Shown here piece by piece: positions 1-64,000 of a stretch of 64,000 bases of DNA (its first letter is position 1; each line of letters begins with the position of its first letter). The notes beneath the pieces are model-generated. The model saw nothing but the letters and a program-made list of their open reading frames with translations, had not been told where the DNA came from and made no database searches. Source of the stretch: Janthinobacterium sp. LM6 (GTDB lineage Bacteria > Pseudomonadota > Gammaproteobacteria > Burkholderiales > Burkholderiaceae_D); NCBI RefSeq assembly GCF_002002885.1, contig NZ_CP019510.1:5022001-5086000 (forward strand), read 5' to 3'. The translations under genes and the position numbers were made by a program.

Positions 1-1175
1 TAGGTCCGCTCCGCCTGGTCGCGCGAAAACGCCAGGTCCAGGCGCGGCAAGTCGCCGCTGGCATGCCAGTGCTCAATTTCCTCGCGATAATGGAAATCAT
101 GGGCCGCGTTGCGTTCGCCAAAGATCAGCCAATTGCGCCGCTGCCCTGCCAGCACGCGGCTTTTCAGGTGGCCGCGCAAGCCGGCGATGCCGCTGCCGTT
201 GCCGATCAAAATCAATGGCCGCTGGGCATTGTCTTCCAGGCGAAAGCGTTTGTGCTGGCGCAAGCGCAGCTGCACCACGTCGCCGACGGCGGCCTGCGCC
301 GTGAGCCAGCCGGAGGCCAGGCCCAGGCTGCCATCGGGATGCGCATGCTGGCGCACCAGCAAGTGCACGCCGCCGTCGTGCGGAATCGAGGCGATCGAAT
401 ATTCGCGCGGTTGCGCAGGATCAAGCGGCGCGGCCACCTGCACCAGGTCGCCCGACTGCCAGTCAGGCAGGCTGCCCGCCACGGGCGCCAGTTCCACGTG
501 ATAGATGGGGCCGCCGGCGCTGCCGGGATTGAGCAACTGCCGACGCGTCAGGCGCCAGTCGCCAAAGGCGGGCGCGCTCCAGTCGGGCGCGTCGCTGGTG
601 CCGGCCAGGTGGCTCAGGTGCTGGAACCATTGCTCGATGGTAGCGCTGGCGCTGCGGTCGACTTCGATGCGCTCGAACAGGCGCGAGGCGCCCTGCTCCG
701 CCAGCCAGGCATCGAGCGCGCGGCCGAAGCCGCAGAACTGGCCATAGCTGCGGTCGCCCAGGGCCAGCACGGCGTAGTGCAATTGCGGCAGCGCCAGCTC
801 GCCCGTCATCAGGCGCCCCATGAAGGCGGCCGCATTGTCGGGCGCATCGCCTTCGCCATACGTGCTGACCAAAAACAAGGCCCGTTCCGCTTGTTGCAGA
901 TCCATGGCCGTGAGGTCGGTCAGCGCGCACAGGCGCACGGGAATGCCGGCCAGCTGCAGGCTTTGCGCCGTTTGCGTGGCCAGTTCCTCGGCATTGCCCG
1001 TCTGGCTCGCATACGCCACCAGCCAGGCGGGACTGTTGGCCAGCGCCGCCTTCGCGGCGTCGGACGCGCGGCGCTTGGCGCGCGCGCGCAGCCAGGGCGC
1101 CAGGCACACGCCCGCGTAACTGAGGGACAGGGCGGCCAGCAAGGCCAGCCGCGTCGTATCGTGCGTAAAAATCAT
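1..1175 (-). CDS. Membrane-anchored flavodoxin/FNR-type reductase (sulfite reductase flavoprotein-like), 3' end outside window
   Basis: Translation from the ATG at 1175 gives at least 391 residues, open at the window edge. One hydrophobic segment (about residues 8-26) is followed by a flavodoxin-like domain with the FMN-loop motifs ASQTGNAEE and STYGEGDAPDN and then LGDRSYGQFCGFG. An FNR-like part follows, with the FAD motif REYSIAS and a nucleotide-binding LIGNGSGIAG. This is the diflavin layout of CysJ and cytochrome P450 reductase. It starts 12 bases after the ApbE stop, so it is the last visible gene of the Fur-controlled operon. Likely role (inference): pass NADPH electrons to the PepSY membrane protein encoded upstream. 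The reductase is probable; the partner is not proven. Confidence 0.85.
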   Translation of the reverse strand, partial: MIFTHDTTRLALLAALSLSYAGVCLAPWLRARAKRRASDAAKAALANSPAWLVAYASQTGNAEELATQTAQSLQLAGIPVRLCALTDLTAMDLQQAERALFLVSTYGEGDAPDNAAAFMGRLMTGELALPQLHYAVLALGDRSYGQFCGFGRALDAWLAEQGASRLFERIEVDRSASATIEQWFQHLSHLAGTSDAPDWSAPAFGDWRLTRRQLLNPGSAGGPIYHVELAPVAGSLPDWQSGDLVQVAAPLDPAQPREYSIASIPHDGGVHLLVRQHAHPDGSLGLASGWLTAQAAVGDVVQLRLRQHKRFRLEDNAQRPLILIGNGSGIAGLRGHLKSRVLAGQRRNWLIFGERNAAHDFHYREEIEHWHASGDLPRLDLAFSRDQAERT

Positions 1176-1187
1176 GGAATCAATCGT

Positions 1188-2228
1188 TCATTCGTCGAGC
1201 ATGGCCAGCATGTGGCTGCTCAGCGTTTCATGGTAGCCATCGCCGTCGCGCTGCAGGAAGCGCGCGGCCAGGCCCTGCTCTTCGGCCAGCGCCATGCCGG
1301 CTTCCGGGCCCAGCACCGTCAAGGCCGTCGACCAGGCATCGGCCGCCATGCATTCGGCGTGCACGACGGTGACGGAGGCGAGTTGATTGGCGATCGGCAT
1401 GCCGCTGCGCGGATCGATGGTGTGTGAGAAACGCACCGTGCCATCGTCGAAGAAACGCCGGTAGTCGCCCGACGTCGCCACGGACAAGCCGTGCAGCGCC
1501 AGCAGCATTTCCGGCGGATGCTGCGCATTCTCGGCACTATCGGCGGCACCATCGACCTGTTCCAGCATCACCCACCATGGCTGGCCGTCGGGCTTGCTGC
1601 CGGCGCCGCGCAGCTCGCCGCCCACTTCGACCAGGTAATGATGGATGCCCTGGCTGTCCAGGTAGCGCGCCAGGCGGTCCACGCCATAGCCCTTGGCCAC
1701 GGCGGACAAATCCAGCTGCAAGCCGCCCGGCTGGCGCGCGCGGCGGGCCGGCAAATCCAGTTCCAGGCGGCGGCGCTGGCGCTGCGCCAGCAGCAGCGCC
1801 ACGGTATCGTCTTTCGGCGGCAGGAAGCCGGCCTCATCGTAGCGATTGCGGGGGCCGAAGCCCCACAGGTTGACGAGGGCACCGGCGCATGGGTCATACG
1901 CGCCGCCGGACGCCTGCGACACGTGCATGGCAAAGCCCAGCACCTCGCAAAAGGCGGCGGGCAGGCTGTGCCAGCTGCCGGGCTCGGCCCGGTTGAAGCG
2001 GCCCAGGTCCGAGTCCTCGTCCCAGTGGCTCATTTGCGCTACAACAAGATCCAGCTGCTGCTGCAAGCCCTGCTGCAGGTCGGCGCTGCCCGCGCGTCCC
2101 GGCATGGCGGGCTCCAGCAAGCGCACCGACCAGCTGGTGCCCATCGACAGGCCGTGCAAGTCCCGGATCGCGGCGCCGGGCGGCGCGACCTGATCGGAAA
2201 TATGCTGCGGCAGCAGGACCCGGCGCAT
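1188..2228 (-). CDS. apbE: FAD:protein FMN transferase (ApbE)
   Basis: 346 residues, the usual ApbE length. ApbE links FMN from FAD covalently to a Thr/Ser of exported proteins. Visible family motifs are VEVGGELRGAG, SHTIDPRSGMPI and the metal-site region DAWSTALTVLG near the C terminus. No clear signal peptide or lipobox is seen at the chosen start (MRRVLLPQ), so either the start is misplaced or the enzyme is exported otherwise. It lies between a DUF4198 gene and the flavodoxin reductase, all on the minus strand with short gaps. The probable substrate is the DUF2271 protein two genes upstream, which carries a matching acceptor motif. Confidence 0.93.
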   Translation of the reverse strand: MRRVLLPQHISDQVAPPGAAIRDLHGLSMGTSWSVRLLEPAMPGRAGSADLQQGLQQQLDLVVAQMSHWDEDSDLGRFNRAEPGSWHSLPAAFCEVLGFAMHVSQASGGAYDPCAGALVNLWGFGPRNRYDEAGFLPPKDDTVALLLAQRQRRRLELDLPARRARQPGGLQLDLSAVAKGYGVDRLARYLDSQGIHHYLVEVGGELRGAGSKPDGQPWWVMLEQVDGAADSAENAQHPPEMLLALHGLSVATSGDYRRFFDDGTVRFSHTIDPRSGMPIANQLASVTVVHAECMAADAWSTALTVLGPEAGMALAEEQGLAARFLQRDGDGYHETLSSHMLAMLDE

Positions 2229-2258
2229 CGGCGCTCTCGCTCGCGAAGATGCCGCCGC

Positions 2259-3083
2259 TTACTGCGGCAGCACTTCCACGGAAGCCGCGTAGGTGGCGCG
2301 GCGCTCCGGCATCACGGGCGGCTGGCCGGCCACGGCTGGCGCGGCCGCAGGCCAGGTGCTGCTCAGGTAATACATGCCGGCCGCCGGCACGGTGAACGTG
2401 ATCTCGCCCTTGGCATCCGTGCTCTGGCGGATTTCACCGAGCACGCCGCGATAGCGCACGCCGCCTGGCACCAGGCTGAACGCCTGGTTCGCCGCAGGCT
2501 TGCCGTCGATCAAGAAACGCCAGGTGGCTTTCTCGCCCGCGCGCAAGTCGTTCGGGTGCGTTACCGGCACGAATTCCAGGCCCACGCCCGTCGGCTTGAA
2601 CACTTCCGTGCTGGTTTCGCCATTGCTGAAGAAAGTTTCCAGGCGCGCTGCCGTGCGCGTGATTTTCACGTCTTTCGCGTCGGCCGGCACGTCTTTCTTG
2701 AAGGTTTCCTCGTTCCCGCGGAAACGCTTCTGCTCGCCGTTCACGGTGTAGCTGCCCATCACGTTTTGCGACACGATGGCCGCTTTATACGTGCCCGGCT
2801 TTTCCATTTTCACGTCGAAGACGCTGCGCAAACGGCCCGTGAGGGTGTTCGCCGGCGCGACCTTGGCGCCGTCCGGGCCGATGACTTGCAGCGCGTCCAG
2901 GCGCAGCGGCTGGTGGTCGATCTCGAACAAGGCGTCGGAGACGGCGGCATCCACCGTCACCCAGGCGTCCTTGCTTTCCACCATCGTGCTCGATGGCACC
3001 ATCCAGCCGCGGTGGGCGTGGGCGTTCATGGCCAGGCCGGCCAGGGCCAGGGCGATCAGGGGTTTGTTGAATTGCTTGAACAT
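2259..3083 (-). CDS. DUF4198 family periplasmic protein
   Basis: 274 residues from the ATG at 3083, chosen because an AAGGCG ribosome site precedes it and a clean signal peptide follows (about 22 residues, ending AMNAHA). The mature protein would begin HRGWMVPSST; a histidine near a mature N terminus is compatible with metal binding, but this is inference. The rest looks like beta-sandwich repeats (FDVKMEKPGTYKAAI, GEITFTVPAAGMYYL), which matches the DUF4198 family, often found beside metal-uptake genes. It starts 10 bases after the DUF2271 stop. Exact function unknown; probably a periplasmic accessory of the electron-transfer or iron-acquisition operon. Confidence 0.82.
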   Translation of the reverse strand: MFKQFNKPLIALALAGLAMNAHAHRGWMVPSSTMVESKDAWVTVDAAVSDALFEIDHQPLRLDALQVIGPDGAKVAPANTLTGRLRSVFDVKMEKPGTYKAAIVSQNVMGSYTVNGEQKRFRGNEETFKKDVPADAKDVKITRTAARLETFFSNGETSTEVFKPTGVGLEFVPVTHPNDLRAGEKATWRFLIDGKPAANQAFSLVPGGVRYRGVLGEIRQSTDAKGEITFTVPAAGMYYLSSTWPAAAPAVAGQPPVMPERRATYAASVEVLPQ

Positions 3084-3093
3084 GGGGTGCGCC

Positions 3094-3609
3094 TTATGGT
3101 TTGAGTTGAACGACGACATTACCGAGTTCTTCCTTGCCTTTGGCTGGCACGGACTGGGCCGATTTCAGCGGCCACTGGAACGGCACGCGCACCAGTTCGC
3201 GTCCGCCCGCTTCGCGCGCCGCTTCCACCACCACCTGGTATTCGCCCGCCGGCAACTTGTCGAGCAAGGCCTTGGCGCCTGGGAAGGTCAAGGTATGTTC
3301 GCCCGGCGCACGCGTGGCACCGCTGACGCCGTCCACGGGCATGGCCAGGTCGCGACCGCTCTTGCGCCACCATTGACGCATGTCCTTGAGCCACTTCTCG
3401 CCGACTTTGTCTTTCTTTTTCACGTCATACAGCACGGCCAGGTTGCCAACCACCTTCTGATCCGCCGTTTCCAGCCACGCCGCCACGTAGGGACGGTGGT
3501 ATTCCGCCACGTTCAATTGCGGGAGTTCAAGCTTGAGGGACAGGTCGGCCGCCATCGCCGACGTACCGATCAGGGGAAGGCCAAGCGCCAGGGTGTAGCG
3601 TAATTTCAT
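3094..3609 (-). CDS. DUF2271 periplasmic protein with ApbE flavinylation motif
   Basis: 171 residues with a signal peptide (MKLRYTLALGLPLIGTSAMA, residues 1-20). Residues 93-99 read DGVSGAT, matching the D-x-x-(S/T)-G-A-(S/T) acceptor motif recognised by ApbE; Thr99 would carry the FMN. The gene lies two positions upstream of apbE in the same operon, which supports a substrate-enzyme pair. Other visible features are a WLKDMRQWWRKSGRD helix before the motif and a beta-rich C-terminal half. Probable role (inference): a periplasmic flavoprotein receiving electrons from the PepSY protein and passing them to ferric iron or another acceptor. The family assignment is firm; flavinylation is predicted from sequence only. 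Confidence 0.87.
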   Translation of the reverse strand: MKLRYTLALGLPLIGTSAMAADLSLKLELPQLNVAEYHRPYVAAWLETADQKVVGNLAVLYDVKKKDKVGEKWLKDMRQWWRKSGRDLAMPVDGVSGATRAPGEHTLTFPGAKALLDKLPAGEYQVVVEAAREAGGRELVRVPFQWPLKSAQSVPAKGKEELGNVVVQLKP

Positions 3610-3643
3610 GGTGTGCCTGTAAAAAAAGTAAGAATAAAAACGA

Positions 3644-4297
3644 TCAGTGAATAAACAGCAAGGCGATCGCGCAGGGTATCAAGATACCGAGGCCAACCAT
3701 TGGCCAGGTAAATGGCCGGTTGGCCGCGTGGAACTTCAAAATCAATAAGCCCGTCAGGCAAAATACGATGCAGGCGCCGGCAAAGATGTCGATGAACCAG
3801 CTCCACGCCACGCCCGTGTTGCGGCCCTTGTGGACATCGTTGAGCCAGGACACCCAGCCCCGGTCCGTCAATTCGTATTCGGCGGCCCCGTCTTCCAGGC
3901 CGATGCGCACCCAGGCGTCGCCGCCCGCCCTGGGCAGCGGCAGGTAGACTTCGTCGATCGACCATTCGGCGGGACGGCCGCCCGCATTGAGCGACCACTG
4001 CTGCTTGAGCCAGGCTTCGGCGTCGGCCGGCATGGGCGCATTGGCGCCATCGTGCTTGGCGGCATACGCGGCCAGTTGCGTGACGAGGGGTGCCGGCAAC
4101 GCCGCCTTCTGGCGCGTGATCGCCGGCTTGGCTTCGATCTGGCCGGCGTGGTTCAGCGTGATGCCGGTAATGGCGAACAGAAACATGCCCAGCAGGCAAA
4201 GCGCTGAGCTGATCCAGTGCCATTGATGCAAGTTCTTCAGCCAGACGGCGCGGCTGGCGTTGTTCTTGGCCTTGTCTGCTGCGCCCGCATTACCCAT
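3644..4297 (-). CDS. PepSY-associated transmembrane protein
   Basis: 217 residues with about three membrane segments (roughly 29-48, 164-187, 197-216) and a periplasmic PepSY-like region between the first two. Membrane-edge histidines are present in LHQWHW, TLNHAG, NDVHKG and LKFHAA, the kind of positions that can bind heme in transmembrane electron carriers. First full-length gene after the Fur box, so it should be expressed in low iron. Its stop is 34 bases from the DUF2271 start. In this setting it most likely carries electrons across the inner membrane between the flavodoxin reductase and the flavinylated DUF2271 protein. Heme ligation is inferred. Confidence 0.85.
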   Translation of the reverse strand: MGNAGAADKAKNNASRAVWLKNLHQWHWISSALCLLGMFLFAITGITLNHAGQIEAKPAITRQKAALPAPLVTQLAAYAAKHDGANAPMPADAEAWLKQQWSLNAGGRPAEWSIDEVYLPLPRAGGDAWVRIGLEDGAAEYELTDRGWVSWLNDVHKGRNTGVAWSWFIDIFAGACIVFCLTGLLILKFHAANRPFTWPMVGLGILIPCAIALLFIH

Positions 4298-4352
4298 CGA
4301 GCGCTCCCGGCAAGGAGCGGGCCAGGTGGCGCGACAAGTCAGTGTGCTTCAT
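4290..4352 (-). CDS. Possible 20-residue leader peptide overlapping the PepSY gene start
   Basis: A short reading frame starts at the ATG at 4352, after an AAGGA-like site, and encodes MKHTDLSRHLARSLPGALDG. Its TAA (4292-4290) lies just inside the PepSY gene, whose ATG is at 4297, so the two frames overlap by 8 bases and translation could be coupled. It lies downstream of the predicted promoter and Fur box, inside the transcript leader. No homologue is recognised. It may be a true leader peptide, the remnant of a small membrane protein gene, or chance. Confidence 0.35.
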   Translation of the reverse strand: MKHTDLSRHLARSLPGALDG

Positions 4353-4392
4353 TCCCATCCTTCAATCAAAGTTCATGCCTCATTTTCAAACA

Positions 4393-4422
4393 AATGATAA
4401 TGATTATCATTTATTAAGTCAA
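4393..4422 (-). promoter_or_regulatory. Fur box overlapping a sigma70-type promoter of the PepSY/ApbE operon
   Basis: Positions 4393-4411 read AATGATAATGATTATCATT, a near-perfect 19-bp Fur box; the palindrome extends one base on each side (4392-4412). On the minus strand a -35 TTGACT (4417-4422) is followed after exactly 17 bases by a -10 TATCAT (4394-4399). The Fur box covers the spacer and the -10, so Fur-Fe(II) would block the polymerase. This predicts repression of the downstream minus-strand operon in iron-replete cells. Confidence 0.9.
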
Positions 4423-4574
4423 TACATGGGGCGCCCCGCCGGGCCAGCGTTTTGTAACAGCTTTGAAACATGGCGCGAGGCAGGCAGGCCGACGCCGCTA
4501 CGTAAGCTGCCGTACAGATCCGCCTGCCACGCCCGTCTATGCTGTTGTTCAGGACAACCATCAAGGGAGCACCC

Positions 4575-5072
4575 ATGCAAGCATATTCCAGCGAACAACT
4601 GGCCAGCATCGCGGCCAGGATCAAGGATGTCAAATTCGGCATGCTGACCACCAGCGATGACATGCGCACCCTCACCAGCCGGCCACTGACGCAGCAGCAG
4701 GTCGATAGCGAAGGGCAAATCTGGTTCTTTGTCTCGGACGAGGCCGCCTACACGCGCGACTTGTTGAACAATCCGCAAGTCAACGTCAGCTTTGTCGACA
4801 CGGGCGACAGCCTGTATGTGTCCGTCTGCGGTCACGCGCAATTGCTGAAGGACCGCGCCAAGGCGGAGGAATTGTGGAACCCGCTGCTAAAAGCCTGGTT
4901 CCCGGGCGGACTCGACGATCCGAAGCTGTCGCTGATCAAGGTAACGATCCAGTCAGCCGAATACTGGGATAGCAGCGCCAGCAAGATGATGCAATTCTAT
5001 GAAATGGCCAAGGCCGCCATCACGGGCGAACCGCCAAAGGATCTGGGCGAACACGGACGGGTTGACCTGTAG
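4575..5072 (+). CDS. Pyridoxamine 5'-phosphate oxidase family protein (general stress protein 26-like)
   Basis: 165 residues starting at the ATG at 4575, preceded by AAGGGAGC; an upstream in-frame start at 4539 lacks a ribosome site. The protein shows the split-barrel flavin-binding fold of the family: an N-terminal helix with LASIAARIKDVKFGMLTT, then RTLTSRPLTQQQVDSEGQIWFFVSD and VNVSFVDTGDSLYVSVCGHA. Similar proteins are induced by general stress in many bacteria and bind FMN or FAD; their substrates are mostly unknown. It stands alone, divergent from the Fur-controlled operon. A weak stem-loop follows at 5137-5170. Confidence 0.85.
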   Translation: MQAYSSEQLASIAARIKDVKFGMLTTSDDMRTLTSRPLTQQQVDSEGQIWFFVSDEAAYTRDLLNNPQVNVSFVDTGDSLYVSVCGHAQLLKDRAKAEELWNPLLKAWFPGGLDDPKLSLIKVTIQSAEYWDSSASKMMQFYEMAKAAITGEPPKDLGEHGRVDL

Positions 5073-5136
5073 CCGGCTCGCCATTCCTACCCGCGCCGGC
5101 AAGCAAGCGACGTTGTCAGCGCGCAAGGGGAAACGA

Positions 5137-5170
5137 CCAGCCGCCGTGCGCGAACACGCCTGACGGCTGG
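5137..5170. terminator. Weak stem-loop after the PPOX-family gene
   Basis: CCAGCCG (5137-5143) pairs with CGGCTGG (5164-5170). No run of T follows on the plus strand, so it is at best a weak terminator or an mRNA 3'-end structure between the convergent genes. Confidence 0.35.
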
Positions 5171-5206
5171 CCCTGCGGAAATTATCAGACAGTCAGGAAG
5201 GAAAGC

Positions 5207-5470
5207 TCAGACGCCCGTACTGCCCGTGGTGTCTGGCGCATCGTCGGCGCTCTGCCGGCTCTGCCCGGCGGAGCCGGACTGGTGATGCGGCAAGCGGTCG
5301 GCGCGCCGCACTTCGCCGATGGAAAACAGATCGTCGCCGATATCGAGGCCTTGCTCGCTATCGACCAGTACAAAGTTTTCGGCCGAGTCGGCCGTACTTT
5401 GCTTGCTGCCCGCCGTGGATGGCGTGCCGCCCTGGCTATTGCCCGGTTGCGGCGTATTCGCGTTGCCCAT
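5207..5470 (-). CDS. Small hydrophilic acidic protein of unknown function
   Basis: 87 residues from the ATG at 5470, chosen because GGAGAAG precedes it; the in-frame ATG at 5491 has no ribosome site. The N-terminal third is low complexity (Gly, Ser, Thr, Gln, Asn). The middle contains ENFVLVDSEQGLDIGDDLFSIGEV, which may fold, and the tail is again disordered. No known family is recognised. It lies just before a stress-type KGG protein gene on the same strand, and both encode short disordered proteins, so a stress-related role is possible but only inferred. Confidence 0.65.
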   Translation of the reverse strand: MGNANTPQPGNSQGGTPSTAGSKQSTADSAENFVLVDSEQGLDIGDDLFSIGEVRRADRLPHHQSGSAGQSRQSADDAPDTTGSTGV

Positions 5471-5670
5471 TATCTTCTCCCTGATCATCAATGCGAGTTG
5501 ACTGCGCGGCGATTGCCAGGCGATTGCACCTTGCCAGCGCAGCTATTTCATCATAGTCCATGCCTGCTGCATTGCATCAAAATTTTGCAGCGACCGGACA
5601 GATGCGGCCATGGCCAGCGACGTGCCTGCCGCTGGCCATGGTCACCGCTACCGCTCATTACCACTTGCTG

Positions 5671-6042
5671 CTACTTGTTGCGCGAACCTGCGGAACCCGA
5701 ACTCGACCCCGCGCCGCCGCTTTGCTTGTTGCCACTGTCGCGGTTGCCCTCCTGGTTCATGCCGGCATTGTCGCGCGTGCCGCTGGAGCTGGAAGCGCTT
5801 TGCCGGCTGGCATCGTTCTTGTGGCTTTGGCTGCCTGCGCGGCGTGCCTCTTCCGACGTGAATTCATGCGCCGTGCCCTTTTCATGCGCGGCACGTCCGC
5901 CTTCGCTGGCGATTTCGCGCTGCTGGGCGGGGTCCATGGAAGCGAAACCCCGTTTGCTGGTATCGCTTTGCTTGCTGCCGCCGCTGCCGCTGCTGCTACT
6001 GGTTTTACTACCTTGCTGTTTATTGTCGCTCGATGTGGCCAT
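5671..6042 (-). CDS. KGG/con-10 family stress-induced protein
   Basis: 123 residues from the ATG at 6042, which has an AAGGAG site; the upstream ATG at 6105 lacks one. The central part (RGFASMDPAQQREIASEGG, then AAHEKGTAHEFTSEEA and RRAGSQS) matches the stress-induced KGG repeat: a glycine-rich motif followed by H-E-F-T-x-E-E-A. Both flanks are Ser/Gly/Asn-rich and probably disordered. Family members accumulate in stationary phase, desiccation or sporulation in bacteria and fungi; the biochemical action is unknown. The repeat is present once clearly and a second time in degraded form, fewer than in enterobacterial relatives. Confidence 0.8.
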   Translation of the reverse strand: MATSSDNKQQGSKTSSSSGSGGSKQSDTSKRGFASMDPAQQREIASEGGRAAHEKGTAHEFTSEEARRAGSQSHKNDASRQSASSSSGTRDNAGMNQEGNRDSGNKQSGGAGSSSGSAGSRNK

Positions 6043-6373
6043 GATGATCTCCTTGATCGATGGAATCAGAAACAGTGCAAACCATGCAATTCTTTCCCCT
6101 CGCATGGCAAGGGAACCGTCATCTTAGTGCGCGCATGGGGTGCAAGAAATAGGAGGATGCCAAGAGCGCATGTAGGATGAGTCCCGCCCGTGGTGGCGCA
6201 GTTACTTTCAGTTTTCCACCAAAAGTACCAGATACTCAGCAGTTAGCGGGGGCAAGTGCCGCGCGCGAGGCAACGCACGCGGCCAGCCGCCAGAGCGGCC
6301 GGAGAGCGGCGGCATCGGAACTTGCCGCGCGTCGCCTCGGGCGCGCGGCCACGAGACGCCAGCGGCGAGGAAT
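6043..6373. other. Intergenic stretch without a convincing gene
   Basis: 331 bases. The first part is the leader of the KGG gene. The second (about 6180-6373) is very GC-rich, with a short AT-richer island near 6200-6235. All frames here are short or low quality. No terminator with a T-run was found. Confidence 0.5.
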
Positions 6374-6772
6374 TCAGGAAGCGAAGAGGATGGCCCAGAA
6401 CAGCATCAGCAAGCCGGCAATCGACACGCACCACACGAGCGTGCGCACGACGGGCACGCCGAACGCATACAGGGGCAGATACAGCACCCGGGCGGCCAGG
6501 TACAGGGCCGCGCCATAGAGCGTGAGCGCGCTTTCCTGCGCCGTCACGTGGGCGATCAGCACGGCGGCGGCGAACAGGGGCAGGGTTTCGAACAGGTTCG
6601 CCTGGGCCCGCTGCAAGCGGCCCGTGATCCTGCCCACGGGCGGGCCTTCGCCGTCGCGCGCGCTCACGTTATACGCCGTGCCTGTCTCGCGCGTGCGAAA
6701 CAGCGCGGGCAGCAGGATTTGTACCAGCGCCAGCACGAGGGTACAGGCCAGCATCGTCAGTTCAGGAGTCAT
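6374..6772 (-). CDS. MAPEG family membrane protein
   Basis: 132 residues with four predicted membrane helices. The MAPEG signature is visible as RLQRAQANLFETLPLFAAAVLIAH (about residues 52-75, with the conserved R-x-x-x-N-x-x-E-x-x-P pattern), followed by LYLAARVLYLPLYAFGVPVVRTLVW. MAPEG proteins are small trimeric membrane enzymes or transporters related to microsomal glutathione S-transferase. In bacteria most are uncharacterised; possible roles are glutathione-dependent detoxification or lipid peroxide reduction. Length is normal. Starts at the ATG at 6772 after AGAGG. It follows the large hybrid kinase gene on the same strand but with no sign of co-function. Confidence 0.88.
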   Translation of the reverse strand: MTPELTMLACTLVLALVQILLPALFRTRETGTAYNVSARDGEGPPVGRITGRLQRAQANLFETLPLFAAAVLIAHVTAQESALTLYGAALYLAARVLYLPLYAFGVPVVRTLVWCVSIAGLLMLFWAILFAS

Positions 6773-6821
6773 GCTTTACCTCTGCAGGGTGGGACAGGCA
6801 AGCCGTGCCGGCGCGTGCCCG

Positions 6822-9800
6822 TCAGGGTTGGTCGAGTGCCGCTTGCAACTCCGTCAAATCATAGGGCTTGCGCAAGACGCTGGCGGAAAAGCCCAGCTCG
6901 TCCATCGATTCCTTGCCATAGCCGGTGGAAAAGATGATGCGCATGTCCGGTTTATCGCGCAGCACCATGCGTGCCAGCGCGATGCCGGACATGCCGGGCA
7001 GGCTGACATCCGTAAACAGGATATCGAAGTCTTGCTCGTTGAGCAACTCCCACGCCGCCTCGCCATCGGACACGCCGCTGACCGTGTGGCCCAGCATGCC
7101 CACCAGCTCGCACACCATCAGCTGGGAATCGAGATTGTCTTCCACCACGAGTATCTTCATCGAAGTCGGCATGTCCCCCTGCGGTACCAACGCATGGCCC
7201 GTCAAGTCCAGCCCCGGCGTGCCGCCTCCCAGCACGCCGGCCGCCGTGCTGCCGCTTGCCAGCGTGCCGGCCACGGGCGCGCCGGACCGTTCGAACTGGC
7301 GCGCGCGCATTTGCTGCTGGCGGTTGGCCAGCACATGGCGCAGCTTGCGCGCCAGCTCTTCGCGCCGGTATGGCTTGCTGAGCAATTCCACCCCCGCATC
7401 GAGCCTGCCCTCGTGCACGATGACATCCTGCGCGTAGCCCGAGGTAAACAAGACGGCGATATCGGGCTGCAACTCGCGCGCCTGACGCGCCATCTCCGTG
7501 CTGCTGACGGGACCGGGCATGATCACGTCCGTAAACAGCACATCGATTTGCGCACCGCTGTGCAGCACGGCCAGCGCGCTTTCGCCATCCTCTGCCTTGA
7601 GCACCTTGTAACCGAGCGCGCCCAGCATGTCGACCACGGTGGTGCGCACGCCCACGTCGTCTTCCACCACCAGCACGGTTTCCGTGCCGCCCGTGACGAC
7701 GCCGCTCAACTCCAGTTCCTCGTCCGCTTCGGCCATCAGGGAACGGGGCAAATAGATTTTGACTCCCGTGCCCACGCCAGGTTCACTGTAGATGCGGATA
7801 TGGCCGCGGCTTTGCGTGACGAAGCCGTACGCCATCGACAAGCCCAGGCCCGTGCCCGCGCCTTCCGGCTTGGTCGTGAAGAACGGCTCGAAGGCGCGCT
7901 GCAGCACAGGCCCGCTCATGCCGCGGCCCGTATCGGTCACCGACAGCATCACGTACTGGCCTGCCGGCACGTCGACCAGGTTGTGCACATACTGTTCGTC
8001 GAGCACGACGTTGCCCAGTTCGATGGTCAGCTTGCCCACGCCATCCATGGCGTCGCGCGCATTGATGGCCAGGTTGAGGATGACGTTCTCGATCTGGCTG
8101 CGGTCGACCAGGGTATTCCACAGTCCGCCGCCGCCCACCAGCACGATATCGATCGCTTCGCCCAGGGCGCGCCGCAGCAGCGCATCCATGTTGCGCACCA
8201 CGCGCGTCAAGTCGGCCACCACAGGTTGCAACGGCTGGCGCCGCGCAAACGCCAGCAGGTGCGACGACAGCTTGGCGCCCCGCTCGACGGCGGCAATCGC
8301 CGTGTCCAGCCGCTGGCGCATGAGGCCATCCGTGCCCGCCAGGTGCTGCAGCAAATGCAAATTGCCGGAAATGATTTGCAGCACATTGTTGAAGTCGTGC
8401 GCGATGCCGCCCGTCAACTGGCCCACGGCTTCCATCTTTTGCGCCTGGCGCAAGGCGTCTTCGGCCTTGGTGCGCTCATTGACTTCCTGTTCGACCCGGT
8501 GTTCCAGCGTTTCGTTCAATTCATGCAGCGCTTTTTCCACGCGGCGCCGGTCCGTGATGTCCGTCTTGACGGCGATCAAGGAACGCGTATGACCCTGCTC
8601 ATCGACCAGGCGGCTGACATTGCTCGACACCCACACCTGCGAGCCATCGGGCTTCAGGTAGCGCTTTTCCAGCGAAAACGACTCGCCCGTTTCCACCAGG
8701 CGCCGGAACAGCACGCCGTTGCCGGGCACGTCCGCCGGATGCATGATGTCGTTCATGTTCAGGCTCAGCAGTTCTTCGGCGGAACGGCCCAGCATGCGGC
8801 ACAGGGCGCCGTTGACACGCTGGAAACGGCCATCGAGGCCCAGCTCGGACAAGCCCACGGACGCCTGGCCGAAAATGGCCGCCATGCGCTCCTGGCTGGC
8901 GTTGAGTTCATCCTCGATCTGGCGCCGCTCCGTCACGTCGAACGACACGCCCACGTAGCGGCGCTGGCCCGGCACGCGGCCGGCCACCACCTCGCCCTGG
9001 CGCGCGATCCAGCGCAGCGCGCCATCGGCGGGACGGCGGATGCGGTATTCCACGTATTCGAGGGGATTGGGCGCCAGATCCAGCTTGCTGGGTCCGACCT
9101 TTTGCTGGTCCCGCGCATCGACCAGGCTCACCAGCAGGCGTTCCGTCACTTCCGTCTCGTCGGCAATGCCCCACAGGCGGCGGAAGGTAGGCGACACCAG
9201 CATCGCGCCCGTCTCGGGGAACCATTCGAAGGTGCCGATGCCGCCCGCCTGCTGGGCCAGGCGCAGCCGCTCCTCGCCTTCCATGCGCTCGGTGACGTCG
9301 ATGCCTTCGACGAGGATGCCCGTGACCGCGCCCTCATCATCCTTGATGGGCTGGTAGACGAAATCGATGTGGCGCTGGCCCGTCTGGCCATCCGCCGTCT
9401 GCAAATCCACTTTGACCTGGCGCCCCTCGTAAGGTTCGCCCGTGCGGTAGACCTGGTCGAGCAGCGCGATGAAACCTTGCGCCTTGACTTCGGGCAAGGC
9501 CACTTCGACTGTCTTGCCCAGCAGCTCAAGTTCGGGGCGTCCCACCAGGCGCAAATAATGTTCATTCGCCAATTCGAACACGTGCTGCGGCCCGCGCAGC
9601 ATGGCCATGAAGCTGGGCGCCTGCTGGAACAGGGCGCGCAGCAGCGCGCGTTCCTCGCCCAGGCGGCGGTTGGCCGCGCGCACGGCCTCGCTCTCGGCTT
9701 GCAAGGTGGTATTGAGTTCGCCCAGTTCGGCCGTGGCCAGCTTCAGCTGGCGCCCCTCCTCCATGCGCGCCGTCAATTCCAGCGCCGTGCACAGCACGCC

Positions 9801-10226
9801 ATCGACCTGGCCGCCGGCGCCATGCACGGGCGTGTAAAACAGGTCGAAACAGACATCCGCGCGCTGTCCGCCGCGCAACAGCGGCAGGCAGCACTCGCGG
9901 TGCACCTGCGTCTCGCCGCGCAATCCCGCGTCGAGGATGCGCGCGTTCCAGTCCCAGATTTCGGGCCAGACGGCCGGTACCGTACCGCCCAGCGCCGCCG
10001 GATGGCGCGCCCCGGCGATCTGGATGTAGTCGTCGTTGTAAATCATCACATGCTGCGGGCCCCACATCAGCACCATCGCCATCGGCGAATTGAGGACGAT
10101 GTCGACGCTGGTGCGCAAATGGGCGGGCCAGCCATCGAGGGCACCCAGGCTGGTGGCGGACCAGTCGCGCTGGCGCACCAGCTCGCCCATGCTGCCGCCG
10201 CCGCGCGGCCAGGCTGGCGCGCTCAT
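6822..10226 (-). CDS. Multi-PAS hybrid sensor histidine kinase with two receiver domains
   Basis: 1134 residues from the ATG at 10226, which overlaps the TGA of the upstream gene (ATGA); an in-frame ATG at 10259 is less likely. Order: an N-terminal GAF/PAS-like sensor (about 1-155), a coiled coil, three PAS/PAC domains (about 195-315, 325-435, 445-560) ending in DVTER or DITDR, a second coiled coil, then HisKA with GGIAHDFNN (His610). The ATPase has N box NLAINARDAMD, DTGRGMS and GTGLGLS. Receiver 1 (about 850-965) has Asp900 and receiver 2 (about 1023-1132) has Asp1073. No membrane segment, so it is a cytoplasmic sensor. Translationally coupled to the receiver-kinase and downstream of cheR/cheB. 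The stimulus is unknown. Confidence 0.92.
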   Translation of the reverse strand: MSAPAWPRGGGSMGELVRQRDWSATSLGALDGWPAHLRTSVDIVLNSPMAMVLMWGPQHVMIYNDDYIQIAGARHPAALGGTVPAVWPEIWDWNARILDAGLRGETQVHRECCLPLLRGGQRADVCFDLFYTPVHGAGGQVDGVLCTALELTARMEEGRQLKLATAELGELNTTLQAESEAVRAANRRLGEERALLRALFQQAPSFMAMLRGPQHVFELANEHYLRLVGRPELELLGKTVEVALPEVKAQGFIALLDQVYRTGEPYEGRQVKVDLQTADGQTGQRHIDFVYQPIKDDEGAVTGILVEGIDVTERMEGEERLRLAQQAGGIGTFEWFPETGAMLVSPTFRRLWGIADETEVTERLLVSLVDARDQQKVGPSKLDLAPNPLEYVEYRIRRPADGALRWIARQGEVVAGRVPGQRRYVGVSFDVTERRQIEDELNASQERMAAIFGQASVGLSELGLDGRFQRVNGALCRMLGRSAEELLSLNMNDIMHPADVPGNGVLFRRLVETGESFSLEKRYLKPDGSQVWVSSNVSRLVDEQGHTRSLIAVKTDITDRRRVEKALHELNETLEHRVEQEVNERTKAEDALRQAQKMEAVGQLTGGIAHDFNNVLQIISGNLHLLQHLAGTDGLMRQRLDTAIAAVERGAKLSSHLLAFARRQPLQPVVADLTRVVRNMDALLRRALGEAIDIVLVGGGGLWNTLVDRSQIENVILNLAINARDAMDGVGKLTIELGNVVLDEQYVHNLVDVPAGQYVMLSVTDTGRGMSGPVLQRAFEPFFTTKPEGAGTGLGLSMAYGFVTQSRGHIRIYSEPGVGTGVKIYLPRSLMAEADEELELSGVVTGGTETVLVVEDDVGVRTTVVDMLGALGYKVLKAEDGESALAVLHSGAQIDVLFTDVIMPGPVSSTEMARQARELQPDIAVLFTSGYAQDVIVHEGRLDAGVELLSKPYRREELARKLRHVLANRQQQMRARQFERSGAPVAGTLASGSTAAGVLGGGTPGLDLTGHALVPQGDMPTSMKILVVEDNLDSQLMVCELVGMLGHTVSGVSDGEAAWELLNEQDFDILFTDVSLPGMSGIALARMVLRDKPDMRIIFSTGYGKESMDELGFSASVLRKPYDLTELQAALDQP

Positions 10227-11365
10227 GTGGCCAATCCCGCTTGCACGCGCACCTGGCACTGGCGCGGAATGCGCACCGTCGCCAGCGTGCCCTGCGCGTC
10301 CGTCGAACTGAGCTCGACCGTGCCGCCATGGGCCTTGACGAACATGTTCACCGTGTACAGGCCCAGCCCCAGGCCCTGCCCCGTCCTGCGCTTTTCGCCC
10401 GCCTGCTGGAACGGCTCGAACAGGGTCGGTAGCAAGGCGGCGGGAATGACGCCGCGATTGGCGATGCGCAATTCAATGCTGTCGGCGTCGCGTCCGTCCA
10501 GGGCCAATTGCACCGGCGCGCCCGCCTCGCCATGCGTGAGGGCGTTGCATAGCAGATTCGAGATGACTTGCGACAACAAGCCCGCGTCGCATTGCCCGTG
10601 CAGCTCGCCCACGCTGCTGATCTCGACCAGCGGGGCCTGGCCCGCCGTCTCGAACTCGTCGACGATGGCGCGCGCCAGCGCCAGGTAGTCGTGCGTGCTG
10701 CTGCGCAACTCCATCGTGCCGGAACGGATGCGCGCCAGGTCCAGCAACTGGTCGACCATGCGCGCCATGCGCTTGGCGCTGCTTTCGATGCGCTGCGCCG
10801 TGACGATCACCTTCGGGTGGTCGCTCATCATCGGCAACAGCATGGCGCCGTTCATCACCACCGACAGGGGCGTGCGCAAGTCGTGGCCCAGCACGGCCGT
10901 GAACAGTTCATTCAGGTGCAGCGCATGCTTGAGCTCGTCGAGTTGGGCCGACAATTCGCGTTTCTGCTGGTACAGCTGGACCAGCACGGCCACCTTGCTT
11001 TGCAAGGCTTTCACGTCGATGGGCTTGTACAGGAAATCGACGGCACCCGCCTCGTAGCCACGGAAACTGTAGCTCGGTTCGCGCGACGCGGCCGTGAGAA
11101 AAATCAAGGGAATGCTGCGCGTGCGTTCGCTGCCGCGTATCAGCTCGGCCAGCTCGAAACCGTCCATCTGCGGCATTTGCACGTCGATCAGGGCCAGCGC
11201 CACGTCATGCGTCAACAGCAATTCCAGCGCCTCGGCGCCCGAGCTGGCCTTCAGGATGACAATACCGGGCCGCGCCAGCACGGCTTCGGCGGCGACCAGG
11301 TTTTGCGCGATGTCGTCAACGACGAGGATATGGATAGGGGCGGTCACGGAATCATCTTCAGGCAT
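10223..11365 (-). CDS. Receiver-histidine kinase hybrid (response regulator domain N-terminal)
   Basis: 380 residues. Receiver domain at 10-125 with acidic pocket VVDD and phospho-acceptor Asp61 (ALIDVQMPQMDG), Thr/Ala switch LTAASR and conserved Lys in YKPID. A short coiled coil leads to HisKA with LGHDLRTPL (His161) and an ATPase domain with NLLCNALTHG and GQGLGLGLYTVN. No membrane segment. Kinases of this REC-first form usually receive phosphate from a partner hybrid kinase; the gene encoding such a partner overlaps its 3' end by four bases. Genes for CheB and CheR lie just upstream. No DNA-binding output is visible, so signalling probably ends in protein interaction or a distant regulator. 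Confidence 0.92.
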   Translation of the reverse strand: MPEDDSVTAPIHILVVDDIAQNLVAAEAVLARPGIVILKASSGAEALELLLTHDVALALIDVQMPQMDGFELAELIRGSERTRSIPLIFLTAASREPSYSFRGYEAGAVDFLYKPIDVKALQSKVAVLVQLYQQKRELSAQLDELKHALHLNELFTAVLGHDLRTPLSVVMNGAMLLPMMSDHPKVIVTAQRIESSAKRMARMVDQLLDLARIRSGTMELRSSTHDYLALARAIVDEFETAGQAPLVEISSVGELHGQCDAGLLSQVISNLLCNALTHGEAGAPVQLALDGRDADSIELRIANRGVIPAALLPTLFEPFQQAGEKRRTGQGLGLGLYTVNMFVKAHGGTVELSSTDAQGTLATVRIPRQCQVRVQAGLAT

Positions 11366-11453
11366 CGCAACGGCAAGATGCCATCGTGTTTCGATATGGA
11401 CATAAACATTGTTTCAATTCTCACATATATTACACGCACTACACCATTCCCAT

Positions 11454-12062
11454 TCACTTGTGTTCACCATCGCCGAGCAAGGCCAGGCTGGCAGCCATCT
11501 GCGGCAAATCGAGCACGCGGTCGGCGCCGGCCCGCTTGAGCGCGGCGGCCGGCATGATGCCACAACTGGCCCGCTGTGGGTCTTGCACCCAGGCACTACC
11601 GCCCAGCTGCCGCACGCGCGCCAGGCCCGCCGCGCCGTCGGCCGAGGCGCCCGTCAGGATGATAGCCAGCATGGCGCGCCGGTAGGCGTACGCAGCGGTT
11701 TCCAGCAGAACATCGATGGACGGGCGCGAAAAATACACGGGCGCTTCCTGCGACAGGGAAAAACAGCCATCGGGCTCGACTTGCAAATGGTAATCGGGCG
11801 GCGCGAAATACACGGTGCCCGCTTGCAGCGGTTCCTTGTCCTGCGCTTCGCGCAAGGGCAGCTGGCAACGTTCCGCATACAGCTGCGGCAACTGGCTCGA
11901 ACGGCCCGGCGCCAGGTGCAGCACCACCACCACGGCCGCGCGGCAGGTGGCGGGCAAGGCGCGCAGCACGATGCCCAGCGCTTCCACGCCGCCGGCCGAG
12001 GCGCCGATGGCGATCAGGCGCAGGCCAGGTGGCGGCGGCGCGACGTCGCAGGTCGGCAACAT
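11454..12062 (-). CDS. cheB: CheB-type protein-glutamate methylesterase without receiver domain
   Basis: Starting at the ATG at 12062 gives 202 residues; a GTG at 12071 is an alternative. The fold is the CheB catalytic domain alone, with the serine-histidine-aspartate triad in IGASAGG (Ser22), VVLHLAPG (His49) and LTGASADGAAG (Asp142). CheB removes methyl groups from glutamates of chemoreceptors. The usual N-terminal receiver domain is missing, so activity would not be controlled by direct phosphorylation. It starts next to the cheR stop and precedes the receiver-kinase gene. The pair probably tunes an unusual receptor or the hybrid kinase itself, since no chemoreceptor gene is in the window. 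Confidence 0.9.
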   Translation of the reverse strand: MLPTCDVAPPPPGLRLIAIGASAGGVEALGIVLRALPATCRAAVVVVLHLAPGRSSQLPQLYAERCQLPLREAQDKEPLQAGTVYFAPPDYHLQVEPDGCFSLSQEAPVYFSRPSIDVLLETAAYAYRRAMLAIILTGASADGAAGLARVRQLGGSAWVQDPQRASCGIMPAAALKRAGADRVLDLPQMAASLALLGDGEHK

Positions 12063-12063
12063 G

Positions 12064-12897
12064 TCAGGCACGCTGGAAGATGCGCTCAGCCGGGCTCAGC
12101 TCGTTGAAGCTGGCCGCATGGCGGCTGAAATGCAGGCTTTCCTTCATGCCCAGGCCCAGGAAGCCCCGGTTCACCAGCGCTTCGTGGAACAGGCCCAGGC
12201 TGCGGTCCTGCAAGTCTTTATTGAAGTAAATCATGACGTTACGGCAGGAAACCATGTGCACCTCCGAAAACACGCTGTCCGTCGCCAGGCTGTGGTCGGC
12301 GAAGACGAACTGGCGCCGCAAGCGCCGCTCAAAGATGGCGCCCTTGTAGGCGGCCGTGTAATAGTCGGACAGCGAACGCTTGCCGCCCGCCAACTGGTAA
12401 TTCTCGCTGAACTGGGCGATGCGCTCGATCGGATAGATGCCCGCTTCGGCGGCGGCCAGCGCTTCCACGTTGATGTCGGTCGCGTAAATCATGCTACGTT
12501 CAAGCAAGCCTTCTTCTTCCAGCAAGATGGCCAGCGACCACACCTCTTCGCCGCTGCTGCAGCCGGCCACCCAGATCTTGATCGAGGGATAGGTATGCAG
12601 GATGGGCACGACTTTTTCGCGCAAGGCGCGGAAATACGCGGGATCGCGGAACATCTCGCTCACTTGCACCGTGAAAAACTGCAGCATCTGCGCGAACATG
12701 GCCGGCTCGTGCAAGATGCGGTCCTGCAACTGCGACAGGCTGGCGCAGCCGAAGCGCTCCATGGCCTGGCGCATGCGCCGGCGCAGCGACGCCACCGAAT
12801 AATCGCGGAAATCGTGCTGATATCTCAACAAGATTCCCTCTAGCAACAATTTCAGTTCTATATCGAAAATATCGTCATCTAACAACATCCACCTCAT
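12064..12897 (-). CDS. cheR: CheR-type protein-glutamate O-methyltransferase
   Basis: 277 residues, the normal CheR size. The N-terminal helical domain (LLLRYQHDFRDYSVASLRRRM type sequence, about residues 15-85) is followed by the SAM-binding domain: FFTVQVSEMFRDPAYF, VWVAGCSSGEEVWSLAI (glycine-rich SAM loop), YATDINVEAL and SCRNVMIYFNKDLQ. The enzyme adds methyl groups to receptor glutamates using S-adenosylmethionine. It is the first gene of the cheR-cheB-kinase-kinase cluster on the minus strand. There is no receptor, CheW, CheA or CheY nearby, so it is not a classical chemotaxis operon. Confidence 0.93.
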   Translation of the reverse strand: MRWMLLDDDIFDIELKLLLEGILLRYQHDFRDYSVASLRRRMRQAMERFGCASLSQLQDRILHEPAMFAQMLQFFTVQVSEMFRDPAYFRALREKVVPILHTYPSIKIWVAGCSSGEEVWSLAILLEEEGLLERSMIYATDINVEALAAAEAGIYPIERIAQFSENYQLAGGKRSLSDYYTAAYKGAIFERRLRRQFVFADHSLATDSVFSEVHMVSCRNVMIYFNKDLQDRSLGLFHEALVNRGFLGLGMKESLHFSRHAASFNELSPAERIFQRA

Positions 12898-12969
12898 CGG
12901 ATACCTGACCGTTGAACACAGTGCAACTTACCAAATGCTAGCAGATCGCCGGCGATTATCCCGCAAGGA

Positions 12970-13011
12970 AAGTGCCAGTTAGGTACGCTGGCGTACACTG
13001 CGCCATCTTTT
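12970..13011. repeat. Palindrome with GTACGC core directly after the aldo/keto reductase stop
   Basis: GTACGC (12983-12988) and GCGTAC (12991-12996) form a perfect hairpin with a two-base loop, flanked by a looser outer match (AAAG-type arms). It lies immediately downstream of the minus-strand stop codon at 13012-13014. It resembles in plan the larger palindromes at 20506-20607 and 59292-59411. Confidence 0.5.
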
Positions 13012-14004
13012 TCAGGCATCCACGCCCTTCATGCCTTCCTCCGTGTAACGCGCGCCCGCCGCCATGCCCATAGGAAAGGCGGCATTCATCGCCGCCAGTT
13101 CCGCGCCGTCCAGCCGCACGGCCAGCGCGCCCAGGTTGTCGTGCAAATACGCGATGCGCTTGGTGCCGGGAATGGGGATGATGTCGTCGCCTTGCGCCAG
13201 CAGCCAGGCCAGCGCCAGCTGGGCCGGCGTGCAGCCTTTTGCATGCGCGAGGTCCCGGACCTGCGCGACGATGGCCTGGTTGCGCGCCAGGTTGTCGGAT
13301 GAAAAACGGGGATTGAACTGGCGAAAATCCCCCGCGTCGAGGCTGGCCGCATCGGCAATGGCGCCCGTCAGGAAACCGCGCCCCAGCGGGCTGTAGGCAA
13401 AGAAACTGGCGCCCACGTCGCGGCAGGCGGCCAGCACGCCCTGCTCCGGTTCGCGCGTCCACAGCGAGTACTCGCTCTGGACGGCCGCCACGGGGCAAAG
13501 CGCCGCCGCGCGCCGCAAGGTAGCCGCGCTCACTTCGCACAGGCCCACGGCGCGGATCTTGCCCTCTTGCCGCAGCTGCGCCAGCGCCCCCATCGACTCT
13601 TCCAGCGGCGTCTCCAGGTTCAGGCGGTGCAGATAAAACAGGTCGATGGCGTCCACGCCCAGGCGCGCCAGCGACGCCTCGCACGCCTGGCGGATGGTGG
13701 CGGGTGCATTGTCGACGCGGCGCGCATAGCTGCCCGGCTCGCGCGCCAGGCCGCACTTGGTGGCGGCCAGCGCCTGGCCGCGATGGCCTTGTAAAAAACG
13801 TCCCAGCAATTGCTCGTTGTGGCCGAAGCCGTAGGCGTCGGCCGTGTCGAACAGGGTCACGCCCGCCGCCAGCGCCGCTTCCAGGGTGGCCAGCGATTGC
13901 GCCTCGTCCGTGGCGCCATAGAATTCCGACATGCCCATGCAGCCCAGGCCCAATGCCGAGCTGGTCAAGCCGCTATGGCCGATGCGTCGTTGTTGCAGTT
14001 GCAT
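13012..14004 (-). CDS. Aldo/keto reductase
   Basis: 330 residues from the ATG at 14004, preceded by GAGGGAG; an upstream start at 14019 lacks a site. TIM-barrel AKR signatures: LGLGCMGMSEFYG, the catalytic Asp/Tyr region in LFDTADAYGFGHNEQLLGR, the Lys in ATKCG, the His in LFYLHRLN, and the C-terminal NADPH loop IPIPGTKRIAYLHDNLGA. Similar proteins reduce aldehydes or ketones with NADPH; the substrate cannot be deduced. Divergent from a LysR regulator gene 85 bases away, which probably controls it. Confidence 0.92.
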   Translation of the reverse strand: MQLQQRRIGHSGLTSSALGLGCMGMSEFYGATDEAQSLATLEAALAAGVTLFDTADAYGFGHNEQLLGRFLQGHRGQALAATKCGLAREPGSYARRVDNAPATIRQACEASLARLGVDAIDLFYLHRLNLETPLEESMGALAQLRQEGKIRAVGLCEVSAATLRRAAALCPVAAVQSEYSLWTREPEQGVLAACRDVGASFFAYSPLGRGFLTGAIADAASLDAGDFRQFNPRFSSDNLARNQAIVAQVRDLAHAKGCTPAQLALAWLLAQGDDIIPIPGTKRIAYLHDNLGALAVRLDGAELAAMNAAFPMGMAAGARYTEEGMKGVDA

Positions 14005-14076
14005 GTTGATCTCCCTCAAGTGTCAATGCGGCCAGTCTGCGCCGCGCCGGCCGGCAAGGGAATGCGCAATTTCGTG

Positions 14077-14091
14077 ATACCTTTCTGGTAT
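14077..14091. promoter_or_regulatory. Inverted repeat ATACC-N5-GGTAT overlapping the LysR start codon
   Basis: ATACC (14077-14081) and GGTAT (14087-14091) flank TTTCT; the second arm includes the first two bases of the LysR ATG (14090-14092). It fits the general LysR-box plan (T-N11-A with dyad symmetry) and sits between the divergent AKR and LysR genes. If the regulator binds here it would block its own translation start or promoter. Only two half sites are seen, so this is tentative. Confidence 0.4.
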
Positions 14092-14980
14092 GAGAGCCCT
14101 CGATACCCATGCATTGACCCTGTTTTGCGCCGTCGCCCGCTGCCTGAACTTCCGCCAGGCGGCCGAGCAATTGCACATGACCCAGCCGCCCCTGTCGCGC
14201 GCCATCAAGGCACTGGAAGACCGGCTGGGTGCGCGATTGTTCGAGCGCGACACGCAAGGCGTGGCCTTGACGCAGGCAGGGCATACCTTGCTGCCGCAGG
14301 CGCTGCACATCCTCGATTTACTTGATATTGCGCAAACGTCGCTGCGGCAAGACAGCGCGCCCGCGCGCCTGCGCCTGGGCTTGACCAGTTCCGTGGCGGC
14401 CGGCCTGTTCCGGCCCTTGCTGGCGACGCTGGAAGGGCAACTGGGCAGTATCCGCCTGGAACTGACGTCCGCTCCCTCGCCGCGCCTGGTGGCTGGCGTG
14501 CGCAAGGGCCAGCTCGATGCGGCCATGCTGGCCTTGCCCAGCGCCACCTTCGAACTGGCCGTGCAGCCGCTGGCGCGCCAGCCCATGATGCTGGCCCTGC
14601 CCGCCGGGCACCGGCTGGCGAAAAAGCGCAAGCTCAGCCTGTTTGACATCGCGGCAGAATCGATTTACTGGTTCGAACGGGCGCGCCAGCCCGCCTTCTT
14701 CGACCATTGCCAGCAGGTGTTTCGCCGGCATGGTTTCGCGCCCGTTTTCCTGCGCGAAGCGCCCGACCACCATGTGCTGCTCGGCGACGTGGCGGCCGGC
14801 AAGGGCATGGCCCTGCTGGCCGACTCGTTCCGCGCGCTGCGCCTGGCTGGCGTGGTTTATCGGCCATTGCTGGAGGGAGAGGAATTGGCGGCCGGCATCG
14901 GCCTGGCTTGGCGGGAAGAGCACGGCCATGCGGCCCTGCCCCTGCTGCGCCAGCTGGCGCAAGAACATTTGAAAGAGTGA
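14090..14980 (+). CDS. LysR family transcriptional regulator
   Basis: 296 residues. The winged helix-turn-helix is at about 5-65 (LTLFCAVARCLNFRQAAEQL, then TQPPLSRAIKALEDRLGARLFER), followed by an effector-binding domain (about 90-295) with RLRLGLTSSVAAGLFRPLL and PMMLALPAGHRLA. No Shine-Dalgarno is visible before the ATG, which lies inside an inverted repeat; the mRNA may be leaderless or the repeat may be an operator. It is divergent from the aldo/keto reductase gene, the usual target arrangement for this family. The effector is unknown. Confidence 0.92.
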   Translation: MRALDTHALTLFCAVARCLNFRQAAEQLHMTQPPLSRAIKALEDRLGARLFERDTQGVALTQAGHTLLPQALHILDLLDIAQTSLRQDSAPARLRLGLTSSVAAGLFRPLLATLEGQLGSIRLELTSAPSPRLVAGVRKGQLDAAMLALPSATFELAVQPLARQPMMLALPAGHRLAKKRKLSLFDIAAESIYWFERARQPAFFDHCQQVFRRHGFAPVFLREAPDHHVLLGDVAAGKGMALLADSFRALRLAGVVYRPLLEGEELAAGIGLAWREEHGHAALPLLRQLAQEHLKE

Positions 14981-15048
14981 AGGCCGCGCGCGGATACGCC
15001 AGACGCGCTACCATGGCGCCTTCCCCATTTTTCAGCGCCACCACGACC

Positions 15049-15558
15049 ATGACGTTTACCATCAGCGACGCCGCCTACGGCACCGACACCCCCGCCGCCA
15101 AGCACGCCATGTATGCGGACCTGCGTTCGCAGCTGCAAGGCTTGCTGGCCGGCGAGAGCGATTTCATCGCCAATACGGCCAACTTCAGTTCGCTGGTCTT
15201 CAATACGATGCCGGGCCTCAACTGGGCCGGCTTTTATTTCCTGAAAGGCGAGGAACTGGTGCTGGGACCGTTCCAGGGCAAGCCGGCCTGCATCCGCATC
15301 AAGAAGGGCCGCGGCGTATGCGGCACCACCGTGGTCGAAGGCAAGTCCATCGTCGTGCAGGATGTGCACGCGTTTCCCGGTCACATCGCCTGCGACGTCA
15401 ATTCCCGCTCGGAACTGGTGGTGCCCGTGTTTGCGCAGGGTCAAATCATCGGCGTGTTCGACCTCGACAGTCCCCAGGTCAGCCGCTTCGACGATGTCGA
15501 CGCACAGGGCGTCGAATCGCTGGTGCGCGTGCTGGAAGCGGCTATCGTCGCCGAGTAA
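15049..15558 (+). CDS. msrC: Free methionine-(R)-sulfoxide reductase (GAF domain)
   Basis: 169 residues from the ATG at 15049; a longer start at 15013 is possible. It is a single GAF domain of the fRMsr type: NWAGFYFLKGEELVLGPFQGKPAC, IKKGRGVCGT and HIACDVNSRSELVVPV. The three cysteines expected for catalysis and resolving are present (Cys81, Cys91, Cys115). The enzyme reduces free methionine-R-sulfoxide using thioredoxin and protects against oxidative damage. Gene on the plus strand 68 bases after the LysR regulator; the next gene is convergent, with only four bases between the stops. Confidence 0.9.
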   Translation: MTFTISDAAYGTDTPAAKHAMYADLRSQLQGLLAGESDFIANTANFSSLVFNTMPGLNWAGFYFLKGEELVLGPFQGKPACIRIKKGRGVCGTTVVEGKSIVVQDVHAFPGHIACDVNSRSELVVPVFAQGQIIGVFDLDSPQVSRFDDVDAQGVESLVRVLEAAIVAE

Positions 15559-15562
15559 TTAA

Positions 15563-16150
15563 CTAGTTGCCCGCCTTGACGGCGATGAATTCGCCCTTGC
15601 CGACCGTCGCCAGGCACGCCGTGTAGCGGCTGTCGGCGCGGATGGCGTCGATAAAACCGGCCATGTCCGCGTAGTGCGAACTGGCGTTGTCGACCACCAG
15701 CACGCCGCCCGCCGCCAGCACGCGGTCCAGCTGCGGCCACCACTGTTCATATTGCTGGCGCGCGGAATCGAGGAAGATGAAATCGTAGGCACCGTCAGCC
15801 GCATCGCGCAGCACGTCGCCCGCGTCTGCCAGCAGCTGACCGATCACGCCTTGCAGTTGCGCGCGCGCAAAGTTGGCATGCGCCATGTCGAACTTGTCCT
15901 GCGCCTTTTCCACCGTCACCACGCTGCCGCCCAGCGCCTGCACGGCGCGCGCCAGCCACAGGGTGGAATAGCCGTTCGAGGTGCCGATTTCCAGCACCCG
16001 CCGCGCACCGCGCGCATGCACCAGCACGGCCAGCAGCTCGCCCGTGTCGCGCGTAATATTGAGCATGCGGCTGGCGCGTTCCGTGTGCGCCGCATCGTTG
16101 CTGCTGCCGAAGGCTTCGAGTTCGCTCAACAGGGTATCAATGTCCGGCAT
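15563..16150 (-). CDS. O-methyltransferase, class I SAM-dependent
   Basis: 195 residues from the ATG at 16150, preceded by AAGGAG; the longer frame has no ribosome site. It matches the small-molecule O-methyltransferase family 3 (catechol/caffeoyl-CoA type): GELLAVLVHARGARRVLEIG (SAM motif I), TSNGYSTLWLARAV, the acidic VTVEKAQ, and YDFIFLDSARQQYEQWWPQL with the metal-binding Asp, then GGVLVVDNASSHY. Such enzymes methylate hydroxyl groups with SAM and Mg2+. No neighbour suggests the substrate. Confidence 0.87.
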   Translation of the reverse strand: MPDIDTLLSELEAFGSSNDAAHTERASRMLNITRDTGELLAVLVHARGARRVLEIGTSNGYSTLWLARAVQALGGSVVTVEKAQDKFDMAHANFARAQLQGVIGQLLADAGDVLRDAADGAYDFIFLDSARQQYEQWWPQLDRVLAAGGVLVVDNASSHYADMAGFIDAIRADSRYTACLATVGKGEFIAVKAGN

Positions 16151-16188
16151 GATGGCTCCTTGCTCAAAGCACCAGCATAGCAAAAAAA

Positions 16189-17079
16189 CTAGGCGCTGGC
16201 GCGGCGCAGGGGGCGCTTCAGGGTTTGCACCATCACCACGCCCAGCAGGGTCACGCCGCCGCCGATCACGTCATAGCTGTGCAAGGTTTCACCGAGGAAC
16301 AGCATGGCGATGATGACCGTGAACACGGGCAGCAGATTCATCAAGGTCGTGGCGCGGCTCGGTCCCAGCTTGGCCAGGCCGTGCATCCACAAGAACGGCG
16401 CGATGATGGACGCGGGGATGCCGGCAAACAGCACCAGCGGCAAGCCGGCGCCGGTGACGGGCGGCGCGGACTGGCTCAGGTAATACACGAACAGCACGGG
16501 CACGGCGCACCACACCTGGATCAGCAAGGAGTGCCAGTTATTCAGGGGAATCTTCCAGCGCTTGAGCAGCACGCCATAGCCCGCATACGACAAACACGCC
16601 AGCAGCATCAGGGCGTCGCCCACGGCCGCGCCATGGGAGATCAGGGCGGCCGGGTCGCCGTGACTGAGCAGGTAGCCGAGTCCCAGCAGCGACACGAAAC
16701 CGCCGAACACGCCGCCCACGGTGGGCGCCTCCTTCAACACCAGCACGGACAGGCCCACGGCCAGCAGCGGCATCATCGATGCCAAAATGCCCATGTTGGT
16801 GGCCGTCGTCGTTTGCGCGGCGATGTAGGCGAGGCACTGGTACATCACCATGCCCAACATACCCAGCACAAACAGTTTCCCAAGATATGGTTTCACCACG
16901 GCCCGCTGCTTCCACACTGGACGCGCGAACACCAGCGCCAGCAGCACGCCGGCCAGCAGCCAGCGGTAGAACGAGATGGCGGCCGGGTCGATCACGCCGA
17001 CGGCCAGCTTGCTGACGATGGTATTGATGGCCCAGATCAACACGGCGATCACGGGAAACAGATAATGCTTGGCTTTCAT
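16189..17079 (-). CDS. EamA/DMT family transporter
   Basis: 296 residues from the ATG at 17079, seven bases after GGAG. Ten predicted membrane helices in two EamA repeats, the normal DMT (drug/metabolite) layout: the first repeat includes WAINTIVSKLAVGVIDPAAISFYRW, the second GYGVLLKRWKIP and LGPSRATTLMNLLPVFTVIIAMLFLGETL. These proteins usually export amino acids, metabolites or toxic compounds across the inner membrane. A divergently transcribed AraC regulator begins about 100 bases away and is the obvious candidate regulator. Confidence 0.92.
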   Translation of the reverse strand: MKAKHYLFPVIAVLIWAINTIVSKLAVGVIDPAAISFYRWLLAGVLLALVFARPVWKQRAVVKPYLGKLFVLGMLGMVMYQCLAYIAAQTTTATNMGILASMMPLLAVGLSVLVLKEAPTVGGVFGGFVSLLGLGYLLSHGDPAALISHGAAVGDALMLLACLSYAGYGVLLKRWKIPLNNWHSLLIQVWCAVPVLFVYYLSQSAPPVTGAGLPLVLFAGIPASIIAPFLWMHGLAKLGPSRATTLMNLLPVFTVIIAMLFLGETLHSYDVIGGGVTLLGVVMVQTLKRPLRRASA

Positions 17080-17181
17080 GCAAGTAACTCCACAATTCAA
17101 TGACTGCCATTTTCGCATGGTCCGATTCCATGGATATAATGAAAACCGGACAATCGATGCGAAGAACAGGACAAAGACACC

Positions 17182-17961
17182 ATGGCCAGCAACCAGCATT
17201 TCCCCGCCGTTTCCGACGCCCTGCCCTATCCCGTGTACTTTCGCCTCGACGACTATCACGCGCACCAGCAGTTCGATTACCAGAGCCATCCGTGGGGACA
17301 GCTCACGTATTGCTCCACGGGCGTGATGGAAATCATGGTGGCGGGCCAGCGCTACCTGTCGCCGCCCCAGTACGCCGTGTGGATACCGCCGGAAACTTTG
17401 CATGACGGCTATATCCGCCAGGATGTCGTGTTTCACTCTGCCTACATCGATGCCAGCCTGTGCGCGCAGCTGCCGGCGCAGCCGTGCGCGCTGGTATTGA
17501 GCCCCCTGCTGAAAGCCATCCTGGCCGACTTTGCCGAAAGAAACGTCACCACGCCCGCCAGCGAAGCCGACCAGCGCCTGGCGCAGGTGCTGGTCGACCA
17601 ATTGCAGCTGGCGCCGTGCAGCCGCAACTACCTGCCCGGCAGCGACGAGCCCGTCATCGCGGCGCTGCTGGCCGCCCTGCAGGCGGAGCCGGGAAGTAAC
17701 CGCTCACTTGCCGAATGGGCTGCGCAATTGCATGTGACCGAGCGCACCCTGGCCCGGCGCTGCCAGCGCGAACTGGGCATGCCGTTCGGCGAATGGCGCC
17801 AGCGCCAGCGCTTCCTGGCGGCCCTGCCCCTGCTGGAACAGGGAGACACCGTGCAGGCGATCGCGCTGGAACTGGGCTACAGCACGGCCTCCGCCTTCAT
17901 CGCCATGTTTCGCCGCCAGAGCGGCGGCACGCCGGACCAGTTCCGCCGCGGCCTGCGCTGA
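17182..17961 (+). CDS. AraC family transcriptional regulator with N-terminal cupin
   Basis: 259 residues. The N-terminal half (about 1-110) is an AraC-type cupin (HAHQQFDYQSHPWGQLTYCSTG style sequence with YAVWIPPETLHDG). The C-terminal double helix-turn-helix (about 155-255) has SLAEWAAQLHVTERTLARRC and DTVQAIALELGYSTASAFIAMFRRQSGGTPDQFRR. The start at 17182 follows AGGACA. A TATAAT hexamer at 17135-17140 in the shared intergenic space is a possible -10 for this gene. Divergent from an EamA transporter, so it probably senses the compound that transporter exports. Ligand unknown. Confidence 0.92.
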   Translation: MASNQHFPAVSDALPYPVYFRLDDYHAHQQFDYQSHPWGQLTYCSTGVMEIMVAGQRYLSPPQYAVWIPPETLHDGYIRQDVVFHSAYIDASLCAQLPAQPCALVLSPLLKAILADFAERNVTTPASEADQRLAQVLVDQLQLAPCSRNYLPGSDEPVIAALLAALQAEPGSNRSLAEWAAQLHVTERTLARRCQRELGMPFGEWRQRQRFLAALPLLEQGDTVQAIALELGYSTASAFIAMFRRQSGGTPDQFRRGLR

Positions 17962-17973
17962 AAAAGCGGGTCC

Positions 17974-17993
17974 GCTTTGTCATGCTTTGTCAT
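17974..17993 (+). repeat. Tandem 10-bp direct repeat GCTTTGTCAT x2
   Basis: GCTTTGTCAT at 17974-17983 is repeated at once at 17984-17993, between the AraC gene and the start of the 820-residue protein gene (18043). The repeats are one helical turn apart and each contains a TTGTCA hexamer that could serve as a -35. They may be a regulator site, or chance. Confidence 0.4.
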
Positions 17994-18042
17994 ATGGGGA
18001 TGCTAAAATTCAAACATCTTTCCAGAGAGCAAAAGGACGCGC

Positions 18043-20505
18043 ATGAACCCCAGCACTGACACGGCCACCGATACCCAAGGCAGCGAGGACATGCCCCAGG
18101 CATCAGCAATGGCCGTGACGGCGCCCGCGCCCATCAAGCTCGACAAGGAAGACATGCCCACCGTGCTGGGCAAGCTGCGCACGCTGGTGCAGGACAAGAC
18201 GCGCTTCGAGCCGCACGACATCACGCCGCTGGGCGAGGAAGACGTGCTGCAGGATTTTTCCCTGCAAGCCAATTACGCGCTCGAGGCACGCTTCGAGCAG
18301 CGCGTCATCAATGGCTATTTCGCGCCGGCGGGCAATGACTGCCGCTGCGGCTCGCATGAAGTGGGAGCGCTCGCTCACGCGCAGGAAAAGGAGCGGCTGC
18401 GCCGCGCGGCGAGCAAGCTCGACAATGCCTTGCGCCAGGCGGGCCAGGCCTACAACGGCGTCGAGGCGGGCGTCTACCTGCCGCACGCCGTCAAGTACTG
18501 GCACCTCGATACCTGCAGCAACTGCACCGGCCGCGGCCGCATCGGCTGTCACACCTGCCACGGCGCGACGACGGAAACGTGCTGGAACTGCCACGGCGGG
18601 CGCACCGTCAGCTGCGACGCCTATGGCTGCTATGGCAGCGGCAAGGTGTCGTGCTCGTATTGCAGCGGCAGCGGCACGGTGTCCGAGCAAGTCACCGATT
18701 ACGTCACGGTGCAAGTGCCCACTACCACCTACAGCAACGGCAGCTCGCACACCAGCTACCACAGCGAAACACGCACGCAATACCGCACGGAATATCGCTC
18801 TTGCTACCATTGCAGCTTCGGCAAGGTCAGCTGCAACACTTGCCACGGTTCCGGCAACATCAATTGCGGCACCTGCCGCGCCAGCGGCAAGGTTACGTGC
18901 CGCACCTGCAGCGGCGTGGGCGACTTGCGCTGCACCCCCTGCGACGGCTCCGGCAAGGTGGGCAAGGCGGCCTGGGTCGACGTGCACGTGGCGCCCGGCT
19001 ACAGCGTCAGCCTGCCCAAGCAGGCGCCCGACGACGCGCGCCGCATCCGCGACAAGGAGAGCGTGCACTCACTGGCCGCCATCGCCAGCAGCCTGGCCCT
19101 GGCGAAAGTGAGCATTTACAATGAAGACCAGCCGCAGGAAGTCGACGCCCTGTATGCGGCCAAGCTGCGCATCGTGCGGCTGGACGCATCGTGCAACGCG
19201 GAAAAGCACCACCTGGTGGCGTACGGCACGGACTTGCGCTGGCTGACCCTGGACGACATCGTGGAAAAGCTGCTGCGCGGCGACCTCAAGGCGCTCAGCG
19301 ACGCGCTGGCCGGCAGCTTGGATGACGGCCTGTTCTCGGCCCACGTCCAGGGTTTATTAACGCCGCTGCGCGACGTGGCCGCCTCGGAACTGAATGCGGA
19401 CGTGATCGAATCGGTCCTCAGCGGCGCCGCGGATCACGCGCACGTCGATGTCGTTTCCGCCGACTACGCGCAGAACGTGCGCACCTGCGTGCTCGGTGCC
19501 CTGCGCCAGGTCTACACGCGGCTGGCCAAGCAGTTCTGGTGGAAAAGTGCGCTGGCCGCGCTGGCCGCCGCCATCGCCGCCTGGTTCTTGGCCGGCCGCG
19601 GTGCGGCCGCCGTGGCCGGGCTGCTCGTCACGGGCGCCGGCTACTGGCTGTTCAACCGCAAGGTCAAGGCGGTACTCAGCGAGGCGCTGGGCGGCGAGCA
19701 GCAGGCCGAACGCGCCATGGGCATCGCCGGCAAGGGTCGCCGCAACCAGCTGGCGCAAGTGCTGATCCTCGCCCCCGCCAGCCTGGCCGTGCTGGCCGCC
19801 AGCTATGGCTTGCCCGCGCGCGTGCGCCCGGTTTCCGCGCCACAGCAAACGGCCATGGCGTCGGCGCCCGTCGCGCCGCATGCGCCGGCCGCCGTGCCGC
19901 AGGACGCGAGCAGCGCCAAGGCCGTCAAGCTGTACGAAAATGGCGACAAGGCGCAGGCCCTGGCCATGCTGGAAAGCCTGGTCGGCAAGGGCGACGCGGG
20001 CGCGTATGGCCTGTATGGCTGGATGCTGCTGATGGGCGAAGGCCAACCCGGCCCCGTCACGGCGCCGACGGCGCAGCAGCGCGCAGCGCGCCAGGTGGCC
20101 GCCAAGCCCCTGATCGGCAAGGGCCTGGTGAAGAACGACAGCTATGCGCTGACGGCGAAGGGCGTGATGCTGGCAGAAGGCTGGCAGGAACCGCGCAACA
20201 TGGCGCGCGGCCTCGACCTGCTGAAACAGGCCGCGAGCAAGGGCAATGTGCAAGCCATGCACTTATTGGGCCTGTACCACGTGCGCGGCTACCAGATCCC
20301 CGTCAACCACAAGGAAGCGCGCAAATGGTTCACCCTGGCCGCCGACAAGGGCAGCGCGGGCGACATCTATAACCTGGGCCTGATGGACTGGGAAGGCGCC
20401 GGATTAAAACGCCCGGACCGCGCCAGCGCCATGCAGCGCTGGAAGATCGCCGCCGCCATGGGAGAAGAGCGCGCGATCAAGGCCGTGGCCCAGGGACAGC
20501 CTTAA
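18043..20505 (+). CDS. DnaJ-type cysteine-rich repeat membrane protein with C-terminal Sel1 repeats
   Basis: 820 residues, starting after AAAAGGA. Residues 1-155 are polar. About 158-305 carry a long series of CxxC, CxxCxG and CxxCxGxG units like the DnaJ zinc-finger domain, interrupted by a Tyr/Ser/Thr-rich insert (about 215-250). Residues 306-495 form a globular region without recognised family. Two or three membrane segments follow (about 501-537 and 571-590). An Ala/Pro linker leads to Sel1-like repeats (about 630-815, with AMHLLGLYHVRGYQIP and DIYNLGLMDWEGAGL). No J domain is seen, so it is not a DnaJ. Likely a membrane-anchored scaffold or chaperone-like protein; function unknown. A large palindrome follows at once after the stop. 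Confidence 0.85.
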   Translation: MNPSTDTATDTQGSEDMPQASAMAVTAPAPIKLDKEDMPTVLGKLRTLVQDKTRFEPHDITPLGEEDVLQDFSLQANYALEARFEQRVINGYFAPAGNDCRCGSHEVGALAHAQEKERLRRAASKLDNALRQAGQAYNGVEAGVYLPHAVKYWHLDTCSNCTGRGRIGCHTCHGATTETCWNCHGGRTVSCDAYGCYGSGKVSCSYCSGSGTVSEQVTDYVTVQVPTTTYSNGSSHTSYHSETRTQYRTEYRSCYHCSFGKVSCNTCHGSGNINCGTCRASGKVTCRTCSGVGDLRCTPCDGSGKVGKAAWVDVHVAPGYSVSLPKQAPDDARRIRDKESVHSLAAIASSLALAKVSIYNEDQPQEVDALYAAKLRIVRLDASCNAEKHHLVAYGTDLRWLTLDDIVEKLLRGDLKALSDALAGSLDDGLFSAHVQGLLTPLRDVAASELNADVIESVLSGAADHAHVDVVSADYAQNVRTCVLGALRQVYTRLAKQFWWKSALAALAAAIAAWFLAGRGAAAVAGLLVTGAGYWLFNRKVKAVLSEALGGEQQAERAMGIAGKGRRNQLAQVLILAPASLAVLAASYGLPARVRPVSAPQQTAMASAPVAPHAPAAVPQDASSAKAVKLYENGDKAQALAMLESLVGKGDAGAYGLYGWMLLMGEGQPGPVTAPTAQQRAARQVAAKPLIGKGLVKNDSYALTAKGVMLAEGWQEPRNMARGLDLLKQAASKGNVQAMHLLGLYHVRGYQIPVNHKEARKWFTLAADKGSAGDIYNLGLMDWEGAGLKRPDRASAMQRWKIAAAMGEERAIKAVAQGQP

Positions 20506-20607
20506 GGAGCACCTGAGAAAAAGCCCATGGCGTTGTTGCGTTGCCTGGCCGTACGTTCGTACTGCCTGCGGCAACGCGCCTAGCCCTGAGCATTTTTCAG
20601 GCGCTCC
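20506..20607. repeat. 102-bp imperfect palindrome starting at the base after a stop codon
   Basis: Outer arms GGAGCACCTGA (20506-20516) and TCAGGCGCTCC (20597-20607) match at 10 of 11 positions. Middle arms GCGTTGCC (20538-20545) and GGCAACGC (20570-20577) are perfect. The centre GTACG-TT-CGTAC (20551-20562) is perfect. Outer and central arms share the centre 20556.5. It fills most of the gap between two convergent genes. It resembles a REP/MITE-like intergenic element or a long 3'-end hairpin; no T-run follows. Confidence 0.65.
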
Positions 20608-20644
20608 AGCAGAGCTGGCGGAAAAAGTCGCCGCTTTTTGATTT

Positions 20645-21289
20645 TTACACCGCCGCCAGCGCCTGCAAGGCCATCGGGTTCGGCGTCGGTTCGCCGACTT
20701 TGGTCAGCAGGTTGCGGTCCGTGTGGTGGAACGGTTCATCCTTGCCGCGGATCAACATGACCGTGTCCTCGTCGTAGCCCCAGGTGCCATCGGCGTGGAT
20801 ATCGACCTTGATGCGGTATTCGACGGTGGTGAATGCGTGTTCGAGGAAGGGGTTCGAGCAGATGCCGTAGGCCGTCGAATCGCGCTTGGCCACCAGTTCG
20901 AAACTGGTGGCGTCCGCCGTCGTCGTGCCGGACGCCATCGCGATCTGGCCGCGCGGGATGGCCAGGGTCTGGATCACGGCGCCCGTGGCCGGCTCCCACA
21001 GCCAGTAGCCCACCTGCTCATGATACGTCTTGACCTGGTCCGGCTTGGTGATGTGGATGTAGTAGCGCAAGCCGTAGAACAGTTGCGGGCCGTTGGTGAC
21101 GGGGTCGATCGGCTGCAGTTCGATGCGCTCGACGAAAGCCTGCTTGCGCGGGCCGTCGGCCTTCGGCTTGACGTCCAGGCCGCGCGTGCCCGTCCAGATG
21201 CCGGCCATGCCGGTCAGGGGACCGAGGTTGTTCAGGGTGTGCACGTCGGCGGACGGCTCGGTGTAGATATCTTCGGGAAAATCGCTCAT
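20645..21289 (-). CDS. FABP-like heme-binding beta-barrel protein
   Basis: 214 residues from the ATG at 21289 (MSDFPEDIY); a start at 21313 is also open. Sequence is typical of the nitrobindin-like/FABP-like beta-barrel family: LGPLTGMAGIWTGTRGLDV near the N terminus, FVERIELQPIDP, LWEPATGAVIQTLAIPRGQ and WGYDEDTVMLIRGKDEPFHHTDRNLL. Such proteins form a ten-stranded barrel, and nitrobindins bind heme through a C-terminal histidine; the HH pair near the C terminus is a candidate. The role in bacteria is not settled; peroxynitrite handling has been proposed for the family. No functional neighbour. Confidence 0.75.
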   Translation of the reverse strand: MSDFPEDIYTEPSADVHTLNNLGPLTGMAGIWTGTRGLDVKPKADGPRKQAFVERIELQPIDPVTNGPQLFYGLRYYIHITKPDQVKTYHEQVGYWLWEPATGAVIQTLAIPRGQIAMASGTTTADATSFELVAKRDSTAYGICSNPFLEHAFTTVEYRIKVDIHADGTWGYDEDTVMLIRGKDEPFHHTDRNLLTKVGEPTPNPMALQALAAV

Positions 21290-21367
21290 GCGGAAGTCTT
21301 CAAAATGGGGCAACAGTGCTTGCCGCCATTGTAAGACGCGCGCCCGCCGGCGGCAAAGCGCCAGCCG

Positions 21368-21892
21368 TCAGGGAAACTGCGTAGTGTGGCGTTCGATGAA
21401 CAGCAGGGCCGCGGCAGCCAGCGCCGGGCGCCGCGTTTCAAACACGTCCGCATCGCGCGCTTGCAGCAGGTTGGCGGCCACCTCGGGCAGTTTCAATTCG
21501 CCGGCAATGAACGCCGCCACCGCGTCGACATTCGCGTACAGGGCGCTGTCGAAGCCTTCCCAGTCCACATAGGCCAGCCACTCGGCCAGCATCACCACGC
21601 CGGCGACGGGCGGCGCCAGGGCCGCGATGCGCTCCAGGCGCAGCACGCTGTCGCTGCGGATATCTTCGTGCTGCAGCACGGCCAGCACCACGTGCTGCAG
21701 CGCGTCTTCCGGGTCGCGCCGGTATTTGTTCAGCAGGCGCTGCGTCAGCGTGTAGCGCTCGATGTCGATGCCGCGCAGGGCGGCCGCCACGTCGCCATCG
21801 TGCAGCGCCAGGTGGCGCGCCGCGCAAGCGACATCCACGCCCGCTTTCGCGGCGACGATATCGGTGAGCTGCCGCCGGCGCGCGTCATCCAT
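21368..21892 (-). CDS. Hypothetical protein coupled to map
   Basis: 174 residues from the ATG at 21892, two bases after the stop of the methionine aminopeptidase gene, so translation is probably coupled. No known domain is recognised. The sequence looks all-helical and soluble, with Ala/Leu-rich helices (VACAARHLALHDGDVAAALR, DALQHVVLAVLQHED, VAAFIAGELKLPEVAANLL) and an acidic-to-neutral charge. Length and codon use match its neighbours, so it is likely a real gene. Operon position suggests a link with protein maturation, but nothing in the sequence shows it. Confidence 0.75.
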   Translation of the reverse strand: MDDARRRQLTDIVAAKAGVDVACAARHLALHDGDVAAALRGIDIERYTLTQRLLNKYRRDPEDALQHVVLAVLQHEDIRSDSVLRLERIAALAPPVAGVVMLAEWLAYVDWEGFDSALYANVDAVAAFIAGELKLPEVAANLLQARDADVFETRRPALAAAALLFIERHTTQFP

Positions 21893-21894
21893 GC

Positions 21895-22698
21895 TTACAC
21901 CAGCGGGTCGGTCGAGCCGGTCAGGGTGAAAATCTCGAAACCCGTTTCCGTCACGGCCAGCGAGTGCTCGAACTGCGCCGACAGCGAGCGGTCTTTCGTC
22001 ACCGTCGTCCATTTGTCCGGCAAGACCTTGACCTGGTAGCTGCCCACGTTGAGCATCGGTTCGATCGTAAAAATCATGCCCGGTTCGAGCACGATGCCCG
22101 TGCCGGCGCGGCCATAGTGCAGCACTTGCGGCGTGTCGTGGAAGACCTGGCCCACGCCATGGCCGCAGAAGTCGCGCACGGAGGAAAAGCCCTGCGCCTT
22201 GGCCACCGCTTCGATGGCGGCGCCCACGTCGCCCAGGGTCGCGCCCGGGCGCACGGTGTGGATGCCGGCCATCATGGCTTCATACGCCGTGTTGACGAGG
22301 CGGTTGGCCAGGATGGAAACGGCGCCCACCTTGAAGGTGCGGCTGGTGTCGCCGAACCAGCCCTGGAACTTCGGCGTGACGTCGATGTTGAGGATGTCGC
22401 CCACTTTCAGGATCTTGGTCTCGGACGGGATGCCGTGCGTGACCACGTGATTGACGGAGATGCAGCTGGCGTGCTTGTAGCCGTGGTAATCGATGGTGCC
22501 GGGGATGGCGCCGGCGGCGCGCATGAATTCCTCGCACAGGGCGTCGAGCCTGGCCGTCGAGACGCCCGGTTTCACGAAAGGCGCGATGTAGTCGAGCGTG
22601 TCGGCGGCGATGCGGCCGGCCGCGCGCATGCCGATGAAGCCTTCTTCGTCGTGCAGGGGGATTTTCTTGCCGTGTTCAAGCTGGGTGGAATAGCGCAT
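21895..22698 (-). CDS. map: Methionine aminopeptidase, type I
   Basis: 267 residues, the standard type I length. Removes the initiator methionine from nascent proteins. The pita-bread metal ligands are visible: Asp106 (LNIDVTPK), Asp117 (WFGDTSR), His180 (FCGHGVG), Glu213 (FTIEPML) and Glu244 (AQFEHSLAV), plus the substrate-binding His88 in NHVVTHGIP. The gene lies between a TetR regulator and a hypothetical gene, not beside rpsB where the housekeeping copy usually sits in betaproteobacteria. It may therefore be a second copy, which cannot be settled within this window. Confidence 0.95.
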   Translation of the reverse strand: MRYSTQLEHGKKIPLHDEEGFIGMRAAGRIAADTLDYIAPFVKPGVSTARLDALCEEFMRAAGAIPGTIDYHGYKHASCISVNHVVTHGIPSETKILKVGDILNIDVTPKFQGWFGDTSRTFKVGAVSILANRLVNTAYEAMMAGIHTVRPGATLGDVGAAIEAVAKAQGFSSVRDFCGHGVGQVFHDTPQVLHYGRAGTGIVLEPGMIFTIEPMLNVGSYQVKVLPDKWTTVTKDRSLSAQFEHSLAVTETGFEIFTLTGSTDPLV

Positions 22699-22712
22699 GG
22701 TTTTCTTCTTGG

Positions 22713-23309
22713 TTAGTGTGTGGTGTGGGCGGCCCAGCCGCGCACGGCGTCGTGCGAGGCGCGCAGCATGGCGTCGACGCTGGCAGGTATCGGCCGCTCC
22801 TGGGTCAGGTAAGGCTTGACGACGGCTACGGGCGCGTCGATCAGGACGAATTTGAGCAGCATGTGATCCAGGTCAAGCTCGGTGGTGGCGGGCATGGCTT
22901 CGGCGCAGCGGACAAAGCAGGCATCGAGCGCCGCTTGCTCCTCTTCGACGGCGGCCAGCAATTCCTCGCTGAGGCCACTGCTGAAATCGGGGCTGTCCGC
23001 GCATTGCAGCAGGAAGCGCGCATACACGGGCTTGCGCCGGCACCAGTCCAGCAAGCCGTGCACGCCGGCCCAGGTGTCGCCGCCGAGCCAGCGGCTGGCC
23101 ACCTCCTCGCGGAAGTCGCTTTTCACGCGCAGCCAGGCGCGCGCCAAAATCGCGTTGCGCGAATCGAAGCGGTGATACACGGAGCCGATGGGCGCGCCGG
23201 CCTTGACGGCGATGGCGGCCATCGACACGGCGCCCACGCCGCACTGGGCGGCGACGGCGATCGCGCTGTCGATGAAGTTGTTTTCGTTGAATTTAGCGAG
23301 TCTGACCAT
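22713..23309 (-). CDS. TetR/AcrR family transcriptional regulator
   Basis: 198 residues. The N-terminal helix-turn-helix is visible in FIDSAIAVAAQCGVGAVSMAAIAVKAGAPIGSVYHRFDSRNAIL style sequence (about 10-55): a recognition helix with SVYHRF and a following RNAIL helix. The C-terminal ligand domain is poorly conserved, as usual for the family. A 30-bp perfect palindrome overlaps its start codon and is almost certainly its operator. Downstream on the same strand, 14 bases away, is map; divergent is amn. The regulator may control itself, map and perhaps amn. Confidence 0.9.
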   Translation of the reverse strand: MVRLAKFNENNFIDSAIAVAAQCGVGAVSMAAIAVKAGAPIGSVYHRFDSRNAILARAWLRVKSDFREEVASRWLGGDTWAGVHGLLDWCRRKPVYARFLLQCADSPDFSSGLSEELLAAVEEEQAALDACFVRCAEAMPATTELDLDHMLLKFVLIDAPVAVVKPYLTQERPIPASVDAMLRASHDAVRGWAAHTTH

Positions 23310-23337
23310 TCAAATAGAATACAGATTCTATTTGAAT
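23308..23337. promoter_or_regulatory. Perfect 13-bp inverted repeat, probable TetR operator
   Basis: ATTCAAATAGAAT (23308-23320) and ATTCTATTTGAAT (23325-23337) are exact reverse complements around the four-base spacer ACAG. The site overlaps the first two bases of the TetR start codon and lies about 95 bases from the amn start. It is strikingly AT-rich within GC-rich DNA. Its length and symmetry are typical of operators bound by TetR dimers. Confidence 0.85.
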
Positions 23338-23432
23338 CCGTCAAGCGGCCCGGTTCGCTGAAAAACGCGTCCAACGCGACTTGCCTTGCTGCCTTACAAT
23401 GGTATGCACGAACCGCTACAAGGAGAATCCGC

Positions 23433-24947
23433 TTGCTTACGCCCCCCTTCATCGCCTCCTCCCGCTTCGACGATCCACGCCTGGCGTTGGAACAGGTGCA
23501 AGCCATTTACCGCAGCAGCATCGAACACTTGCGCGATGCGCTGCAGCGCTTTGTCGCCGGCGAAGACATGCACGAACGGGTGCGCGCCTGCTACCCCTTC
23601 GTGCGCATCCAGACGGACACCGTGGCGCGCGCCGACTCGCCGCTGGCCTACGGTTTTGTCGCCGGCCCCGGCGTGTTCGAGACCACCCTGACGCGCCCCG
23701 ACCTGTTCGGCGACTATTATCTCGACCAGTTCACGCTGCTGCTGAAAAACCATAACAGCGGCCAGAAAGTGCACCTGGAAGTGGGCGTCAGCGCCCAGCC
23801 CATCCCCGTGCATTTCTCGTTCGCCGAGCATGACCATATCGAGGGCAATATGGATGCGGGCCGCCGTCTGGCCATGCGCGACCTGTTCGACCTGCCCGAC
23901 CTGTCGGCCATGGACGACGGCATCGCCAACGGCACGCACGAACCGGCGCACGGCGAAGCGCAGCCGCTGTCGCTGTTTACGGGGCCGCGCGTCGATTACT
24001 CGCTGCAGCGCCTGCGCCACTACAGCGGCACCTCGCCGCAGCATTTCCAGAACTTCGTCCTGTTTACCAATTACCAGTTCTACATCGACGAATTCATCCG
24101 CCTGGGCCACGCCCTGATGGACCGCGCGCCCGACGCCGCCGCGCCATCGGACGACGACGGCTACATCGCCTTCGTCGAACCGGGCAACGTCGTCACGCGC
24201 CGGGTCGGCCAAACGGTGGAAAGCGAAGATGCGCTGGGCGCAGCCCCGCCGCGCCTGCCGCAGATGCCCGCCTACCATCTGCTGCGCGCGGACGGCAGCG
24301 GCATCACCATGGTCAATATCGGCGTCGGTCCCGCCAATGCGAAGACCATCACCGACCATATCGCCGTGCTGCGCCCGCACGCCTGGCTGATGCTCGGCCA
24401 TTGCGCGGGCTTGCGCACCACGCAAAGCCTGGGCGACTACGTGCTGGCGCATGCGTATGTGCGCGAAGACCACGTGCTCGACGAAGACTTGCCGCTGTGG
24501 GTGCCGATCCCGCCGCTGGCGGAAATCCAGCAGGCGCTGCAAACGGCCGTGGCGGAAATCACCCAGCTGACGGGCCATGATTTAAAACACATCATGCGCA
24601 CTGGGACGGTGGCCAGCACGGACAACCGCAACTGGGAACTGCTGCCGCAGCGCACGCCGGAGCGCCGCTTCAGCCAGAGCCGCGCCATCGCGCTGGACAT
24701 GGAGAGCGCGACGATCGCCGCCAACGGCTTCCGTTTCCGCGTCCCGTACGGCACCCTGCTGTGCGTGAGCGACAAGCCGCTGCACGGCGAAATCAAGCTG
24801 CCCGGCATGGCCAACCACTTCTACCGCGAAAGAGTCGACCAGCACCTGCGCATCGGCATCCGCGCCGTGGAACTGCTGCGCCGCCAAGGCGTGGACCGGC
24901 TGCACAGCCGCAAGCTGCGCAGTTTTGCCGAGGTGGCGTTCCAGTAA
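23433..24947 (+). CDS. amn: AMP nucleosidase
   Basis: 504 residues from a TTG at 23433, seven bases after AGGAG (23421-23425); no in-frame ATG lies near. AMP nucleosidase splits AMP into adenine and ribose 5-phosphate. The N-terminal domain (about 10-175, PFIASSRFDDPRLALEQVQ onward) precedes the nucleoside-phosphorylase-like catalytic domain (about 270-500), with ITMVNIGVGPANAKTITDH, WLMLGHCAGLR and the substrate-site region IALDMESATIAANGFRFRVPYGTLLCVSDKPLHGE. Length equals E. coli Amn. Divergent from the TetR gene; its promoter region includes the palindrome at 23308-23337. Confidence 0.94.
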   Translation: MLTPPFIASSRFDDPRLALEQVQAIYRSSIEHLRDALQRFVAGEDMHERVRACYPFVRIQTDTVARADSPLAYGFVAGPGVFETTLTRPDLFGDYYLDQFTLLLKNHNSGQKVHLEVGVSAQPIPVHFSFAEHDHIEGNMDAGRRLAMRDLFDLPDLSAMDDGIANGTHEPAHGEAQPLSLFTGPRVDYSLQRLRHYSGTSPQHFQNFVLFTNYQFYIDEFIRLGHALMDRAPDAAAPSDDDGYIAFVEPGNVVTRRVGQTVESEDALGAAPPRLPQMPAYHLLRADGSGITMVNIGVGPANAKTITDHIAVLRPHAWLMLGHCAGLRTTQSLGDYVLAHAYVREDHVLDEDLPLWVPIPPLAEIQQALQTAVAEITQLTGHDLKHIMRTGTVASTDNRNWELLPQRTPERRFSQSRAIALDMESATIAANGFRFRVPYGTLLCVSDKPLHGEIKLPGMANHFYRERVDQHLRIGIRAVELLRRQGVDRLHSRKLRSFAEVAFQ

Positions 24948-25003
24948 ATCCCGGGCATTTACCGGCGGGCCACCGGGTCCGCCGTTCATTTCAAGAAAAA
25001 TAC

Positions 25004-25609
25004 ATGAACCTATTCCACAGCATCCCTTTCGCCCTGGCATTGGGCTTGTCCGTACCGGCGCTGGCACAAACCACCACCACCCCCATCTACATGTTGCTGC
25101 AGCCGCTGGTGGAAAGCGATGCGAACGGCATAGACATCTGCGGCGTGGACGCCACCGCCGCCGTGGTCATCGACAAGAAACTTGAAACGTATGCATTCCA
25201 GTTCTATGTATCGGCCTCGACTTTCAGCGGCCACATCAATGCAGGACAGCTGAGTGATCCAGCCAAGCCGAAAACGGCGGAAAAACAGAAAGTATTCCCC
25301 CGTCCCACGGGATTCTGGATCGCCAGGAAGGATCACGGCGAGGCACTGCATGCGCGGGATATCAAGGCGTCCGGCAAGCCGGGCCATTTGGCCGGCACGG
25401 CCGATCTCATCCCCGCCAGCAAGCAGTTGATGAACCTGATCGAAGGGGAAGCAATGCAGATTTCCATCGAGTACCCGAACCAGCGCAACCAGACCGTCAT
25501 CGAGTTCTCGCAAAAGCTCTCGGATGAAGATCACGATGCCATGCTGTCCTGCGTAAAGGACCAGATGGTCTCGATACGCAGGGAGTATGAGGCGCATAAA
25601 CAGAAGTAA
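25004..25609 (+). CDS. Secreted protein of unknown function
   Basis: 201 residues from the ATG at 25004. A signal peptide of about 22 residues (MNLFHSIPFALALGLSVPALAQ) is clear. The mature part has two cysteines that could form a disulfide (ICGV and LSCVKD), a run DKKLETYAFQFYVSA, and a Lys-rich tail. No known family is recognised. It follows amn by 56 bases on the same strand and converges on the DUF1854 gene across a terminator. Base use is slightly less GC-rich than in neighbours, especially in the second half. Confidence 0.7.
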   Translation: MNLFHSIPFALALGLSVPALAQTTTTPIYMLLQPLVESDANGIDICGVDATAAVVIDKKLETYAFQFYVSASTFSGHINAGQLSDPAKPKTAEKQKVFPRPTGFWIARKDHGEALHARDIKASGKPGHLAGTADLIPASKQLMNLIEGEAMQISIEYPNQRNQTVIEFSQKLSDEDHDAMLSCVKDQMVSIRREYEAHKQK

Positions 25610-25632
25610 AAAAAACAGCGCCGTGAAGGCGC
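25608..25632 (-). terminator. Rho-independent terminator of the DUF1854/ABC operon
   Basis: On the minus strand, GGCGC (25628-25632) pairs with GCGCC (25618-25622) and is followed by eight T residues (25615-25608 read as A on the plus strand). It ends the minus-strand cyanophycin-associated operon and abuts the plus-strand secreted-protein gene. Confidence 0.8.
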
Positions 25633-25653
25633 CGTTCTTGATTGCTGCATCGC

Positions 25654-26124
25654 TTACAGGAAGCGATCGAGAATCTTCCGCGTCGTCTTGTCGATATTGA
25701 ACATGTCGCGGATCAAAAAGTGGATGCCGTGGTTATCGGCGATCAAGAGCGACGCGGCGCCGATGCGGCGGATGTCTTCCTCGCCTTTCAGCACGAACTG
25801 CGTCTCGCCCCGGTCCGTGTCGACGTACCAGGTGCATGGCGTGGCAAAACTGCTCACGCTTTTCACGCGCGCGATTTCGGGCATGAATTCGCGCCCTTCC
25901 AGCTCTTCCTGCAACAGGCTGCGCGCCGGCTCGGGCAAGGCGTCGACATGGTCGATCCACGCCACTTCCTTGCCATTGCCCAGCACCAGCGAAATGCCTT
26001 CGTCGGGCGACTGGATGGGAAAGGCGCGCACGGGCGCCACGCCTTCAAAGACCTGGCCGTCCGCGTCCGTCATCACCAGCTTGCCGAAGGTATCGCGGTG
26101 TAATGTAAAAGTTGTACTGGCCAT
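25654..26124 (-). CDS. Cyanophycin metabolism-associated DUF1854 family protein
   Basis: 156 residues. The sequence fits the DUF1854 family: GKLVMTDADGQVFEGVAPVRAFPI near the N terminus, GNGKEVAWIDHVDALPEPARSLL in the middle and TWYVDTDRGETQFVLKGEEDIRRI then ADNHGIHFLIRD towards the end. The family is regularly found beside cyanophycin synthetase genes and the ABC transporter encoded directly upstream here (two bases between stop and start). No catalytic motif or membrane segment is evident; its action is unknown. Cotranscribed with the transporter and ended by a strong terminator. Confidence 0.88.
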   Translation of the reverse strand: MASTTFTLHRDTFGKLVMTDADGQVFEGVAPVRAFPIQSPDEGISLVLGNGKEVAWIDHVDALPEPARSLLQEELEGREFMPEIARVKSVSSFATPCTWYVDTDRGETQFVLKGEEDIRRIGAASLLIADNHGIHFLIRDMFNIDKTTRKILDRFL

Positions 26125-26126
26125 GC

Positions 26127-28397
26127 TTATTCCTTGTCATCCAGGGCGAGTTCGTTGTTGCGCGCCTGTGCTTCGTAGAGGCGGAAATAGGCGCCCTCTT
26201 TCGCCATCAGTTCATCGTGGCTGCCCACTTCGACGACCTGGCCGCGGTCCAGCACCACCAGGCGGTCGGCCCGGTGCAGGGTCGACAGCCGGTGCGCGAT
26301 GGCGATCGTCGTGCGGCCCTGCACCAGGTTGTCGAGCGCCTTCTGGATTTCCTTTTCCGTTTCCGAGTCCACCGACGATGTCGCTTCATCCATGATCAGG
26401 ATGCGCGGGTCGATCAACAGCGCGCGGGCGATCGAGATGCGCTGGCGTTCGCCGCCGGACAAGCCCTGTCCGCGCTCGCCCACCATCGAATCGTAGCCTT
26501 GCGGCAGGCGCAGGATGAATTCGTGGGCATGCGCGGCGCGCGCGGCGGCGATGATGTCCTGGCGCGTCGCGTGCGGCTTGCCGTAGGCGATATTTTCCGC
26601 GATGGTGCCGAAGAACAGGAACGGCTCCTGCAGCACCAGGCCGATATTGCGGCGGTAGTCGGACACGGCGAACGAGCGGATGTCGACGCCGTCGAGCAGA
26701 ATCGCCCCCTCCGACACGTCATAGAAGCGGCAGATCAGGTTGACCAGCGTGCTCTTGCCCGAACCGCTGTGGCCCACCAGGCCGATCATCTCGCCCGCCT
26801 TGATGTTCAGGGTGATGCCGCGGTTGACGGCCCGGTTGCCATAGCGGAAACCGACTTCGCGCAAGTCGATCCGGCCTTCGATCTTCTCCAGTTTCACAGG
26901 TTGCGCCGGTTCCGGCACGCTCGACACGTGGTCGAGGATGTCGAAGATGCGCTTGGCGGCGGACGCCGATTTCTGCGTCACGGAGACGATGCGGCTCATG
27001 GAATCGAGGCGGCCATAGAAACGCGTGCTGTAGGCGATGAAGGCGGTCAGCACGCCGACGGTGATTTCGCCGCGCGACAGTTGCCAGATGCCGAAGCACC
27101 AGATGACCAATAAGCCCATCTCCGTCAAAAAGGAGACGGTGGGCGAGAACAGCGACCAGACCTTGTTCAGCTTGTCGTTGACGGCCAGATTGTGCGCGTT
27201 GGCGTCGCGGAAGCGGGCCGCTTCGCGTTTTTCCTGTGCAAACGCCTTGACAACACGAATGCCGGGGATGGTATCGGCCAGCACGTTGGTCACTTCGCTC
27301 CACACGCGGTCGATCTTTTCAAAACCCGTGCGCAAGCGATCGCGCACCAGGTGGATCATCCAGGCGATGAAGGGCAATGGCGCCAGGGTCATGATGGCCA
27401 GCCACGGGTTCATCGACCACAAAATGACGCCCGTCATGATAATCATCAACACGTCGGACGCGAAATCGAGCAAATGCAGCGAGAGGAAGACGCAGATGCG
27501 GTCACTGCCGCTGCCGATGCGCGCCATCAGGTCGCCCGTGCGCTTGCCGCCGAAAAACTCCAGCGACAGCTTCATCAAATGTTCATACGTGGCCGAGCGC
27601 AAGTCGGCGCCCATGCGTTCGGACACCAGGGCCAGCACATACGTCTTGCCCCAGCCCAACAGCCAGGCCAGCAGGGCCGAACCGAGCAAGCCGCTCATGT
27701 AGTACACCACCAGCCACGGGTCGATATGCTTGCCGTTCTGATACGGAATCAGCACATTGTCCATCAGCGGCGCCGTCAGGTAGGGCGGAATCATGTGCGC
27801 GGCCGTACTCAGCAGCATCAGCATGAAGCCCAGCGCCAGTTGCCCACGGTAAGGGTGGGCGAAGCGCCACAGGCGGAACAGGGTCCAGGTCGATGGCGGC
27901 GTGTGCAGTACCTTGGCGCAGATCGGGCATTCTTCCTGCTCCGGCTCCAGCGGGGCCTTGCAGCTGGGGCACACTTCCTGCTCCGCTTCCAGCACGGGCT
28001 GGCCCGTCAGGTGGCTGTCGAGGCGCTCGACAAACTGTTCCAGCACGCGGATCGCATGCAGGTTCTGGCCCAAAGTGAAGCGCCACGAAGCCAGGCGACC
28101 GTGGTCGTCGAACAGCTCCAGGTGGCCGACACCGGCGTGGTCATGGTGCGTCAGGCGCAATCCAGGGCGGAAAGACCAGCTTTTCCAGGCGGTATCGCCC
28201 GGCGAACGGGCCAGTAAACGCTTCTCGGTGACAACAATTATGCCTTTTGTGAAACGTAATCGCGCATCGAGGTCAACCTCAACGCTACTTAAAACGTTCT
28301 CCCCTGGAGAAAGGTTGCTTTCCACTTCCGCCAGCCAGTGTTGCGGCAGCGAGGTAAGGGGAATAGTTGTTGCAGGAACACTCAGTTCAGTTGTCAT
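26127..28397 (-). CDS. Cyanophycin-associated ABC transporter, fused permease-ATPase with N-terminal zinc ribbon
   Basis: 756 residues, longer than usual exporters. Residues 1-165 form an extra cytoplasmic domain ending in a rubredoxin-like zinc ribbon (Cys143, Cys146, Cys157, Cys160: CPSC and CPIC). Six membrane segments of the type I exporter fold occupy about 185-460. The nucleotide-binding domain has Walker A GHSGSGKST (542-550), Q-loop LVLQEPFLF, signature LSGGE (646-650), Walker B ILIMDE (666-671) and the H-loop in IAIAHRLSTL. It should act as a homodimer. Its place next to DUF1854 and divergent from the cphA pair ties it to cyanophycin metabolism; the substrate is unknown. Confidence 0.92.
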   Translation of the reverse strand: MTTELSVPATTIPLTSLPQHWLAEVESNLSPGENVLSSVEVDLDARLRFTKGIIVVTEKRLLARSPGDTAWKSWSFRPGLRLTHHDHAGVGHLELFDDHGRLASWRFTLGQNLHAIRVLEQFVERLDSHLTGQPVLEAEQEVCPSCKAPLEPEQEECPICAKVLHTPPSTWTLFRLWRFAHPYRGQLALGFMLMLLSTAAHMIPPYLTAPLMDNVLIPYQNGKHIDPWLVVYYMSGLLGSALLAWLLGWGKTYVLALVSERMGADLRSATYEHLMKLSLEFFGGKRTGDLMARIGSGSDRICVFLSLHLLDFASDVLMIIMTGVILWSMNPWLAIMTLAPLPFIAWMIHLVRDRLRTGFEKIDRVWSEVTNVLADTIPGIRVVKAFAQEKREAARFRDANAHNLAVNDKLNKVWSLFSPTVSFLTEMGLLVIWCFGIWQLSRGEITVGVLTAFIAYSTRFYGRLDSMSRIVSVTQKSASAAKRIFDILDHVSSVPEPAQPVKLEKIEGRIDLREVGFRYGNRAVNRGITLNIKAGEMIGLVGHSGSGKSTLVNLICRFYDVSEGAILLDGVDIRSFAVSDYRRNIGLVLQEPFLFFGTIAENIAYGKPHATRQDIIAAARAAHAHEFILRLPQGYDSMVGERGQGLSGGERQRISIARALLIDPRILIMDEATSSVDSETEKEIQKALDNLVQGRTTIAIAHRLSTLHRADRLVVLDRGQVVEVGSHDELMAKEGAYFRLYEAQARNNELALDDKE

Positions 28398-28910
28398 CGT
28401 AAAGCATACTCCGGCTCGAGGCCAAGCCCTTCAGGGCGGGATTTGGGGGATGGGGCAGACGCCCGATCAATGTTTGTGTACTGCGCGATGGCGAGGTGGA
28501 TGCACCAGTGGCAATTTCCTGTATTGTATCGAATGGATGCCTGCCGGTAAGGAATGATGGCAAAACGGCGCAAAAAAAATGCGCGGCTGTCGCAGGAAGT
28601 GCCAGGCAGGCGCGGCGCTTTTGCAACGCGGCCTCGATACGGGAGCAAGTATACAACAGCCCGCTGTTGCGCAAATGCTCCAGCTTTGAGCAGAGTCGGT
28701 ATCTTTATAACAAGTATGGCAACAATTAGTAACAATTAGAATGACAACACCAGCAGAATACGAGAAGCAAACGCGACAAGAGGCCGCTAAAAGTGGCACA
28801 CTGCGCATACCCGGGATAAAGAACCAAGCACGAGCCTGAAAAGACTCTGTAGAGCCAACATAAAGTATCTGGCGCCCAGACGCCTGGCTTGTTATCAAGA
28901 AACCACTTAC
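28398..28910. other. Divergent regulatory region between the ABC transporter and cphA'
   Basis: 513 bases with no convincing gene. It is AT-richer than its flanks, particularly 28640-28880. A tandem repeat AACAATTAG is at 28721 and 28731. A 32-codon frame (28741-28839) has no ribosome site and is not called. The length suggests room for two promoters and control sites for the divergent cyanophycin operons. Confidence 0.6.
28721..28739 (+). repeat. Tandem AACAATTAG repeat upstream of cphA'
   Basis: AACAATTAG at 28721-28729 and 28731-28739, exactly 10 bp apart (one helical turn), about 170 bases before the cphA' start. Possible binding site for a regulator of the cyanophycin locus. Confidence 0.4.
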
Positions 28911-31088
28911 ATGATCAAGAAGAAGAACATCGAATTTGCCCGCGTCACCCACTTGCGCGGCCCCAACATCTGGACGTATCGCCCGGTGATTGAAGCCTGG
29001 GTCGACATCGGCGAACTGGAAGACTATCCATCCAATACCCTGCCCGGCCTGTACGAGCGCCTGGTGGCGTGGCTACCCGGCATGATCGAGCACCGCTGCG
29101 GCGTGGGCGAACGGGGCGGCTTTTTCGAGCGCCTGCGCGAAGGCACGTGGTCGGCCCACATCCTCGAACACGTGGTGCTGGAGCTGCAAAACCTGGCAGG
29201 CATGCGCACGGGCTTCGGCCAGACGCGCTCGACCAGCCAGCGCGGCGTCTACAAGATGGCCTTCCGCACGCGCGAAGAGCACGTGGGCCGCGCCGCCCTG
29301 GCCGCCGCGCGCGAACTGCTGATGGCCGCCATCAACGATGAGGCCTACGACCTGGAAGCGGCCCTGGCACCCCTGCGCGACATGGTCGATTCGCGCTGCC
29401 TGGGCCCGAGCACGGCCAGCATCGTCGATGCCGCCACCGAGCGCCGCATCCCTTCCTTGCGCCTGAACGACGGCAACCTGGTGCAGCTGGGCCACGGCGC
29501 CGCGCAGCGCCGCATCTGGACGGCCGAAACGGACCGCACCAGCGCGATTGCCGAAGGCATCGCCAGCGACAAGGATCTGACCAAATTCCTGCTCAAGTCG
29601 TGCGGCGTGCGCGTGCCCGGGGGCAACCTGGTGCGCAGCGCCGAGGCGGCCTGGGAAGAAGCGCAGGACATCGGCGTGCCCGTCGTCGTCAAGCCGTATG
29701 ACGGCAACCATGGCCGCGGCGTGTCGCTGAACCTGATGACGGAAGCCGACGTGAAGGCGGCCTACGACCTGGCCGCGCGCAAGGGCGACAGCTCGGCCGT
29801 GCTGGTGGAAAGCTTCATCACGGGCGACGAACACCGCCTGCTCGTCGTCGGCAACAAGCTGATCGCGGCCGCCAAGGGCGAATCCTTGTGGGTCGACGGC
29901 GACGGCGTCTCGACCGTGCTGGAACTGGTGAACACGCAGATCAATATCGATCCGCGCCGCGGCGAAGGCGAAGATTTCCCATTGGGTACCGTCAAGCCGC
30001 ATGAATCGGGCGAAATCGTGCTGGAACTGCAGCGCCAGGGCATGACCGCCCTGTCCGTGCCGCAGGCGGGCCAGAAAGTGCTGATCCAGCCGAACGGCAA
30101 CGTGGCCATCGACGTCACGGACGACGTGCATCCCTCCGTCGTGCATGCGGCCCTGCTGGCCGCGCGCGTCGTCGGCCTGGATATCGCCGGCATCGACCTG
30201 GTCACCACCGACATCACGCGTCCGCTGGAAGAGCAGCGCGGCGCCATCATCGAAGTCAATGCCAGCCCCGGCCTGCTGGCGCACATCAAGCCTGGCGTGG
30301 GCCAGCCCCGCCCTGTCGGCGCGGCCATCGTCGACCACCTGTTCGCGTCCGAGGAAACGGGCCGCATTCCGCTGATCGGCGTGACGGGCACGCGCGGCGC
30401 CAGCCTGATCGTGCGCATGCTGTGCAAGCTGCTCAACCTGTCGGGCCTGCACACGGGCGCCGTCTGCAGCGAAGGCATGTACCTGGACCAGCGCCGCGTC
30501 GTCAGCAGCGATTGCGTAAACTGGGACGCGGGCCAGCGCCTGCTGCTCAACCGCACCGTGCAGACGGCCCTGTTCGAAAGCAATCCGCGCATGATCCTGG
30601 CCGAAGGCCTGGCCTACGACAAATGCCAGATCGGCGTCGTCACGGACATGGGCAGCCTCGATAGCGTCAAGGATTTCGACGTGCTGGACGAAGCGGGCCT
30701 GTACAAGGCCGTGCGCAGCCAGGTCGACGTGGTGGTGCCGACGGGCGTGGCCGTGCTGAACGCCGCCAACGCGCACGTGCTGGAACTGGCCGAGCTGTGC
30801 GACGGCACGGTGACCCTGTATGCGCAGGACGGCAGCTTGCCAGCCATCACGGCGCAACTGGCCGCCGGCCAGCGCGCCGTGTTCGTGCGCGGCAACCACA
30901 TCGTGCTGGCCGAAGGCGGCATCGAAACGGTCTTGCTGTGCCTGGACCTGCTGAAACCGGCCACGGCCGGCAATGTCGACAGCGTGCTGGCCGTGGCGGC
31001 CGCCGCCTGGGCCATGAACCTGCCCGTCGACCTGATTTGCGCAGGTTTGCGCACCTTTGACGCGGCCCCCGGCTGCATCGGGAATTAA
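28911..31088 (+). CDS. cphA': Cyanophycin synthetase CphA' with degenerate Mur-ligase domain
   Basis: 725 residues. CphA polymerises aspartate and arginine. The N-terminal domain (1-160) and ATP-grasp domain (about 215-475, VVVKPYDGNHGRGVS, VNASPGLLAHIKPG) look complete. The Mur-ligase-like domain, which in CphA adds arginine, is altered: its P-loop reads GTRGASLI at 493-500 instead of GTNGKTTT, so the ATP-binding lysine and threonines are gone. The protein ends at FDAAPGCIGN, about 130 residues short of the neighbouring CphA. It may keep only one ligase activity or serve as a partner of CphA. First gene of the cphA'-cphA operon, 57 bases before cphA. Confidence 0.92.
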   Translation: MIKKKNIEFARVTHLRGPNIWTYRPVIEAWVDIGELEDYPSNTLPGLYERLVAWLPGMIEHRCGVGERGGFFERLREGTWSAHILEHVVLELQNLAGMRTGFGQTRSTSQRGVYKMAFRTREEHVGRAALAAARELLMAAINDEAYDLEAALAPLRDMVDSRCLGPSTASIVDAATERRIPSLRLNDGNLVQLGHGAAQRRIWTAETDRTSAIAEGIASDKDLTKFLLKSCGVRVPGGNLVRSAEAAWEEAQDIGVPVVVKPYDGNHGRGVSLNLMTEADVKAAYDLAARKGDSSAVLVESFITGDEHRLLVVGNKLIAAAKGESLWVDGDGVSTVLELVNTQINIDPRRGEGEDFPLGTVKPHESGEIVLELQRQGMTALSVPQAGQKVLIQPNGNVAIDVTDDVHPSVVHAALLAARVVGLDIAGIDLVTTDITRPLEEQRGAIIEVNASPGLLAHIKPGVGQPRPVGAAIVDHLFASEETGRIPLIGVTGTRGASLIVRMLCKLLNLSGLHTGAVCSEGMYLDQRRVVSSDCVNWDAGQRLLLNRTVQTALFESNPRMILAEGLAYDKCQIGVVTDMGSLDSVKDFDVLDEAGLYKAVRSQVDVVVPTGVAVLNAANAHVLELAELCDGTVTLYAQDGSLPAITAQLAAGQRAVFVRGNHIVLAEGGIETVLLCLDLLKPATAGNVDSVLAVAAAAWAMNLPVDLICAGLRTFDAAPGCIGN

Positions 31089-31145
31089 GACTCAAGCCCG
31101 GCTACGGCCGGGCCCACAAGAACACAACAGGATTACGGTTTAATT

Positions 31146-33716
31146 ATGGAAGTATCTCGCGTACGGGCCTTGCGGGGCCCTAACCTCTGGAGCCACGACA
31201 CCGCCGTGGAAGCCATTGTTTCCTGCACCACGCAGGAACTCGACATCGCCCAGCTGCCCGGCTTCGAAGCCCGCCTGCGCGCGCTCTTCCCGCAACTGAG
31301 CCCGCTGCAACCGCTGGGCAACTACAACGCCGCGCCGATGGCGCAGGTGCTGGAACTGGCGGCGCTGGGCCTGCAGGCGCAAGCCGGCTGCCCCGTCACC
31401 TTCAGCCGCACCACGCCGACCCTGGAAACGGGCATCTTCCAGGTCGTCGTCGAATACTCGGAAGAAGCCGTCGGCCGCCTGGCCCTGGAACTGGCGCAGC
31501 AGCTGTGCCAGGCCGCCCTGGCCGATGCGCCGTTCGACCTGGCCGGCGCCCTGCACCAGTTGCAGGAACTCGATGAAGACGTGCGCCTGGGCCCCTCGAC
31601 GGGCGCCATCGTCAACGCCGCCGTGGCGCGCAACATCCCATTCCGCCGCCTGACCGAAGGCAGCCTGGTGACATTCGGCTGGGGCAGCAAGCAGCGCAAG
31701 ATCCAGGCCGCCGAAATGGACGGCACCAGCGCCATCGCGGAAGCCATCGCGCAAGACAAGGAACTGACGAAAAAACTGCTCGATTCGGCCGGCGTGCCGG
31801 TGCCGCACGGCCGTGTCGCCATCGATGCGGACGACGCCTGGGCCGCCGCCTGCGAAATCGGCCTGCCTGTCGTCGTGAAACCAAAAGATGGCAACCAGGG
31901 CAAGGGCGTGACCGTCAACGTCACCACGCGCGAACAGCTGACGGCCGGCTTCCTCGCGGCGCAGGAATTCCGCGACGATATCCTCGTCGAGCGCTATCTG
32001 CCGGGCCATGATTTCCGCCTGCTCGTCATCGGCAACAAGATGGTGGCAGCGGCCCGCCGCGACCCGCCGCAAGTGGTGGGCGACGGCCAGCACACGGTGC
32101 GCGAACTGGTCGACCAGGTCAACCTGGACCCGCGCCGCGGCAGCGGCCACGCCACCTCGCTGACGAAAATCCGCTTCGACGACATCGCCCTGGCCAGCCT
32201 GGCCAAGCAGGGCTACGTGGCCGAATCCGTGCCGCCCGTGGGCCAGCGCGTGATCTTGCGCAATAACGCCAACCTGTCGACGGGCGGCTCGGCCACCGAC
32301 GTCACCGTCGACGTGCACCCGGAAGTGGCGGCGCGCGCCGTCGCCGCCGCGCACATGGTGGGCCTGGACATCTGCGGCGTGGACGTCGTCTCCGAAAGCA
32401 TCCTGAAACCGCTGGAAGAGCAGAACGCCGGCATCGTGGAAGTGAACGCCGCGCCGGGCCTGCGCATGCACCTGGCGCCGTCGTTCGGCAAGCCGCGCCC
32501 CGTGGGCGAAGCCATCATCGCCGCCATGTTCGCCGAAGGCGACGATGGCCGCATTCCCGTCGTTGCCGTCACGGGCACCAACGGCAAGACCACCACCGTG
32601 CGCCTGATCGCCCACCTGCTCACCACCTCGGGCCTGCGCACCGGCATGACCAATACCGATGGCGTGTACATCGAAGGCCGCCAGATCGACAGCGGCGACT
32701 GCAGCGGCCCGCGCAGCGCGCGCAACGTGCTGCTGCACCCCGACGTCGACGCGGCCGTGTTCGAAACGGCGCGCGGCGGCATGCTGCGCGAAGGCCTGGC
32801 CTTCGACCGCTGCCAGGTCGCCGTGGTGACGAATATCGGCGCGGGCGACCACCTGGGCCTGAACTACATCACCACCGTGGAAGACCTGGCGGTATTGAAA
32901 CGCGTGATCGTGCAGAACGTGGCCGACAGCGGCGTGGCCGTGCTGAACGCCACCGACCCTGCCGTGGCGCGCATGGCCAAGAATTGCAGCGGCACGGTGA
33001 CCTTCTTCGCCGCCGACAAGACGCATCCCGTGATGGCCACGCACCGCGCGCAAGGCAACCGCGTGGTGTACGTGGAAGACGGCAAGCTGGTCGCCGCGCA
33101 GGGCAAGGAACGCCACGAAATCGCCCTGTCGCAAGTGCCGATCACGCGCAATGGCGCCATCGGCTTCCAGGTCGACAACGTCATGGCGTCGCTGGCCGCC
33201 GCCTGGGCCGTGGGTCTGGACTGGAAAACCATCGCGCTGGGCCTGAAAACCTTCGCCAATGAAGCCGACAACGCGCCGGGTCGCTTCAACGTCTTCGATT
33301 ACAAGGGCGCCACCCTGATCGCCGACTACGGCCACAATCCGGACGCCATCCTGGCGCTGGTGCAGGCCGTGGAAAGCATGCCGGCCAAGCGCCGCTCGGT
33401 GGTCATCAGCGGCGCCGGCGACCGCCGCGACGAAGACATCCGCCAGCAGACGGAAATCCTCGGCGCCGCGTTCGACGACGTGCTGCTGTACCAGGACCAG
33501 TGCCAGCGCGGCCGCGCCGACGGCGAAGTGGTGGCATTGCTGCGCCAGGGCCTGGACGGCGCCAAGCGCACCAGCCATATCGATGAAATCAACGGCGAAT
33601 TCGTCGCCATCGACAAGGCCCTGGCGCGCCTCGGCGAAGGCGATTTGTGCCTGATCCTGATCGACCAGGTGGAAGAAGCGCTGGCGCACATCGCCAAGCG
33701 CGTCGCCGAAGCCTGA
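31146..33716 (+). CDS. cphA: Cyanophycin synthetase CphA
   Basis: 856 residues, close to the usual 870-900. It makes the storage polymer multi-L-arginyl-poly-L-aspartate from ATP, aspartate and arginine. Order: N-terminal domain (1-160), ATP-grasp (about 200-470; VVVKPKDGNQGKGVT, the metal-ligand EVNAAPGLRMH), and Mur-ligase domain with an intact P-loop GTNGKTTT (477-484), VFETARGGMLREGL, and the C-terminal DYGHNPDAI and ISGAGDRRDEDIR. All expected active-site motifs are present, unlike in CphA' just upstream. A strong terminator follows at 33736-33764. Confidence 0.95.
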   Translation: MEVSRVRALRGPNLWSHDTAVEAIVSCTTQELDIAQLPGFEARLRALFPQLSPLQPLGNYNAAPMAQVLELAALGLQAQAGCPVTFSRTTPTLETGIFQVVVEYSEEAVGRLALELAQQLCQAALADAPFDLAGALHQLQELDEDVRLGPSTGAIVNAAVARNIPFRRLTEGSLVTFGWGSKQRKIQAAEMDGTSAIAEAIAQDKELTKKLLDSAGVPVPHGRVAIDADDAWAAACEIGLPVVVKPKDGNQGKGVTVNVTTREQLTAGFLAAQEFRDDILVERYLPGHDFRLLVIGNKMVAAARRDPPQVVGDGQHTVRELVDQVNLDPRRGSGHATSLTKIRFDDIALASLAKQGYVAESVPPVGQRVILRNNANLSTGGSATDVTVDVHPEVAARAVAAAHMVGLDICGVDVVSESILKPLEEQNAGIVEVNAAPGLRMHLAPSFGKPRPVGEAIIAAMFAEGDDGRIPVVAVTGTNGKTTTVRLIAHLLTTSGLRTGMTNTDGVYIEGRQIDSGDCSGPRSARNVLLHPDVDAAVFETARGGMLREGLAFDRCQVAVVTNIGAGDHLGLNYITTVEDLAVLKRVIVQNVADSGVAVLNATDPAVARMAKNCSGTVTFFAADKTHPVMATHRAQGNRVVYVEDGKLVAAQGKERHEIALSQVPITRNGAIGFQVDNVMASLAAAWAVGLDWKTIALGLKTFANEADNAPGRFNVFDYKGATLIADYGHNPDAILALVQAVESMPAKRRSVVISGAGDRRDEDIRQQTEILGAAFDDVLLYQDQCQRGRADGEVVALLRQGLDGAKRTSHIDEINGEFVAIDKALARLGEGDLCLILIDQVEEALAHIAKRVAEA

Positions 33717-33735
33717 GCGCTGTAACAGTGCACAC

Positions 33736-33764
33736 AAGGGCGGCCTGCGGGCCGCCCTTTTTTT
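33736..33764 (+). terminator. Rho-independent terminator of the cphA'-cphA operon
   Basis: GGGCGGCC (33738-33745), loop TGCG, GGCCGCCC (33750-33757), then seven T (33758-33764). Starts 20 bases after the cphA stop. Confidence 0.92.
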
Positions 33765-33887
33765 ATCGTCCGCCGTCTCCCGCCGCGCACCTGCTTGGTG
33801 CAAAAGTTCCCTTGCAAGCTTGTAAATTCAGGCATGAAAATTGCTCATAAGAAAACATACATGGGCTGACGAGAAGGTGGGGCACGC

Positions 33888-36800
33888 ATGGTGGGCAGAA
33901 TCTCGCGCATGATCGGGAAATTGACGGTGGGGCGCAAACTGGCGCTGATCTATTTGCTCGACCTGTCCGCCGTGATCTTCATTTCCGGCATCCTCATCAA
34001 CGAAAAATACATCGCCATCGATTTCTCGCGCAAGGAGATGGCGGGCAATGACTACATCGCCGCGATCCGCGATGCGCTGCTGCCCCTGGCGCGCAGCACG
34101 GCGCAGCCGGTCGCACAGGCAGCGGCCGTGGAGCAGGCCGAAAACCGCTTCGGCGCCGGCATGCGCAGCGCCGAACTGAATGCGCAATTTGCCGCCCTGC
34201 TGCGCCAGGCCGGCGAGACTCTCGCTGCGCCGGACGACAGCATCGCGCCCTCGCCCGCCTTCGTGGCCGGACGCGCACTGCTCACGCGCGTAGGCAACCA
34301 GTCGAACCTGATCCTCGACCCGGACCTGGACAGCTACTACACGATGTCGCTGGTGATCCTGCGCTTCCCCGAACTGCTGGAAGTGATCAACAGCACGCGC
34401 GCCCTGGCCCTGCAACTGGCGACGGCCGAAGGCGCGCAGCGCCAGCGCCTGCAGACCCAGTTCCTGATACTGGAGGGACGCATGGACGCCACCATGGCCG
34501 GCATCGGCAGCGACTACACGGAGGCGTTCGCGGCCAGCACGCCGCCGCTGCGCCAGCACCTGGACGGCTCGCGCGCGGCCCTGCGGCAGGCCGTGGCGCA
34601 GTTACGCGCCAGTACCCAGGCCCTGGCCGGCGCGCAAGCCAACCCCGCAGGCACGCAGGAACTGCTGCGCCGCGATGCGGTGGCCGCCGCGGCCCTGCAG
34701 CGTGCCTGGCACGAGGCGGAAGGCCAATTGCACCGTCTGATCCAGCTGCGCGTCGACGGCTTCTTCACGCGCATGTGGCTGCACCTGGGCACGGCCGTGC
34801 TGCTGCTGGTGATGATACTGGGCCTGGTGTTTTTCGTCGCGCGCCAGATCGCCCTGCCCATCCGCCGCCTGGCGCGCGTGGCGCAGGAAGTGCGCGAAAC
34901 GGGCGACCATAGCCTGCGCGCCATCTGGGACAGCGAGGACGAAACGGGCCGCCTGGTCAGCGCCTTCAATACCATGCTGCAGCAACTCGACTTCCAGCGC
35001 ATGGCGCAGCAGGAGCTGGTGGCGCGCGCCAGCGCGGCCGATGCGCAGCGCCAGCTGGTCGACGCCATTCCCATCCCGCTGATGGTCACCTCGATCCCGC
35101 ATCACCAGGTGCTGCACGCGAACCAGGCCGCGCACGCTTGGCAGGGCGGCCTGGAACTGGACCCGTGGGTGGGCGGCATGCATCCGCAAGCCCGTTCGCG
35201 CTTCTTCCAGCGCTTGAGCGACCTGGGTGCCGTCGATGAATTCGAAGTGTGCTGGAGCGGCGGCGGCACGCCCACCTGGGCCTTGATTTCCGCGCGCCTG
35301 ATCGACTACCAGGGCCAGCGCGCCGTGCTGTCGACCTTCACGCCCATCAACAAGATGAAGCTGATGGAGTCGCGCCTGGAATTGTGGGCCAAGGTATTCG
35401 AGGCATCGGCCGAAAGCCTGATCGTGATGGACGCCGGCATGCGCATCATCACCGTCAACCAGGCCTTCCGCCGCCATTCGCTGTACGACATGGTGGAGCT
35501 GATCGGCAAGCGCCCGGCCTTCCTGCTCGCGCCCGAGAACCCTCCCGAGCAGCTCGACAGCCTGCGCCAGACCCTGGCGCGGCGCGGTTACTGGCAGGGC
35601 GAAATCCGGGTGCAGCGCAAGTCGCTGGAAAGCTATCCCGCCTGGCTGGTGATGAACGCCGTGCGCGGCCTCGATGGCGTTACCACGCATTTCATCGCCA
35701 GTTCGCTCGATATCAGCGAACGCAAGGCCAGCGAGCGGCAGATCGAGCACATGGCCCACCACGATGCGCTCACGGGACTGGCGAACCGCCACGTGTCGAA
35801 ACTGCGTCTGGCGGCCGCCATCGCGCAGGCGCGCCGCAGCGGCGAAAAGGTGGGCGTGCTGTTCGTCGACCTGGACCGCTTCAAGCATGTCAACGACGCG
35901 CTGGGCCACCATGTGGGCGACGCGCTGCTGCAATCGGTCTCAAAGCGCCTGCTGCAGCTGGTGCGCGAAGGCGATACCGTCAGCCGCCTGGGCGGCGATG
36001 AATTCGTCGTCATCCTCAACGGCGTCGGCGACGCCGCATCCATCGCCGCCCTGCTCGACACGCGGCTGATCCCCGCCATGCGCGAGCCGCACCAGGTGGA
36101 AGGCAACGAGCTGTATGTCTCGTGCAGCGTGGGCGTGGCCATCTACCCGGACCACGGCGGCGACATGGATACCCTGATGCGCCACGCCGATGCGGCCATG
36201 TACCAGGCCAAGAGCGGCGGGCGCGATCACGCGCGCATGTTCACGCCGCAAATGCAGGAACAGCAGTTGCAGCAGCTGCACCTGGAAAGCGATCTGCGCC
36301 ACGCCATCGAGCGGCAGGAACTGGTGCTGTACTACCAGCCGCGCATCGATGCGAAGAGCAGCCGCCTGAATGGCGTGGAAAGCCTGATCCGCTGGCAGCA
36401 CCCGCAGCACGGTCTGATCGCGCCCGACAGCTTCATCCCCGCCGCCGAGGAATCGGGCCTGATCGTCTCCATCGGCGCGTGGGTCATCCGCGAGGCGTGC
36501 CGCCAGCAGCTGGCCTGGCGCGAGGCGGGCGCGGGCGACATCGCCGTGTCGATCAACCTGTCGGCCATCCAGCTGAAAAGCGGCGGCCTGGCGGCCACCT
36601 TGCGCGAGGTGCTGCGCGAGTTCCCAGTCACGCCGGGACAGATCGAATTCGAGCTGACGGAATCGATCCTGATGGACAACGTGGACGACACCATCGCCAC
36701 CCTGCACGCCATCAAGGCGCTGGGTTTCGCGCTGTCGATCGACGATTTCGGCACCGGCTATTCGAGCCTGAACTACCTGTGCCGCTTCCCGCTCGACAAG

Positions 36801-37055
36801 CTGAAAATCGACATGAGCTTCGTGCAGGACATCCACGGCTCGCCGCAAAACCTGGCGGTGACGAAAACCATCATCGGCCTTGGCCATACCCTGGGCTTGA
36901 CGGTGACCGCCGAAGGCGTGGAAAGCGCGGCCGATGCCGACGTGCTGCGCCACGCCGGCTGCGATGAATTACAAGGGTATTACTTCGCCCGCCCCATGCC
37001 GCAGGCGCACTTCATGGCCTGGCTGGCGCACAGCGCCGCGCCCTGCGCCGCCTGA
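33888..37055 (+). CDS. Membrane-bound GGDEF/EAL protein with HAMP and PAS domains
   Basis: 1055 residues. A first membrane helix (about 18-37) and a second (about 298-320) enclose a periplasmic helical sensor. HAMP (about 320-375) is followed by two PAS-like domains (about 385-490 and 500-610), then GGDEF (about 620-785) with intact GGDEF at 702-706 and inhibitory RxxD at 693-696 (REGD). The EAL domain (about 800-1045) reads ESL at 831-833; the metal ligand Glu is kept, as are ELTES, DDFGTGYSS and EGVES. Both cyclic-di-GMP synthesis and breakdown therefore look possible. Stands alone behind the cphA terminator; an alternative start is the ATG at 33909. Confidence 0.93.
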   Translation: MVGRISRMIGKLTVGRKLALIYLLDLSAVIFISGILINEKYIAIDFSRKEMAGNDYIAAIRDALLPLARSTAQPVAQAAAVEQAENRFGAGMRSAELNAQFAALLRQAGETLAAPDDSIAPSPAFVAGRALLTRVGNQSNLILDPDLDSYYTMSLVILRFPELLEVINSTRALALQLATAEGAQRQRLQTQFLILEGRMDATMAGIGSDYTEAFAASTPPLRQHLDGSRAALRQAVAQLRASTQALAGAQANPAGTQELLRRDAVAAAALQRAWHEAEGQLHRLIQLRVDGFFTRMWLHLGTAVLLLVMILGLVFFVARQIALPIRRLARVAQEVRETGDHSLRAIWDSEDETGRLVSAFNTMLQQLDFQRMAQQELVARASAADAQRQLVDAIPIPLMVTSIPHHQVLHANQAAHAWQGGLELDPWVGGMHPQARSRFFQRLSDLGAVDEFEVCWSGGGTPTWALISARLIDYQGQRAVLSTFTPINKMKLMESRLELWAKVFEASAESLIVMDAGMRIITVNQAFRRHSLYDMVELIGKRPAFLLAPENPPEQLDSLRQTLARRGYWQGEIRVQRKSLESYPAWLVMNAVRGLDGVTTHFIASSLDISERKASERQIEHMAHHDALTGLANRHVSKLRLAAAIAQARRSGEKVGVLFVDLDRFKHVNDALGHHVGDALLQSVSKRLLQLVREGDTVSRLGGDEFVVILNGVGDAASIAALLDTRLIPAMREPHQVEGNELYVSCSVGVAIYPDHGGDMDTLMRHADAAMYQAKSGGRDHARMFTPQMQEQQLQQLHLESDLRHAIERQELVLYYQPRIDAKSSRLNGVESLIRWQHPQHGLIAPDSFIPAAEESGLIVSIGAWVIREACRQQLAWREAGAGDIAVSINLSAIQLKSGGLAATLREVLREFPVTPGQIEFELTESILMDNVDDTIATLHAIKALGFALSIDDFGTGYSSLNYLCRFPLDKLKIDMSFVQDIHGSPQNLAVTKTIIGLGHTLGLTVTAEGVESAADADVLRHAGCDELQGYYFARPMPQAHFMAWLAHSAAPCAA

Positions 37056-37139
37056 CAGCTGCTGTGGAGCGTCCGCAACGCGCACGCGCCAGGTTCGACT
37101 ACGCGCGGCGCGCCGCCAGGGCGCATGAATGCAGCAGGG

Positions 37140-37160
37140 ATACCGGAATTGGTATTGACA
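37140..37160 (+). promoter_or_regulatory. Inverted repeat ATACC-N6-GGTAT abutting a TTGACA hexamer
   Basis: ATACC (37140-37144) and GGTAT (37151-37155) are followed directly by TTGACA (37155-37160), a consensus -35. No good -10 at 16-18 bases was seen, so promoter assignment is weak. It lies 123 bases before the TonB-dependent receptor start and could be a repressor site. Confidence 0.35.
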
Positions 37161-37282
37161 TCGCAAAAGAAGTCATTTGTGGGGCAAAGTCATTCCCACC
37201 TACCATGTTTCTGAGCAAGTTCCAGCTCTGGCGGCGACTGCCGCGGCGTTCTCAACATAACTAAAATACAGGTGGAGACAAG

Positions 37283-39952
37283 ATGAAGCAATTGATGGCA
37301 ACGGGCCCCCGCACGCCCAAGCAAAACACACGGCTGACCTTGAAGGCCACGGTGGCCGCCCTGGCCGGCGCCGGCCTGCTGAGCAGTGCTTCCGTCTGGG
37401 CGCAACAGGCGCCCGCCGTGGAAGCGGTAGCAACGGCGGAAACGGCAGCACCGGAGGCACCGGCGGCGGCCGACAATGCCGGCATCGCCGTCGTCGCCGT
37501 CACCGGTGTGCGTCGCGCTGCGCAAAGCGCACAGACGATCAAGAAAAACAACGACCAGGTGGTCGACTCCATCGTCGCCGATGAAATCGGCAAATTCCCC
37601 GACAAGAACGTGGCCGAAATCCTCGGCCGCGTGACAGGCGTGCAAATCCGCCGCGAAGGCGGCGAAGCGGGTTCCGTCATCATCCGCGGCCTGCCCGGCG
37701 TGGTGACCCTGCTCAACGGCCGTGAAATGTTCACCTCCGTGGGCCGCAGCCTGTACCTGGCAGACATCCCGACGGCCATGCTGCAGCGCGTGGACGTGTA
37801 CAAATCGCAGGGCGCCGACATGGTCGAAGGCGGCACGGCCGGCGTGGTCGACGTGCGTACCAACCGCCCGTTCGATTTCAAGGGTTTCACGGCGTCGGGC
37901 AACGTGCGCGCCGAGCACCGCGACAAGTCCGGCTCGACGGACCCGAACGTCAGCGGCATGGTGTCGAACCGCTGGAAGACCGCATACGGCGAATTCGGCG
38001 CCCTGCTCGGCCTGTCCTACCAGCGCAGCAAATACTATGACGAGACGATCTGGAACGCCGAACCCGTCAAGCGCCCCGACGCGGGCAACATCACGGGTCC
38101 CGATTCCGTCGGCATGATCCCCACCGTAGGCGACCGCAAGCGCTACGCGGCGAATGCCGCCTTCCAGTGGCGCCCGAACTCGCAGGTGGAAGTGTATGCG
38201 GAAGGCATGTCGACCCTGATCAAGCATGCGTTCGACAGCCAGTTCTTCGTCGGTTCGCTGCCCTGGGGCCAGAACCCGGACATCACCCTGATCCCCGGCA
38301 CCAATCAGGCGGCCACGGTGGGCAAGATCGACGGCCCCTGGTCGCCGTTCACGCTCGGTTCGACCCAGGCGCGGCGCGACCGCTCGATCGGTTCGCAAGG
38401 CGCCATCGGCGCGCGCTGGGATATCACGCCGCAGCTGCGCGCCACGACGGAACTGGCGCGCACGGTGAGCAACTTCGAACGCGAATTCCCCATCCTCGAC
38501 TTCCTCGCCCATCCGACCAGCGTGATCGGCAGCACGAACGTCAACGGCGGCGCGCAGATCAGCTACCCCGGCTACAACATGCTGGACCCGAAGAATTACA
38601 CGCTGCTCGGCTTCTACGACAATCACAGCCACGACGAAGGCAGCTCGACCGACTGGCGCGGCGACCTTACCTACGACATGGACAGCACGGGCTTCTTCCG
38701 CGAATTCTCGGGCGGCGTGCGCCTGGCCAAGCGCAAGGCCGAATCGATCCGCGAAAAGAACGTGCAAGGCGGACTGACGTCGATCATGACTGCGGACGCC
38801 CTGCCCGGCCTGGCGTGCACCTCGCACAAGAACACGGGCAACTTCGGCCTGCAAAGCTGGCTCACGCCCTGCCGCGACTACATGCTTAACAACACGGACA
38901 CCTTGCGCCAGCTGTTTACGGGCAGCAGCGAGCGCAGCCCGGACGATCCGATGACCCACTTCAAGGATGTGGAAAAAACCAATGCCGTCTACGGCAAGGC
39001 GCGCATCGGCTTTGATCTGGCGCAAGTGCCGGTCGACGGCACCGTGGGCGTGCGCGTGGTGCAGACCAGGCAGGACTTGCAAGGCAATTCCTCGCAAAAC
39101 GGCATCGTCACGCCCGTGCGCGTGAAAACGTCCGATACGGACGTGCTGCCCAGCCTGACCCTGAAAGCCATGCTGCGCCAGGATCTGATCGCCCGCCTGA
39201 CCGCCGGCAAGGCGGTGCAGCGCCCGAACTTCGCCGACTTCAATCCCGGCGTGACCCTGGGCCAGAGCCTGGAAATGGTGCGTCCGACGGGCAGCGGCGG
39301 CAATCCCGACCTGAAACCCGTGGAAGGCAAGAACCTCGACGTGGCGCTGGAATGGTATTTCGCGCAGACGGGTTCCGTCACGGCCACCGTGTTCCGCCAC
39401 AATTTCAAGAATTACATCCTGTCCGGTTCGGCCAAGGAAACGTACGGCGGCATCGAGTACGACATCACGCGTCCGCGCAACACCTCGAAGGGCCATCTGC
39501 AAGGCGTGGAAATGGCTTACCAGCAGTTCTACGACAAGCTGCCAGGCTGGATGAGCGGCCTGGGCCTGCAGGCGAACGCCACCTACATGACGGGCGAGCT
39601 GGAAGAATTGAATGGCAGCGCGCATCCGTTCACGGGCATGTCGAAATGGTCGGCCAATATCGTCGGCCTGTACGAACAGGGACCGTGGTCGGCGCGCCTG
39701 GCCTACAGCTGGCGCGACAAGTACGTCGACGACTACAACTACCGCGGCAAGGGCATCCACCTGACCGTGGCGCCGACGAAAACCCTGGACGCATCGGTCT
39801 CGTACAAGCTCAACCCGCATACCACGGTGACCCTGGACGCGAACAACCTGCTCGACTCGACCTACGGCGACTACCACGACACGCCGGACTATGTGCGCGA
39901 TGTGCGGCGCTATGACAAGGTCGTGGGACTCTCCGTCCGCTGGAGCTACTAG
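37283..39952 (+). CDS. TonB-dependent outer-membrane receptor
   Basis: 889 residues, starting after GGTGGAG. Signal peptide at about 1-41 (AALAGAGLLSSASVWAQ), then an Ala/Pro-rich stretch. Plug domain (about 70-190) with VTGVRRAAQSAQTIKKNNDQ, IGKFPDKNVAEILGRVTGVQI and VIIRGLPG. The remaining 690 residues form the barrel and end in the expected aromatic residue (VRWSY). The sequence resembles the Xanthomonas/Caulobacter type of carbohydrate or complex-substrate receptor more than siderophore receptors. No adjacent enzyme or regulator fixes the ligand. No Fur box is seen upstream. A clear terminator follows. Confidence 0.92.
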   Translation: MKQLMATGPRTPKQNTRLTLKATVAALAGAGLLSSASVWAQQAPAVEAVATAETAAPEAPAAADNAGIAVVAVTGVRRAAQSAQTIKKNNDQVVDSIVADEIGKFPDKNVAEILGRVTGVQIRREGGEAGSVIIRGLPGVVTLLNGREMFTSVGRSLYLADIPTAMLQRVDVYKSQGADMVEGGTAGVVDVRTNRPFDFKGFTASGNVRAEHRDKSGSTDPNVSGMVSNRWKTAYGEFGALLGLSYQRSKYYDETIWNAEPVKRPDAGNITGPDSVGMIPTVGDRKRYAANAAFQWRPNSQVEVYAEGMSTLIKHAFDSQFFVGSLPWGQNPDITLIPGTNQAATVGKIDGPWSPFTLGSTQARRDRSIGSQGAIGARWDITPQLRATTELARTVSNFEREFPILDFLAHPTSVIGSTNVNGGAQISYPGYNMLDPKNYTLLGFYDNHSHDEGSSTDWRGDLTYDMDSTGFFREFSGGVRLAKRKAESIREKNVQGGLTSIMTADALPGLACTSHKNTGNFGLQSWLTPCRDYMLNNTDTLRQLFTGSSERSPDDPMTHFKDVEKTNAVYGKARIGFDLAQVPVDGTVGVRVVQTRQDLQGNSSQNGIVTPVRVKTSDTDVLPSLTLKAMLRQDLIARLTAGKAVQRPNFADFNPGVTLGQSLEMVRPTGSGGNPDLKPVEGKNLDVALEWYFAQTGSVTATVFRHNFKNYILSGSAKETYGGIEYDITRPRNTSKGHLQGVEMAYQQFYDKLPGWMSGLGLQANATYMTGELEELNGSAHPFTGMSKWSANIVGLYEQGPWSARLAYSWRDKYVDDYNYRGKGIHLTVAPTKTLDASVSYKLNPHTTVTLDANNLLDSTYGDYHDTPDYVRDVRRYDKVVGLSVRWSY

Positions 39953-39989
39953 CCCGTCCCCCACCCTTTCTTCCTTCGAGGGTTTTCAG

Positions 39990-40018
39990 CGCCAGCCGGC
40001 AACGGTTGGCGTTTTTTT
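39990..40018 (+). terminator. Rho-independent terminator of the TonB-dependent receptor gene
   Basis: CGCCAGCCG (39990-39998) pairs with CGGTTGGCG (40003-40011) with one wobble, followed by seven T (40012-40018). Confidence 0.9.
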
Positions 40019-40122
40019 GCTCTATGGAAGCTATCCGACAGTGGAATTGATCTGGCGCAAAGTGGTGGCGCCGGGGCGCTTTTATGCTGGCAGCTTGACT
40101 AGCGAACCCGGCGGGGGACAGC

Positions 40123-40407
40123 ATGCGCAATGCACGGCCCATCGATACCCAGTTATTTCAACCCGACATCCCGGTACGGCTCGACATGCGCACGGCGGCG
40201 CTGGTCGAACATGCGCTGGCCTTGCAGGAAATGGCCGGCACGGGCGCCGCTGCCCTGTTCCTGCACTGCCACGACGTGCCGCTGCCCACCGCCCTGCGCG
40301 TGCTGACGACGGGACCGCGCCGCAAACCGGCCGGGCCGCACCTGTTTGCCCGCCTGCGTCCACGCACGGCCGCCCGGGTGCAAGGCGCGCCGCTACCGGC
40401 GCGCTGA
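40123..40407 (+). CDS. Small hypothetical protein
   Basis: 94 residues starting at the ATG at 40123 after GGGGA. Sequence begins MRNARPIDTQLFQPDIPVRL; a helix MRTAALVEHALALQEMAGTG follows, and then an Arg/Pro-rich basic tail. One Cys and two His occur together in LFLHCHDVP, a possible metal site. No family is recognised. It lies between the receptor terminator and the RpiR regulator gene (44-base gap) on the same strand and could be cotranscribed with that regulator. Codon use fits a real gene, but the evidence is modest. Confidence 0.6.
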   Translation: MRNARPIDTQLFQPDIPVRLDMRTAALVEHALALQEMAGTGAAALFLHCHDVPLPTALRVLTTGPRRKPAGPHLFARLRPRTAARVQGAPLPAR

Positions 40408-40451
40408 CGAATCCTGTACCATCGCCGCAACCTATCAACTGAGGCACGGCG

Positions 40452-41348
40452 ATGCAGGCAGCGACACCCCACGATTCCTATGCGGCACTGATGGACCTGA
40501 TCAAGGCGCGCCATGCGCAGCTGAGCCCGCAATTCCAGGCCGGCGCCCGCTACCTGGCCGACCACCCGGACGAAGTGGCCGTCTCGTCGATGCGCAGCAT
40601 CGCCGCGCGGGCGCAGGTGCAATCGGCCGCCCTCGTGCGCCTGGCGCAGCAACTGGGCTTTGCCGGCTGGCCCGAACTGAAAGCCATCTTCGTCGAGCGC
40701 CTGCGCGCGGGGCCAAGCGGCTACGCGGCAAAAGCCGGCGCTCTGGCCGGCAAAGAGGGGAAAGAGCGCGACCTGGTCACCGAAGTGTTCACTGTGCAGC
40801 AGCGCAACCTGGCAGCCACGGAAAGCGCCAACCACGCCGCCCTGGATGCGGCCGCCAATCTGCTGCAGGCGGCGCCCCGCGTGCACGTGGCCGGCTTTCG
40901 CGCCGCCCACCCGATCGCCTACACCCTGCACTACCTGTACCGGCTGCTGCGCCCCAGCGTGCAGCTGCTGAGCGGCCAGGGCGGCACCCTGGAGATGGAC
41001 TTGCGCGCCCTGCAGGCGAACGAAGCCGTCGTCGTCGTCAGCTTCGCGCCGTATTCGAGCGAAGCGCTGCTGGTGGCGCAGGCGGCGCGCCAGGCGGGCT
41101 GCCGGGTGGTCGCCATCAGCGACAGCGCCATGTCGCCGCTGGCCCTGCAGGCCGACGCCAGCATCGTCATCGCCGTCGACAGCCCCTCGTTCTTCCCCTC
41201 CATCGTGGCCGGCGTCGCGGCCGTGGAAAGCCTGGTGGAATTGCTGGTGGCGCGCGCGGGCCCCGATGCCGTCACGGCCATCGGCGCGGCGGAAAAACAA
41301 TTGCGGGCGCTGGGCGCCTACGCAAAAACATCAAATGATGTAAACTAA
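40452..41348 (+). CDS. MurR/RpiR family transcriptional regulator
   Basis: 298 residues. An N-terminal RpiR helix-turn-helix (about 15-90: LSPQFQAGARYLADHPDEVAVSSMRSIAARAQVQSAALVRLAQQLGF pattern) is followed by a SIS sugar-isomerase-like domain (about 125-260; VHVAGFRAAHPIAYTLHYLY, EAVVVVSFAPYSSEALLVAQAAR, VAISDSAMSPLA). Such regulators bind sugar phosphates or amino-acid-derived ligands. The downstream gene, 83 bases on, encodes a class III aminotransferase and is the obvious target. In related bacteria this regulator/aminotransferase pair occurs in amine or amino-acid catabolism, but no ligand can be stated here. Confidence 0.92.
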   Translation: MQAATPHDSYAALMDLIKARHAQLSPQFQAGARYLADHPDEVAVSSMRSIAARAQVQSAALVRLAQQLGFAGWPELKAIFVERLRAGPSGYAAKAGALAGKEGKERDLVTEVFTVQQRNLAATESANHAALDAAANLLQAAPRVHVAGFRAAHPIAYTLHYLYRLLRPSVQLLSGQGGTLEMDLRALQANEAVVVVSFAPYSSEALLVAQAARQAGCRVVAISDSAMSPLALQADASIVIAVDSPSFFPSIVAGVAAVESLVELLVARAGPDAVTAIGAAEKQLRALGAYAKTSNDVN

Positions 41349-41431
41349 AAACAAATACACCAAACGTTGCAATACAGCGCAACGCATCCTATAATCGGCC
41401 ATTCCCTCCTTGCCGATAAGAAAGCGATGCC

Positions 41432-42754
41432 ATGAGCCATGTCTTCCACCGCAGCTTGACCGCCAGCTATCCCGTCGCCACGGGCGGCGACGGCCCTTAC
41501 CTGATCGATGCGGCTGGCAAGCGCTACCTCGATGCCTGCGGCGGCGCGGCCGTCTCTTGCCTCGGCCATTCCGATGCGGCCGTCATCGCCGCCGTGCAGC
41601 AGCAGGTGGCCAGCATGGCGTATGCGCACAGCTCGTTCTTTACCACCGAGCCGATGGAGCAGCTGGCCGATTTCCTCGTCGCCAGGGCGCCAGCCGGCAT
41701 CGACAGCGTGTATTTCGTCTCGGGCGGTTCGGAAGCGGTGGAAAGCGCGCTGAAAATGGCGCGCCAGTATTTCGTCGAACGGGGCCAGCCGCAGCGCCGC
41801 CACGTCATCGCGCGCCGCCAGAGCTATCACGGCAACACTTTGGGCGCGCTGGCCACGGGCGGCAACGCCTGGCGGCGCCAGCAGTTCGAACCGCTGCTGA
41901 TCGGCGTGACCCACGTGTCGCCCTGCTACGCCTGGCGCGACCAGGCAGCCCATGAAACGGACGGCGACTACGTGGCCCGATTGGGGCAGGAACTGGAAGA
42001 CCATATCGCCGCACTGGGCGCGGAGAACGTCATGGCCTTCATCGCCGAACCCGTCGTCGGCGCCACGGCCGGCGCCCTGCCCGCCGTCGCCGGCTATTTT
42101 GCGCGCATGCGCGCCATCTGCCAGCGCCACGGCATCCTGCTGATCCTCGACGAAGTCATGTGCGGCATGGGGCGCACGGGCAGCCTGTTCGCCTGCGAGC
42201 AGGAAGGCGTCACGGCCGACCTGATCTGCATCGCCAAGGGCCTGGGTGCCGGCTACCAACCCATCGGCGCCGTGATGGTATCGCAGGACATCCGCGACAC
42301 GATTCGCGCCGGCACGGGTTTCTTCCAGCACGGCCACACGTACATCGGCCACGCCACGGCCTGCGCCGCCGCGCTGGCCGTGCAGCGGCAGATCGAGGAA
42401 CGCGATCTGCTGGCCAATGTGCGCGCCATGGGCCGCTTGCTGCAAAAGCGGCTGCAGCAGCGCTTCGACGGCCATGCGCACGTGGGCGACATCCGCGGCC
42501 GCGGCCTGTTCCTGGGCCTGGAACTGGTGCAGGAGCGCGCCACCAAGCAGCCGTTCGACCCGGCCCGCCGCCTGCACGCGCGCATCAAGGCGCACGCCAT
42601 GCAAAACGGACTGATATGCTACCCCATGGGCGGCACCATCGACGGCCTGCACGGCGACCACATCCTGCTGGCGCCGCCCTACATCATCGACGCCGGCCAT
42701 GTCGACGAAATCGTCGACAAGCTGGGCGCGGCCATCGACACGAGCCTGGCCTAA
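41432..42754 (+). CDS. Class III PLP-dependent aminotransferase
   Basis: 440 residues. Fold-type I class III features: SGGSEAVESALKMARQYF for the phosphate-binding loop, HGNTLGALATGG, LLILDEVMCGMGRTG with Asp240 contacting the pyridine nitrogen, and the Schiff-base Lys269 in CIAKGLGAGYQPIGA. Members transfer amino groups from omega-amino acids, diamines or similar donors to pyruvate or 2-oxoglutarate. The exact substrate is unknown; annotation as aspartate aminotransferase family is by fold only. It follows an RpiR-type regulator. Its stop overlaps that of the convergent PAAR gene by four bases. Confidence 0.92.
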   Translation: MSHVFHRSLTASYPVATGGDGPYLIDAAGKRYLDACGGAAVSCLGHSDAAVIAAVQQQVASMAYAHSSFFTTEPMEQLADFLVARAPAGIDSVYFVSGGSEAVESALKMARQYFVERGQPQRRHVIARRQSYHGNTLGALATGGNAWRRQQFEPLLIGVTHVSPCYAWRDQAAHETDGDYVARLGQELEDHIAALGAENVMAFIAEPVVGATAGALPAVAGYFARMRAICQRHGILLILDEVMCGMGRTGSLFACEQEGVTADLICIAKGLGAGYQPIGAVMVSQDIRDTIRAGTGFFQHGHTYIGHATACAAALAVQRQIEERDLLANVRAMGRLLQKRLQQRFDGHAHVGDIRGRGLFLGLELVQERATKQPFDPARRLHARIKAHAMQNGLICYPMGGTIDGLHGDHILLAPPYIIDAGHVDEIVDKLGAAIDTSLA

Positions 42755-43014
42755 GCGCGCCCGCTGTTGCCCACGGTGGACATCAGGCTGGCGCCGCAGC
42801 TGGTCTTGTGCCCGTCAAACGCCACGGGCACGCCGTCGATCAGTACCTGCGGATCGCCCTCGGCGATCACACAGCGCACGTGCCCCTTGACCGGGCACAC
42901 ACAAGGATCGCCCTTGCGCGCCACAGCCACGCCCAGCACCGTGCTGTTCGGCGCCGCCCCCACCACCTTGCCGCCGTGGCTGGTGGGATCGTTCAAGCGG
43001 ATTACGCCACGCAT
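42751..43014 (-). CDS. PAAR domain protein (type VI secretion spike tip)
   Basis: 87 residues from the ATG at 43014, with AAGGAG seven bases before it; a longer frame upstream belongs to a broken gene. The sequence RLNDPTSHGGKVVGAAP, then ARKGDPCVCPVKGHVRCVIAEGDPQVLIDGVPVAFDGHKTSCGA, is a compact PAAR domain with its Cys and His zinc ligands. PAAR proteins cap the VgrG spike and carry effectors out. It is the only intact piece of a decayed type VI cluster (broken adaptor, effector and tssF fragments upstream). It could still serve a secretion system encoded elsewhere. Confidence 0.88.
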   Translation of the reverse strand: MRGVIRLNDPTSHGGKVVGAAPNSTVLGVAVARKGDPCVCPVKGHVRCVIAEGDPQVLIDGVPVAFDGHKTSCGASLMSTVGNSGRA

Positions 43015-43358
43015 GCTCTTCTCCTTGAATAGGTCAAACGCCTCATTGCGAGAACCCCTGGTAATACTCTGGCGCAGGATGGTAAAAATGCGATGGACAT
43101 AGTTCTGTACGAAGGCGGCGGACTCCACCGGATCAAGCTTATCTTCAGGAAGCGCATATAATCCTTACGCTGCAAGGGATTCAACCATTGCAAGCCAACT
43201 ACTTGAGCCATGTATGGCTGCCGATTAACCTCAGGTGTAGCGCTGGAGGTACTGCTCAAGGTAGCAGGCGATGATCGCAAATGTGAACAAGCGGCCAGCA
43301 GGAATACGACCAGAAATCCGAGGGACACATAAAGAAAAATAGTTTTGAACATGCTCAA
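43012..43358 (-). pseudogene. Broken lipoprotein gene resembling the T6SS effector adaptor Tla3 (DUF2875)
   Basis: From 43358 the frame encodes MSMFKTIFLYVSLGFLVVFLLAACS, a lipoprotein signal with lipobox LAAC, then NRQPYMAQVVGLQWLNPLQRKDY, which resembles the N terminus of DUF2875/Tla3-type adaptors. After about 43155 this frame becomes meaningless. The neighbouring frame then reads protein-like sequence (LPEDKLDPVESAAFVQNY, RIFTILRQSI) up to the PAAR start. The full family is several hundred residues, so a large deletion plus frameshift is likely. Family match is from memory of the motif; the broken state is seen directly. Confidence 0.6.
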
Positions 43359-43424
43359 TGCTCCATCTATAAAAAGGCTGTTGCAGAAGGATCTGCTCTA
43401 TACAAACCGGTAAATCGCATGACA

Positions 43425-44235
43425 TCAATCGTGAGCCAGTTCTCCAGACGTAGGCCGGGGATCCCGCGCAGGGTTTTCACGTATGTCGATAATTTTTTCA
43501 GGAAGACTGGCTTCTTCAGACTCTTTTACCCACACTGAGGCAGTCATCTTTTTACGTGTCGCCTTGTCAAAGTACTCTTCAAAGCTCTTCGCCGGATCAG
43601 TTTTATTCAATGCCCCCAACAACCTCCAATCCGCCGCCACCCTCAACCTGCGCAGCTGATCCGGCTTGATGCGGCACACGCCCACCGCCACGTCATACGC
43701 GAGCGCCCGCTCTGCGTGCATGGGGTTGGTCAGGATGGTGGAGTGGTCGGTGGCGTAGGCACCCGCCTGGCTGGACATCATTTCCCCGATGCGCGTGCTG
43801 CGCCATTGCTGGTAGGCGGCGTCTGGCGTGGCGTTGGGCATTTCCTGCTGGACTTCCTGGCCGGCCAGACTTTTCCCCTCCCGCACTGCCTGGGCGCGTA
43901 TCACCGCGCGCTGCTCGAATCGCAGGCGCGATTCGCCGGGCGGATCGTAGCCTTCGTCGAATTCCTCGCTTGTCTGGCCAAAGCGCAAGGACTGCGCGCC
44001 AGGCCCGTTGCCACGATAGACAAGGGTGCAAACCTGACCGTCTGGATGGTGGAAAAGGCGCCCTGGCTGGCCTCGACGCCCTGCTTGATGGAATACGACG
44101 CATATTTCTGCGCCGGAAACCAGAAGTCCTTGCCCCCCGGCGTGGGTTTGCGCCAGTGATCGCTCCAGTAGTGATAGCTGCCCTGCTTGCCCACCTCATG
44201 CGCGCCAAGTGCGGAGATCGTGGGTGGTACCCATG
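43425..44235 (-). pseudogene. Frameshifted C-terminal fragment of a T6SS lipase-type effector (Tle3/DUF3274-like)
   Basis: One frame (about 44235-44060) reads AHEVGKQGSYHYWSDHW and then KPTPGGKDFWFPAQKYASYS; a second (about 44070-43425) continues with LFHHPDGQVCTLVYRGNGPG, RFGQTSEEFDEGYDPPGESR and the segment QQWRSTRIGEMMSSQ, then HSTILTNPMHAERALAYDVA and ends GELAHD. Together they look like the end of a Tle3-type effector whose frame is broken near 44060. The N-terminal lipase part is missing. The order effector, adaptor, PAAR is that of known Tle3 loci. Frame break is direct; family name is moderately sure. Confidence 0.55.
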
Positions 44236-44360
44236 TCGCCCCCCACGATGTCCAGCGCGCCCGCGATGGCCGGATAGCGCCGGGCAAACGCCTGGTTGTG
44301 TGCCAAGGTGCCCAGTTCGCGCTCGTAGTATTGCAGCAACTCGTCCATGTCCGCTCCCAT
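44196..44360 (-). pseudogene. tssF: N-terminal stub of TssF (T6SS baseplate)
   Basis: From the ATG at 44360 the frame reads MGADMDELLQYYERELGTLA then HNQAFARRYPAIAGALDIVGG and stops at 44196 after THDLRTWRA. The first 40 residues closely match the start of TssF (MDELLPYYERELxxL, then FARRYPKIAG). TssF is about 600 residues, so over 90 percent is lost. The stub runs into the effector fragment near 44235, indicating a deletion that joined the start of tssF to the end of a Tle3-like gene. Confidence 0.72.
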
Positions 44361-44516
44361 CGCCCGACCCGCAGATGCCGGTACGGCCCCGTCTGCATTA
44401 TTGATGAAGCGGGAGGGAGGAAAATTGAGTTTGAACAAGATTGCGCGCATGCGTCAGCAAGGAGTGCCTTCCTGGCGCAGGTAAAGCAGCTTTTGTTCAC
44501 TCCTTGTCAATATTAA

Positions 44517-44545
44517 TTGACTTATTCGAAACAATCGTTTTAAAT
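44517..44545 (+). promoter_or_regulatory. Predicted sigma70 promoter for the Ser/Thr kinase gene
   Basis: TTGACT (44517-44522), 17-base spacer, TTAAAT (44540-44545), in an AT-rich stretch about 100 bases before the kinase ATG at 44645. Confidence 0.55.
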
Positions 44546-44644
44546 CAGGAAGTTACTCAAAATCAATCATCTTGCGCATTCCAACATCGCATTGACCCTC
44601 TCGATGCTGGACGCCCACGCTGATGCACTCTGAAGCCAAGGTAT

Positions 44645-46885
44645 ATGGAACTGCTCGACTCCCTGCGTCAGCCCCCGCCGCAAGACGACACGATCAGCGG
44701 GCACTATGAAGTGCGCCGCTTGCTGGGCGAAGGCGGTTTCGGCCATGTATTCGAAGCCTGGGATGCCAAGCTGTGCCGTAGCGTGGCGCTGAAGCGGCTG
44801 AAACCGCAAGCCGACGTGCTGCATCCGGAAAAACTCATCAATGAAGCGCGCCTGGCCGCTTCGCTCAAGCATGCCGCCTTCGTGCGCATCTTCGCCATCG
44901 AGGGCCAGGGCACAAGCCAATCCATCGTCATGGAACTGGTCGAAGGCCAGACCCTGGGACAATTCATGCACAGCGGCAAGGCCGACTTGCAGGGGGCGCT
45001 CGACATCGCCTACCAGATCGCCGACGCCATGGACGAGGCGCACGCCATGGACTTGGTCCACGGCGACCTGAAACCGTCGAACCTGATGCTGGAGGCGGAC
45101 AGCAAGGTGCGCATCCTCGACTTCGGCCTGGCCCGTCACATCGACCCGCAAGCGACGCAAACGACCACCCTGTGCGACTTGCAGGGCACCATCGCCTACA
45201 TGGCGCCCGAACGGCTGATGGGCCGCCTGCCCGACACGCGCGGCGACGTGTATGCCTTGGGCGCCATGCTGTACGAAATGCTGGCCGGCCAGCGCCACTT
45301 CGCCCACCTGAACGGCCTGGCCCTGGCCGCCGCCCACATGCAGGCGACGGAACCGTGGCCCGACCTGCCGGATACGGTGCCGCCCGCCATCAACGCCCTC
45401 GTGCGCGCGATGACGGCGCACGACCCGGCCGAACGGCCACGCACCATGCGCGACGTGCGCGAGGCGATCGGGGCGCAGCGCGGCGAACCGCTCAACCTGG
45501 CCACGCCCCTTGCCGACGAGACGCCGGCGAAGGAAGAACCGCCCGCCAGCGTCTCCATCCGCCTGCCCCTGCCCCGCAAGCGCACCCTGCAATGGGGCGC
45601 AGGCGTGGCGCTGCTGGCGGTACTGGCGGGATGGCAGCTGCCCAATATCCTTCCTGCCGTCAAGTCGTTCGTCACGGGTGAAAAAGCGCCCGCGCCGTAT
45701 TCGGAAATGGCCAGCATGGCGGCGGGAATGGAAGCGTTGCGCATGCTCGATCAAGATAGCAGCAAGACGCTGGCCATTGAGCATTTCAGTGCCATCCTTA
45801 AACACAATCCAGAGCATGCTGCTGCAAATGCCGGCCTGTCGCTGGCTTTCACGTTGCGCTATATTGGTGGTGGCCGCGATGAAACCTGGCTGCAACGCGC
45901 GGACATCGCGGCAAAACAGGCATTGGCAGCCGACGATCAGCTGGCGCTTGCCCATGTGGCACAGGCCTGGGTTCTGGAATATCAAGGCAAACGCCCCCAA
46001 GCGATGCAGGAAATCACGGCAGCCTTGAACCTTGAACCAAACAATCTGCTGGGCATGTATGGTAAGGCGCGCCTACTCATCCATGCACAAAAATTTGACC
46101 TGGCTCAGGAAGTGCTTGGCAAGGCCATCGCGCTATATCCCCGTGATCGCCCTTTCATTTCCATCCTGGGCAAGCTGCACTATAACCTTGGTAATTACAC
46201 GGAAGCTGAAAAGCTCTTTCGGACAGCCATACAGATGGACCCGGATGTGGCCAATTCCTATGCCCAACTCAGCGGCACACTTGACCGTCTGAATCGCAAT
46301 GACGAAGCCCTGCAAGTTCTGCAGCAAGGATTGCAGGTGCATCCCGACTGGGAACTGTATACCAACCTTGGCAATGCCCTGTTTAATCGAGGCGACTATC
46401 TGGGAGCAGTGCAGGCATTTAAAAATGCCGTCTCAGAAACTAAAGGCAGTCCCGGTAACTACCTGCTATGGGCGAACCTGGCGGATGCCCAGCGGTGGGT
46501 GCCCGGACAGATTGAGTTGTCACGCGATTCTTACCGGCGCGCAATTACGCTGATTCAAGTGATGCTACGCCACTCGCCAGACGACCCAAAAATCAATTCG
46601 CGGTTGGCACTCTATTCAGCCTATGCAGGCTCGCAAGACGACGCACTGAAGCACGTAGCGCAAGCTGTCCGGCTTGCTCCCACATTACCAGACATCCATT
46701 TCAGGGCCGCACTGACCTATGAACTGATAGGCAAGCGCAATGAAGCGATGGCGGCATTGAAACAAGCCATAGAACGCGGCTACCCCCTCAACCTGATCGA
46801 GTCCGCTCCCGATCTGTTGACACTACGGCGAGATGCTCGCTATCAGAAATTACTTATTAATATGGAAAGAAATCAGAAAACATGA
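44645..46885 (+). CDS. Membrane Ser/Thr protein kinase with periplasmic TPR domain
   Basis: 746 residues. Kinase domain at 20-285: glycine loop GEGGFG (28-33), Lys50 in VALKRL, catalytic HGDLKPSN (139-146, HGD replacing HRD), DFG (159-161), APE in YMAPERL. One membrane helix at about 316-335 places the C-terminal half outside the cytoplasm. That half (about 365-735) has at least eight TPR-like repeats (NNLLGMYGKARLLIHAQKFDLAQEVLGKA pattern). From roughly 45730 onward codon use becomes clearly AT-richer than in the kinase part, suggesting a recombined or recently acquired 3' half. Next to T6SS remnants, so a PpkA-like link to secretion is possible. Overlaps the next gene by four bases. Confidence 0.9.
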   Translation: MELLDSLRQPPPQDDTISGHYEVRRLLGEGGFGHVFEAWDAKLCRSVALKRLKPQADVLHPEKLINEARLAASLKHAAFVRIFAIEGQGTSQSIVMELVEGQTLGQFMHSGKADLQGALDIAYQIADAMDEAHAMDLVHGDLKPSNLMLEADSKVRILDFGLARHIDPQATQTTTLCDLQGTIAYMAPERLMGRLPDTRGDVYALGAMLYEMLAGQRHFAHLNGLALAAAHMQATEPWPDLPDTVPPAINALVRAMTAHDPAERPRTMRDVREAIGAQRGEPLNLATPLADETPAKEEPPASVSIRLPLPRKRTLQWGAGVALLAVLAGWQLPNILPAVKSFVTGEKAPAPYSEMASMAAGMEALRMLDQDSSKTLAIEHFSAILKHNPEHAAANAGLSLAFTLRYIGGGRDETWLQRADIAAKQALAADDQLALAHVAQAWVLEYQGKRPQAMQEITAALNLEPNNLLGMYGKARLLIHAQKFDLAQEVLGKAIALYPRDRPFISILGKLHYNLGNYTEAEKLFRTAIQMDPDVANSYAQLSGTLDRLNRNDEALQVLQQGLQVHPDWELYTNLGNALFNRGDYLGAVQAFKNAVSETKGSPGNYLLWANLADAQRWVPGQIELSRDSYRRAITLIQVMLRHSPDDPKINSRLALYSAYAGSQDDALKHVAQAVRLAPTLPDIHFRAALTYELIGKRNEAMAALKQAIERGYPLNLIESAPDLLTLRRDARYQKLLINMERNQKT

Positions 46886-47439
46886 CGTATGAAAAACCCT
46901 GGATGAAGTTATCGGTCCACTTTGATGCAGACCAGATCACCAACCAACTCGACTATGCATTTACATCCTGCGACGGCAGCGCAGACCCGCGCCACGGCCC
47001 CTACATGGGTGGCATACACTTCCAGCAGGGCCAGCACGTCTATCTGGAAGTCAATTGCTGTGGCAGCAAAGACAGTGGTTTCACTTCCTTCCAGATCGTC
47101 GATTGCTGCCTGATCAGCGTCCCCCAGCTGACCCAAATCGGTCCAGATGTGCCCACGCGCTACTCGTTGCCGTCGCCCTTTCTGCAAGCCGCTGGCGCCA
47201 CCTATCAGCTGCCCCTCGATTTCGATTCCCATTTGCTGCCGCCAGACCCTGCCCTGCCCGATCTGCGCCGCATCCGCCAGGAATGGAAACACAACCTTGA
47301 CGTGGGTCAGAGCAAGGGTCGCTGGGAACTCTCGTTCGTACTGACCGTGCGCATCATTCGAGGCGAGCAAGACCTCCCGGAACTGCGCGTCTTCAGTTTT
47401 GATCCGGAAGCATCGATCGGTGGCCACACCGATACGTAA
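46882..47439 (+). CDS. Protein of unknown function coupled to the Ser/Thr kinase
   Basis: 185 residues; its ATG overlaps the kinase stop (ATGA). Soluble, no signal peptide or membrane helix. Visible features: four cysteines, two of them adjacent (EVNCCGSKD, IVDCCLIS), a Pro/Leu-rich segment (LPPDPALPDLRRIRQEW) and a beta-strand-like end (WELSFVLTVRIIRG). No family recognised. Base composition matches the AT-richer 3' half of the kinase gene, so the two probably moved together. It may be a target or regulator of the kinase (inference from coupling only). A terminator follows at 47497. Confidence 0.72.
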   Translation: MTYEKPWMKLSVHFDADQITNQLDYAFTSCDGSADPRHGPYMGGIHFQQGQHVYLEVNCCGSKDSGFTSFQIVDCCLISVPQLTQIGPDVPTRYSLPSPFLQAAGATYQLPLDFDSHLLPPDPALPDLRRIRQEWKHNLDVGQSKGRWELSFVLTVRIIRGEQDLPELRVFSFDPEASIGGHTDT

Positions 47440-47496
47440 TCCGTACAGCCACCGACGGACACTTTTCGAACAACAGTAAGTGCTACCGGATATACA

Positions 47497-47524
47497 AGCC
47501 GCGCCTCCACCAGCGCGGCTTTTT
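47497..47524 (+). terminator. Rho-independent terminator after the kinase operon
   Basis: AGCCGCGC (47497-47504) pairs with GCGCGGCT (47513-47520), followed by TTTT (47521-47524). It separates the kinase operon from mutS. Confidence 0.8.
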
Positions 47525-47683
47525 CACATCCGCACGCAATACGCCGCCCCGTCCGCCGAAAGCGGTAAAATGACGGCCTTGAACCCAAGCTCCGCCCCCT
47601 GGCGCGGCCTTGAACGCACACAGCACCACCCACAGCCCGGCAGGCACGCACTTCCTGGCCGCCGGACCAACGACAAAGAACAC

Positions 47684-50386
47684 ATGACCACCGTCCCAAA
47701 AGAAATCAACGCCGCCGCGGCAAAGAAGAATTCCGCTGAAAAGCTTACGCCAATGATGCAACAATATCTTGGCATTAAGGAAAACCACCCGACGATGTTG
47801 GTGTTCTACCGCATGGGCGATTTCTACGAGCTGTTTTTCGAGGATGCGGAAAAAGCCTCGCGCCTGCTGGGCATTACCCTGACGGCGCGCGGCGTGGCCA
47901 GCGGCAACCCGATTAAAATGTGCGGCGTGCCGTTTCACTCGCTCGACGGCTACCTGGCCAAGCTGGTCAAGCTGGGCGAGTCGGTGGCCATTTGCGAGCA
48001 GATCGGCGATCCGGCCACCAGCAAGGGTCCCGTCGAGCGCAAGGTCATGCGCGTCGTCACGCCGGGCACCCTGACGGATGCGGACTTGCTGCCGGAAAAG
48101 GCCGAGCGCCCGCTGCTGGCCATGTGCAGCATCACGCAGCGCAAGACGGTGACGACGGGCCTGGCCTGGCTGTCGCTGGCCAGCGGCGCCTTGAAACTGA
48201 TGGAATTTTCCGGCGACAGCACCACCGTGGCGGCGCGCCTGCAGCAGGAACTGGAACGCATCGTGCCGGCGGAAATTCTCAGCGGCGACAACGGCAACCT
48301 GTTCGACGACTACGCGGGCACGCACATCAACCGCGTGCCGGACTGGCATTTCGACGTGGTCGGCGGCCACAAGGCCTTGCTCGACCAGTTGGGCGTGGCG
48401 ACCTTGACGGGTTTTGGCGCCGACGGCCTCGGCGCCGCGTTCGGCGCGGCCGGCGCGCTGCTGCGCTATGCGCAATCGACGCAGGGACGCGGCTTGCAGC
48501 ACGTGCGCTCCTTGACGACGGAAACGGAAAGCGAATTCATCGGCCTGGACGCGGCCACGCGCCGCAACCTGGAATTGACGGAAACCATCCGCGGCCAGGA
48601 ATCGCCGACATTATTTTCCCTGCTGGATCATTGCCGCACGGCCATGGGTTCGCGCATGCTGCGCCACTGGCTGCACCATGCCCGGCGCGACCAGAACGTG
48701 GCGCGCGCGCGCCATGAAGCCATCGCCGCGCTGGCGCAAAGCGAAGCGGCCGGTCCGCTCGCCGCCACGCTGGCGCAAGTGCCCGACATCGAACGCATCA
48801 CCACGCGCATCGCGCTGCTGTCGGCGCGTCCGCGCGACCTGGCCGCCCTGCGCGACGGCTTGCTGCAACTGCCGGCCCTGCGCGGCGACGTCGTGCGCTG
48901 CTACAGGGGTGACCAATGCGGCCAGGATGGCGAAAGCGGTTTGCTGGCCGCCATCCACGCGGCCCTGTCCACGCCGACCGCCTGCCTGGACTTGCTGGTG
49001 CGCGCCGTGGCGCAGGAACCGGCCGCCATGGTGCGCGACGGCGGCGTCTTCGCCACCGGCTTCGACGCCGAACTGGACGAATTGCGCGCGCTGTCGGAAA
49101 ACGCGGGCCAGTTCCTGCTCGACCTGGAAACGCGCGAACGCGCACGCACGGGCATCGCCAACCTGCGCGTCGAATACAACAAGGTGCACGGCTTCTATAT
49201 TGAAGTCACGCACGGCCAGACGGACAAGGTGCCGGACGACTACCGCCGCCGCCAGACCCTGAAGAACGCCGAGCGCTACATCACGCCCGAACTGAAAGTG
49301 TTCGAAGACAAGGCCCTGTCCGCGCAAGACAAGGCCCTGGTGCGCGAAAAACTGCTGTACGACCTGCTGCTGGCCGAACTGGCGCCGCACATCGGCACCC
49401 TGCAGACCATTTCGCAGGGCCTGGCCCAGCTCGACACCCTGAACGCGCTGACGGAACACGCGCAGCAGCACAACTGGGCCGCGCCGCAACTGGTCGACGA
49501 GCCGTGCATCAACATCGTCGAAGGCCGCCACCCCGTGGTGGAAAAGCAGATCGAGCGCTTCATCGCCAACGATTGCCGCTTCGTCAACGAACGCCGCCTG
49601 CTCCTGATTACCGGTCCGAACATGGGCGGTAAATCGACCTTCATGCGCCAGGTGGCATTGATCACCCTGCTGGCCTACGTGGGCAGCTACGTGCCGGCCG
49701 CGTCCGCCACCATCGGCCCCATCGACCGCATCTTCACGCGCATCGGCGCCACCGACGACCTGGCGGGCGGACGCTCGACCTTCATGGTCGAAATGACGGA
49801 GTCGGCAGCGATTTTGAACGGCGCCACCGAACACTCGCTGGTGCTGATGGATGAAGTGGGCCGCGGCACCTCCACCTTCGACGGCCTGGCCCTGGCGTGG
49901 GCCATCGCGCGCCATCTGATCGACACCAGCCGTAGTTTCACCCTGTTTGCCACGCACTACTTTGAGCTGACGCAATTGCCGGACAGTCATCCGAGCGCCG
50001 CCAACGTGCATTTGTCCGCCGTCGAGCACAAGGACAGCATCGTCTTCCTGCACGCCGTGCAGGCCGGTCCCGCCTCGCAAAGCTATGGCTTGCAGGTGGC
50101 GCAGCTGGCCGGCGTGCCGCAGCCCGTGATCAAGGCCGCGCGCAAGCACCTGGCGCGCCTGGAAGCGCAGGCGCTCGACGCCACGCCGCAGCGCGACCTG
50201 TTCGCCGCCCCGGCCGCCGATCCGTATGCGCAAGAGGAAGAAGAGGCAGCGGCGGCGCCGCTGGCCGCGCTCAATGAAGCGCAACAAGCCTTGCTCGACG
50301 CCATCGCCGACCTCGATCCCGACGCGCTCACGCCGCGCGATGCGCTGGAGCAGCTGTATCAATTGAAACGGCTGGCCGCCGCATGA
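47684..50386 (+). CDS. mutS: DNA mismatch repair ATPase MutS
   Basis: 900 residues from the ATG at 47684 ([15 protein letters not shown]); an in-frame upstream extension has no support. MutS recognises mismatches and recruits MutL. The mismatch-binding Phe-X-Glu is in GDFYELF (Phe47, Glu49). The clamp and lever regions follow, with [15 protein letters not shown]. The ATPase has Walker [10 protein letters not shown] (644-652), MVEMTESA, Walker [13 protein letters not shown] and FATHYFELT. The C-terminal tail includes the dimer/tetramer region. Length is slightly above E. coli (853) because of an Ala/Glu-rich insert near the end. Overlaps the next gene by four bases. Confidence 0.97.
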
Positions 50387-51417
50387 CCTGCCGGCGCAGC
50401 TCGATACGCCTGCTGGCCGCCGGCTTGCTCGCTGCCAGCCTGCCATGGCAAGCGCTGGCCGCCCCGGGCGACCAGGCCGGCTTCGAGTTTGCCGTACTGG
50501 GCCACTCCTTCAACGCGGGGCCGGACGATGGTCCCCTGAAAAAAGCCATCGCGGAAACGAGCGCCTTCAATGCGTCGTTCGTCGTGGCCACCGGCATCAA
50601 GGCGGCCAGCGAATCGTGCAGCGACAAGCTGTATGGCCAGCGCAAGGATGTGCTCGACGCCAGCGGCCCGCCGCTGATCGTCTCGCTGTCGGCCAGCGAC
50701 TGGGCCAACTGCCGCAATTCGCGCGGCAGGGTCAACGCCATCGAACGCCTGAACCGCTTGCGCGACGTATATTTCGCCGATGACCAGAGCCTGGGCCAGC
50801 ACAAGCTGACCCTGTCGCGCCTGTCGTCGACGGCGAAATTCCGCAGTTATGCGGAAAATGCCCACTGGGAATACGGCGGCGTGCTGTTTGCCACCGTGAA
50901 TCTGCCGGCCAACAACAACCATTTCCTGCCGGAAGCGGGACGCAACAGCGAATTCGAAGACCGCCTGGTCGCCAACCGTTCCTGGCTGCAGAGATTGTTC
51001 GCCATGGCGCAGCGCAAGCAGCTCGACGGCATCGTGCTGTTTTCCGATGGCGACGTGGGCGTGCTCGATGAAGACGACAATTCGCTGCTGCCCAGCTTCA
51101 GTTCGAAACAGGATGGCTTTGCCGGACCGCGCAAGCAGATCCGCACCCTGGCGAAGAAGTTCAGCGGCAAGGTGTTATTGGTCGATACGCAGCGCGATGG
51201 CGCCGCGGATGGCAAGGAGGGAAAAAGTAAAAAGGCCGCAGCCAGGGCAGGCGGGCCGAAAATCAGCTGGAAAGGCAACCTGGGCCACGTCAGCATCGAC
51301 AACGACTGGTCCGCCATCGCCGTACGGCCCGGCAAGACGCCATTCTTTGAGGTACGTCAACGCGCTACCCGCCCATCGGCACAAGCGCGGGCCAAGGCGT
51401 CGACGCTACGCCGTTAA
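50383..51417 (+). CDS. Secreted metallophosphoesterase-like protein lacking metal ligands
   Basis: 344 residues with a signal peptide (about 1-27, ending WQALAA). The body resembles secreted calcineurin-like phosphoesterases of Burkholderiales, but key motifs are changed: the first GD motif reads VLGHSFNAG (38-46), GDIK reads TGIK (70-73), and PGDNEWTDCHR reads [12 protein letters not shown] (101-112). The scaffold motifs [37 protein letters not shown] and NNNHF are kept. It is thus probably a catalytically dead relative. Its ATG overlaps the mutS TGA. The tail is Lys/Arg-rich and disordered. The assignment is from motif pattern and should be tested by a profile search. Confidence 0.75.
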
Positions 51418-51436
51418 TAACAGCGGTACAAATGAA

Positions 51437-51459
51437 CAGGCCGGCATATAGCCGGCCTG
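51437..51459. terminator. Hairpin between convergent genes
   Basis: CAGGCCGGC (51437-51445), loop ATATA, GCCGGCCTG (51451-51459): a 9-bp perfect stem midway between the secreted-protein and slyD stops. No T-run follows on the plus strand, and only TTCATTT on the minus strand. Confidence 0.6.
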
Positions 51460-51471
51460 GAACAAGCGGTA

Positions 51472-52017
51472 TTAGTGAATCGGATGCGTGCGGAAGTGAT
51501 CGCCTTCGTCACCTTCATCTTCATCATCGCCATGGTCATGGCCGTGTGCGCCATGCACGTGGCCATGGGCGATTTCTTCTTCGGTGGCTTCGCGCACGTC
51601 GGCGACGGTCAGCGAGAAGCGCAGCGCGATGCCGGCCAGTGGATGGTTGCCGTCCAGCACGACTTTGTCGTCGGCGATATCGGTGACCGTGAAGATCATC
51701 GCTTCTTCGTCCGGCGAATCGCTTTCCGGCATGCCTTCGAACTGCATGCCCACTTCCAGCGGCTCAGGCAGGCGATTGCGCGGCTCGACCTTCACCAGGG
51801 CTGGATCGTATTCACCGAAAGCATCATCCGGTTCGATCTGGATCGTGTTGGAATAGCCAACTTCCTTGCCGTCGAGCTCTTCTTCGATCTTCGGCAGGGT
51901 GTTTTCATAATCACCGTGCAGGTAGACCATCGGCTGACGGCCGTCTTCGATCAGATTGTCTTGCGCGTCTGACAGTTTGTAGTTGACAGTCACGACCGTA
52001 TTTTTGGCAATCTTCAT
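51472..52017 (-). CDS. slyD: FKBP-type peptidyl-prolyl isomerase SlyD
   Basis: 181 residues from the ATG at 52017, preceded by AAGGAAG. It has the two-domain SlyD layout: an FKBP domain interrupted by the insert-in-flap chaperone domain. Visible are VTVNYKLSDAQDNLIEDG, YLHGDYENTLPKIEEELDGKEVG, DDAFGEYDPALV and GNHPLAGIALRFSLTVADVREAT. The C terminus (about 148-181) is rich in His, Asp and Glu (HGHVHGAHGHDHGDDEDEG), a metal-binding tail that in E. coli binds nickel for hydrogenase maturation. SlyD speeds proline isomerisation and prevents aggregation in the cytoplasm. It ends convergently with the mutS-linked gene. Confidence 0.94.
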   Translation of the reverse strand: MKIAKNTVVTVNYKLSDAQDNLIEDGRQPMVYLHGDYENTLPKIEEELDGKEVGYSNTIQIEPDDAFGEYDPALVKVEPRNRLPEPLEVGMQFEGMPESDSPDEEAMIFTVTDIADDKVVLDGNHPLAGIALRFSLTVADVREATEEEIAHGHVHGAHGHDHGDDEDEGDEGDHFRTHPIH

Positions 52018-52110
52018 TATGCTTCCTTTCATTGTATAAGCTGGCAAATTATACCTTCACGCCGCCGACGGCAGGCGCATTCCTGCATTTCCGGTTGTTA
52101 TAATGGGCGC

Positions 52111-53232
52111 ATGAAAACATTAACTCTCCTCGGCGATATCACGCCGGCGCAATTCCTGCGCGACTACTGGCATAAAAAACCCTTGTTGATCCGTCAAGCC
52201 GTGCCTGGCTTCAAGGCGCTGTTCGATTTCAAGGCCCTGGCCGAGCTGGCTACCCTCGACCACGTCGAATCGCGCCTGGTCAGCCATGCGGATGGCCACT
52301 GGAACATGCAGCAAGGCCCTTTGAACAGCCTGCCCTCGCTGAAACAGAAGGAATGGACCCTGCTGGTGCAGGGCGCCAACCTGCACAGCGCCAAGGCCGA
52401 CGCCCTGCTGCGCCAGTTCCGCTTCCTGCCGGACGCGCGCCTGGACGACCTGATGGTCAGCTTTGCCACCGATGGCGGCGGCGTGGGCCCGCATTTCGAT
52501 TCCTATGACGTATTCCTGCTGCAAGGCCAGGGCAAGCGCCACTGGCGCATCGGCGCGCAGAAAGACCTGAGCCTGATCGACGGCTTGCCGCTGAAAATCC
52601 TCAGCAACTTCACGCCCGATGAAGAATTCACGCTGGAACCGGGCGACATGCTGTATCTGCCGCCCCACTACGCGCACGACGGCGTGGCCATCGGCGATTG
52701 CCAGACGTATTCGATCGGCTTCCGCTCGCCCACGTTCCAGGAGCTGGGCGAAGCGTTCCTGCAATTCATGGCCGACTCGATCGACTTGCCGGGCATTTAC
52801 AGCGATCCGGACTTGAAAGCGTCGGGCAAACCGGCGGAAATCCCCCGTGAAATGCTCAGCACCATCGCGGAAGAAATGAACAAGGTGCGCTTCACGGAAG
52901 AAGACGTGACCATTTTCCTGGGCGAACACCTGTCGGAACCGAAGCACAATGTATTTTTCACGCCGCTGTCCAAGCCGCTGACGGTAGGCCGCTTCGCGGA
53001 CGCCGCACAGAAAAAGGGTGTCGTGTTGTCGCGCAAGACCCTGATGCTGTATCGTGGCAAGAATGTCTTCATCAATGGCGAATCGTTCGCCATTGGCAAG
53101 GCCGATAAAGCGGCCCTGGAAACCCTGGCCAACGAACGCGCCCTCGATGGCGCCGCCGTGGCCCAGGCTTCCGATGACGTGATGGATGCGTTATATACGT
53201 GGTATCAGGATGGCTGGATCGAACTGGCTTGA
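52111..53232 (+). CDS. roxA: Ribosomal protein L16 arginine 3-hydroxylase RoxA (JmjC/cupin)
   Basis: 373 residues, the YcfD/RoxA length. A 2-oxoglutarate/Fe(II) oxygenase that hydroxylates an arginine of ribosomal protein uL16. The cupin motif HFDSYDVFLLQGQGKRHW supplies His128 and Asp130; the third iron ligand is probably His189 in LPPHYAHDG. The N terminus HKKPLLIRQAVPGF is characteristic. The C-terminal winged-helix part (about 270-373) ends DALYTWYQDGWIELA. Divergent from slyD with 93 bases between. Nothing unusual is seen. Confidence 0.93.
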   Translation: MKTLTLLGDITPAQFLRDYWHKKPLLIRQAVPGFKALFDFKALAELATLDHVESRLVSHADGHWNMQQGPLNSLPSLKQKEWTLLVQGANLHSAKADALLRQFRFLPDARLDDLMVSFATDGGGVGPHFDSYDVFLLQGQGKRHWRIGAQKDLSLIDGLPLKILSNFTPDEEFTLEPGDMLYLPPHYAHDGVAIGDCQTYSIGFRSPTFQELGEAFLQFMADSIDLPGIYSDPDLKASGKPAEIPREMLSTIAEEMNKVRFTEEDVTIFLGEHLSEPKHNVFFTPLSKPLTVGRFADAAQKKGVVLSRKTLMLYRGKNVFINGESFAIGKADKAALETLANERALDGAAVAQASDDVMDALYTWYQDGWIELA

Positions 53233-53414
53233 ATGGGGGTGTCGTAGCAAAGTGGTATTACAGTAGTTAAAATAGCAGCATCTGCGCCAGCGCAATGAAA
53301 CATATTATTTTTATATCGTTTTGTCGCGCTTTCGCAAATCGCTTACACTTGCTTGCAATTTGCTTCGGCAAATATTGCGATATCACAAAATAGTTGCGAA
53401 TTTGCCTCTTGCTC

Positions 53415-53444
53415 CTATTGCGACGCACCAAAAATCGCTATAAT
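53415..53444 (+). promoter_or_regulatory. Predicted sigma70 promoter of the lipoprotein gene
   Basis: Consensus TATAAT at 53439-53444; upstream either CTATTG (53415-53420, spacer 18) or TTGCGA (53418-53423, spacer 15). The start would fall near 53451. Confidence 0.65.
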
Positions 53445-53519
53445 ATTCGGTTAGGAAGTTTCCGTTGTCTGGCAGGCACCACCTGGTACGAAAAGCCTTC
53501 GAAGACGACCTAACGAGCG

Positions 53520-53537
53520 ATAATTACCGGTAATTAT
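53520..53537. promoter_or_regulatory. 18-bp perfect palindrome in the lipoprotein leader
   Basis: ATAATTACC followed directly by GGTAATTAT, 49 bases before the start codon and downstream of the predicted transcription start. Without a loop it is more likely a protein-binding site than an RNA hairpin. Confidence 0.55.
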
Positions 53538-53585
53538 TCATCGCAACAATATTGATTTATTTTTTGAAATAATTAAGGAAAACAA

Positions 53586-53843
53586 ATGAAAAAATCCCTG
53601 CTGATCGCCTCCCTGATGGTTGTTGCTCTGGCTGCTTGCAGCAAAAAAGAAGAAGCTCCTGCACCAGCACCAGTAGTTGAAACCCCAGCACCAGCACCAG
53701 CAGTTGAAGCTGCTCCAGCAGCAGCTGCTGCTGACGCTGCTGCTTCGGCCGCTACCGACGCTGCTGCTGCTGCTTCGGCTGCCGCTTCGGCCGCTACCGA
53801 CGCTGCTTCGGCTGCTTCGGCTGCTGCATCGGCTGCTAAGTAA
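53586..53843 (+). CDS. Small Ala/Pro-rich lipoprotein
   Basis: 85 residues, starting after TAAGGAAAA. Signal peptide MKKSLLIASLMVVALAAC ends in a lipobox (LAAC, Cys18), so the protein should be lipid-anchored. The next residues are SKKEEAPAPAPVVETP and then almost pure Ala with Ser, Thr and Asp (ATDAA units). The DNA has a duplicated 42-bp unit. The low-complexity stretch is likely an extended or helical spacer, as in Lpp-like or alanine-rich envelope lipoproteins. A strong promoter, complex leader and strong terminator suggest high expression. Function unknown. Confidence 0.85.
   Translation: MKKSLLIASLMVVALAACSKKEEAPAPAPVVETPAPAPAVEAAPAAAAADAAASAATDAAAAASAAASAATDAASAASAAASAAK
53742..53807 (+). 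repeat. 42-bp-period duplication inside the lipoprotein gene
   Basis: The 24-mer beginning GCTTCGGCCGCTACCGAC at 53742 recurs at 53784, giving two copies of the ASAATDAA-type peptide unit (14 codons). A likely site of slippage and length variation between strains. Confidence 0.75.
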
Positions 53844-53866
53844 TTTAGCACCCTGCACTAGGAAAA

Positions 53867-53890
53867 GCCGACCTTCGGGTCGGCTTTTTT
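53867..53890 (+). terminator. Rho-independent terminator of the lipoprotein gene
   Basis: GCCGACC (53867-53873), TTCG loop, GGTCGGC (53878-53884), then six T (53885-53890). Confidence 0.92.
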
Positions 53891-53928
53891 GCGTCCGGCG
53901 TTTTATCCGCAGGATAAAGGCCGGACGC
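53891..53928. repeat. Second hairpin in the convergent gap
   Basis: GCGTCCGG (53891-53898) pairs with CCGGACGC (53921-53928); inside, TTTATCC (53902-53908) pairs with GGATAAA (53912-53918) around a GCA loop. No T-run follows. Confidence 0.65.
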
Positions 53929-53930
53929 AG

Positions 53931-53978
53931 GCAATAAAAAAGGCTGCGCCGGTTTCCCGGATCAGCCTTTTTTATTGC
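53931..53978. terminator. Bidirectional terminator, 16-bp perfect stem
   Basis: GCAATAAAAAAGGCTG (53931-53946) and CAGCCTTTTTTATTGC (53963-53978) are exact reverse complements. Both strands show GC-stem followed by six T, so it can stop the lipoprotein transcript (plus) and bamC (minus, whose stop is at 54014). Confidence 0.9.
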
Positions 53979-54013
53979 GCGGCAGGTTGTGATACCCGCC
54001 GCAAATGTACCGA

Positions 54014-55207
54014 TTACTTCAGCTGCTCGTTCAGCAAGCCCAGGATCTTCTCGGCCACTGGCGAGACGTCGGGCTGGCCTTCGTTGCTGAGAATGCTGAC
54101 CAGGCTGGTCGAACCATTGCCGGCCTTGACCAGGACGCGGTAGCGCTGCGCTTCCTTGTCCTTTTCGGACGACGAACCCCAGCTGAACAGTTTCGAGAAG
54201 AAACCATCTTTCTTGACCGCGTCCGGATCGACGTAACGCACGAAATACGTGCCTTGCGTGCGGTCGCGGTCTTCCACGGTGAAGCCGACGCGGTCCAGCG
54301 CCAGGCCGACACGGCGCCAGGCGCGGTCGAAACCCTCGTCGACTTCGATGGCGCGCGCCGGCGTGGCGGCATCGCCCACCAGCTTGGCGTGCAGCGGCTG
54401 CACGATGGCGCCATCAACGGCTGTCTTCGCCTGCGCTTCGTCGCTGGCCGCGCCCAGGCGCGTCATCAGCTTGGCCAGGAATTGCGCCTCCAGGCCCGGA
54501 TCGTTGGGACGCGCGGTCCAGGTGGTGGTTTCCTTGTCGCGGCCCGTGACGACCTCTTCCACGCCACGGTGGCTGATGTAGATCTCGGTCGAACCATCGG
54601 CCAGACGCTCCACGCGGGTGCGGAACTTGTCTTTTTCACCAGTCGAGTACATCGAATCGAAGGCCTTGCCGATGGTGTTGCGGATAAAGTCTTGCGGCAG
54701 CTTGGCGCGGTTTTCGTTCCACTCGGTTTCCATGATGCCAGCCGTCGGCTGGTCGATGGCGACGGTAAAGCCCGAATCTTCCCAGAATTGCTTGAGTTGC
54801 GGCCACAGCACTTCAGGCGACTGCTTGACGACCAGCCAGCGCTGGTTGCCCGCGCGCTCGACCTTCACGCCACCGGCCGTGACGGGCACGACACCCACCA
54901 CGCCGTCGGCGCCCACGATGACGGGCGTGCCGGCCGTGGCGTTGCGCTGCGCGTTGTAGCCGGAAGCCGTGGCCACGCCGTTTTTCGAATCCGGCAAGGA
55001 ATAACGGTTGTCCTGCTGCAATTGCGTCAGGTCAGGCGGCACGTCCAGGGTGCTGGCTTTCTTGACCGACTTGTAGTCGACCTTGTCGCCGCCGACTACC
55101 GAACTGATCATGCCGCAGCCCGCGAGGCTGGCTGCGACGGCGCCGATGACGATGCCGCGGACGGCGATGGTGGCAGGCGCCGGTTTGGTTTTCTTGCAAT
55201 TAGTCAT
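54014..55207 (-). CDS. bamC: Outer-membrane assembly lipoprotein BamC
   Basis: 397 residues. N-terminal signal with lipobox (VAASLAGC), followed by the unstructured BamC segment (VDYKSVKKASTLDVPPDLTQL) that in E. coli contacts BamD. The two helix-grip domains follow, with LVVKQSPEVLWPQLKQFWEDSGF and, in the second, GFDRAWRRVGLALDRVGFTVEDRDRTQGTYFVRYVDP. BamC is part of the BAM complex that inserts beta-barrel proteins into the outer membrane. It follows dapA on the same strand, the standard order in proteobacteria, 80 bases apart. Ends at the large bidirectional terminator. Confidence 0.93.
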   Translation of the reverse strand: MTNCKKTKPAPATIAVRGIVIGAVAASLAGCGMISSVVGGDKVDYKSVKKASTLDVPPDLTQLQQDNRYSLPDSKNGVATASGYNAQRNATAGTPVIVGADGVVGVVPVTAGGVKVERAGNQRWLVVKQSPEVLWPQLKQFWEDSGFTVAIDQPTAGIMETEWNENRAKLPQDFIRNTIGKAFDSMYSTGEKDKFRTRVERLADGSTEIYISHRGVEEVVTGRDKETTTWTARPNDPGLEAQFLAKLMTRLGAASDEAQAKTAVDGAIVQPLHAKLVGDAATPARAIEVDEGFDRAWRRVGLALDRVGFTVEDRDRTQGTYFVRYVDPDAVKKDGFFSKLFSWGSSSEKDKEAQRYRVLVKAGNGSTSLVSILSNEGQPDVSPVAEKILGLLNEQLK

Positions 55208-55287
55208 GTCGTAACTGGATAAGAAGCTAAGTAGCAGCTGGAATCAGGAAAGGTCCGGACTGGTCAAGCCCGGGCTTGAAGTTCGGC

Positions 55288-56166
55288 TTAGGACAGGATG
55301 CCAGCGTCGCGCAAGGCATCGCGTACGGTGGCATGGCAATTTTCAGCCAGCGGCACCAGCGGCAAGCGTATGCCGGCCGGCATCAGGCCCATTTCGGCCA
55401 GCGCCCATTTGACGGGCACCGGGTTGGGCTCGACAAACAATTTCTGGTGCAAAGGAAAAACTTTGTTATTGATGGCAATCGCCGTGGTGCGCTCGCCCGC
55501 CATGGCCGCCACGCACATGTCATGCATGGCGCGCGGCGCGACGTTGGCCGTCACGGAGATGTTGCCGTGGCCGCCGCAGAACATCAGCGCCATGGCCGTC
55601 GGATCGTCGCCCGAATACACGGCGAAGTCCGCTGGAACCAGGCGCAGCAGGTCGATGCCGCGGCCGATATTGCCGGTCGCATCTTTCACACCGACGATAT
55701 TCGGGATGGCGGACAGGCGCACGATGGTCTCGTTGCTCATGTCGGCAACCGTGCGGCCAGGCACGTTGTACAGGATGACGGGAATGTCGACGGCTTCGGC
55801 GATGGCCTTGAAGTGCTGGTACATGCCTTCCTGGGTAGGACGGTTGTAGTACGGCACCACTTGCAAGACAGCATCGGCGCCCGCTTCTTTCGCGTAGCGC
55901 GTCAGTTTGATGGCCTCGGCCGTGGAGTTGCCTCCGGCGCCGGCGATGATAGGAATGCGTCCCTTGGCATGTTCGACGGTCAACTGGATCAGTTCGCAGT
56001 GTTCTTCCACGCTGACTGTTGCCGATTCGCCCGTCGTGCCAACGATGACGATGCCGTCCGTACCCTCGGCGATATGCCAGTCGATCAGCTTGCGCAGACC
56101 TGGAAAGTCCAGACTGCCGTCTGCGTGCATCGGGGTGACGATTGCTACAATGCTGCCCTTGATCAT
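55288..56166 (-). CDS. dapA: 4-hydroxy-tetrahydrodipicolinate synthase
   Basis: 292 residues, the standard length. Condenses pyruvate with aspartate semialdehyde in lysine and diaminopimelate synthesis. Active-site residues are all visible: the Schiff-base Lys161 in VGVKDATGN, Tyr133 in ILYNVPGRT, Thr44-Thr45 in GTTGESAT, and Arg138 in [16 protein letters not shown] completes the family pattern. Upstream partner of bamC; preceded by a methyltransferase gene on the same strand. Confidence 0.97.
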
Positions 56167-56250
56167 AGTAAGTTTATAGCGCCGATAAATAAAACAACGA
56201 TTGTAGCGGATAGCCCGCGCCTGTGGTGCATTCTGACATAGTATGGCCGC

Positions 56251-56823
56251 TCAAAACGTCGGCAGCAGGGCTGCCAACCGTGGAAAATCCGGCCGGACGG
56301 CACAAATTCGTTGCACCAGAGCAGCTTTTGGCTGTTCCACGCGCCCATCCTCATACGCTACCACACGCAAGCCGTGCTGCACCGCCCAGGTCAGCATTTC
56401 GCCTTCCTTCAGCAGGAATTTCGGATTCGACGGCTTGCCGAACTGCTCATTTCCCTCGGCAAACGTTTCGTACAGCAACACGCCATCGGGCGCCAGGCTG
56501 GCCACCATGGCTTCCAGCAGCGGCCGGTGCAGATAATTGGTGACGACGATGCCGGCAAAGCGGCCGGGAGCGAAAGGCCACACGGCGCCCGGCGCTTCCA
56601 GGTCCACCAGCGAGGTGGTGATGCCCGTGCCGGCCGCCTTTTCCAGCATTTCCGGATCATGGTCGAGCGCGATCACGGGGTGGCCCAGGCTCACCAGGTG
56701 GCGCGCGTGGCGGCCGGCGCCGCAGGCCAGGTCCAGCACTTCGCCGCCCGGGATCAGGGGCGCCCAGCGGCGCAGCCAGCCGGAAATCGCTTCGGCTTCT
56801 AGTATTGGTTCAGTTACTTGCAT
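56251..56823 (-). CDS. Class I SAM-dependent methyltransferase
   Basis: 190 residues from the ATG at 56823, placed six bases after GGAAG; the ATG at 56838 is less well placed. Motif I VLDLACGAGRHARHL, the acidic motif ALDHDPEML and the later TNYLHRPLLEAMVASLAPDGVLLYETFAEGN define a Methyltransf_11/25-type fold related to tellurite-resistance TehB-like proteins. The phrase YETFAEGNEQFGKPSNP is typical of this small family. Substrate unknown. In the same minus-strand block as the site-2 protease and dapA. Confidence 0.87.
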   Translation of the reverse strand: MQVTEPILEAEAISGWLRRWAPLIPGGEVLDLACGAGRHARHLVSLGHPVIALDHDPEMLEKAAGTGITTSLVDLEAPGAVWPFAPGRFAGIVVTNYLHRPLLEAMVASLAPDGVLLYETFAEGNEQFGKPSNPKFLLKEGEMLTWAVQHGLRVVAYEDGRVEQPKAALVQRICAVRPDFPRLAALLPTF

Positions 56824-56881
56824 CGGTACTTCCATCAATTATTTACGACCATCCAGTTGCCTGTCGTACATCCAGCTTATC

Positions 56882-57559
56882 TCACGTCAACAGGGCCGTC
56901 AGGGGCGTGACCAGGGTGACAAACATGCCGATGACAAATTCGATCGCCGCCAGCAAGGCACGGTTCAGGATGCCCGTGTACATCAGCAGCACCAGGGCGC
57001 CGAAGACATACAGGCTGTAGCGCTCAATGCTGGCGTACGGGCGCGCCAGTTGCATCGGCAGCAAGCCCGTCATGATGCGCCCGCCATCAAGGGGCGGCAC
57101 GGGAATCAGGTTAAAGACGAACATGGCCGCATTCACGCTGACGCCGGCGCCCGCCATCTTGCGGAAAAACATGCCCATTTCCGTCGGCGGCAGGACGCTG
57201 AGCACGACAAAGGCGATCATCCAGCCCAGGCCCATGACGAAATTGGCGCCAGGCCCGGCAAACGCCACCCAGGCCATCTGCTTCTTCGGATTGCGCAGGC
57301 GGCTGAAATCGACGGGCACCGGCTTGGCATAGCCGAACGGCACCTGGATGGTGAAATACAGCATCAAGGGCAGCAAGATCGTGCCGAAAGGATCGATATG
57401 CCGGATGGGATTGAGGCTCAGCCTGCCCTCGTTCGAGGCCGTGGGATCGCCGAAATAGCGGGCCGCGTAGCCGTGCGCCGCCTCATGCAGGGAAATGGCA
57501 AACAGCACCGGCACCAGGTAGACCGCAACGGTCTGGACTATCGTATTGAAATCGCTCAT
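56882..57559 (-). CDS. Site-2 protease family intramembrane metalloprotease
   Basis: 225 residues with about six membrane helices. Zinc-binding HEAAH at 25-29 within SLHEAAHGYAARYFGD, and the second-site motif NLIPVPPLDGGRI (third ligand Asp). This is the minimal S2P without PDZ or CBS domains, a form common in proteobacteria near yciO/trpS and dapA. Such proteases cut membrane-embedded substrates, often anti-sigma factors; the substrate here is unknown. Same strand as yciO (upstream) and the methyltransferase (downstream). Confidence 0.9.
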   Translation of the reverse strand: MSDFNTIVQTVAVYLVPVLFAISLHEAAHGYAARYFGDPTASNEGRLSLNPIRHIDPFGTILLPLMLYFTIQVPFGYAKPVPVDFSRLRNPKKQMAWVAFAGPGANFVMGLGWMIAFVVLSVLPPTEMGMFFRKMAGAGVSVNAAMFVFNLIPVPPLDGGRIMTGLLPMQLARPYASIERYSLYVFGALVLLMYTGILNRALLAAIEFVIGMFVTLVTPLTALLT

Positions 57560-57653
57560 GACCGCGATTCTACCAGAGCAGTCCCGGCCCCTTTCTTACG
57601 TTGTCATTAAGAACAGATGAAGAACTGCGCCGCAACGGCCGCGCCATGTCCCT

Positions 57654-58277
57654 CTACAAGCCCAGCACGGCCGGGTCGCCCCGTCCCACGCGCACCACTT
57701 CCGGCTCAGGCCCCGTCAGGTCGATCACGGTGCTGGGGCCATGCGCGCAGACGCCGCCGTCGACGATCAGGTCGACCAGCTTTTCCAGCCGTTCGCGGAT
57801 CGTGTCGGCATCCGTCAGGCTGTCTTCGTCGCCCGGCAAGGTCAATGTCGCGCCCAGCAGCGGCTGGCCCAGCTCTTCCAGCAGGCATTGCACGATGCGG
57901 TGCTGCGGCACGCGCAGGCCGATGGTCTTGCGCGAAGGATGGCTGAGGCGGCGCGGCACTTCCTTCGTCGCTTCCAGGATGAAGGTGTAGGCGCCCGGCG
58001 TGGCCGCCTTGAGCAGGCGGAACTGGCGGTTGTCCACGCGGGCATACACGCCCAGTTCGCTCAAGTCGCGGCACAGCAAGGTTAAATGGTGCTTTTCATC
58101 CACGCCACGGATGCGGCGCAGGCGCTCGACGGCGCCCTTGTCGTCGAGCTGGCACACCAGCGCGTAGCAGGAATCGGTGGGCAAGGCCACCACGCCGCCG
58201 GACTGGATGATCTGCGCCGCCTGCTTGATCAGGCGCAATTGCGGATTGTCGGGGTGAATATGAAAAAATTGACTCAT
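57654..58277 (-). CDS. yciO: YciO/YrdC/Sua5 family protein
   Basis: 207 residues, aligning end to end with E. coli YciO from MSQFFHIHPDNPQLRLI through GGVVALPTDSCYALVCQ, LTLLCRDLSELGVYARVDN, TKEVPRRLSHPSRKTIGLRVP and DLIVDGGVCAHGPSTVIDLT. The YrdC fold binds ATP and threonine; the paralogue TsaC makes threonylcarbamoyl-AMP for the t6A modification of tRNA. YciO itself has weak or unproven activity. It lies near a PHP phosphatase gene as in enterobacteria (yciV-yciO), with htpX inserted between. Confidence 0.92.
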   Translation of the reverse strand: MSQFFHIHPDNPQLRLIKQAAQIIQSGGVVALPTDSCYALVCQLDDKGAVERLRRIRGVDEKHHLTLLCRDLSELGVYARVDNRQFRLLKAATPGAYTFILEATKEVPRRLSHPSRKTIGLRVPQHRIVQCLLEELGQPLLGATLTLPGDEDSLTDADTIRERLEKLVDLIVDGGVCAHGPSTVIDLTGPEPEVVRVGRGDPAVLGL

Positions 58278-58315
58278 GTGTCAGCGTTCTGGCGAACCAG
58301 CTTGTTAAGTTAGCA

Positions 58316-59200
58316 TTATTGTACGCCGCGCAGCGCGGCGATGCGTTGTTCGAGCGGCGGATGGGTGGCGAACAGCGCGCCCCAGCCGCCATTGCCGCCG
58401 CTGATGCCCAGCGCCTGCATCGATTGCGGCAGCTCGCCCGGCGGCACGCCGCCCAGGCGGGCCAGCGCATGCATCATCGGCGTGGGGCTGCCCAGCAGCT
58501 TGGCGGAACCGGCGTCGGCGCGGAATTCGCGCTGGCGCGAGAACCAGGCCACGATGATGGAAGCGAGCAAGCCGAAGATCACTTCGCACACCATCACGGT
58601 CACAAAGTAACCGATGCCGCGTCCGCCGCCTTCGCGGTTGTTATTTTTCAACAGGACATTATCGACAAAGAAACCCACCACGCGGGCCATGAAGACGACG
58701 AAGGTATTCACCACGCCCTGGATCAGGGTCAGGGTGACCATGTCGCCATTCGCGACGTGGGCGATCTCGTGGCCCAGCACGGCTTCCACTTCATCGCGGT
58801 TCATGCTTTGCAGCAAGCCCGTGGACACGGCCACCAGCGCCGAATTCTTGAAGGCGCCCGTGGCAAACGCATTCGCGTCGCCCTCGTACACGGCCACTTC
58901 CGGCATGCCGATGCCGGCCCGCTCGGACAGGGCGCGCACGGTATTGACCAGCCACAATTCCGTCGACGAGGTCGGGTTGTCGATCACGCGCGCGCCCGTG
59001 CTCCACTTGGCCATGGGTTTGCTGATCAACAGGGAAAAGATCGACCCTGTAAAACCCACCACCAGCGAAAACACCAGCAGGCTGCCCAGGTTCAGGCTGC
59101 TGCCGCGCGCCGGATTGCCCACGCCCAGCAAACTGAGCACGAGCGACAGCACCAGCATCACGGCCAGGTTGGTTGCAATAAACAGGACGATACGTTTCAT
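58316..59200 (-). CDS. htpX: Heat-shock membrane protease HtpX
   Basis: 294 residues from the ATG at 59200, preceded by GGAG; a longer frame to 59257 is poor. Four membrane segments: two at the N terminus (about 5-25 and 38-59) and two in the middle (about 158-178 and 195-216). The zinc site HEIAH is at 144-148 and a third ligand Glu in FRADAGSA-type sequence follows ([14 protein letters not shown]). HtpX degrades damaged membrane proteins with FtsH. It sits between the PHP phosphatase and yciO genes, which are adjacent in enterobacteria, so it looks inserted in that pair. Confidence 0.95.
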
Positions 59201-59291
59201 GGGCGATGGCTCCGGATGACTATGTATAACAAGAATAACAAAAAGATATGCACGCAAACGCAGATTTCAAGCAGCGACACGACGGCGCATC

Positions 59292-59411
59292 GGCAGCCAG
59301 GAAAATCGTCGCGAGCGGCAGTGATTTGTGGCCGAGAAGCGCAACCGTACTGGAGTACGGTGAGCATCGCCGGCCGCAAAGCGCGCCGCGCAGCAGATTT
59401 GCCTGGCTGCC
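59292..59411. repeat. 120-bp imperfect palindrome two bases beyond a stop codon
   Basis: Terminal arms GGCAGCCAGGAAAATC (59292-59307) and GATTTGCCTGGCTGCC (59396-59411) match at 15 of 16 positions. The centre CCGTACT-GG-AGTACGG (59345-59360) is perfect and nearly concentric with the arms. TTGTGGCCG and CGGCCGCAA between them add pairing. It fills much of the gap between the PHP phosphatase stop (59414) and htpX. Resembles a MITE/REP-like element or a long 3' hairpin. Confidence 0.7.
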
Positions 59412-59413
59412 AG

Positions 59414-60247
59414 CTAAAACCAGTCGTGCCAGATGGGCGTGACGTTGGCTGGCAACGGCGGCAGCATGGCAAAATCCACGCGCGACTCGCCCGGCGCATG
59501 GAAATCCGTGCCGCGCGAGGCGAGGAAGCCGTAGGCATTGGCCAACTGCGCGTATTCCGGATACTGGTCTGGACTGTGGCTGCCCGTGACGACTTCGATG
59601 GCCACGCCGCCGAGTTGCTTGAACTCATCGAACAGCACGCCTTGCGCCATGTCGCTGAAGCGGTAGCGGCCCGGATGGGCGATGACGGCCACGCCGCCCG
59701 CGCCGCGGATCCAGCCGACCGCTTCGGCCAGGGTGGCCCAGCGGTGCTCGACGTAGCCCGGCTTGCCTTCCGACAGGTATTTCTTGAACACGTCGGGGAT
59801 ATTCGCGCATTTGCCCGTTTCCACGATGTAACGGGCAAAGTGCGTGCGCGACATCAGGTCCGGGTTGCCGACGAATTTCAAGGCCCCTTCATAGGCGTCG
59901 GGGATGCCGGCCAGGTCCAGCTGGCGGGCGATTTCGCGGCCGCGCGCGTCGCGCCCCGAACGCGTGCGGTGCAAGCCCTGCACGAGACCCGGATTGTTTT
60001 CATCGACTTGCAAGCCGACGATGTGCACGGTTTCGCCGGCCCACGTGATGGAAATTTCCACGCCGGCCACGAAGCGCATGCCCAGGTCCAGCGCGGCCGT
60101 GCGCGCGGCGGCGACGCCGGACACTTCATCGTGATCCGTCAGCGCCCACACGTCCACGCCCGCCTTGCGCGCGTAAGCGGCCACGGCGGCAGGTGACAGC
60201 ACGCCGTCGGAGATATTCGAATGACAATGCAGGTCGACTTTAAGCAT
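59414..60247 (-). CDS. PHP-domain nucleotidase (YciV/RNase AM-like)
   Basis: 277 residues. PHP metal-site motifs: VDLHCHSNISDG at the N terminus, WALTDHDEVSG, VAGVEISITW and, later, VIAHPGRYRF, plus GTDFHAPGE near the end. The family includes 3',5'-nucleoside bisphosphate phosphatase and RNase AM, which removes short 5' ends from RNA. Genomic closeness to yciO, as in enterobacteria, supports the YciV/RNase AM assignment. The stop is followed at once by a 120-bp palindrome. Confidence 0.92.
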   Translation of the reverse strand: MLKVDLHCHSNISDGVLSPAAVAAYARKAGVDVWALTDHDEVSGVAAARTAALDLGMRFVAGVEISITWAGETVHIVGLQVDENNPGLVQGLHRTRSGRDARGREIARQLDLAGIPDAYEGALKFVGNPDLMSRTHFARYIVETGKCANIPDVFKKYLSEGKPGYVEHRWATLAEAVGWIRGAGGVAVIAHPGRYRFSDMAQGVLFDEFKQLGGVAIEVVTGSHSPDQYPEYAQLANAYGFLASRGTDFHAPGESRVDFAMLPPLPANVTPIWHDWF

Positions 60248-60337
60248 GTGAAAACAATACCCTGCACGGGCTCAGCATGGAAGAAGTTTTCATTGTACGC
60301 TGCTTGGCCAATCGCGCTGCAGCGTTCCCGACACACA

Positions 60338-61222
60338 TCAGGCCAAAAAGGCTTCCACCAGCCGCGCCAATGCCGCTGGCTGATCATGATGCAGCATGTG
60401 GCCCGCATCCGCCATCATCTCGCAGCGCACATCCTTGATGCAGGCCAAACGCCGGTCGATTTCAATGCGCGCTTCTTCCTTTGGCCCCATCCACTGCCAC
60501 ATATTCGTACCATCGGCCTCCACCCACAGCACGGGCGCCGTGATGCGGCGCCAGCACGCCATCACTTCTTCCACCTGGTACAGGATGGGATTGACGCGCT
60601 TGTGCCGCGGGTCGCCGAGGATGTCCCACTCGCCCGCCTCGTTCCGTGCCGACCAGTGTTCGGCCAGAAAGGCCGCGCGCTCGTCCGGCAGGCGCGGATT
60701 GGTCTTTTGCAGGCGCTCGGCCACGGCGCGCTGCGAAGGGTAGCTGCGCATGGCGGGCGGCTCGCGCAATTCGTCCAGCCACTTGGCGTAGCGGGCCGGC
60801 GCCTGCTCCGGCTGCGTTGCCATCATGCCGAAGCCTTCCAGGTTGATGAAGCGGCTGATGCGCTCCGGGCGCACGCCCGCGTACAGGCCGGCCACGTTGG
60901 CGCCCATGCTGTGGCCCAGCAGGTTGACGGGTAGGTCCGGCGAATAGTGCAGCAGCATGGCGTCCAGGTCGGCCAGGTAGTCGGGGAACCAGTAGGTGTC
61001 CGATTGCGTGTAGTCGCTGAGGCCAAAGCCGCGCCAGTCGGGCGCGATCACGTGCCAGTCGCCTTGCAACTCGTCGACGACGAACTGGAATGAGGCGGCC
61101 ACGTCCATCCAGCCGTGCACCATGAACAGGATGGGCGCGCCTACACGGCCCCAATGGCGCACATGCGTACGGGCGCCGCGGATGTTGATGAATTCGGAAC
61201 GGGAAAGTTTCATGGGTTTCAT
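60338..61222 (-). CDS. Alpha/beta hydrolase
   Basis: 294 residues from the ATG at 61222 (MKPMKLSRSEF), seven bases after AGG. Oxyanion motif VHGWMD, nucleophile elbow GHSMGAN (Ser105) and the C-terminal His in DAGHMLHHDQP form the usual fold; the acid is probably Asp in WVEADGTN. The middle (about 120-200) is a lid region. Related enzymes are esterases or haloalkane dehalogenase-like hydrolases; the substrate cannot be fixed. It starts about 200 bases from the divergent carbonic-anhydrase-like gene. Confidence 0.88.
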   Translation of the reverse strand: MKPMKLSRSEFINIRGARTHVRHWGRVGAPILFMVHGWMDVAASFQFVVDELQGDWHVIAPDWRGFGLSDYTQSDTYWFPDYLADLDAMLLHYSPDLPVNLLGHSMGANVAGLYAGVRPERISRFINLEGFGMMATQPEQAPARYAKWLDELREPPAMRSYPSQRAVAERLQKTNPRLPDERAAFLAEHWSARNEAGEWDILGDPRHKRVNPILYQVEEVMACWRRITAPVLWVEADGTNMWQWMGPKEEARIEIDRRLACIKDVRCEMMADAGHMLHHDQPAALARLVEAFLA

Positions 61223-61419
61223 CGGATGCCTGCCTTGAAAGTGGCGCGGATGGCGCCACATGCTGTGTCTGTAGATAGGGTGCGCATAAAAGTACGACCG
61301 TTCGATAATTATACCGGATTAGCGGCCGGCGCTCGGACTTGCCCTGCAACAGCGTAAAATAGCGCAAAACTTCCGCGTCCGGCCGTGCCCGGCGCTTCCA
61401 CCACCGCCACAGGCTAACG

Positions 61420-61944
61420 ATGACACTCTACCAATTGGGCGCCGATGCGCCGCTGATTGATGCTTCCGCTTTTGTTGCCGACACGGCCAACGTGATCGGC
61501 AAGGTGACCCTGGAAGCGAATACGTCCGTATGGTTCGGCGCCACGATCCGCGGCGACAACGAACGCATCACCGTGGGCGCCAACAGCAATGTGCAGGAAG
61601 GCGCCGTGCTGCACACGGATCCGGGCTACCCGCTGGACATCGGCCGGAACGTGACCATCGGCCACCAGGCGATGTTGCATGGCTGCACGATCGGCGATGG
61701 CGCCCTGGTCGGCATCCAGGCCGTGATCCTGAACGGCGCGAAGATCGGCAAGAACTGCCTGGTCGGCGCGGGTGCGCTGGTCACGGAAGGCAAGGAATTT
61801 CCCGACAATATGCTGATCATCGGCTCACCGGCGAAAGCCGTGCGGGCCCTGACGGCAGACGATATCACCAGGCTACAAGGCAACGCCGTGAACTATGTGC
61901 AACGCGGCCAGCTATTTAATACGCAACTCAAGAAGATTGGATAA
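61420..61944 (+). CDS. Gamma-carbonic anhydrase family protein (YrdA-like)
   Basis: 174 residues. Left-handed beta-helix hexapeptide repeats (VIGKVTLEANTSVWFGATIRGD, GARIG-type turns). The three zinc ligands are present: His65 in VLHTDPG, His82 in IGHQAM and His87 in MLHGCT. Homologues reversibly hydrate CO2 or have unknown transferase-like roles. Four bases separate it from hslO, so they are likely cotranscribed; E. coli yrdA is not next to hslO, so the link may be lineage-specific. Confidence 0.92.
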   Translation: MTLYQLGADAPLIDASAFVADTANVIGKVTLEANTSVWFGATIRGDNERITVGANSNVQEGAVLHTDPGYPLDIGRNVTIGHQAMLHGCTIGDGALVGIQAVILNGAKIGKNCLVGAGALVTEGKEFPDNMLIIGSPAKAVRALTADDITRLQGNAVNYVQRGQLFNTQLKKIG

Positions 61945-61948
61945 GAGA

Positions 61949-62929
61949 ATGACGACTGAAACCACGGGCGCAATCAGCGCAGCCCTTACCGGCCAGGATA
62001 CCCTGCAAAAATTTATTTTCGACAACGCCGCCGTGCGCGGCCAGTTCATCGACGTTTCGACCACCTGGCAGGAAGTGGTGTCGCGCCACGCCTACCCGAC
62101 GGCCGTGAAAAAAGTGCTGGGCGAAATGGTGGCCGCCGCCGCCCTGCTGTCGGCCAACCTGAAATTCAACGGCTCCATCATCATGCAGATCCATGGCGAC
62201 GGCCCCGTGCGCCTGATGGTGGTCGAGTGCGACTCCGACCTGCGCCTGCGCGCCACGGCCAAGCTGGACCCGGACGCCACGATTCCCGACGTGGCCACCG
62301 TGCCGCAATTGCTCAACGCCACAGGCAAGGGCCGCTTCATCATCACCCTGGATCCGGCCGACAAGGTGCCGGGCCAGCAACCGTACCAGGGCATCGTGCC
62401 GCTGGACGGCGACGACATGGCCACCGTGATCGAAAACTACATGTTGCGCTCGGAACAGCTCGACACGCGCCTGTGGCTGGCCACGGACGACAGCGTCTCG
62501 CGCGGCCTGCTGCTGCAAAAGCTGCCCCACCACGGCGGCAAGGCCGAAGCGACGCCCGTGTCGGAAGAAGACGCGCTGGACACGTGGAACCGCGCCGTGA
62601 TGCTGGCGTCGACCCTGAAAGAGGCGGAAATCCTGTCGACGGACATCGATACCCTGATGCAGCGCTTGTTCTGGGAAGAAACAATCCGCGTCTTCGACCC
62701 GCTGCACCCGAGCTTCCATTGCACTTGCACGCGCGAAAAAGTGGGCAATATGCTCAAGATGCTGGGCGAGGAAGAAGTCAACAGCACCCTGGAAGAAGTA
62801 GGCCAGGTGGGCGTGAACTGCGACTTCTGCGGCCAGCACTATGAATTCGACAAGGTCGATTGCGCACAGCTGTTCATTACCGATGCGCCGGCCGAAGTCT
62901 TGATTCCGCCAGCCGCCAGCATCAACTAA
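61949..62929 (+). CDS. hslO: Redox-regulated chaperone Hsp33
   Basis: 326 residues from the ATG at 61949, after AAGAGA. The chaperone core begins LQKFIFDNAAVRGQFIDVS and includes VRLMVVECDSDLRLRATAKL. The C-terminal zinc switch has CTC in FHCTCTREKVGNML and, about 30 residues on, CDFC in GVNCDFCGQHYEF, the expected CxC and CxxC pairs. Oxidation of these cysteines releases zinc and activates the chaperone, protecting proteins in bleach or peroxide stress. A GC hairpin terminator follows. Confidence 0.96.
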   Translation: MTTETTGAISAALTGQDTLQKFIFDNAAVRGQFIDVSTTWQEVVSRHAYPTAVKKVLGEMVAAAALLSANLKFNGSIIMQIHGDGPVRLMVVECDSDLRLRATAKLDPDATIPDVATVPQLLNATGKGRFIITLDPADKVPGQQPYQGIVPLDGDDMATVIENYMLRSEQLDTRLWLATDDSVSRGLLLQKLPHHGGKAEATPVSEEDALDTWNRAVMLASTLKEAEILSTDIDTLMQRLFWEETIRVFDPLHPSFHCTCTREKVGNMLKMLGEEEVNSTLEEVGQVGVNCDFCGQHYEFDKVDCAQLFITDAPAEVLIPPAASIN

Positions 62930-62956
62930 GCATTACAGTTTCGCAATGAATCCGCC

Positions 62957-62986
62957 GCGCCGCCCTTGAGGCGGCGCAATTGTTTC
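62957..62986 (+). terminator. Terminator of the hslO operon
   Basis: GCGCCGCC (62957-62964) pairs with GGCGGCGC (62970-62977) around a short loop; a weak AATTGTTT follows. Confidence 0.6.
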
Positions 62987-62988
62987 CA

Positions 62989-63044
62989 CTGTCATCGTTC
63001 CGTCATCAGTTCGTCATCAGCCCGTCACGCGCCGCCGTTACGCT
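62989..63044 (+). promoter_or_regulatory. Double Pho box and -10 element upstream of a TonB-dependent receptor
   Basis: Four 7-bp half sites with strict 11-bp spacing: CTGTCAT (62989), CCGTCAT (63000), TCGTCAT (63011) and CCGTCAC (63022), each separated by four bases, the layout bound by two PhoB dimers. Ten bases after the last one is TACGCT (63039-63044), the same distance as between Pho box and -10 in E. coli phoA. The -35 is replaced by the last half sites. Predicts activation by PhoB under phosphate starvation. Confidence 0.8.
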
Positions 63045-63080
63045 GCGCAGCTTGTATTACTTCCTACTTTCCACAGGCTG

Positions 63081-64000
63081 ATGATGAATACCCACTTGAC
63101 GCTGGCCCTGCGCCGCCATTCCTTTCATGTGTTGCTGGGCGCCTGCGCCGCAGGCTTGAGCCTGCCGGCCCTGGCGCAAACGGCCGTGGCCGCCGCCGTG
63201 GCATCCGCCGCCACCGACATGGCCGCCCCTGCCCCCGCTGCCGACGACAATGCACCGATGGCCACCGTGGAGATTTCCTCGCGCAAGACGCGTTCTTCGG
63301 TTGCCCTGAGCAAGAATGAAATCCAGAAAATCCTGCCCGGCACGAATCCCTTGAAAGCCCTGCAAACCTTGCCCGGCGTCAGCTTCCAGACGGCCGACCC
63401 GTGGGGCAACAACGAGCAGAACCTGTCGCTGTTCGTGCATGGTTTTTCCGGCCAGCAACTCGGCTACACCATGGACGGCGTGCCGCTGGGCGACCAGCAG
63501 TACGGCAACTACAACGGCCTGTCGCCGCAGCGCGCCGTGATCAGCGAAAACGTGCGCAGCGTCGTGCTGTCCTCGGGCGCGGGCGACCTGGCCACGGCCT
63601 CGACCAGCAACCTGGGCGGCACCATCGAAACCTATTCCAGCGACCCGCTGGCCACGCAGGGCGCCAGCGTGCAGCAAACGGTGGGCAGCCACCGCACCTC
63701 GCGCACGTTTGCCCGCTATGACACGGGCGCCTTCGGCGATGGCAGCAGCGCCTATTTTTCCATCCTGCACCATGAAGCGCGCGCCTGGGACTTCGATGCG
63801 CGCCAGGGCGGCGACCAGTTCAACGCCAAATACGTCAACCGCAGCGAGGCGGGCAAGCTGACCCTGTTCTTCAATTACTCGGACAAGATCGAGCCGAACG
63901 AAGACAGCACCGTGCACGTGGCCGGCGAGACGAGCGCGCCCTACACGCGCCCCTTCCTGTATCCGGACTTCAAGGCGGCGCTGAATTACCTGTCGCCCAC
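63081..64000 (+). CDS. TonB-dependent outer-membrane receptor, 3' end outside window
   Basis: At least 306 residues, continuing beyond the window; the ATG at 63084 is an alternative start. Signal peptide (about 1-34, ending LPALAQ), a short Ala-rich segment, then a plug domain (about 60-190): VEISSRKTRSSVALSKNEIQKILPGTNPL, LQTLPGVSFQTADPWG, NLSLFVHGFSGQQLGYTMDGVPLG and SNLGGTIETYSS. The barrel begins after about 190. Preceded by a double Pho box, so it is probably made in phosphate starvation and may take up a phosphorus-containing compound or a cofactor needed then. Ligand unknown. Confidence 0.92.
   Translation, partial: MMNTHLTLALRRHSFHVLLGACAAGLSLPALAQTAVAAAVASAATDMAAPAPAADDNAPMATVEISSRKTRSSVALSKNEIQKILPGTNPLKALQTLPGVSFQTADPWGNNEQNLSLFVHGFSGQQLGYTMDGVPLGDQQYGNYNGLSPQRAVISENVRSVVLSSGAGDLATASTSNLGGTIETYSSDPLATQGASVQQTVGSHRTSRTFARYDTGAFGDGSSAYFSILHHEARAWDFDARQGGDQFNAKYVNRSEAGKLTLFFNYSDKIEPNEDSTVHVAGETSAPYTRPFLYPDFKAALNYLSP

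Follow-up and report, generated by a model that had tools for sequence, protein, structure and literature searches.

A predicted Fur-controlled PepSY-DUF2271 operon in Janthinobacterium sp. LM6 and its ApbE flavin transferase lacking a signal peptide

Gene content and control region

Within the window analysed here, 64,000 nucleotides of Janthinobacterium sp. LM6 DNA, five minus-strand genes lie behind a Fur box. According to a Pfam profile search, they encode, in order, a PepSY_TM_like_2 protein, a DUF2271 protein, a DUF4198 protein, an ApbE, and a flavodoxin/FNR reductase. With the chosen starts, the intergenic gaps are 34, 10, 30, and 12 nt in gene order. The features are as follows.

4396..4414, minus strand: Fur box ATAAATGATAATCATTATC, 16/19 to consensus
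4394..4422, minus strand: sigma-70-like promoter TTGACT-N17-TATCAT, 10/12 matches, overlapped by the Fur box
4290..4352, minus strand: leader ORF of 20 codons, read from the sequence, with a stop codon overlapping the start of the PepSY gene
3644..4297, minus strand: PepSY_TM_like_2 membrane protein (PF16357, E 3.8e-78; PF03929, E 1.9e-10)
3094..3609, minus strand: DUF2271 periplasmic protein (PF10029, E 1.2e-50), with a Sec-type signal by reading
2259..3083, minus strand: periplasmic DUF4198 protein (PF10670, E 9.8e-52), its family being a metal-binding one
1188..2228, minus strand: ApbE flavin transferase without signal peptide (PF02424, E 1.1e-78; PDB ApbE 5mgy, E 1.2e-57)
1..1175, minus strand: flavodoxin/FNR-type reductase (PF00258, E 1.7e-29), running off the window

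All the elements of the original prediction of five ordered genes with short gaps on one strand are present. The operon also lies inside the predicted span of 1-4422, except that its last gene, encoding the reductase, is cut by the window edge. The full reductase gene encodes 454 aa in the genome (L084:9811-11175), with a hydrophobic N-terminal segment; on the window-cut part, PF00175 falls just below the family cut-off, and CysJ-type matches are below cut-off. The homology search that had been called for covered the named loci, which are close relatives and the best 80 of 425 confirmed; in 75 of them, all five genes lie on one strand with their order unchanged. For DUF4198, the second ATG was taken as the start, the ORF list beginning at 3119. 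The overlap between the leader ORF and the PepSY start, which has an equivalent in 12 of the 18 Janthinobacterium loci inspected, is possibly a case of translational coupling.

The Fur box was scored against GATAATGATAATCATTATC, which we take to be the Fur consensus. It is the sole match in the window with at most three mismatches, and 0 of 100 shuffles yield any. The predicted Fur box over the TTGACT-N17-TATCAT promoter is borne out, with a 16/19 match. Promoter-like sites number 2 in the region, as opposed to a mean of 0.2 in shuffles. The best Fur-like site upstream of the PepSY gene scores at least 14/19 in 66 of the 80 named loci (shuffled mean 10.5). Sites of this quality are rarer in the phylum sample described below, where just 8 of 31 clusters have one. 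From these sequence features, we predict that the Janthinobacterium operon is under Fur control.

An operon of this type is known from Caulobacter crescentus. By annotation, CC3059-3063 (CCNA_03155-03159) is alike in its five genes and their order and has a Fur site over its promoter, the difference being the organism only, with gene content compared by annotation rather than by sequence. The available text of PMC3751524 reports this operon as Fur-repressed, using lacZ fusions and a Fur gel shift; binding of Fur and derepression were demonstrated in Caulobacter (PMC3751524, PMC12004947). Repression in iron-rich cells, as foreseen for Janthinobacterium, has a precedent in the same operon. More generally, PepSY-like flavinylated systems have been described (eLife 2021, PMC8238504), in which a PF16357/PF03929 protein occurs together with ApbE, DUF2271, and DUF4198. 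The distance used by Méheust et al. (2021) is five genes between PF03929/PF16357 and ApbE or DUF2271; here the genes are adjacent. The Janthinobacterium operon is a further genome copy of this already published, iron-controlled kind.

Flavin acceptor and heme carrier candidates

Residues 93-99 of DUF2271 read DGVSGAT, which conforms to the [S/T]GA[S/T] acceptor motif and agrees with the ApbE acceptor type assigned beforehand. Thr99 is kept in 58 of 59 aligned DUF2271 sequences, and the equivalent threonine of the A. ursilacus protein has been proven to be flavinylated by its ApbE, as the available text of the eLife 2021 article (PMC8238504) reports. Thr99 is the predicted FMN acceptor. A signal peptide is recognised on DUF2271 both by reading and by our home-made test, which at its lax setting finds one in 79 of the 80 named loci.

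The PepSY protein is a probable b-heme transmembrane electron carrier, judging from its conserved histidines. His27 and His156 occur in 56/56 aligned sequences, His217 in 51, His50 in 50, and His190 in 46; these residues are predicted from their conservation to be able to bind heme. From the helix order, we infer that His27 and His156 lie on opposite sides of the membrane. A partial PF03929 match and histidines placed on both membrane sides are shared with the FoxB-type PepSY protein (7ABW, PMC11334425). In contrast, no structural match was found: the PepSY model gave no PDB match at E <= 0.001 with Foldseek, and the profile search gave none at E <= 1. As both searches returned nothing, the likeness to FoxB rests on the partial Pfam match.

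ApbE without a signal peptide and the site of flavinylation

The operon ApbE has a PF02424 domain in which the near-invariant columns are conserved. Its family was correctly anticipated, while its lack of a signal peptide and the existence of a second ApbE in the genome had been missed. No hydrophobic N-terminal segment of the sort expected of an extracytosolic (lipoprotein or Tat) ApbE is present, and there is no other ATG, GTG or TTG in frame upstream as far as the DUF4198 stop. The absence of a signal peptide bears on where Thr99 gets modified.

This feature was followed through three sets of loci, all within Pseudomonadota: the named loci, a phylum sample (43 loci from 42 genomes and G000, with matches over the family cut-off), and a second sample (37 loci from 36 new genomes, leaving out G333, an incomplete match over the cut-off). 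The 40 control ApbEs were hand-picked from the high-scoring part of the match list. Our own DUF2271 profile missed the DUF2271 of L148-L155, L157, and L318-L323, in which the family is nonetheless matched by Pfam. Read by eye, the stand-alone cluster ApbE is without recognisable signal in 79/79 named loci, 26/26 of the phylum sample, and 24/25 of the second sample. Signals are found on one stand-alone lipoprotein ApbE (L306) and on five ApbE-DUF2271 fusions (L147, L314-L317).

These final counts rest on reading of the N-termini because both settings of the signal test, a home-made hydropathy rule with Kyte-Doolittle values, err. At the lax setting, it flags 16/79 named, 3/27 diverse (4 with CTG starts), and 3/25 second-sample stand-alone cluster ApbEs. 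At the strict setting, the corresponding figures are 0/79, 1/27, and 0/25, with most DUF2271 signals (8/80 pass) and the lipoprotein L306 being missed. The least clear N-termini are those of L145, with a proline-bearing hydrophobic stretch and no basic residues ahead, and L121, with a long upstream frame. In L135, L136, L137, L141, and L144, which are outside the window's class and probably belong to Alphaproteobacteria, a CTG overlapping the DUF4198 stop (C-TGA) is a possible ApbE start. A secreted DUF4198-ApbE fusion made by readthrough or frameshift was also considered and rejected: the stop in the window is in frame with ApbE, yet the upstream frames vary among loci.

In the literature searched, we found no report of a leaderless stand-alone ApbE in such clusters. 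The available text of PMC8238504 differs from our observations in being silent on ApbE without a signal peptide and in calling the cognate A. ursilacus ApbE signal-peptide-truncated. A cytosolic ApbE, also without signal peptide, is described for Klebsiella pneumoniae (PMC12052999); its fumarate reductase substrate is cytosolic, whereas the presumed substrate here is exported.

As the ApbE is leaderless and DUF2271 bears a signal, flavinylation would occur in the cytosol before Sec export, and the sequences suggest that the operon ApbE modifies DUF2271 in this manner. The ApbE tag is short, down to seven residues, so that an unfolded precursor could plausibly be modified. The wider proposal, that a PepSY/DUF2271-linked ApbE lineage found in at least two Pseudomonadota classes acts cytosolically on Sec-exported DUF2271 before export, is a tentative one, to which we give slightly less than an even chance. 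If true, a periplasmic flavoprotein would be assembled without FAD export, in a departure from the usual picture of exported flavoproteins being flavinylated outside. Cytosolic action would also bear on how FAD reaches ApbE, which is "still obscure" according to a 2025 review (PMC12052999).

Alternatively, DUF2271 could be exported first and acquire its FMN in the periplasm, through the operon ApbE arriving there by an unrecognised route or through the second, Tat-signalled ApbE of the genome, the operon ApbE then serving another, cytosolic substrate. The Janthinobacterium genome does carry a Tat-type ApbE elsewhere, next to an FMN_bind-domain protein. A signal-bearing ApbE is likewise found elsewhere in 22/22 sampled genomes whose DUF2271 cluster has no stand-alone ApbE, where periplasmic flavinylation is likely, and the signals of the five fusions and of L306 point in the same direction. 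The DUF2271 signals, which we had predicted to be weaker alongside a leaderless ApbE, show no difference in hydrophobicity with and without it (19 vs 14 clusters, p = 1.0), a negative outcome for the cytosolic step. What argues against this alternative is that a sole ApbE with no FMN_bind protein is found in 20 of 42 genomes, 19 with a stand-alone leaderless ApbE and 1 with a fused one; in those 19, no ApbE besides the leaderless one was found, and of the two substrate families searched, DUF2271 and FMN_bind, DUF2271 alone turned up. We regard flavinylation after export as less likely than not.

Export by the Tat route, which would pass a folded flavinylated protein, was rejected for DUF2271, a strict twin-arginine being present in 0/113 chosen signals; RR within the first 12 residues occurs in 21/113. 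The DUF2271 signal is weaker than the DUF4198 signal of the same cluster in 100/110 pairs, which is compatible with slow export and not specific to it. For DUF4198 signals, the same cluster split gives p = 0.0025, a value to which three wrongly chosen starts (L117, L119, L123) contribute. A proline precedes the acceptor threonine in 10/19 clusters with leaderless ApbE and in 0/14 without (Fisher p 0.0014). As a marker, this residue was dropped and is not used as evidence, since it occurs in 0/18 stand-alone-ApbE clusters with a readable motif in the second sample; it is present in 4/4 ApbE-DUF2271 fusions of that sample.

Proposed electron path and its acceptor

Gene content, gene order, the Fur box, the threonine, and the histidines are observed, and on this basis we consider it likely that the locus is a Fur-repressed electron-export operon for assimilatory iron reduction, including cytosolic flavinylation of DUF2271 before export. 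NAD(P)H would reduce the membrane-anchored cytosolic flavodoxin/FNR protein. From there, electrons would travel via PepSY hemes, held by the invariant His27 and His156, to the FMN that periplasmic DUF2271 carries covalently on Thr99, and would end on ferric iron or its chelates. DUF4198, with its mature N-terminal histidine, would bind the metal, and the leaderless ApbE would add FMN to DUF2271 in the cytosol, followed by Sec export. The path from reductase through PepSY and FMN-DUF2271 to periplasmic iron, put forward in the original prediction, coincides with the role in periplasmic iron reduction that PMC8238504 infers.

It is improbable, in our view, that the electrons end on a periplasmic acceptor other than a metal, with low iron merely inducing the chain, for example in place of heme proteins. 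Flavin systems are suggested to be of use where iron is scarce, standing in for cytochromes (PMC8238504), which would fit such a role; the linked DUF4198, from a metal-binding family, and the published association of VIT1 and TonB receptors with PepSY-like clusters (PMC8238504) speak for a metal instead.

DUF4198 had been recognised in the operon, with no role assigned to it. Its predicted mature N-terminus is His24, found in 54/58 rows, the remaining 4 being gapped there. By Foldseek, the fold is shared with Zcp (9MHI-9MHO; E 6.3e-13 to 9mhj) and with IsDUF4198 (9GCB; E 9.2e-8), and the N-terminal histidine is shared with the Ideonella protein; in contrast, Zcp His142 aligns to a non-His profile column. 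The metals of DUF4198 relatives in the sources found are Ni, Zn, Cu or Co, not iron, which counts against the iron reading. Service to another metal (nickel, zinc, copper) is nevertheless very unlikely, a nickel role for DUF4198 being ranked low: the Ideonella protein binds Ni with a Kd of 18 nM (PMC12537917) and Zcp structures contain Zn, Cu, and Co, but the Fur box here, the demonstration in Caulobacter that Fur binds and that the operon responds to iron (PMC3751524), and the Tn-seq fitness loss of the Caulobacter operon under EDTA, which its authors link to iron (PMC12004947), point to iron, and the second Ni ligand of the Ideonella protein, His18, falls by position on a Trp in Janthinobacterium.

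The five-gene operon and its published relatives

The original prediction described a Fur-controlled five-gene operon with its promoter, and this description holds for the window sequence, on the basis of Pfam matches and a motif search with shuffles:

4422 to beyond base 1, minus strand: promoter overlapped by a Fur box, followed by five genes with short gaps (sequence reading, ORFs, Pfam)

The genes encode, in order, PepSY_TM_like_2, DUF2271, DUF4198, ApbE and a flavodoxin/FNR-type reductase of 454 aa, which extends past the window edge and was read from the genome (G000, a single 6.29 Mb contig). The Fur box agrees with the consensus at 16 of 19 positions and is the sole match in the window at three or fewer mismatches, a level at which 100 shuffles yielded no match. 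The promoter has the hexamers TTGACT and TATCAT at a spacing of 17. A residue count also confirmed DGVSGAT at residues 93-99 of DUF2271. Among the matches listed, the closest named relatives are Janthinobacterium, with a 98% identical DUF2271.

The named loci are the best 80 of 425 confirmed matches, and 75 of them carry all five genes on a single strand in this order. L054 and L057 contain the full set, with the best matches standing in a different order, and in L022, L065 and L078 the contig stops short of the last gene or genes. Upstream of PepSY, the best Fur-like site reaches at least 14/19 in 66 of the 80 named loci (shuffled mean of 10.5, for these loci only), and such a site occurs in only 8 of 31 clusters of the phylum sample (43 loci from 42 Pseudomonadota genomes plus G000). 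In wider alignments, Thr99 of DUF2271 is conserved in 58 of 59 rows, and all 56 PepSY rows retain both His27 and His156. Variant SGAT motifs retain an acceptor Thr or Ser in the rows shown, e.g., DGVTGPT and DAVTSAS.

Passages of published work place the operon within an already known kind. Méheust et al. (PMC8238504) report 3220 PepSY-like gene clusters, 2833 with DUF2271 and 1500 with DUF4198, show that in A. ursilacus the cognate ApbE flavinylates DUF2271 at the motif Thr, and propose iron reduction for these clusters. Array, lacZ fusion and gel shift data from Caulobacter demonstrate Fur repression and Fur binding of CC3059-3063, whose five annotated genes match those of the window in kind and order (Da Silva Neto et al., PMC3751524), and insertions in this locus lower fitness in EDTA (PMC12004947). 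Alteromonas DUF2271 and DUF4198 genes go up under iron limitation (PMC7190382), and DUF4198 is described as Ni-binding, with a histidine at its N-terminus (PMC12537917, 2025).

The predicted mature N-terminus of the window DUF4198 is His24, which is conserved in 54 of 58 rows, the remaining four having gaps at that column; His176 is conserved in 55 of 58. The DUF4198 model (pLDDT 94) matches Zcp with Zn, Cu or Co (E 6.3e-13) and an Ideonella Ni protein (E 9.2e-8). As the further metal ligands of these proteins are not conserved in the window DUF4198, its metal cannot be read from the sequence; Fur control would point to iron. The confident PepSY model (pLDDT 93) exhibits three long helices fit for membrane spans, whose order would place His27 on the cytosolic side and His156 and His217 on the periplasmic side. 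Foldseek and a profile search gave no match to solved structures, so heme binding is predicted by family only.

Cluster ApbEs without a recognisable signal peptide

The window ApbE begins with MRRVLLPQHIS and exhibits no hydrophobic segment ahead of its domain; downstream of the DUF4198 stop, no other ATG, GTG or TTG offers an earlier start. By eye, no signal peptide was seen in the cluster ApbEs of 79 named loci (L065, the 80th, stops short of this gene), nor in the 26 stand-alone cluster ApbEs of the phylum sample, L121 and L145 being the least clear. In a second sample, drawn by class and order (37 loci, 36 new genomes), 24 of 25 are leaderless, the exception, L306, being a lipoprotein by eye. 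Signals are present in five ApbE-DUF2271 fusions (L147, L314-L317); a sixth, diverged fusion (L290, in genome G633) lies outside this count. The five exhibit KPT, RPT or GPT as acceptor motifs, and the ApbE-like part of L290 reaches 47.8 bits.

As controls for our hydropathy signal test, non-cluster ApbEs of the phylum-sample genomes and G000 passed the lax rule in 26 of 31 cases. Among 40 ApbEs from DUF2271-free genomes, 36 passed the lax and 34 the strict rule, and two of the four failing the lax rule (L203, L234) are lipoprotein-like by eye. For DUF2271, the lax rule detected a signal in 79 of 80 named loci and in 32 of 34 diverse ones.

A quick tree was built from 111 ApbE domains, comprising 46 cluster rows (the window, 18 of 79 named, 27 diverse) and 65 others, with other rows below 100 bits by the ApbE profile left out. 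The 45 leaderless rows fall into a group of 38 (SH-aLRT 92) and a group of 7 (100), which fits one or two origins. Given this grouping, the leaderless ApbE is an old, retained trait and not an annotation slip.

ApbE complements and the site of flavinylation

ApbE is present in all 42 phylum-sample genomes with DUF2271 above the cut-off (G000 aside) and in 36 of 36 second-sample genomes, versus 226 of 299 in the whole phylum sample. Genomes whose cluster has no stand-alone ApbE encode a signal-bearing, lipoprotein-like ApbE elsewhere. This holds for all 15 cases of the first sample, where L165 and L185 were judged lipoproteins by eye alone, and for all 7 of the second, where the L325 lipobox is untypical and the assembly breaks L330. 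Among these seven genomes, G633 encodes a further DUF2271 joined to a diverged ApbE-like domain. The cluster ApbE is the sole ApbE, with FMN_bind not found, in 20 of the 42 phylum-sample genomes (19 stand-alone leaderless, one fused). By ApbE search alone, it is the sole ApbE in 12 of the 29 second-sample genomes having a cluster ApbE (10 leaderless, one lipoprotein in G838, one fused).

The simplest explanation, which we hold tentatively and rate a little below even, is that the leaderless lineage stays cytosolic: FMN would be attached to DUF2271 there, and the modified protein would then be exported. As ApbE needs a tag of only seven residues at minimum (passages of PMC12052999), a folded substrate would be unnecessary. 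L306, the fusions and the genomes that use a lipoprotein ApbE suggest that flavinylation can also work in the periplasm. In G000, which has one DUF2271 match and two ApbE matches, the second ApbE exhibits a Tat-like N-terminus and could likewise serve DUF2271. It lies in another locus of this genome:

L085:2304-10815 (G000:C1, about 1.317-1.326 Mb): second flavinylation cluster (Pfam and reading)

This cluster comprises a PQQ-dehydrogenase-type protein (PF01011), a 398-aa protein without a Pfam match, an FMN_bind/Fer4_5 membrane protein carrying DGVSKATAS and the Tat-signalled ApbE, and adjoins a sigma-54-type activator. With regard to flavinylation before export, weaker DUF2271 signals next to leaderless ApbEs were predicted and not borne out. 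In the literature passages searched, no discussion of leaderless cluster ApbEs or pre-export flavinylation was found. An acceptor-motif difference from the first sample was not repeated in the second.

Start codons, a second cluster type and neighbouring genes

In L135, L136, L137, L141 and L144, a CTG in the ApbE frame overlaps the DUF4198 stop (CTGA). No ATG, GTG or TTG is present from the preceding gene's stop to the ApbE domain in L136 and L137, so their ApbE may start at CTG. A second cluster type (L148-L152, L155, L157, L292, L318-L323) comprises a distant DUF2271, with a Ser acceptor (GAS) in several loci, and a long FNR-like protein, with a leaderless ApbE located downstream.

The divergent neighbour of the window operon (4575-5072, plus strand) is a pyridoxamine-phosphate-oxidase-like protein (PF16242, E 9.1e-50). 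Just beyond the window, about 70 nt after the reductase and on the same strand, lies a glutathione peroxidase gene (L084:9187-9738, minus strand; PF00255, E 1.3e-36). It follows the reductase in 11 of the 80 named loci (best 80 of 425), all Janthinobacterium, 73 of the 80 having at least 700 nt there. In Caulobacter, an annotated glutathione peroxidase adjoins another Fur-regulated DUF4198 gene, according to a passage of PMC3751524. Ahead of PepSY, a 20-codon ORF (4290-4352, minus strand; MKHTDLSRHLARSLPGALDG) has a stop that overlaps the PepSY start. As it is kept in 12 of the 18 Janthinobacterium loci inspected, with PepSY exhibiting an MKQ-type start in other loci, it may represent a leader peptide derived from an ancestral start that was displaced.
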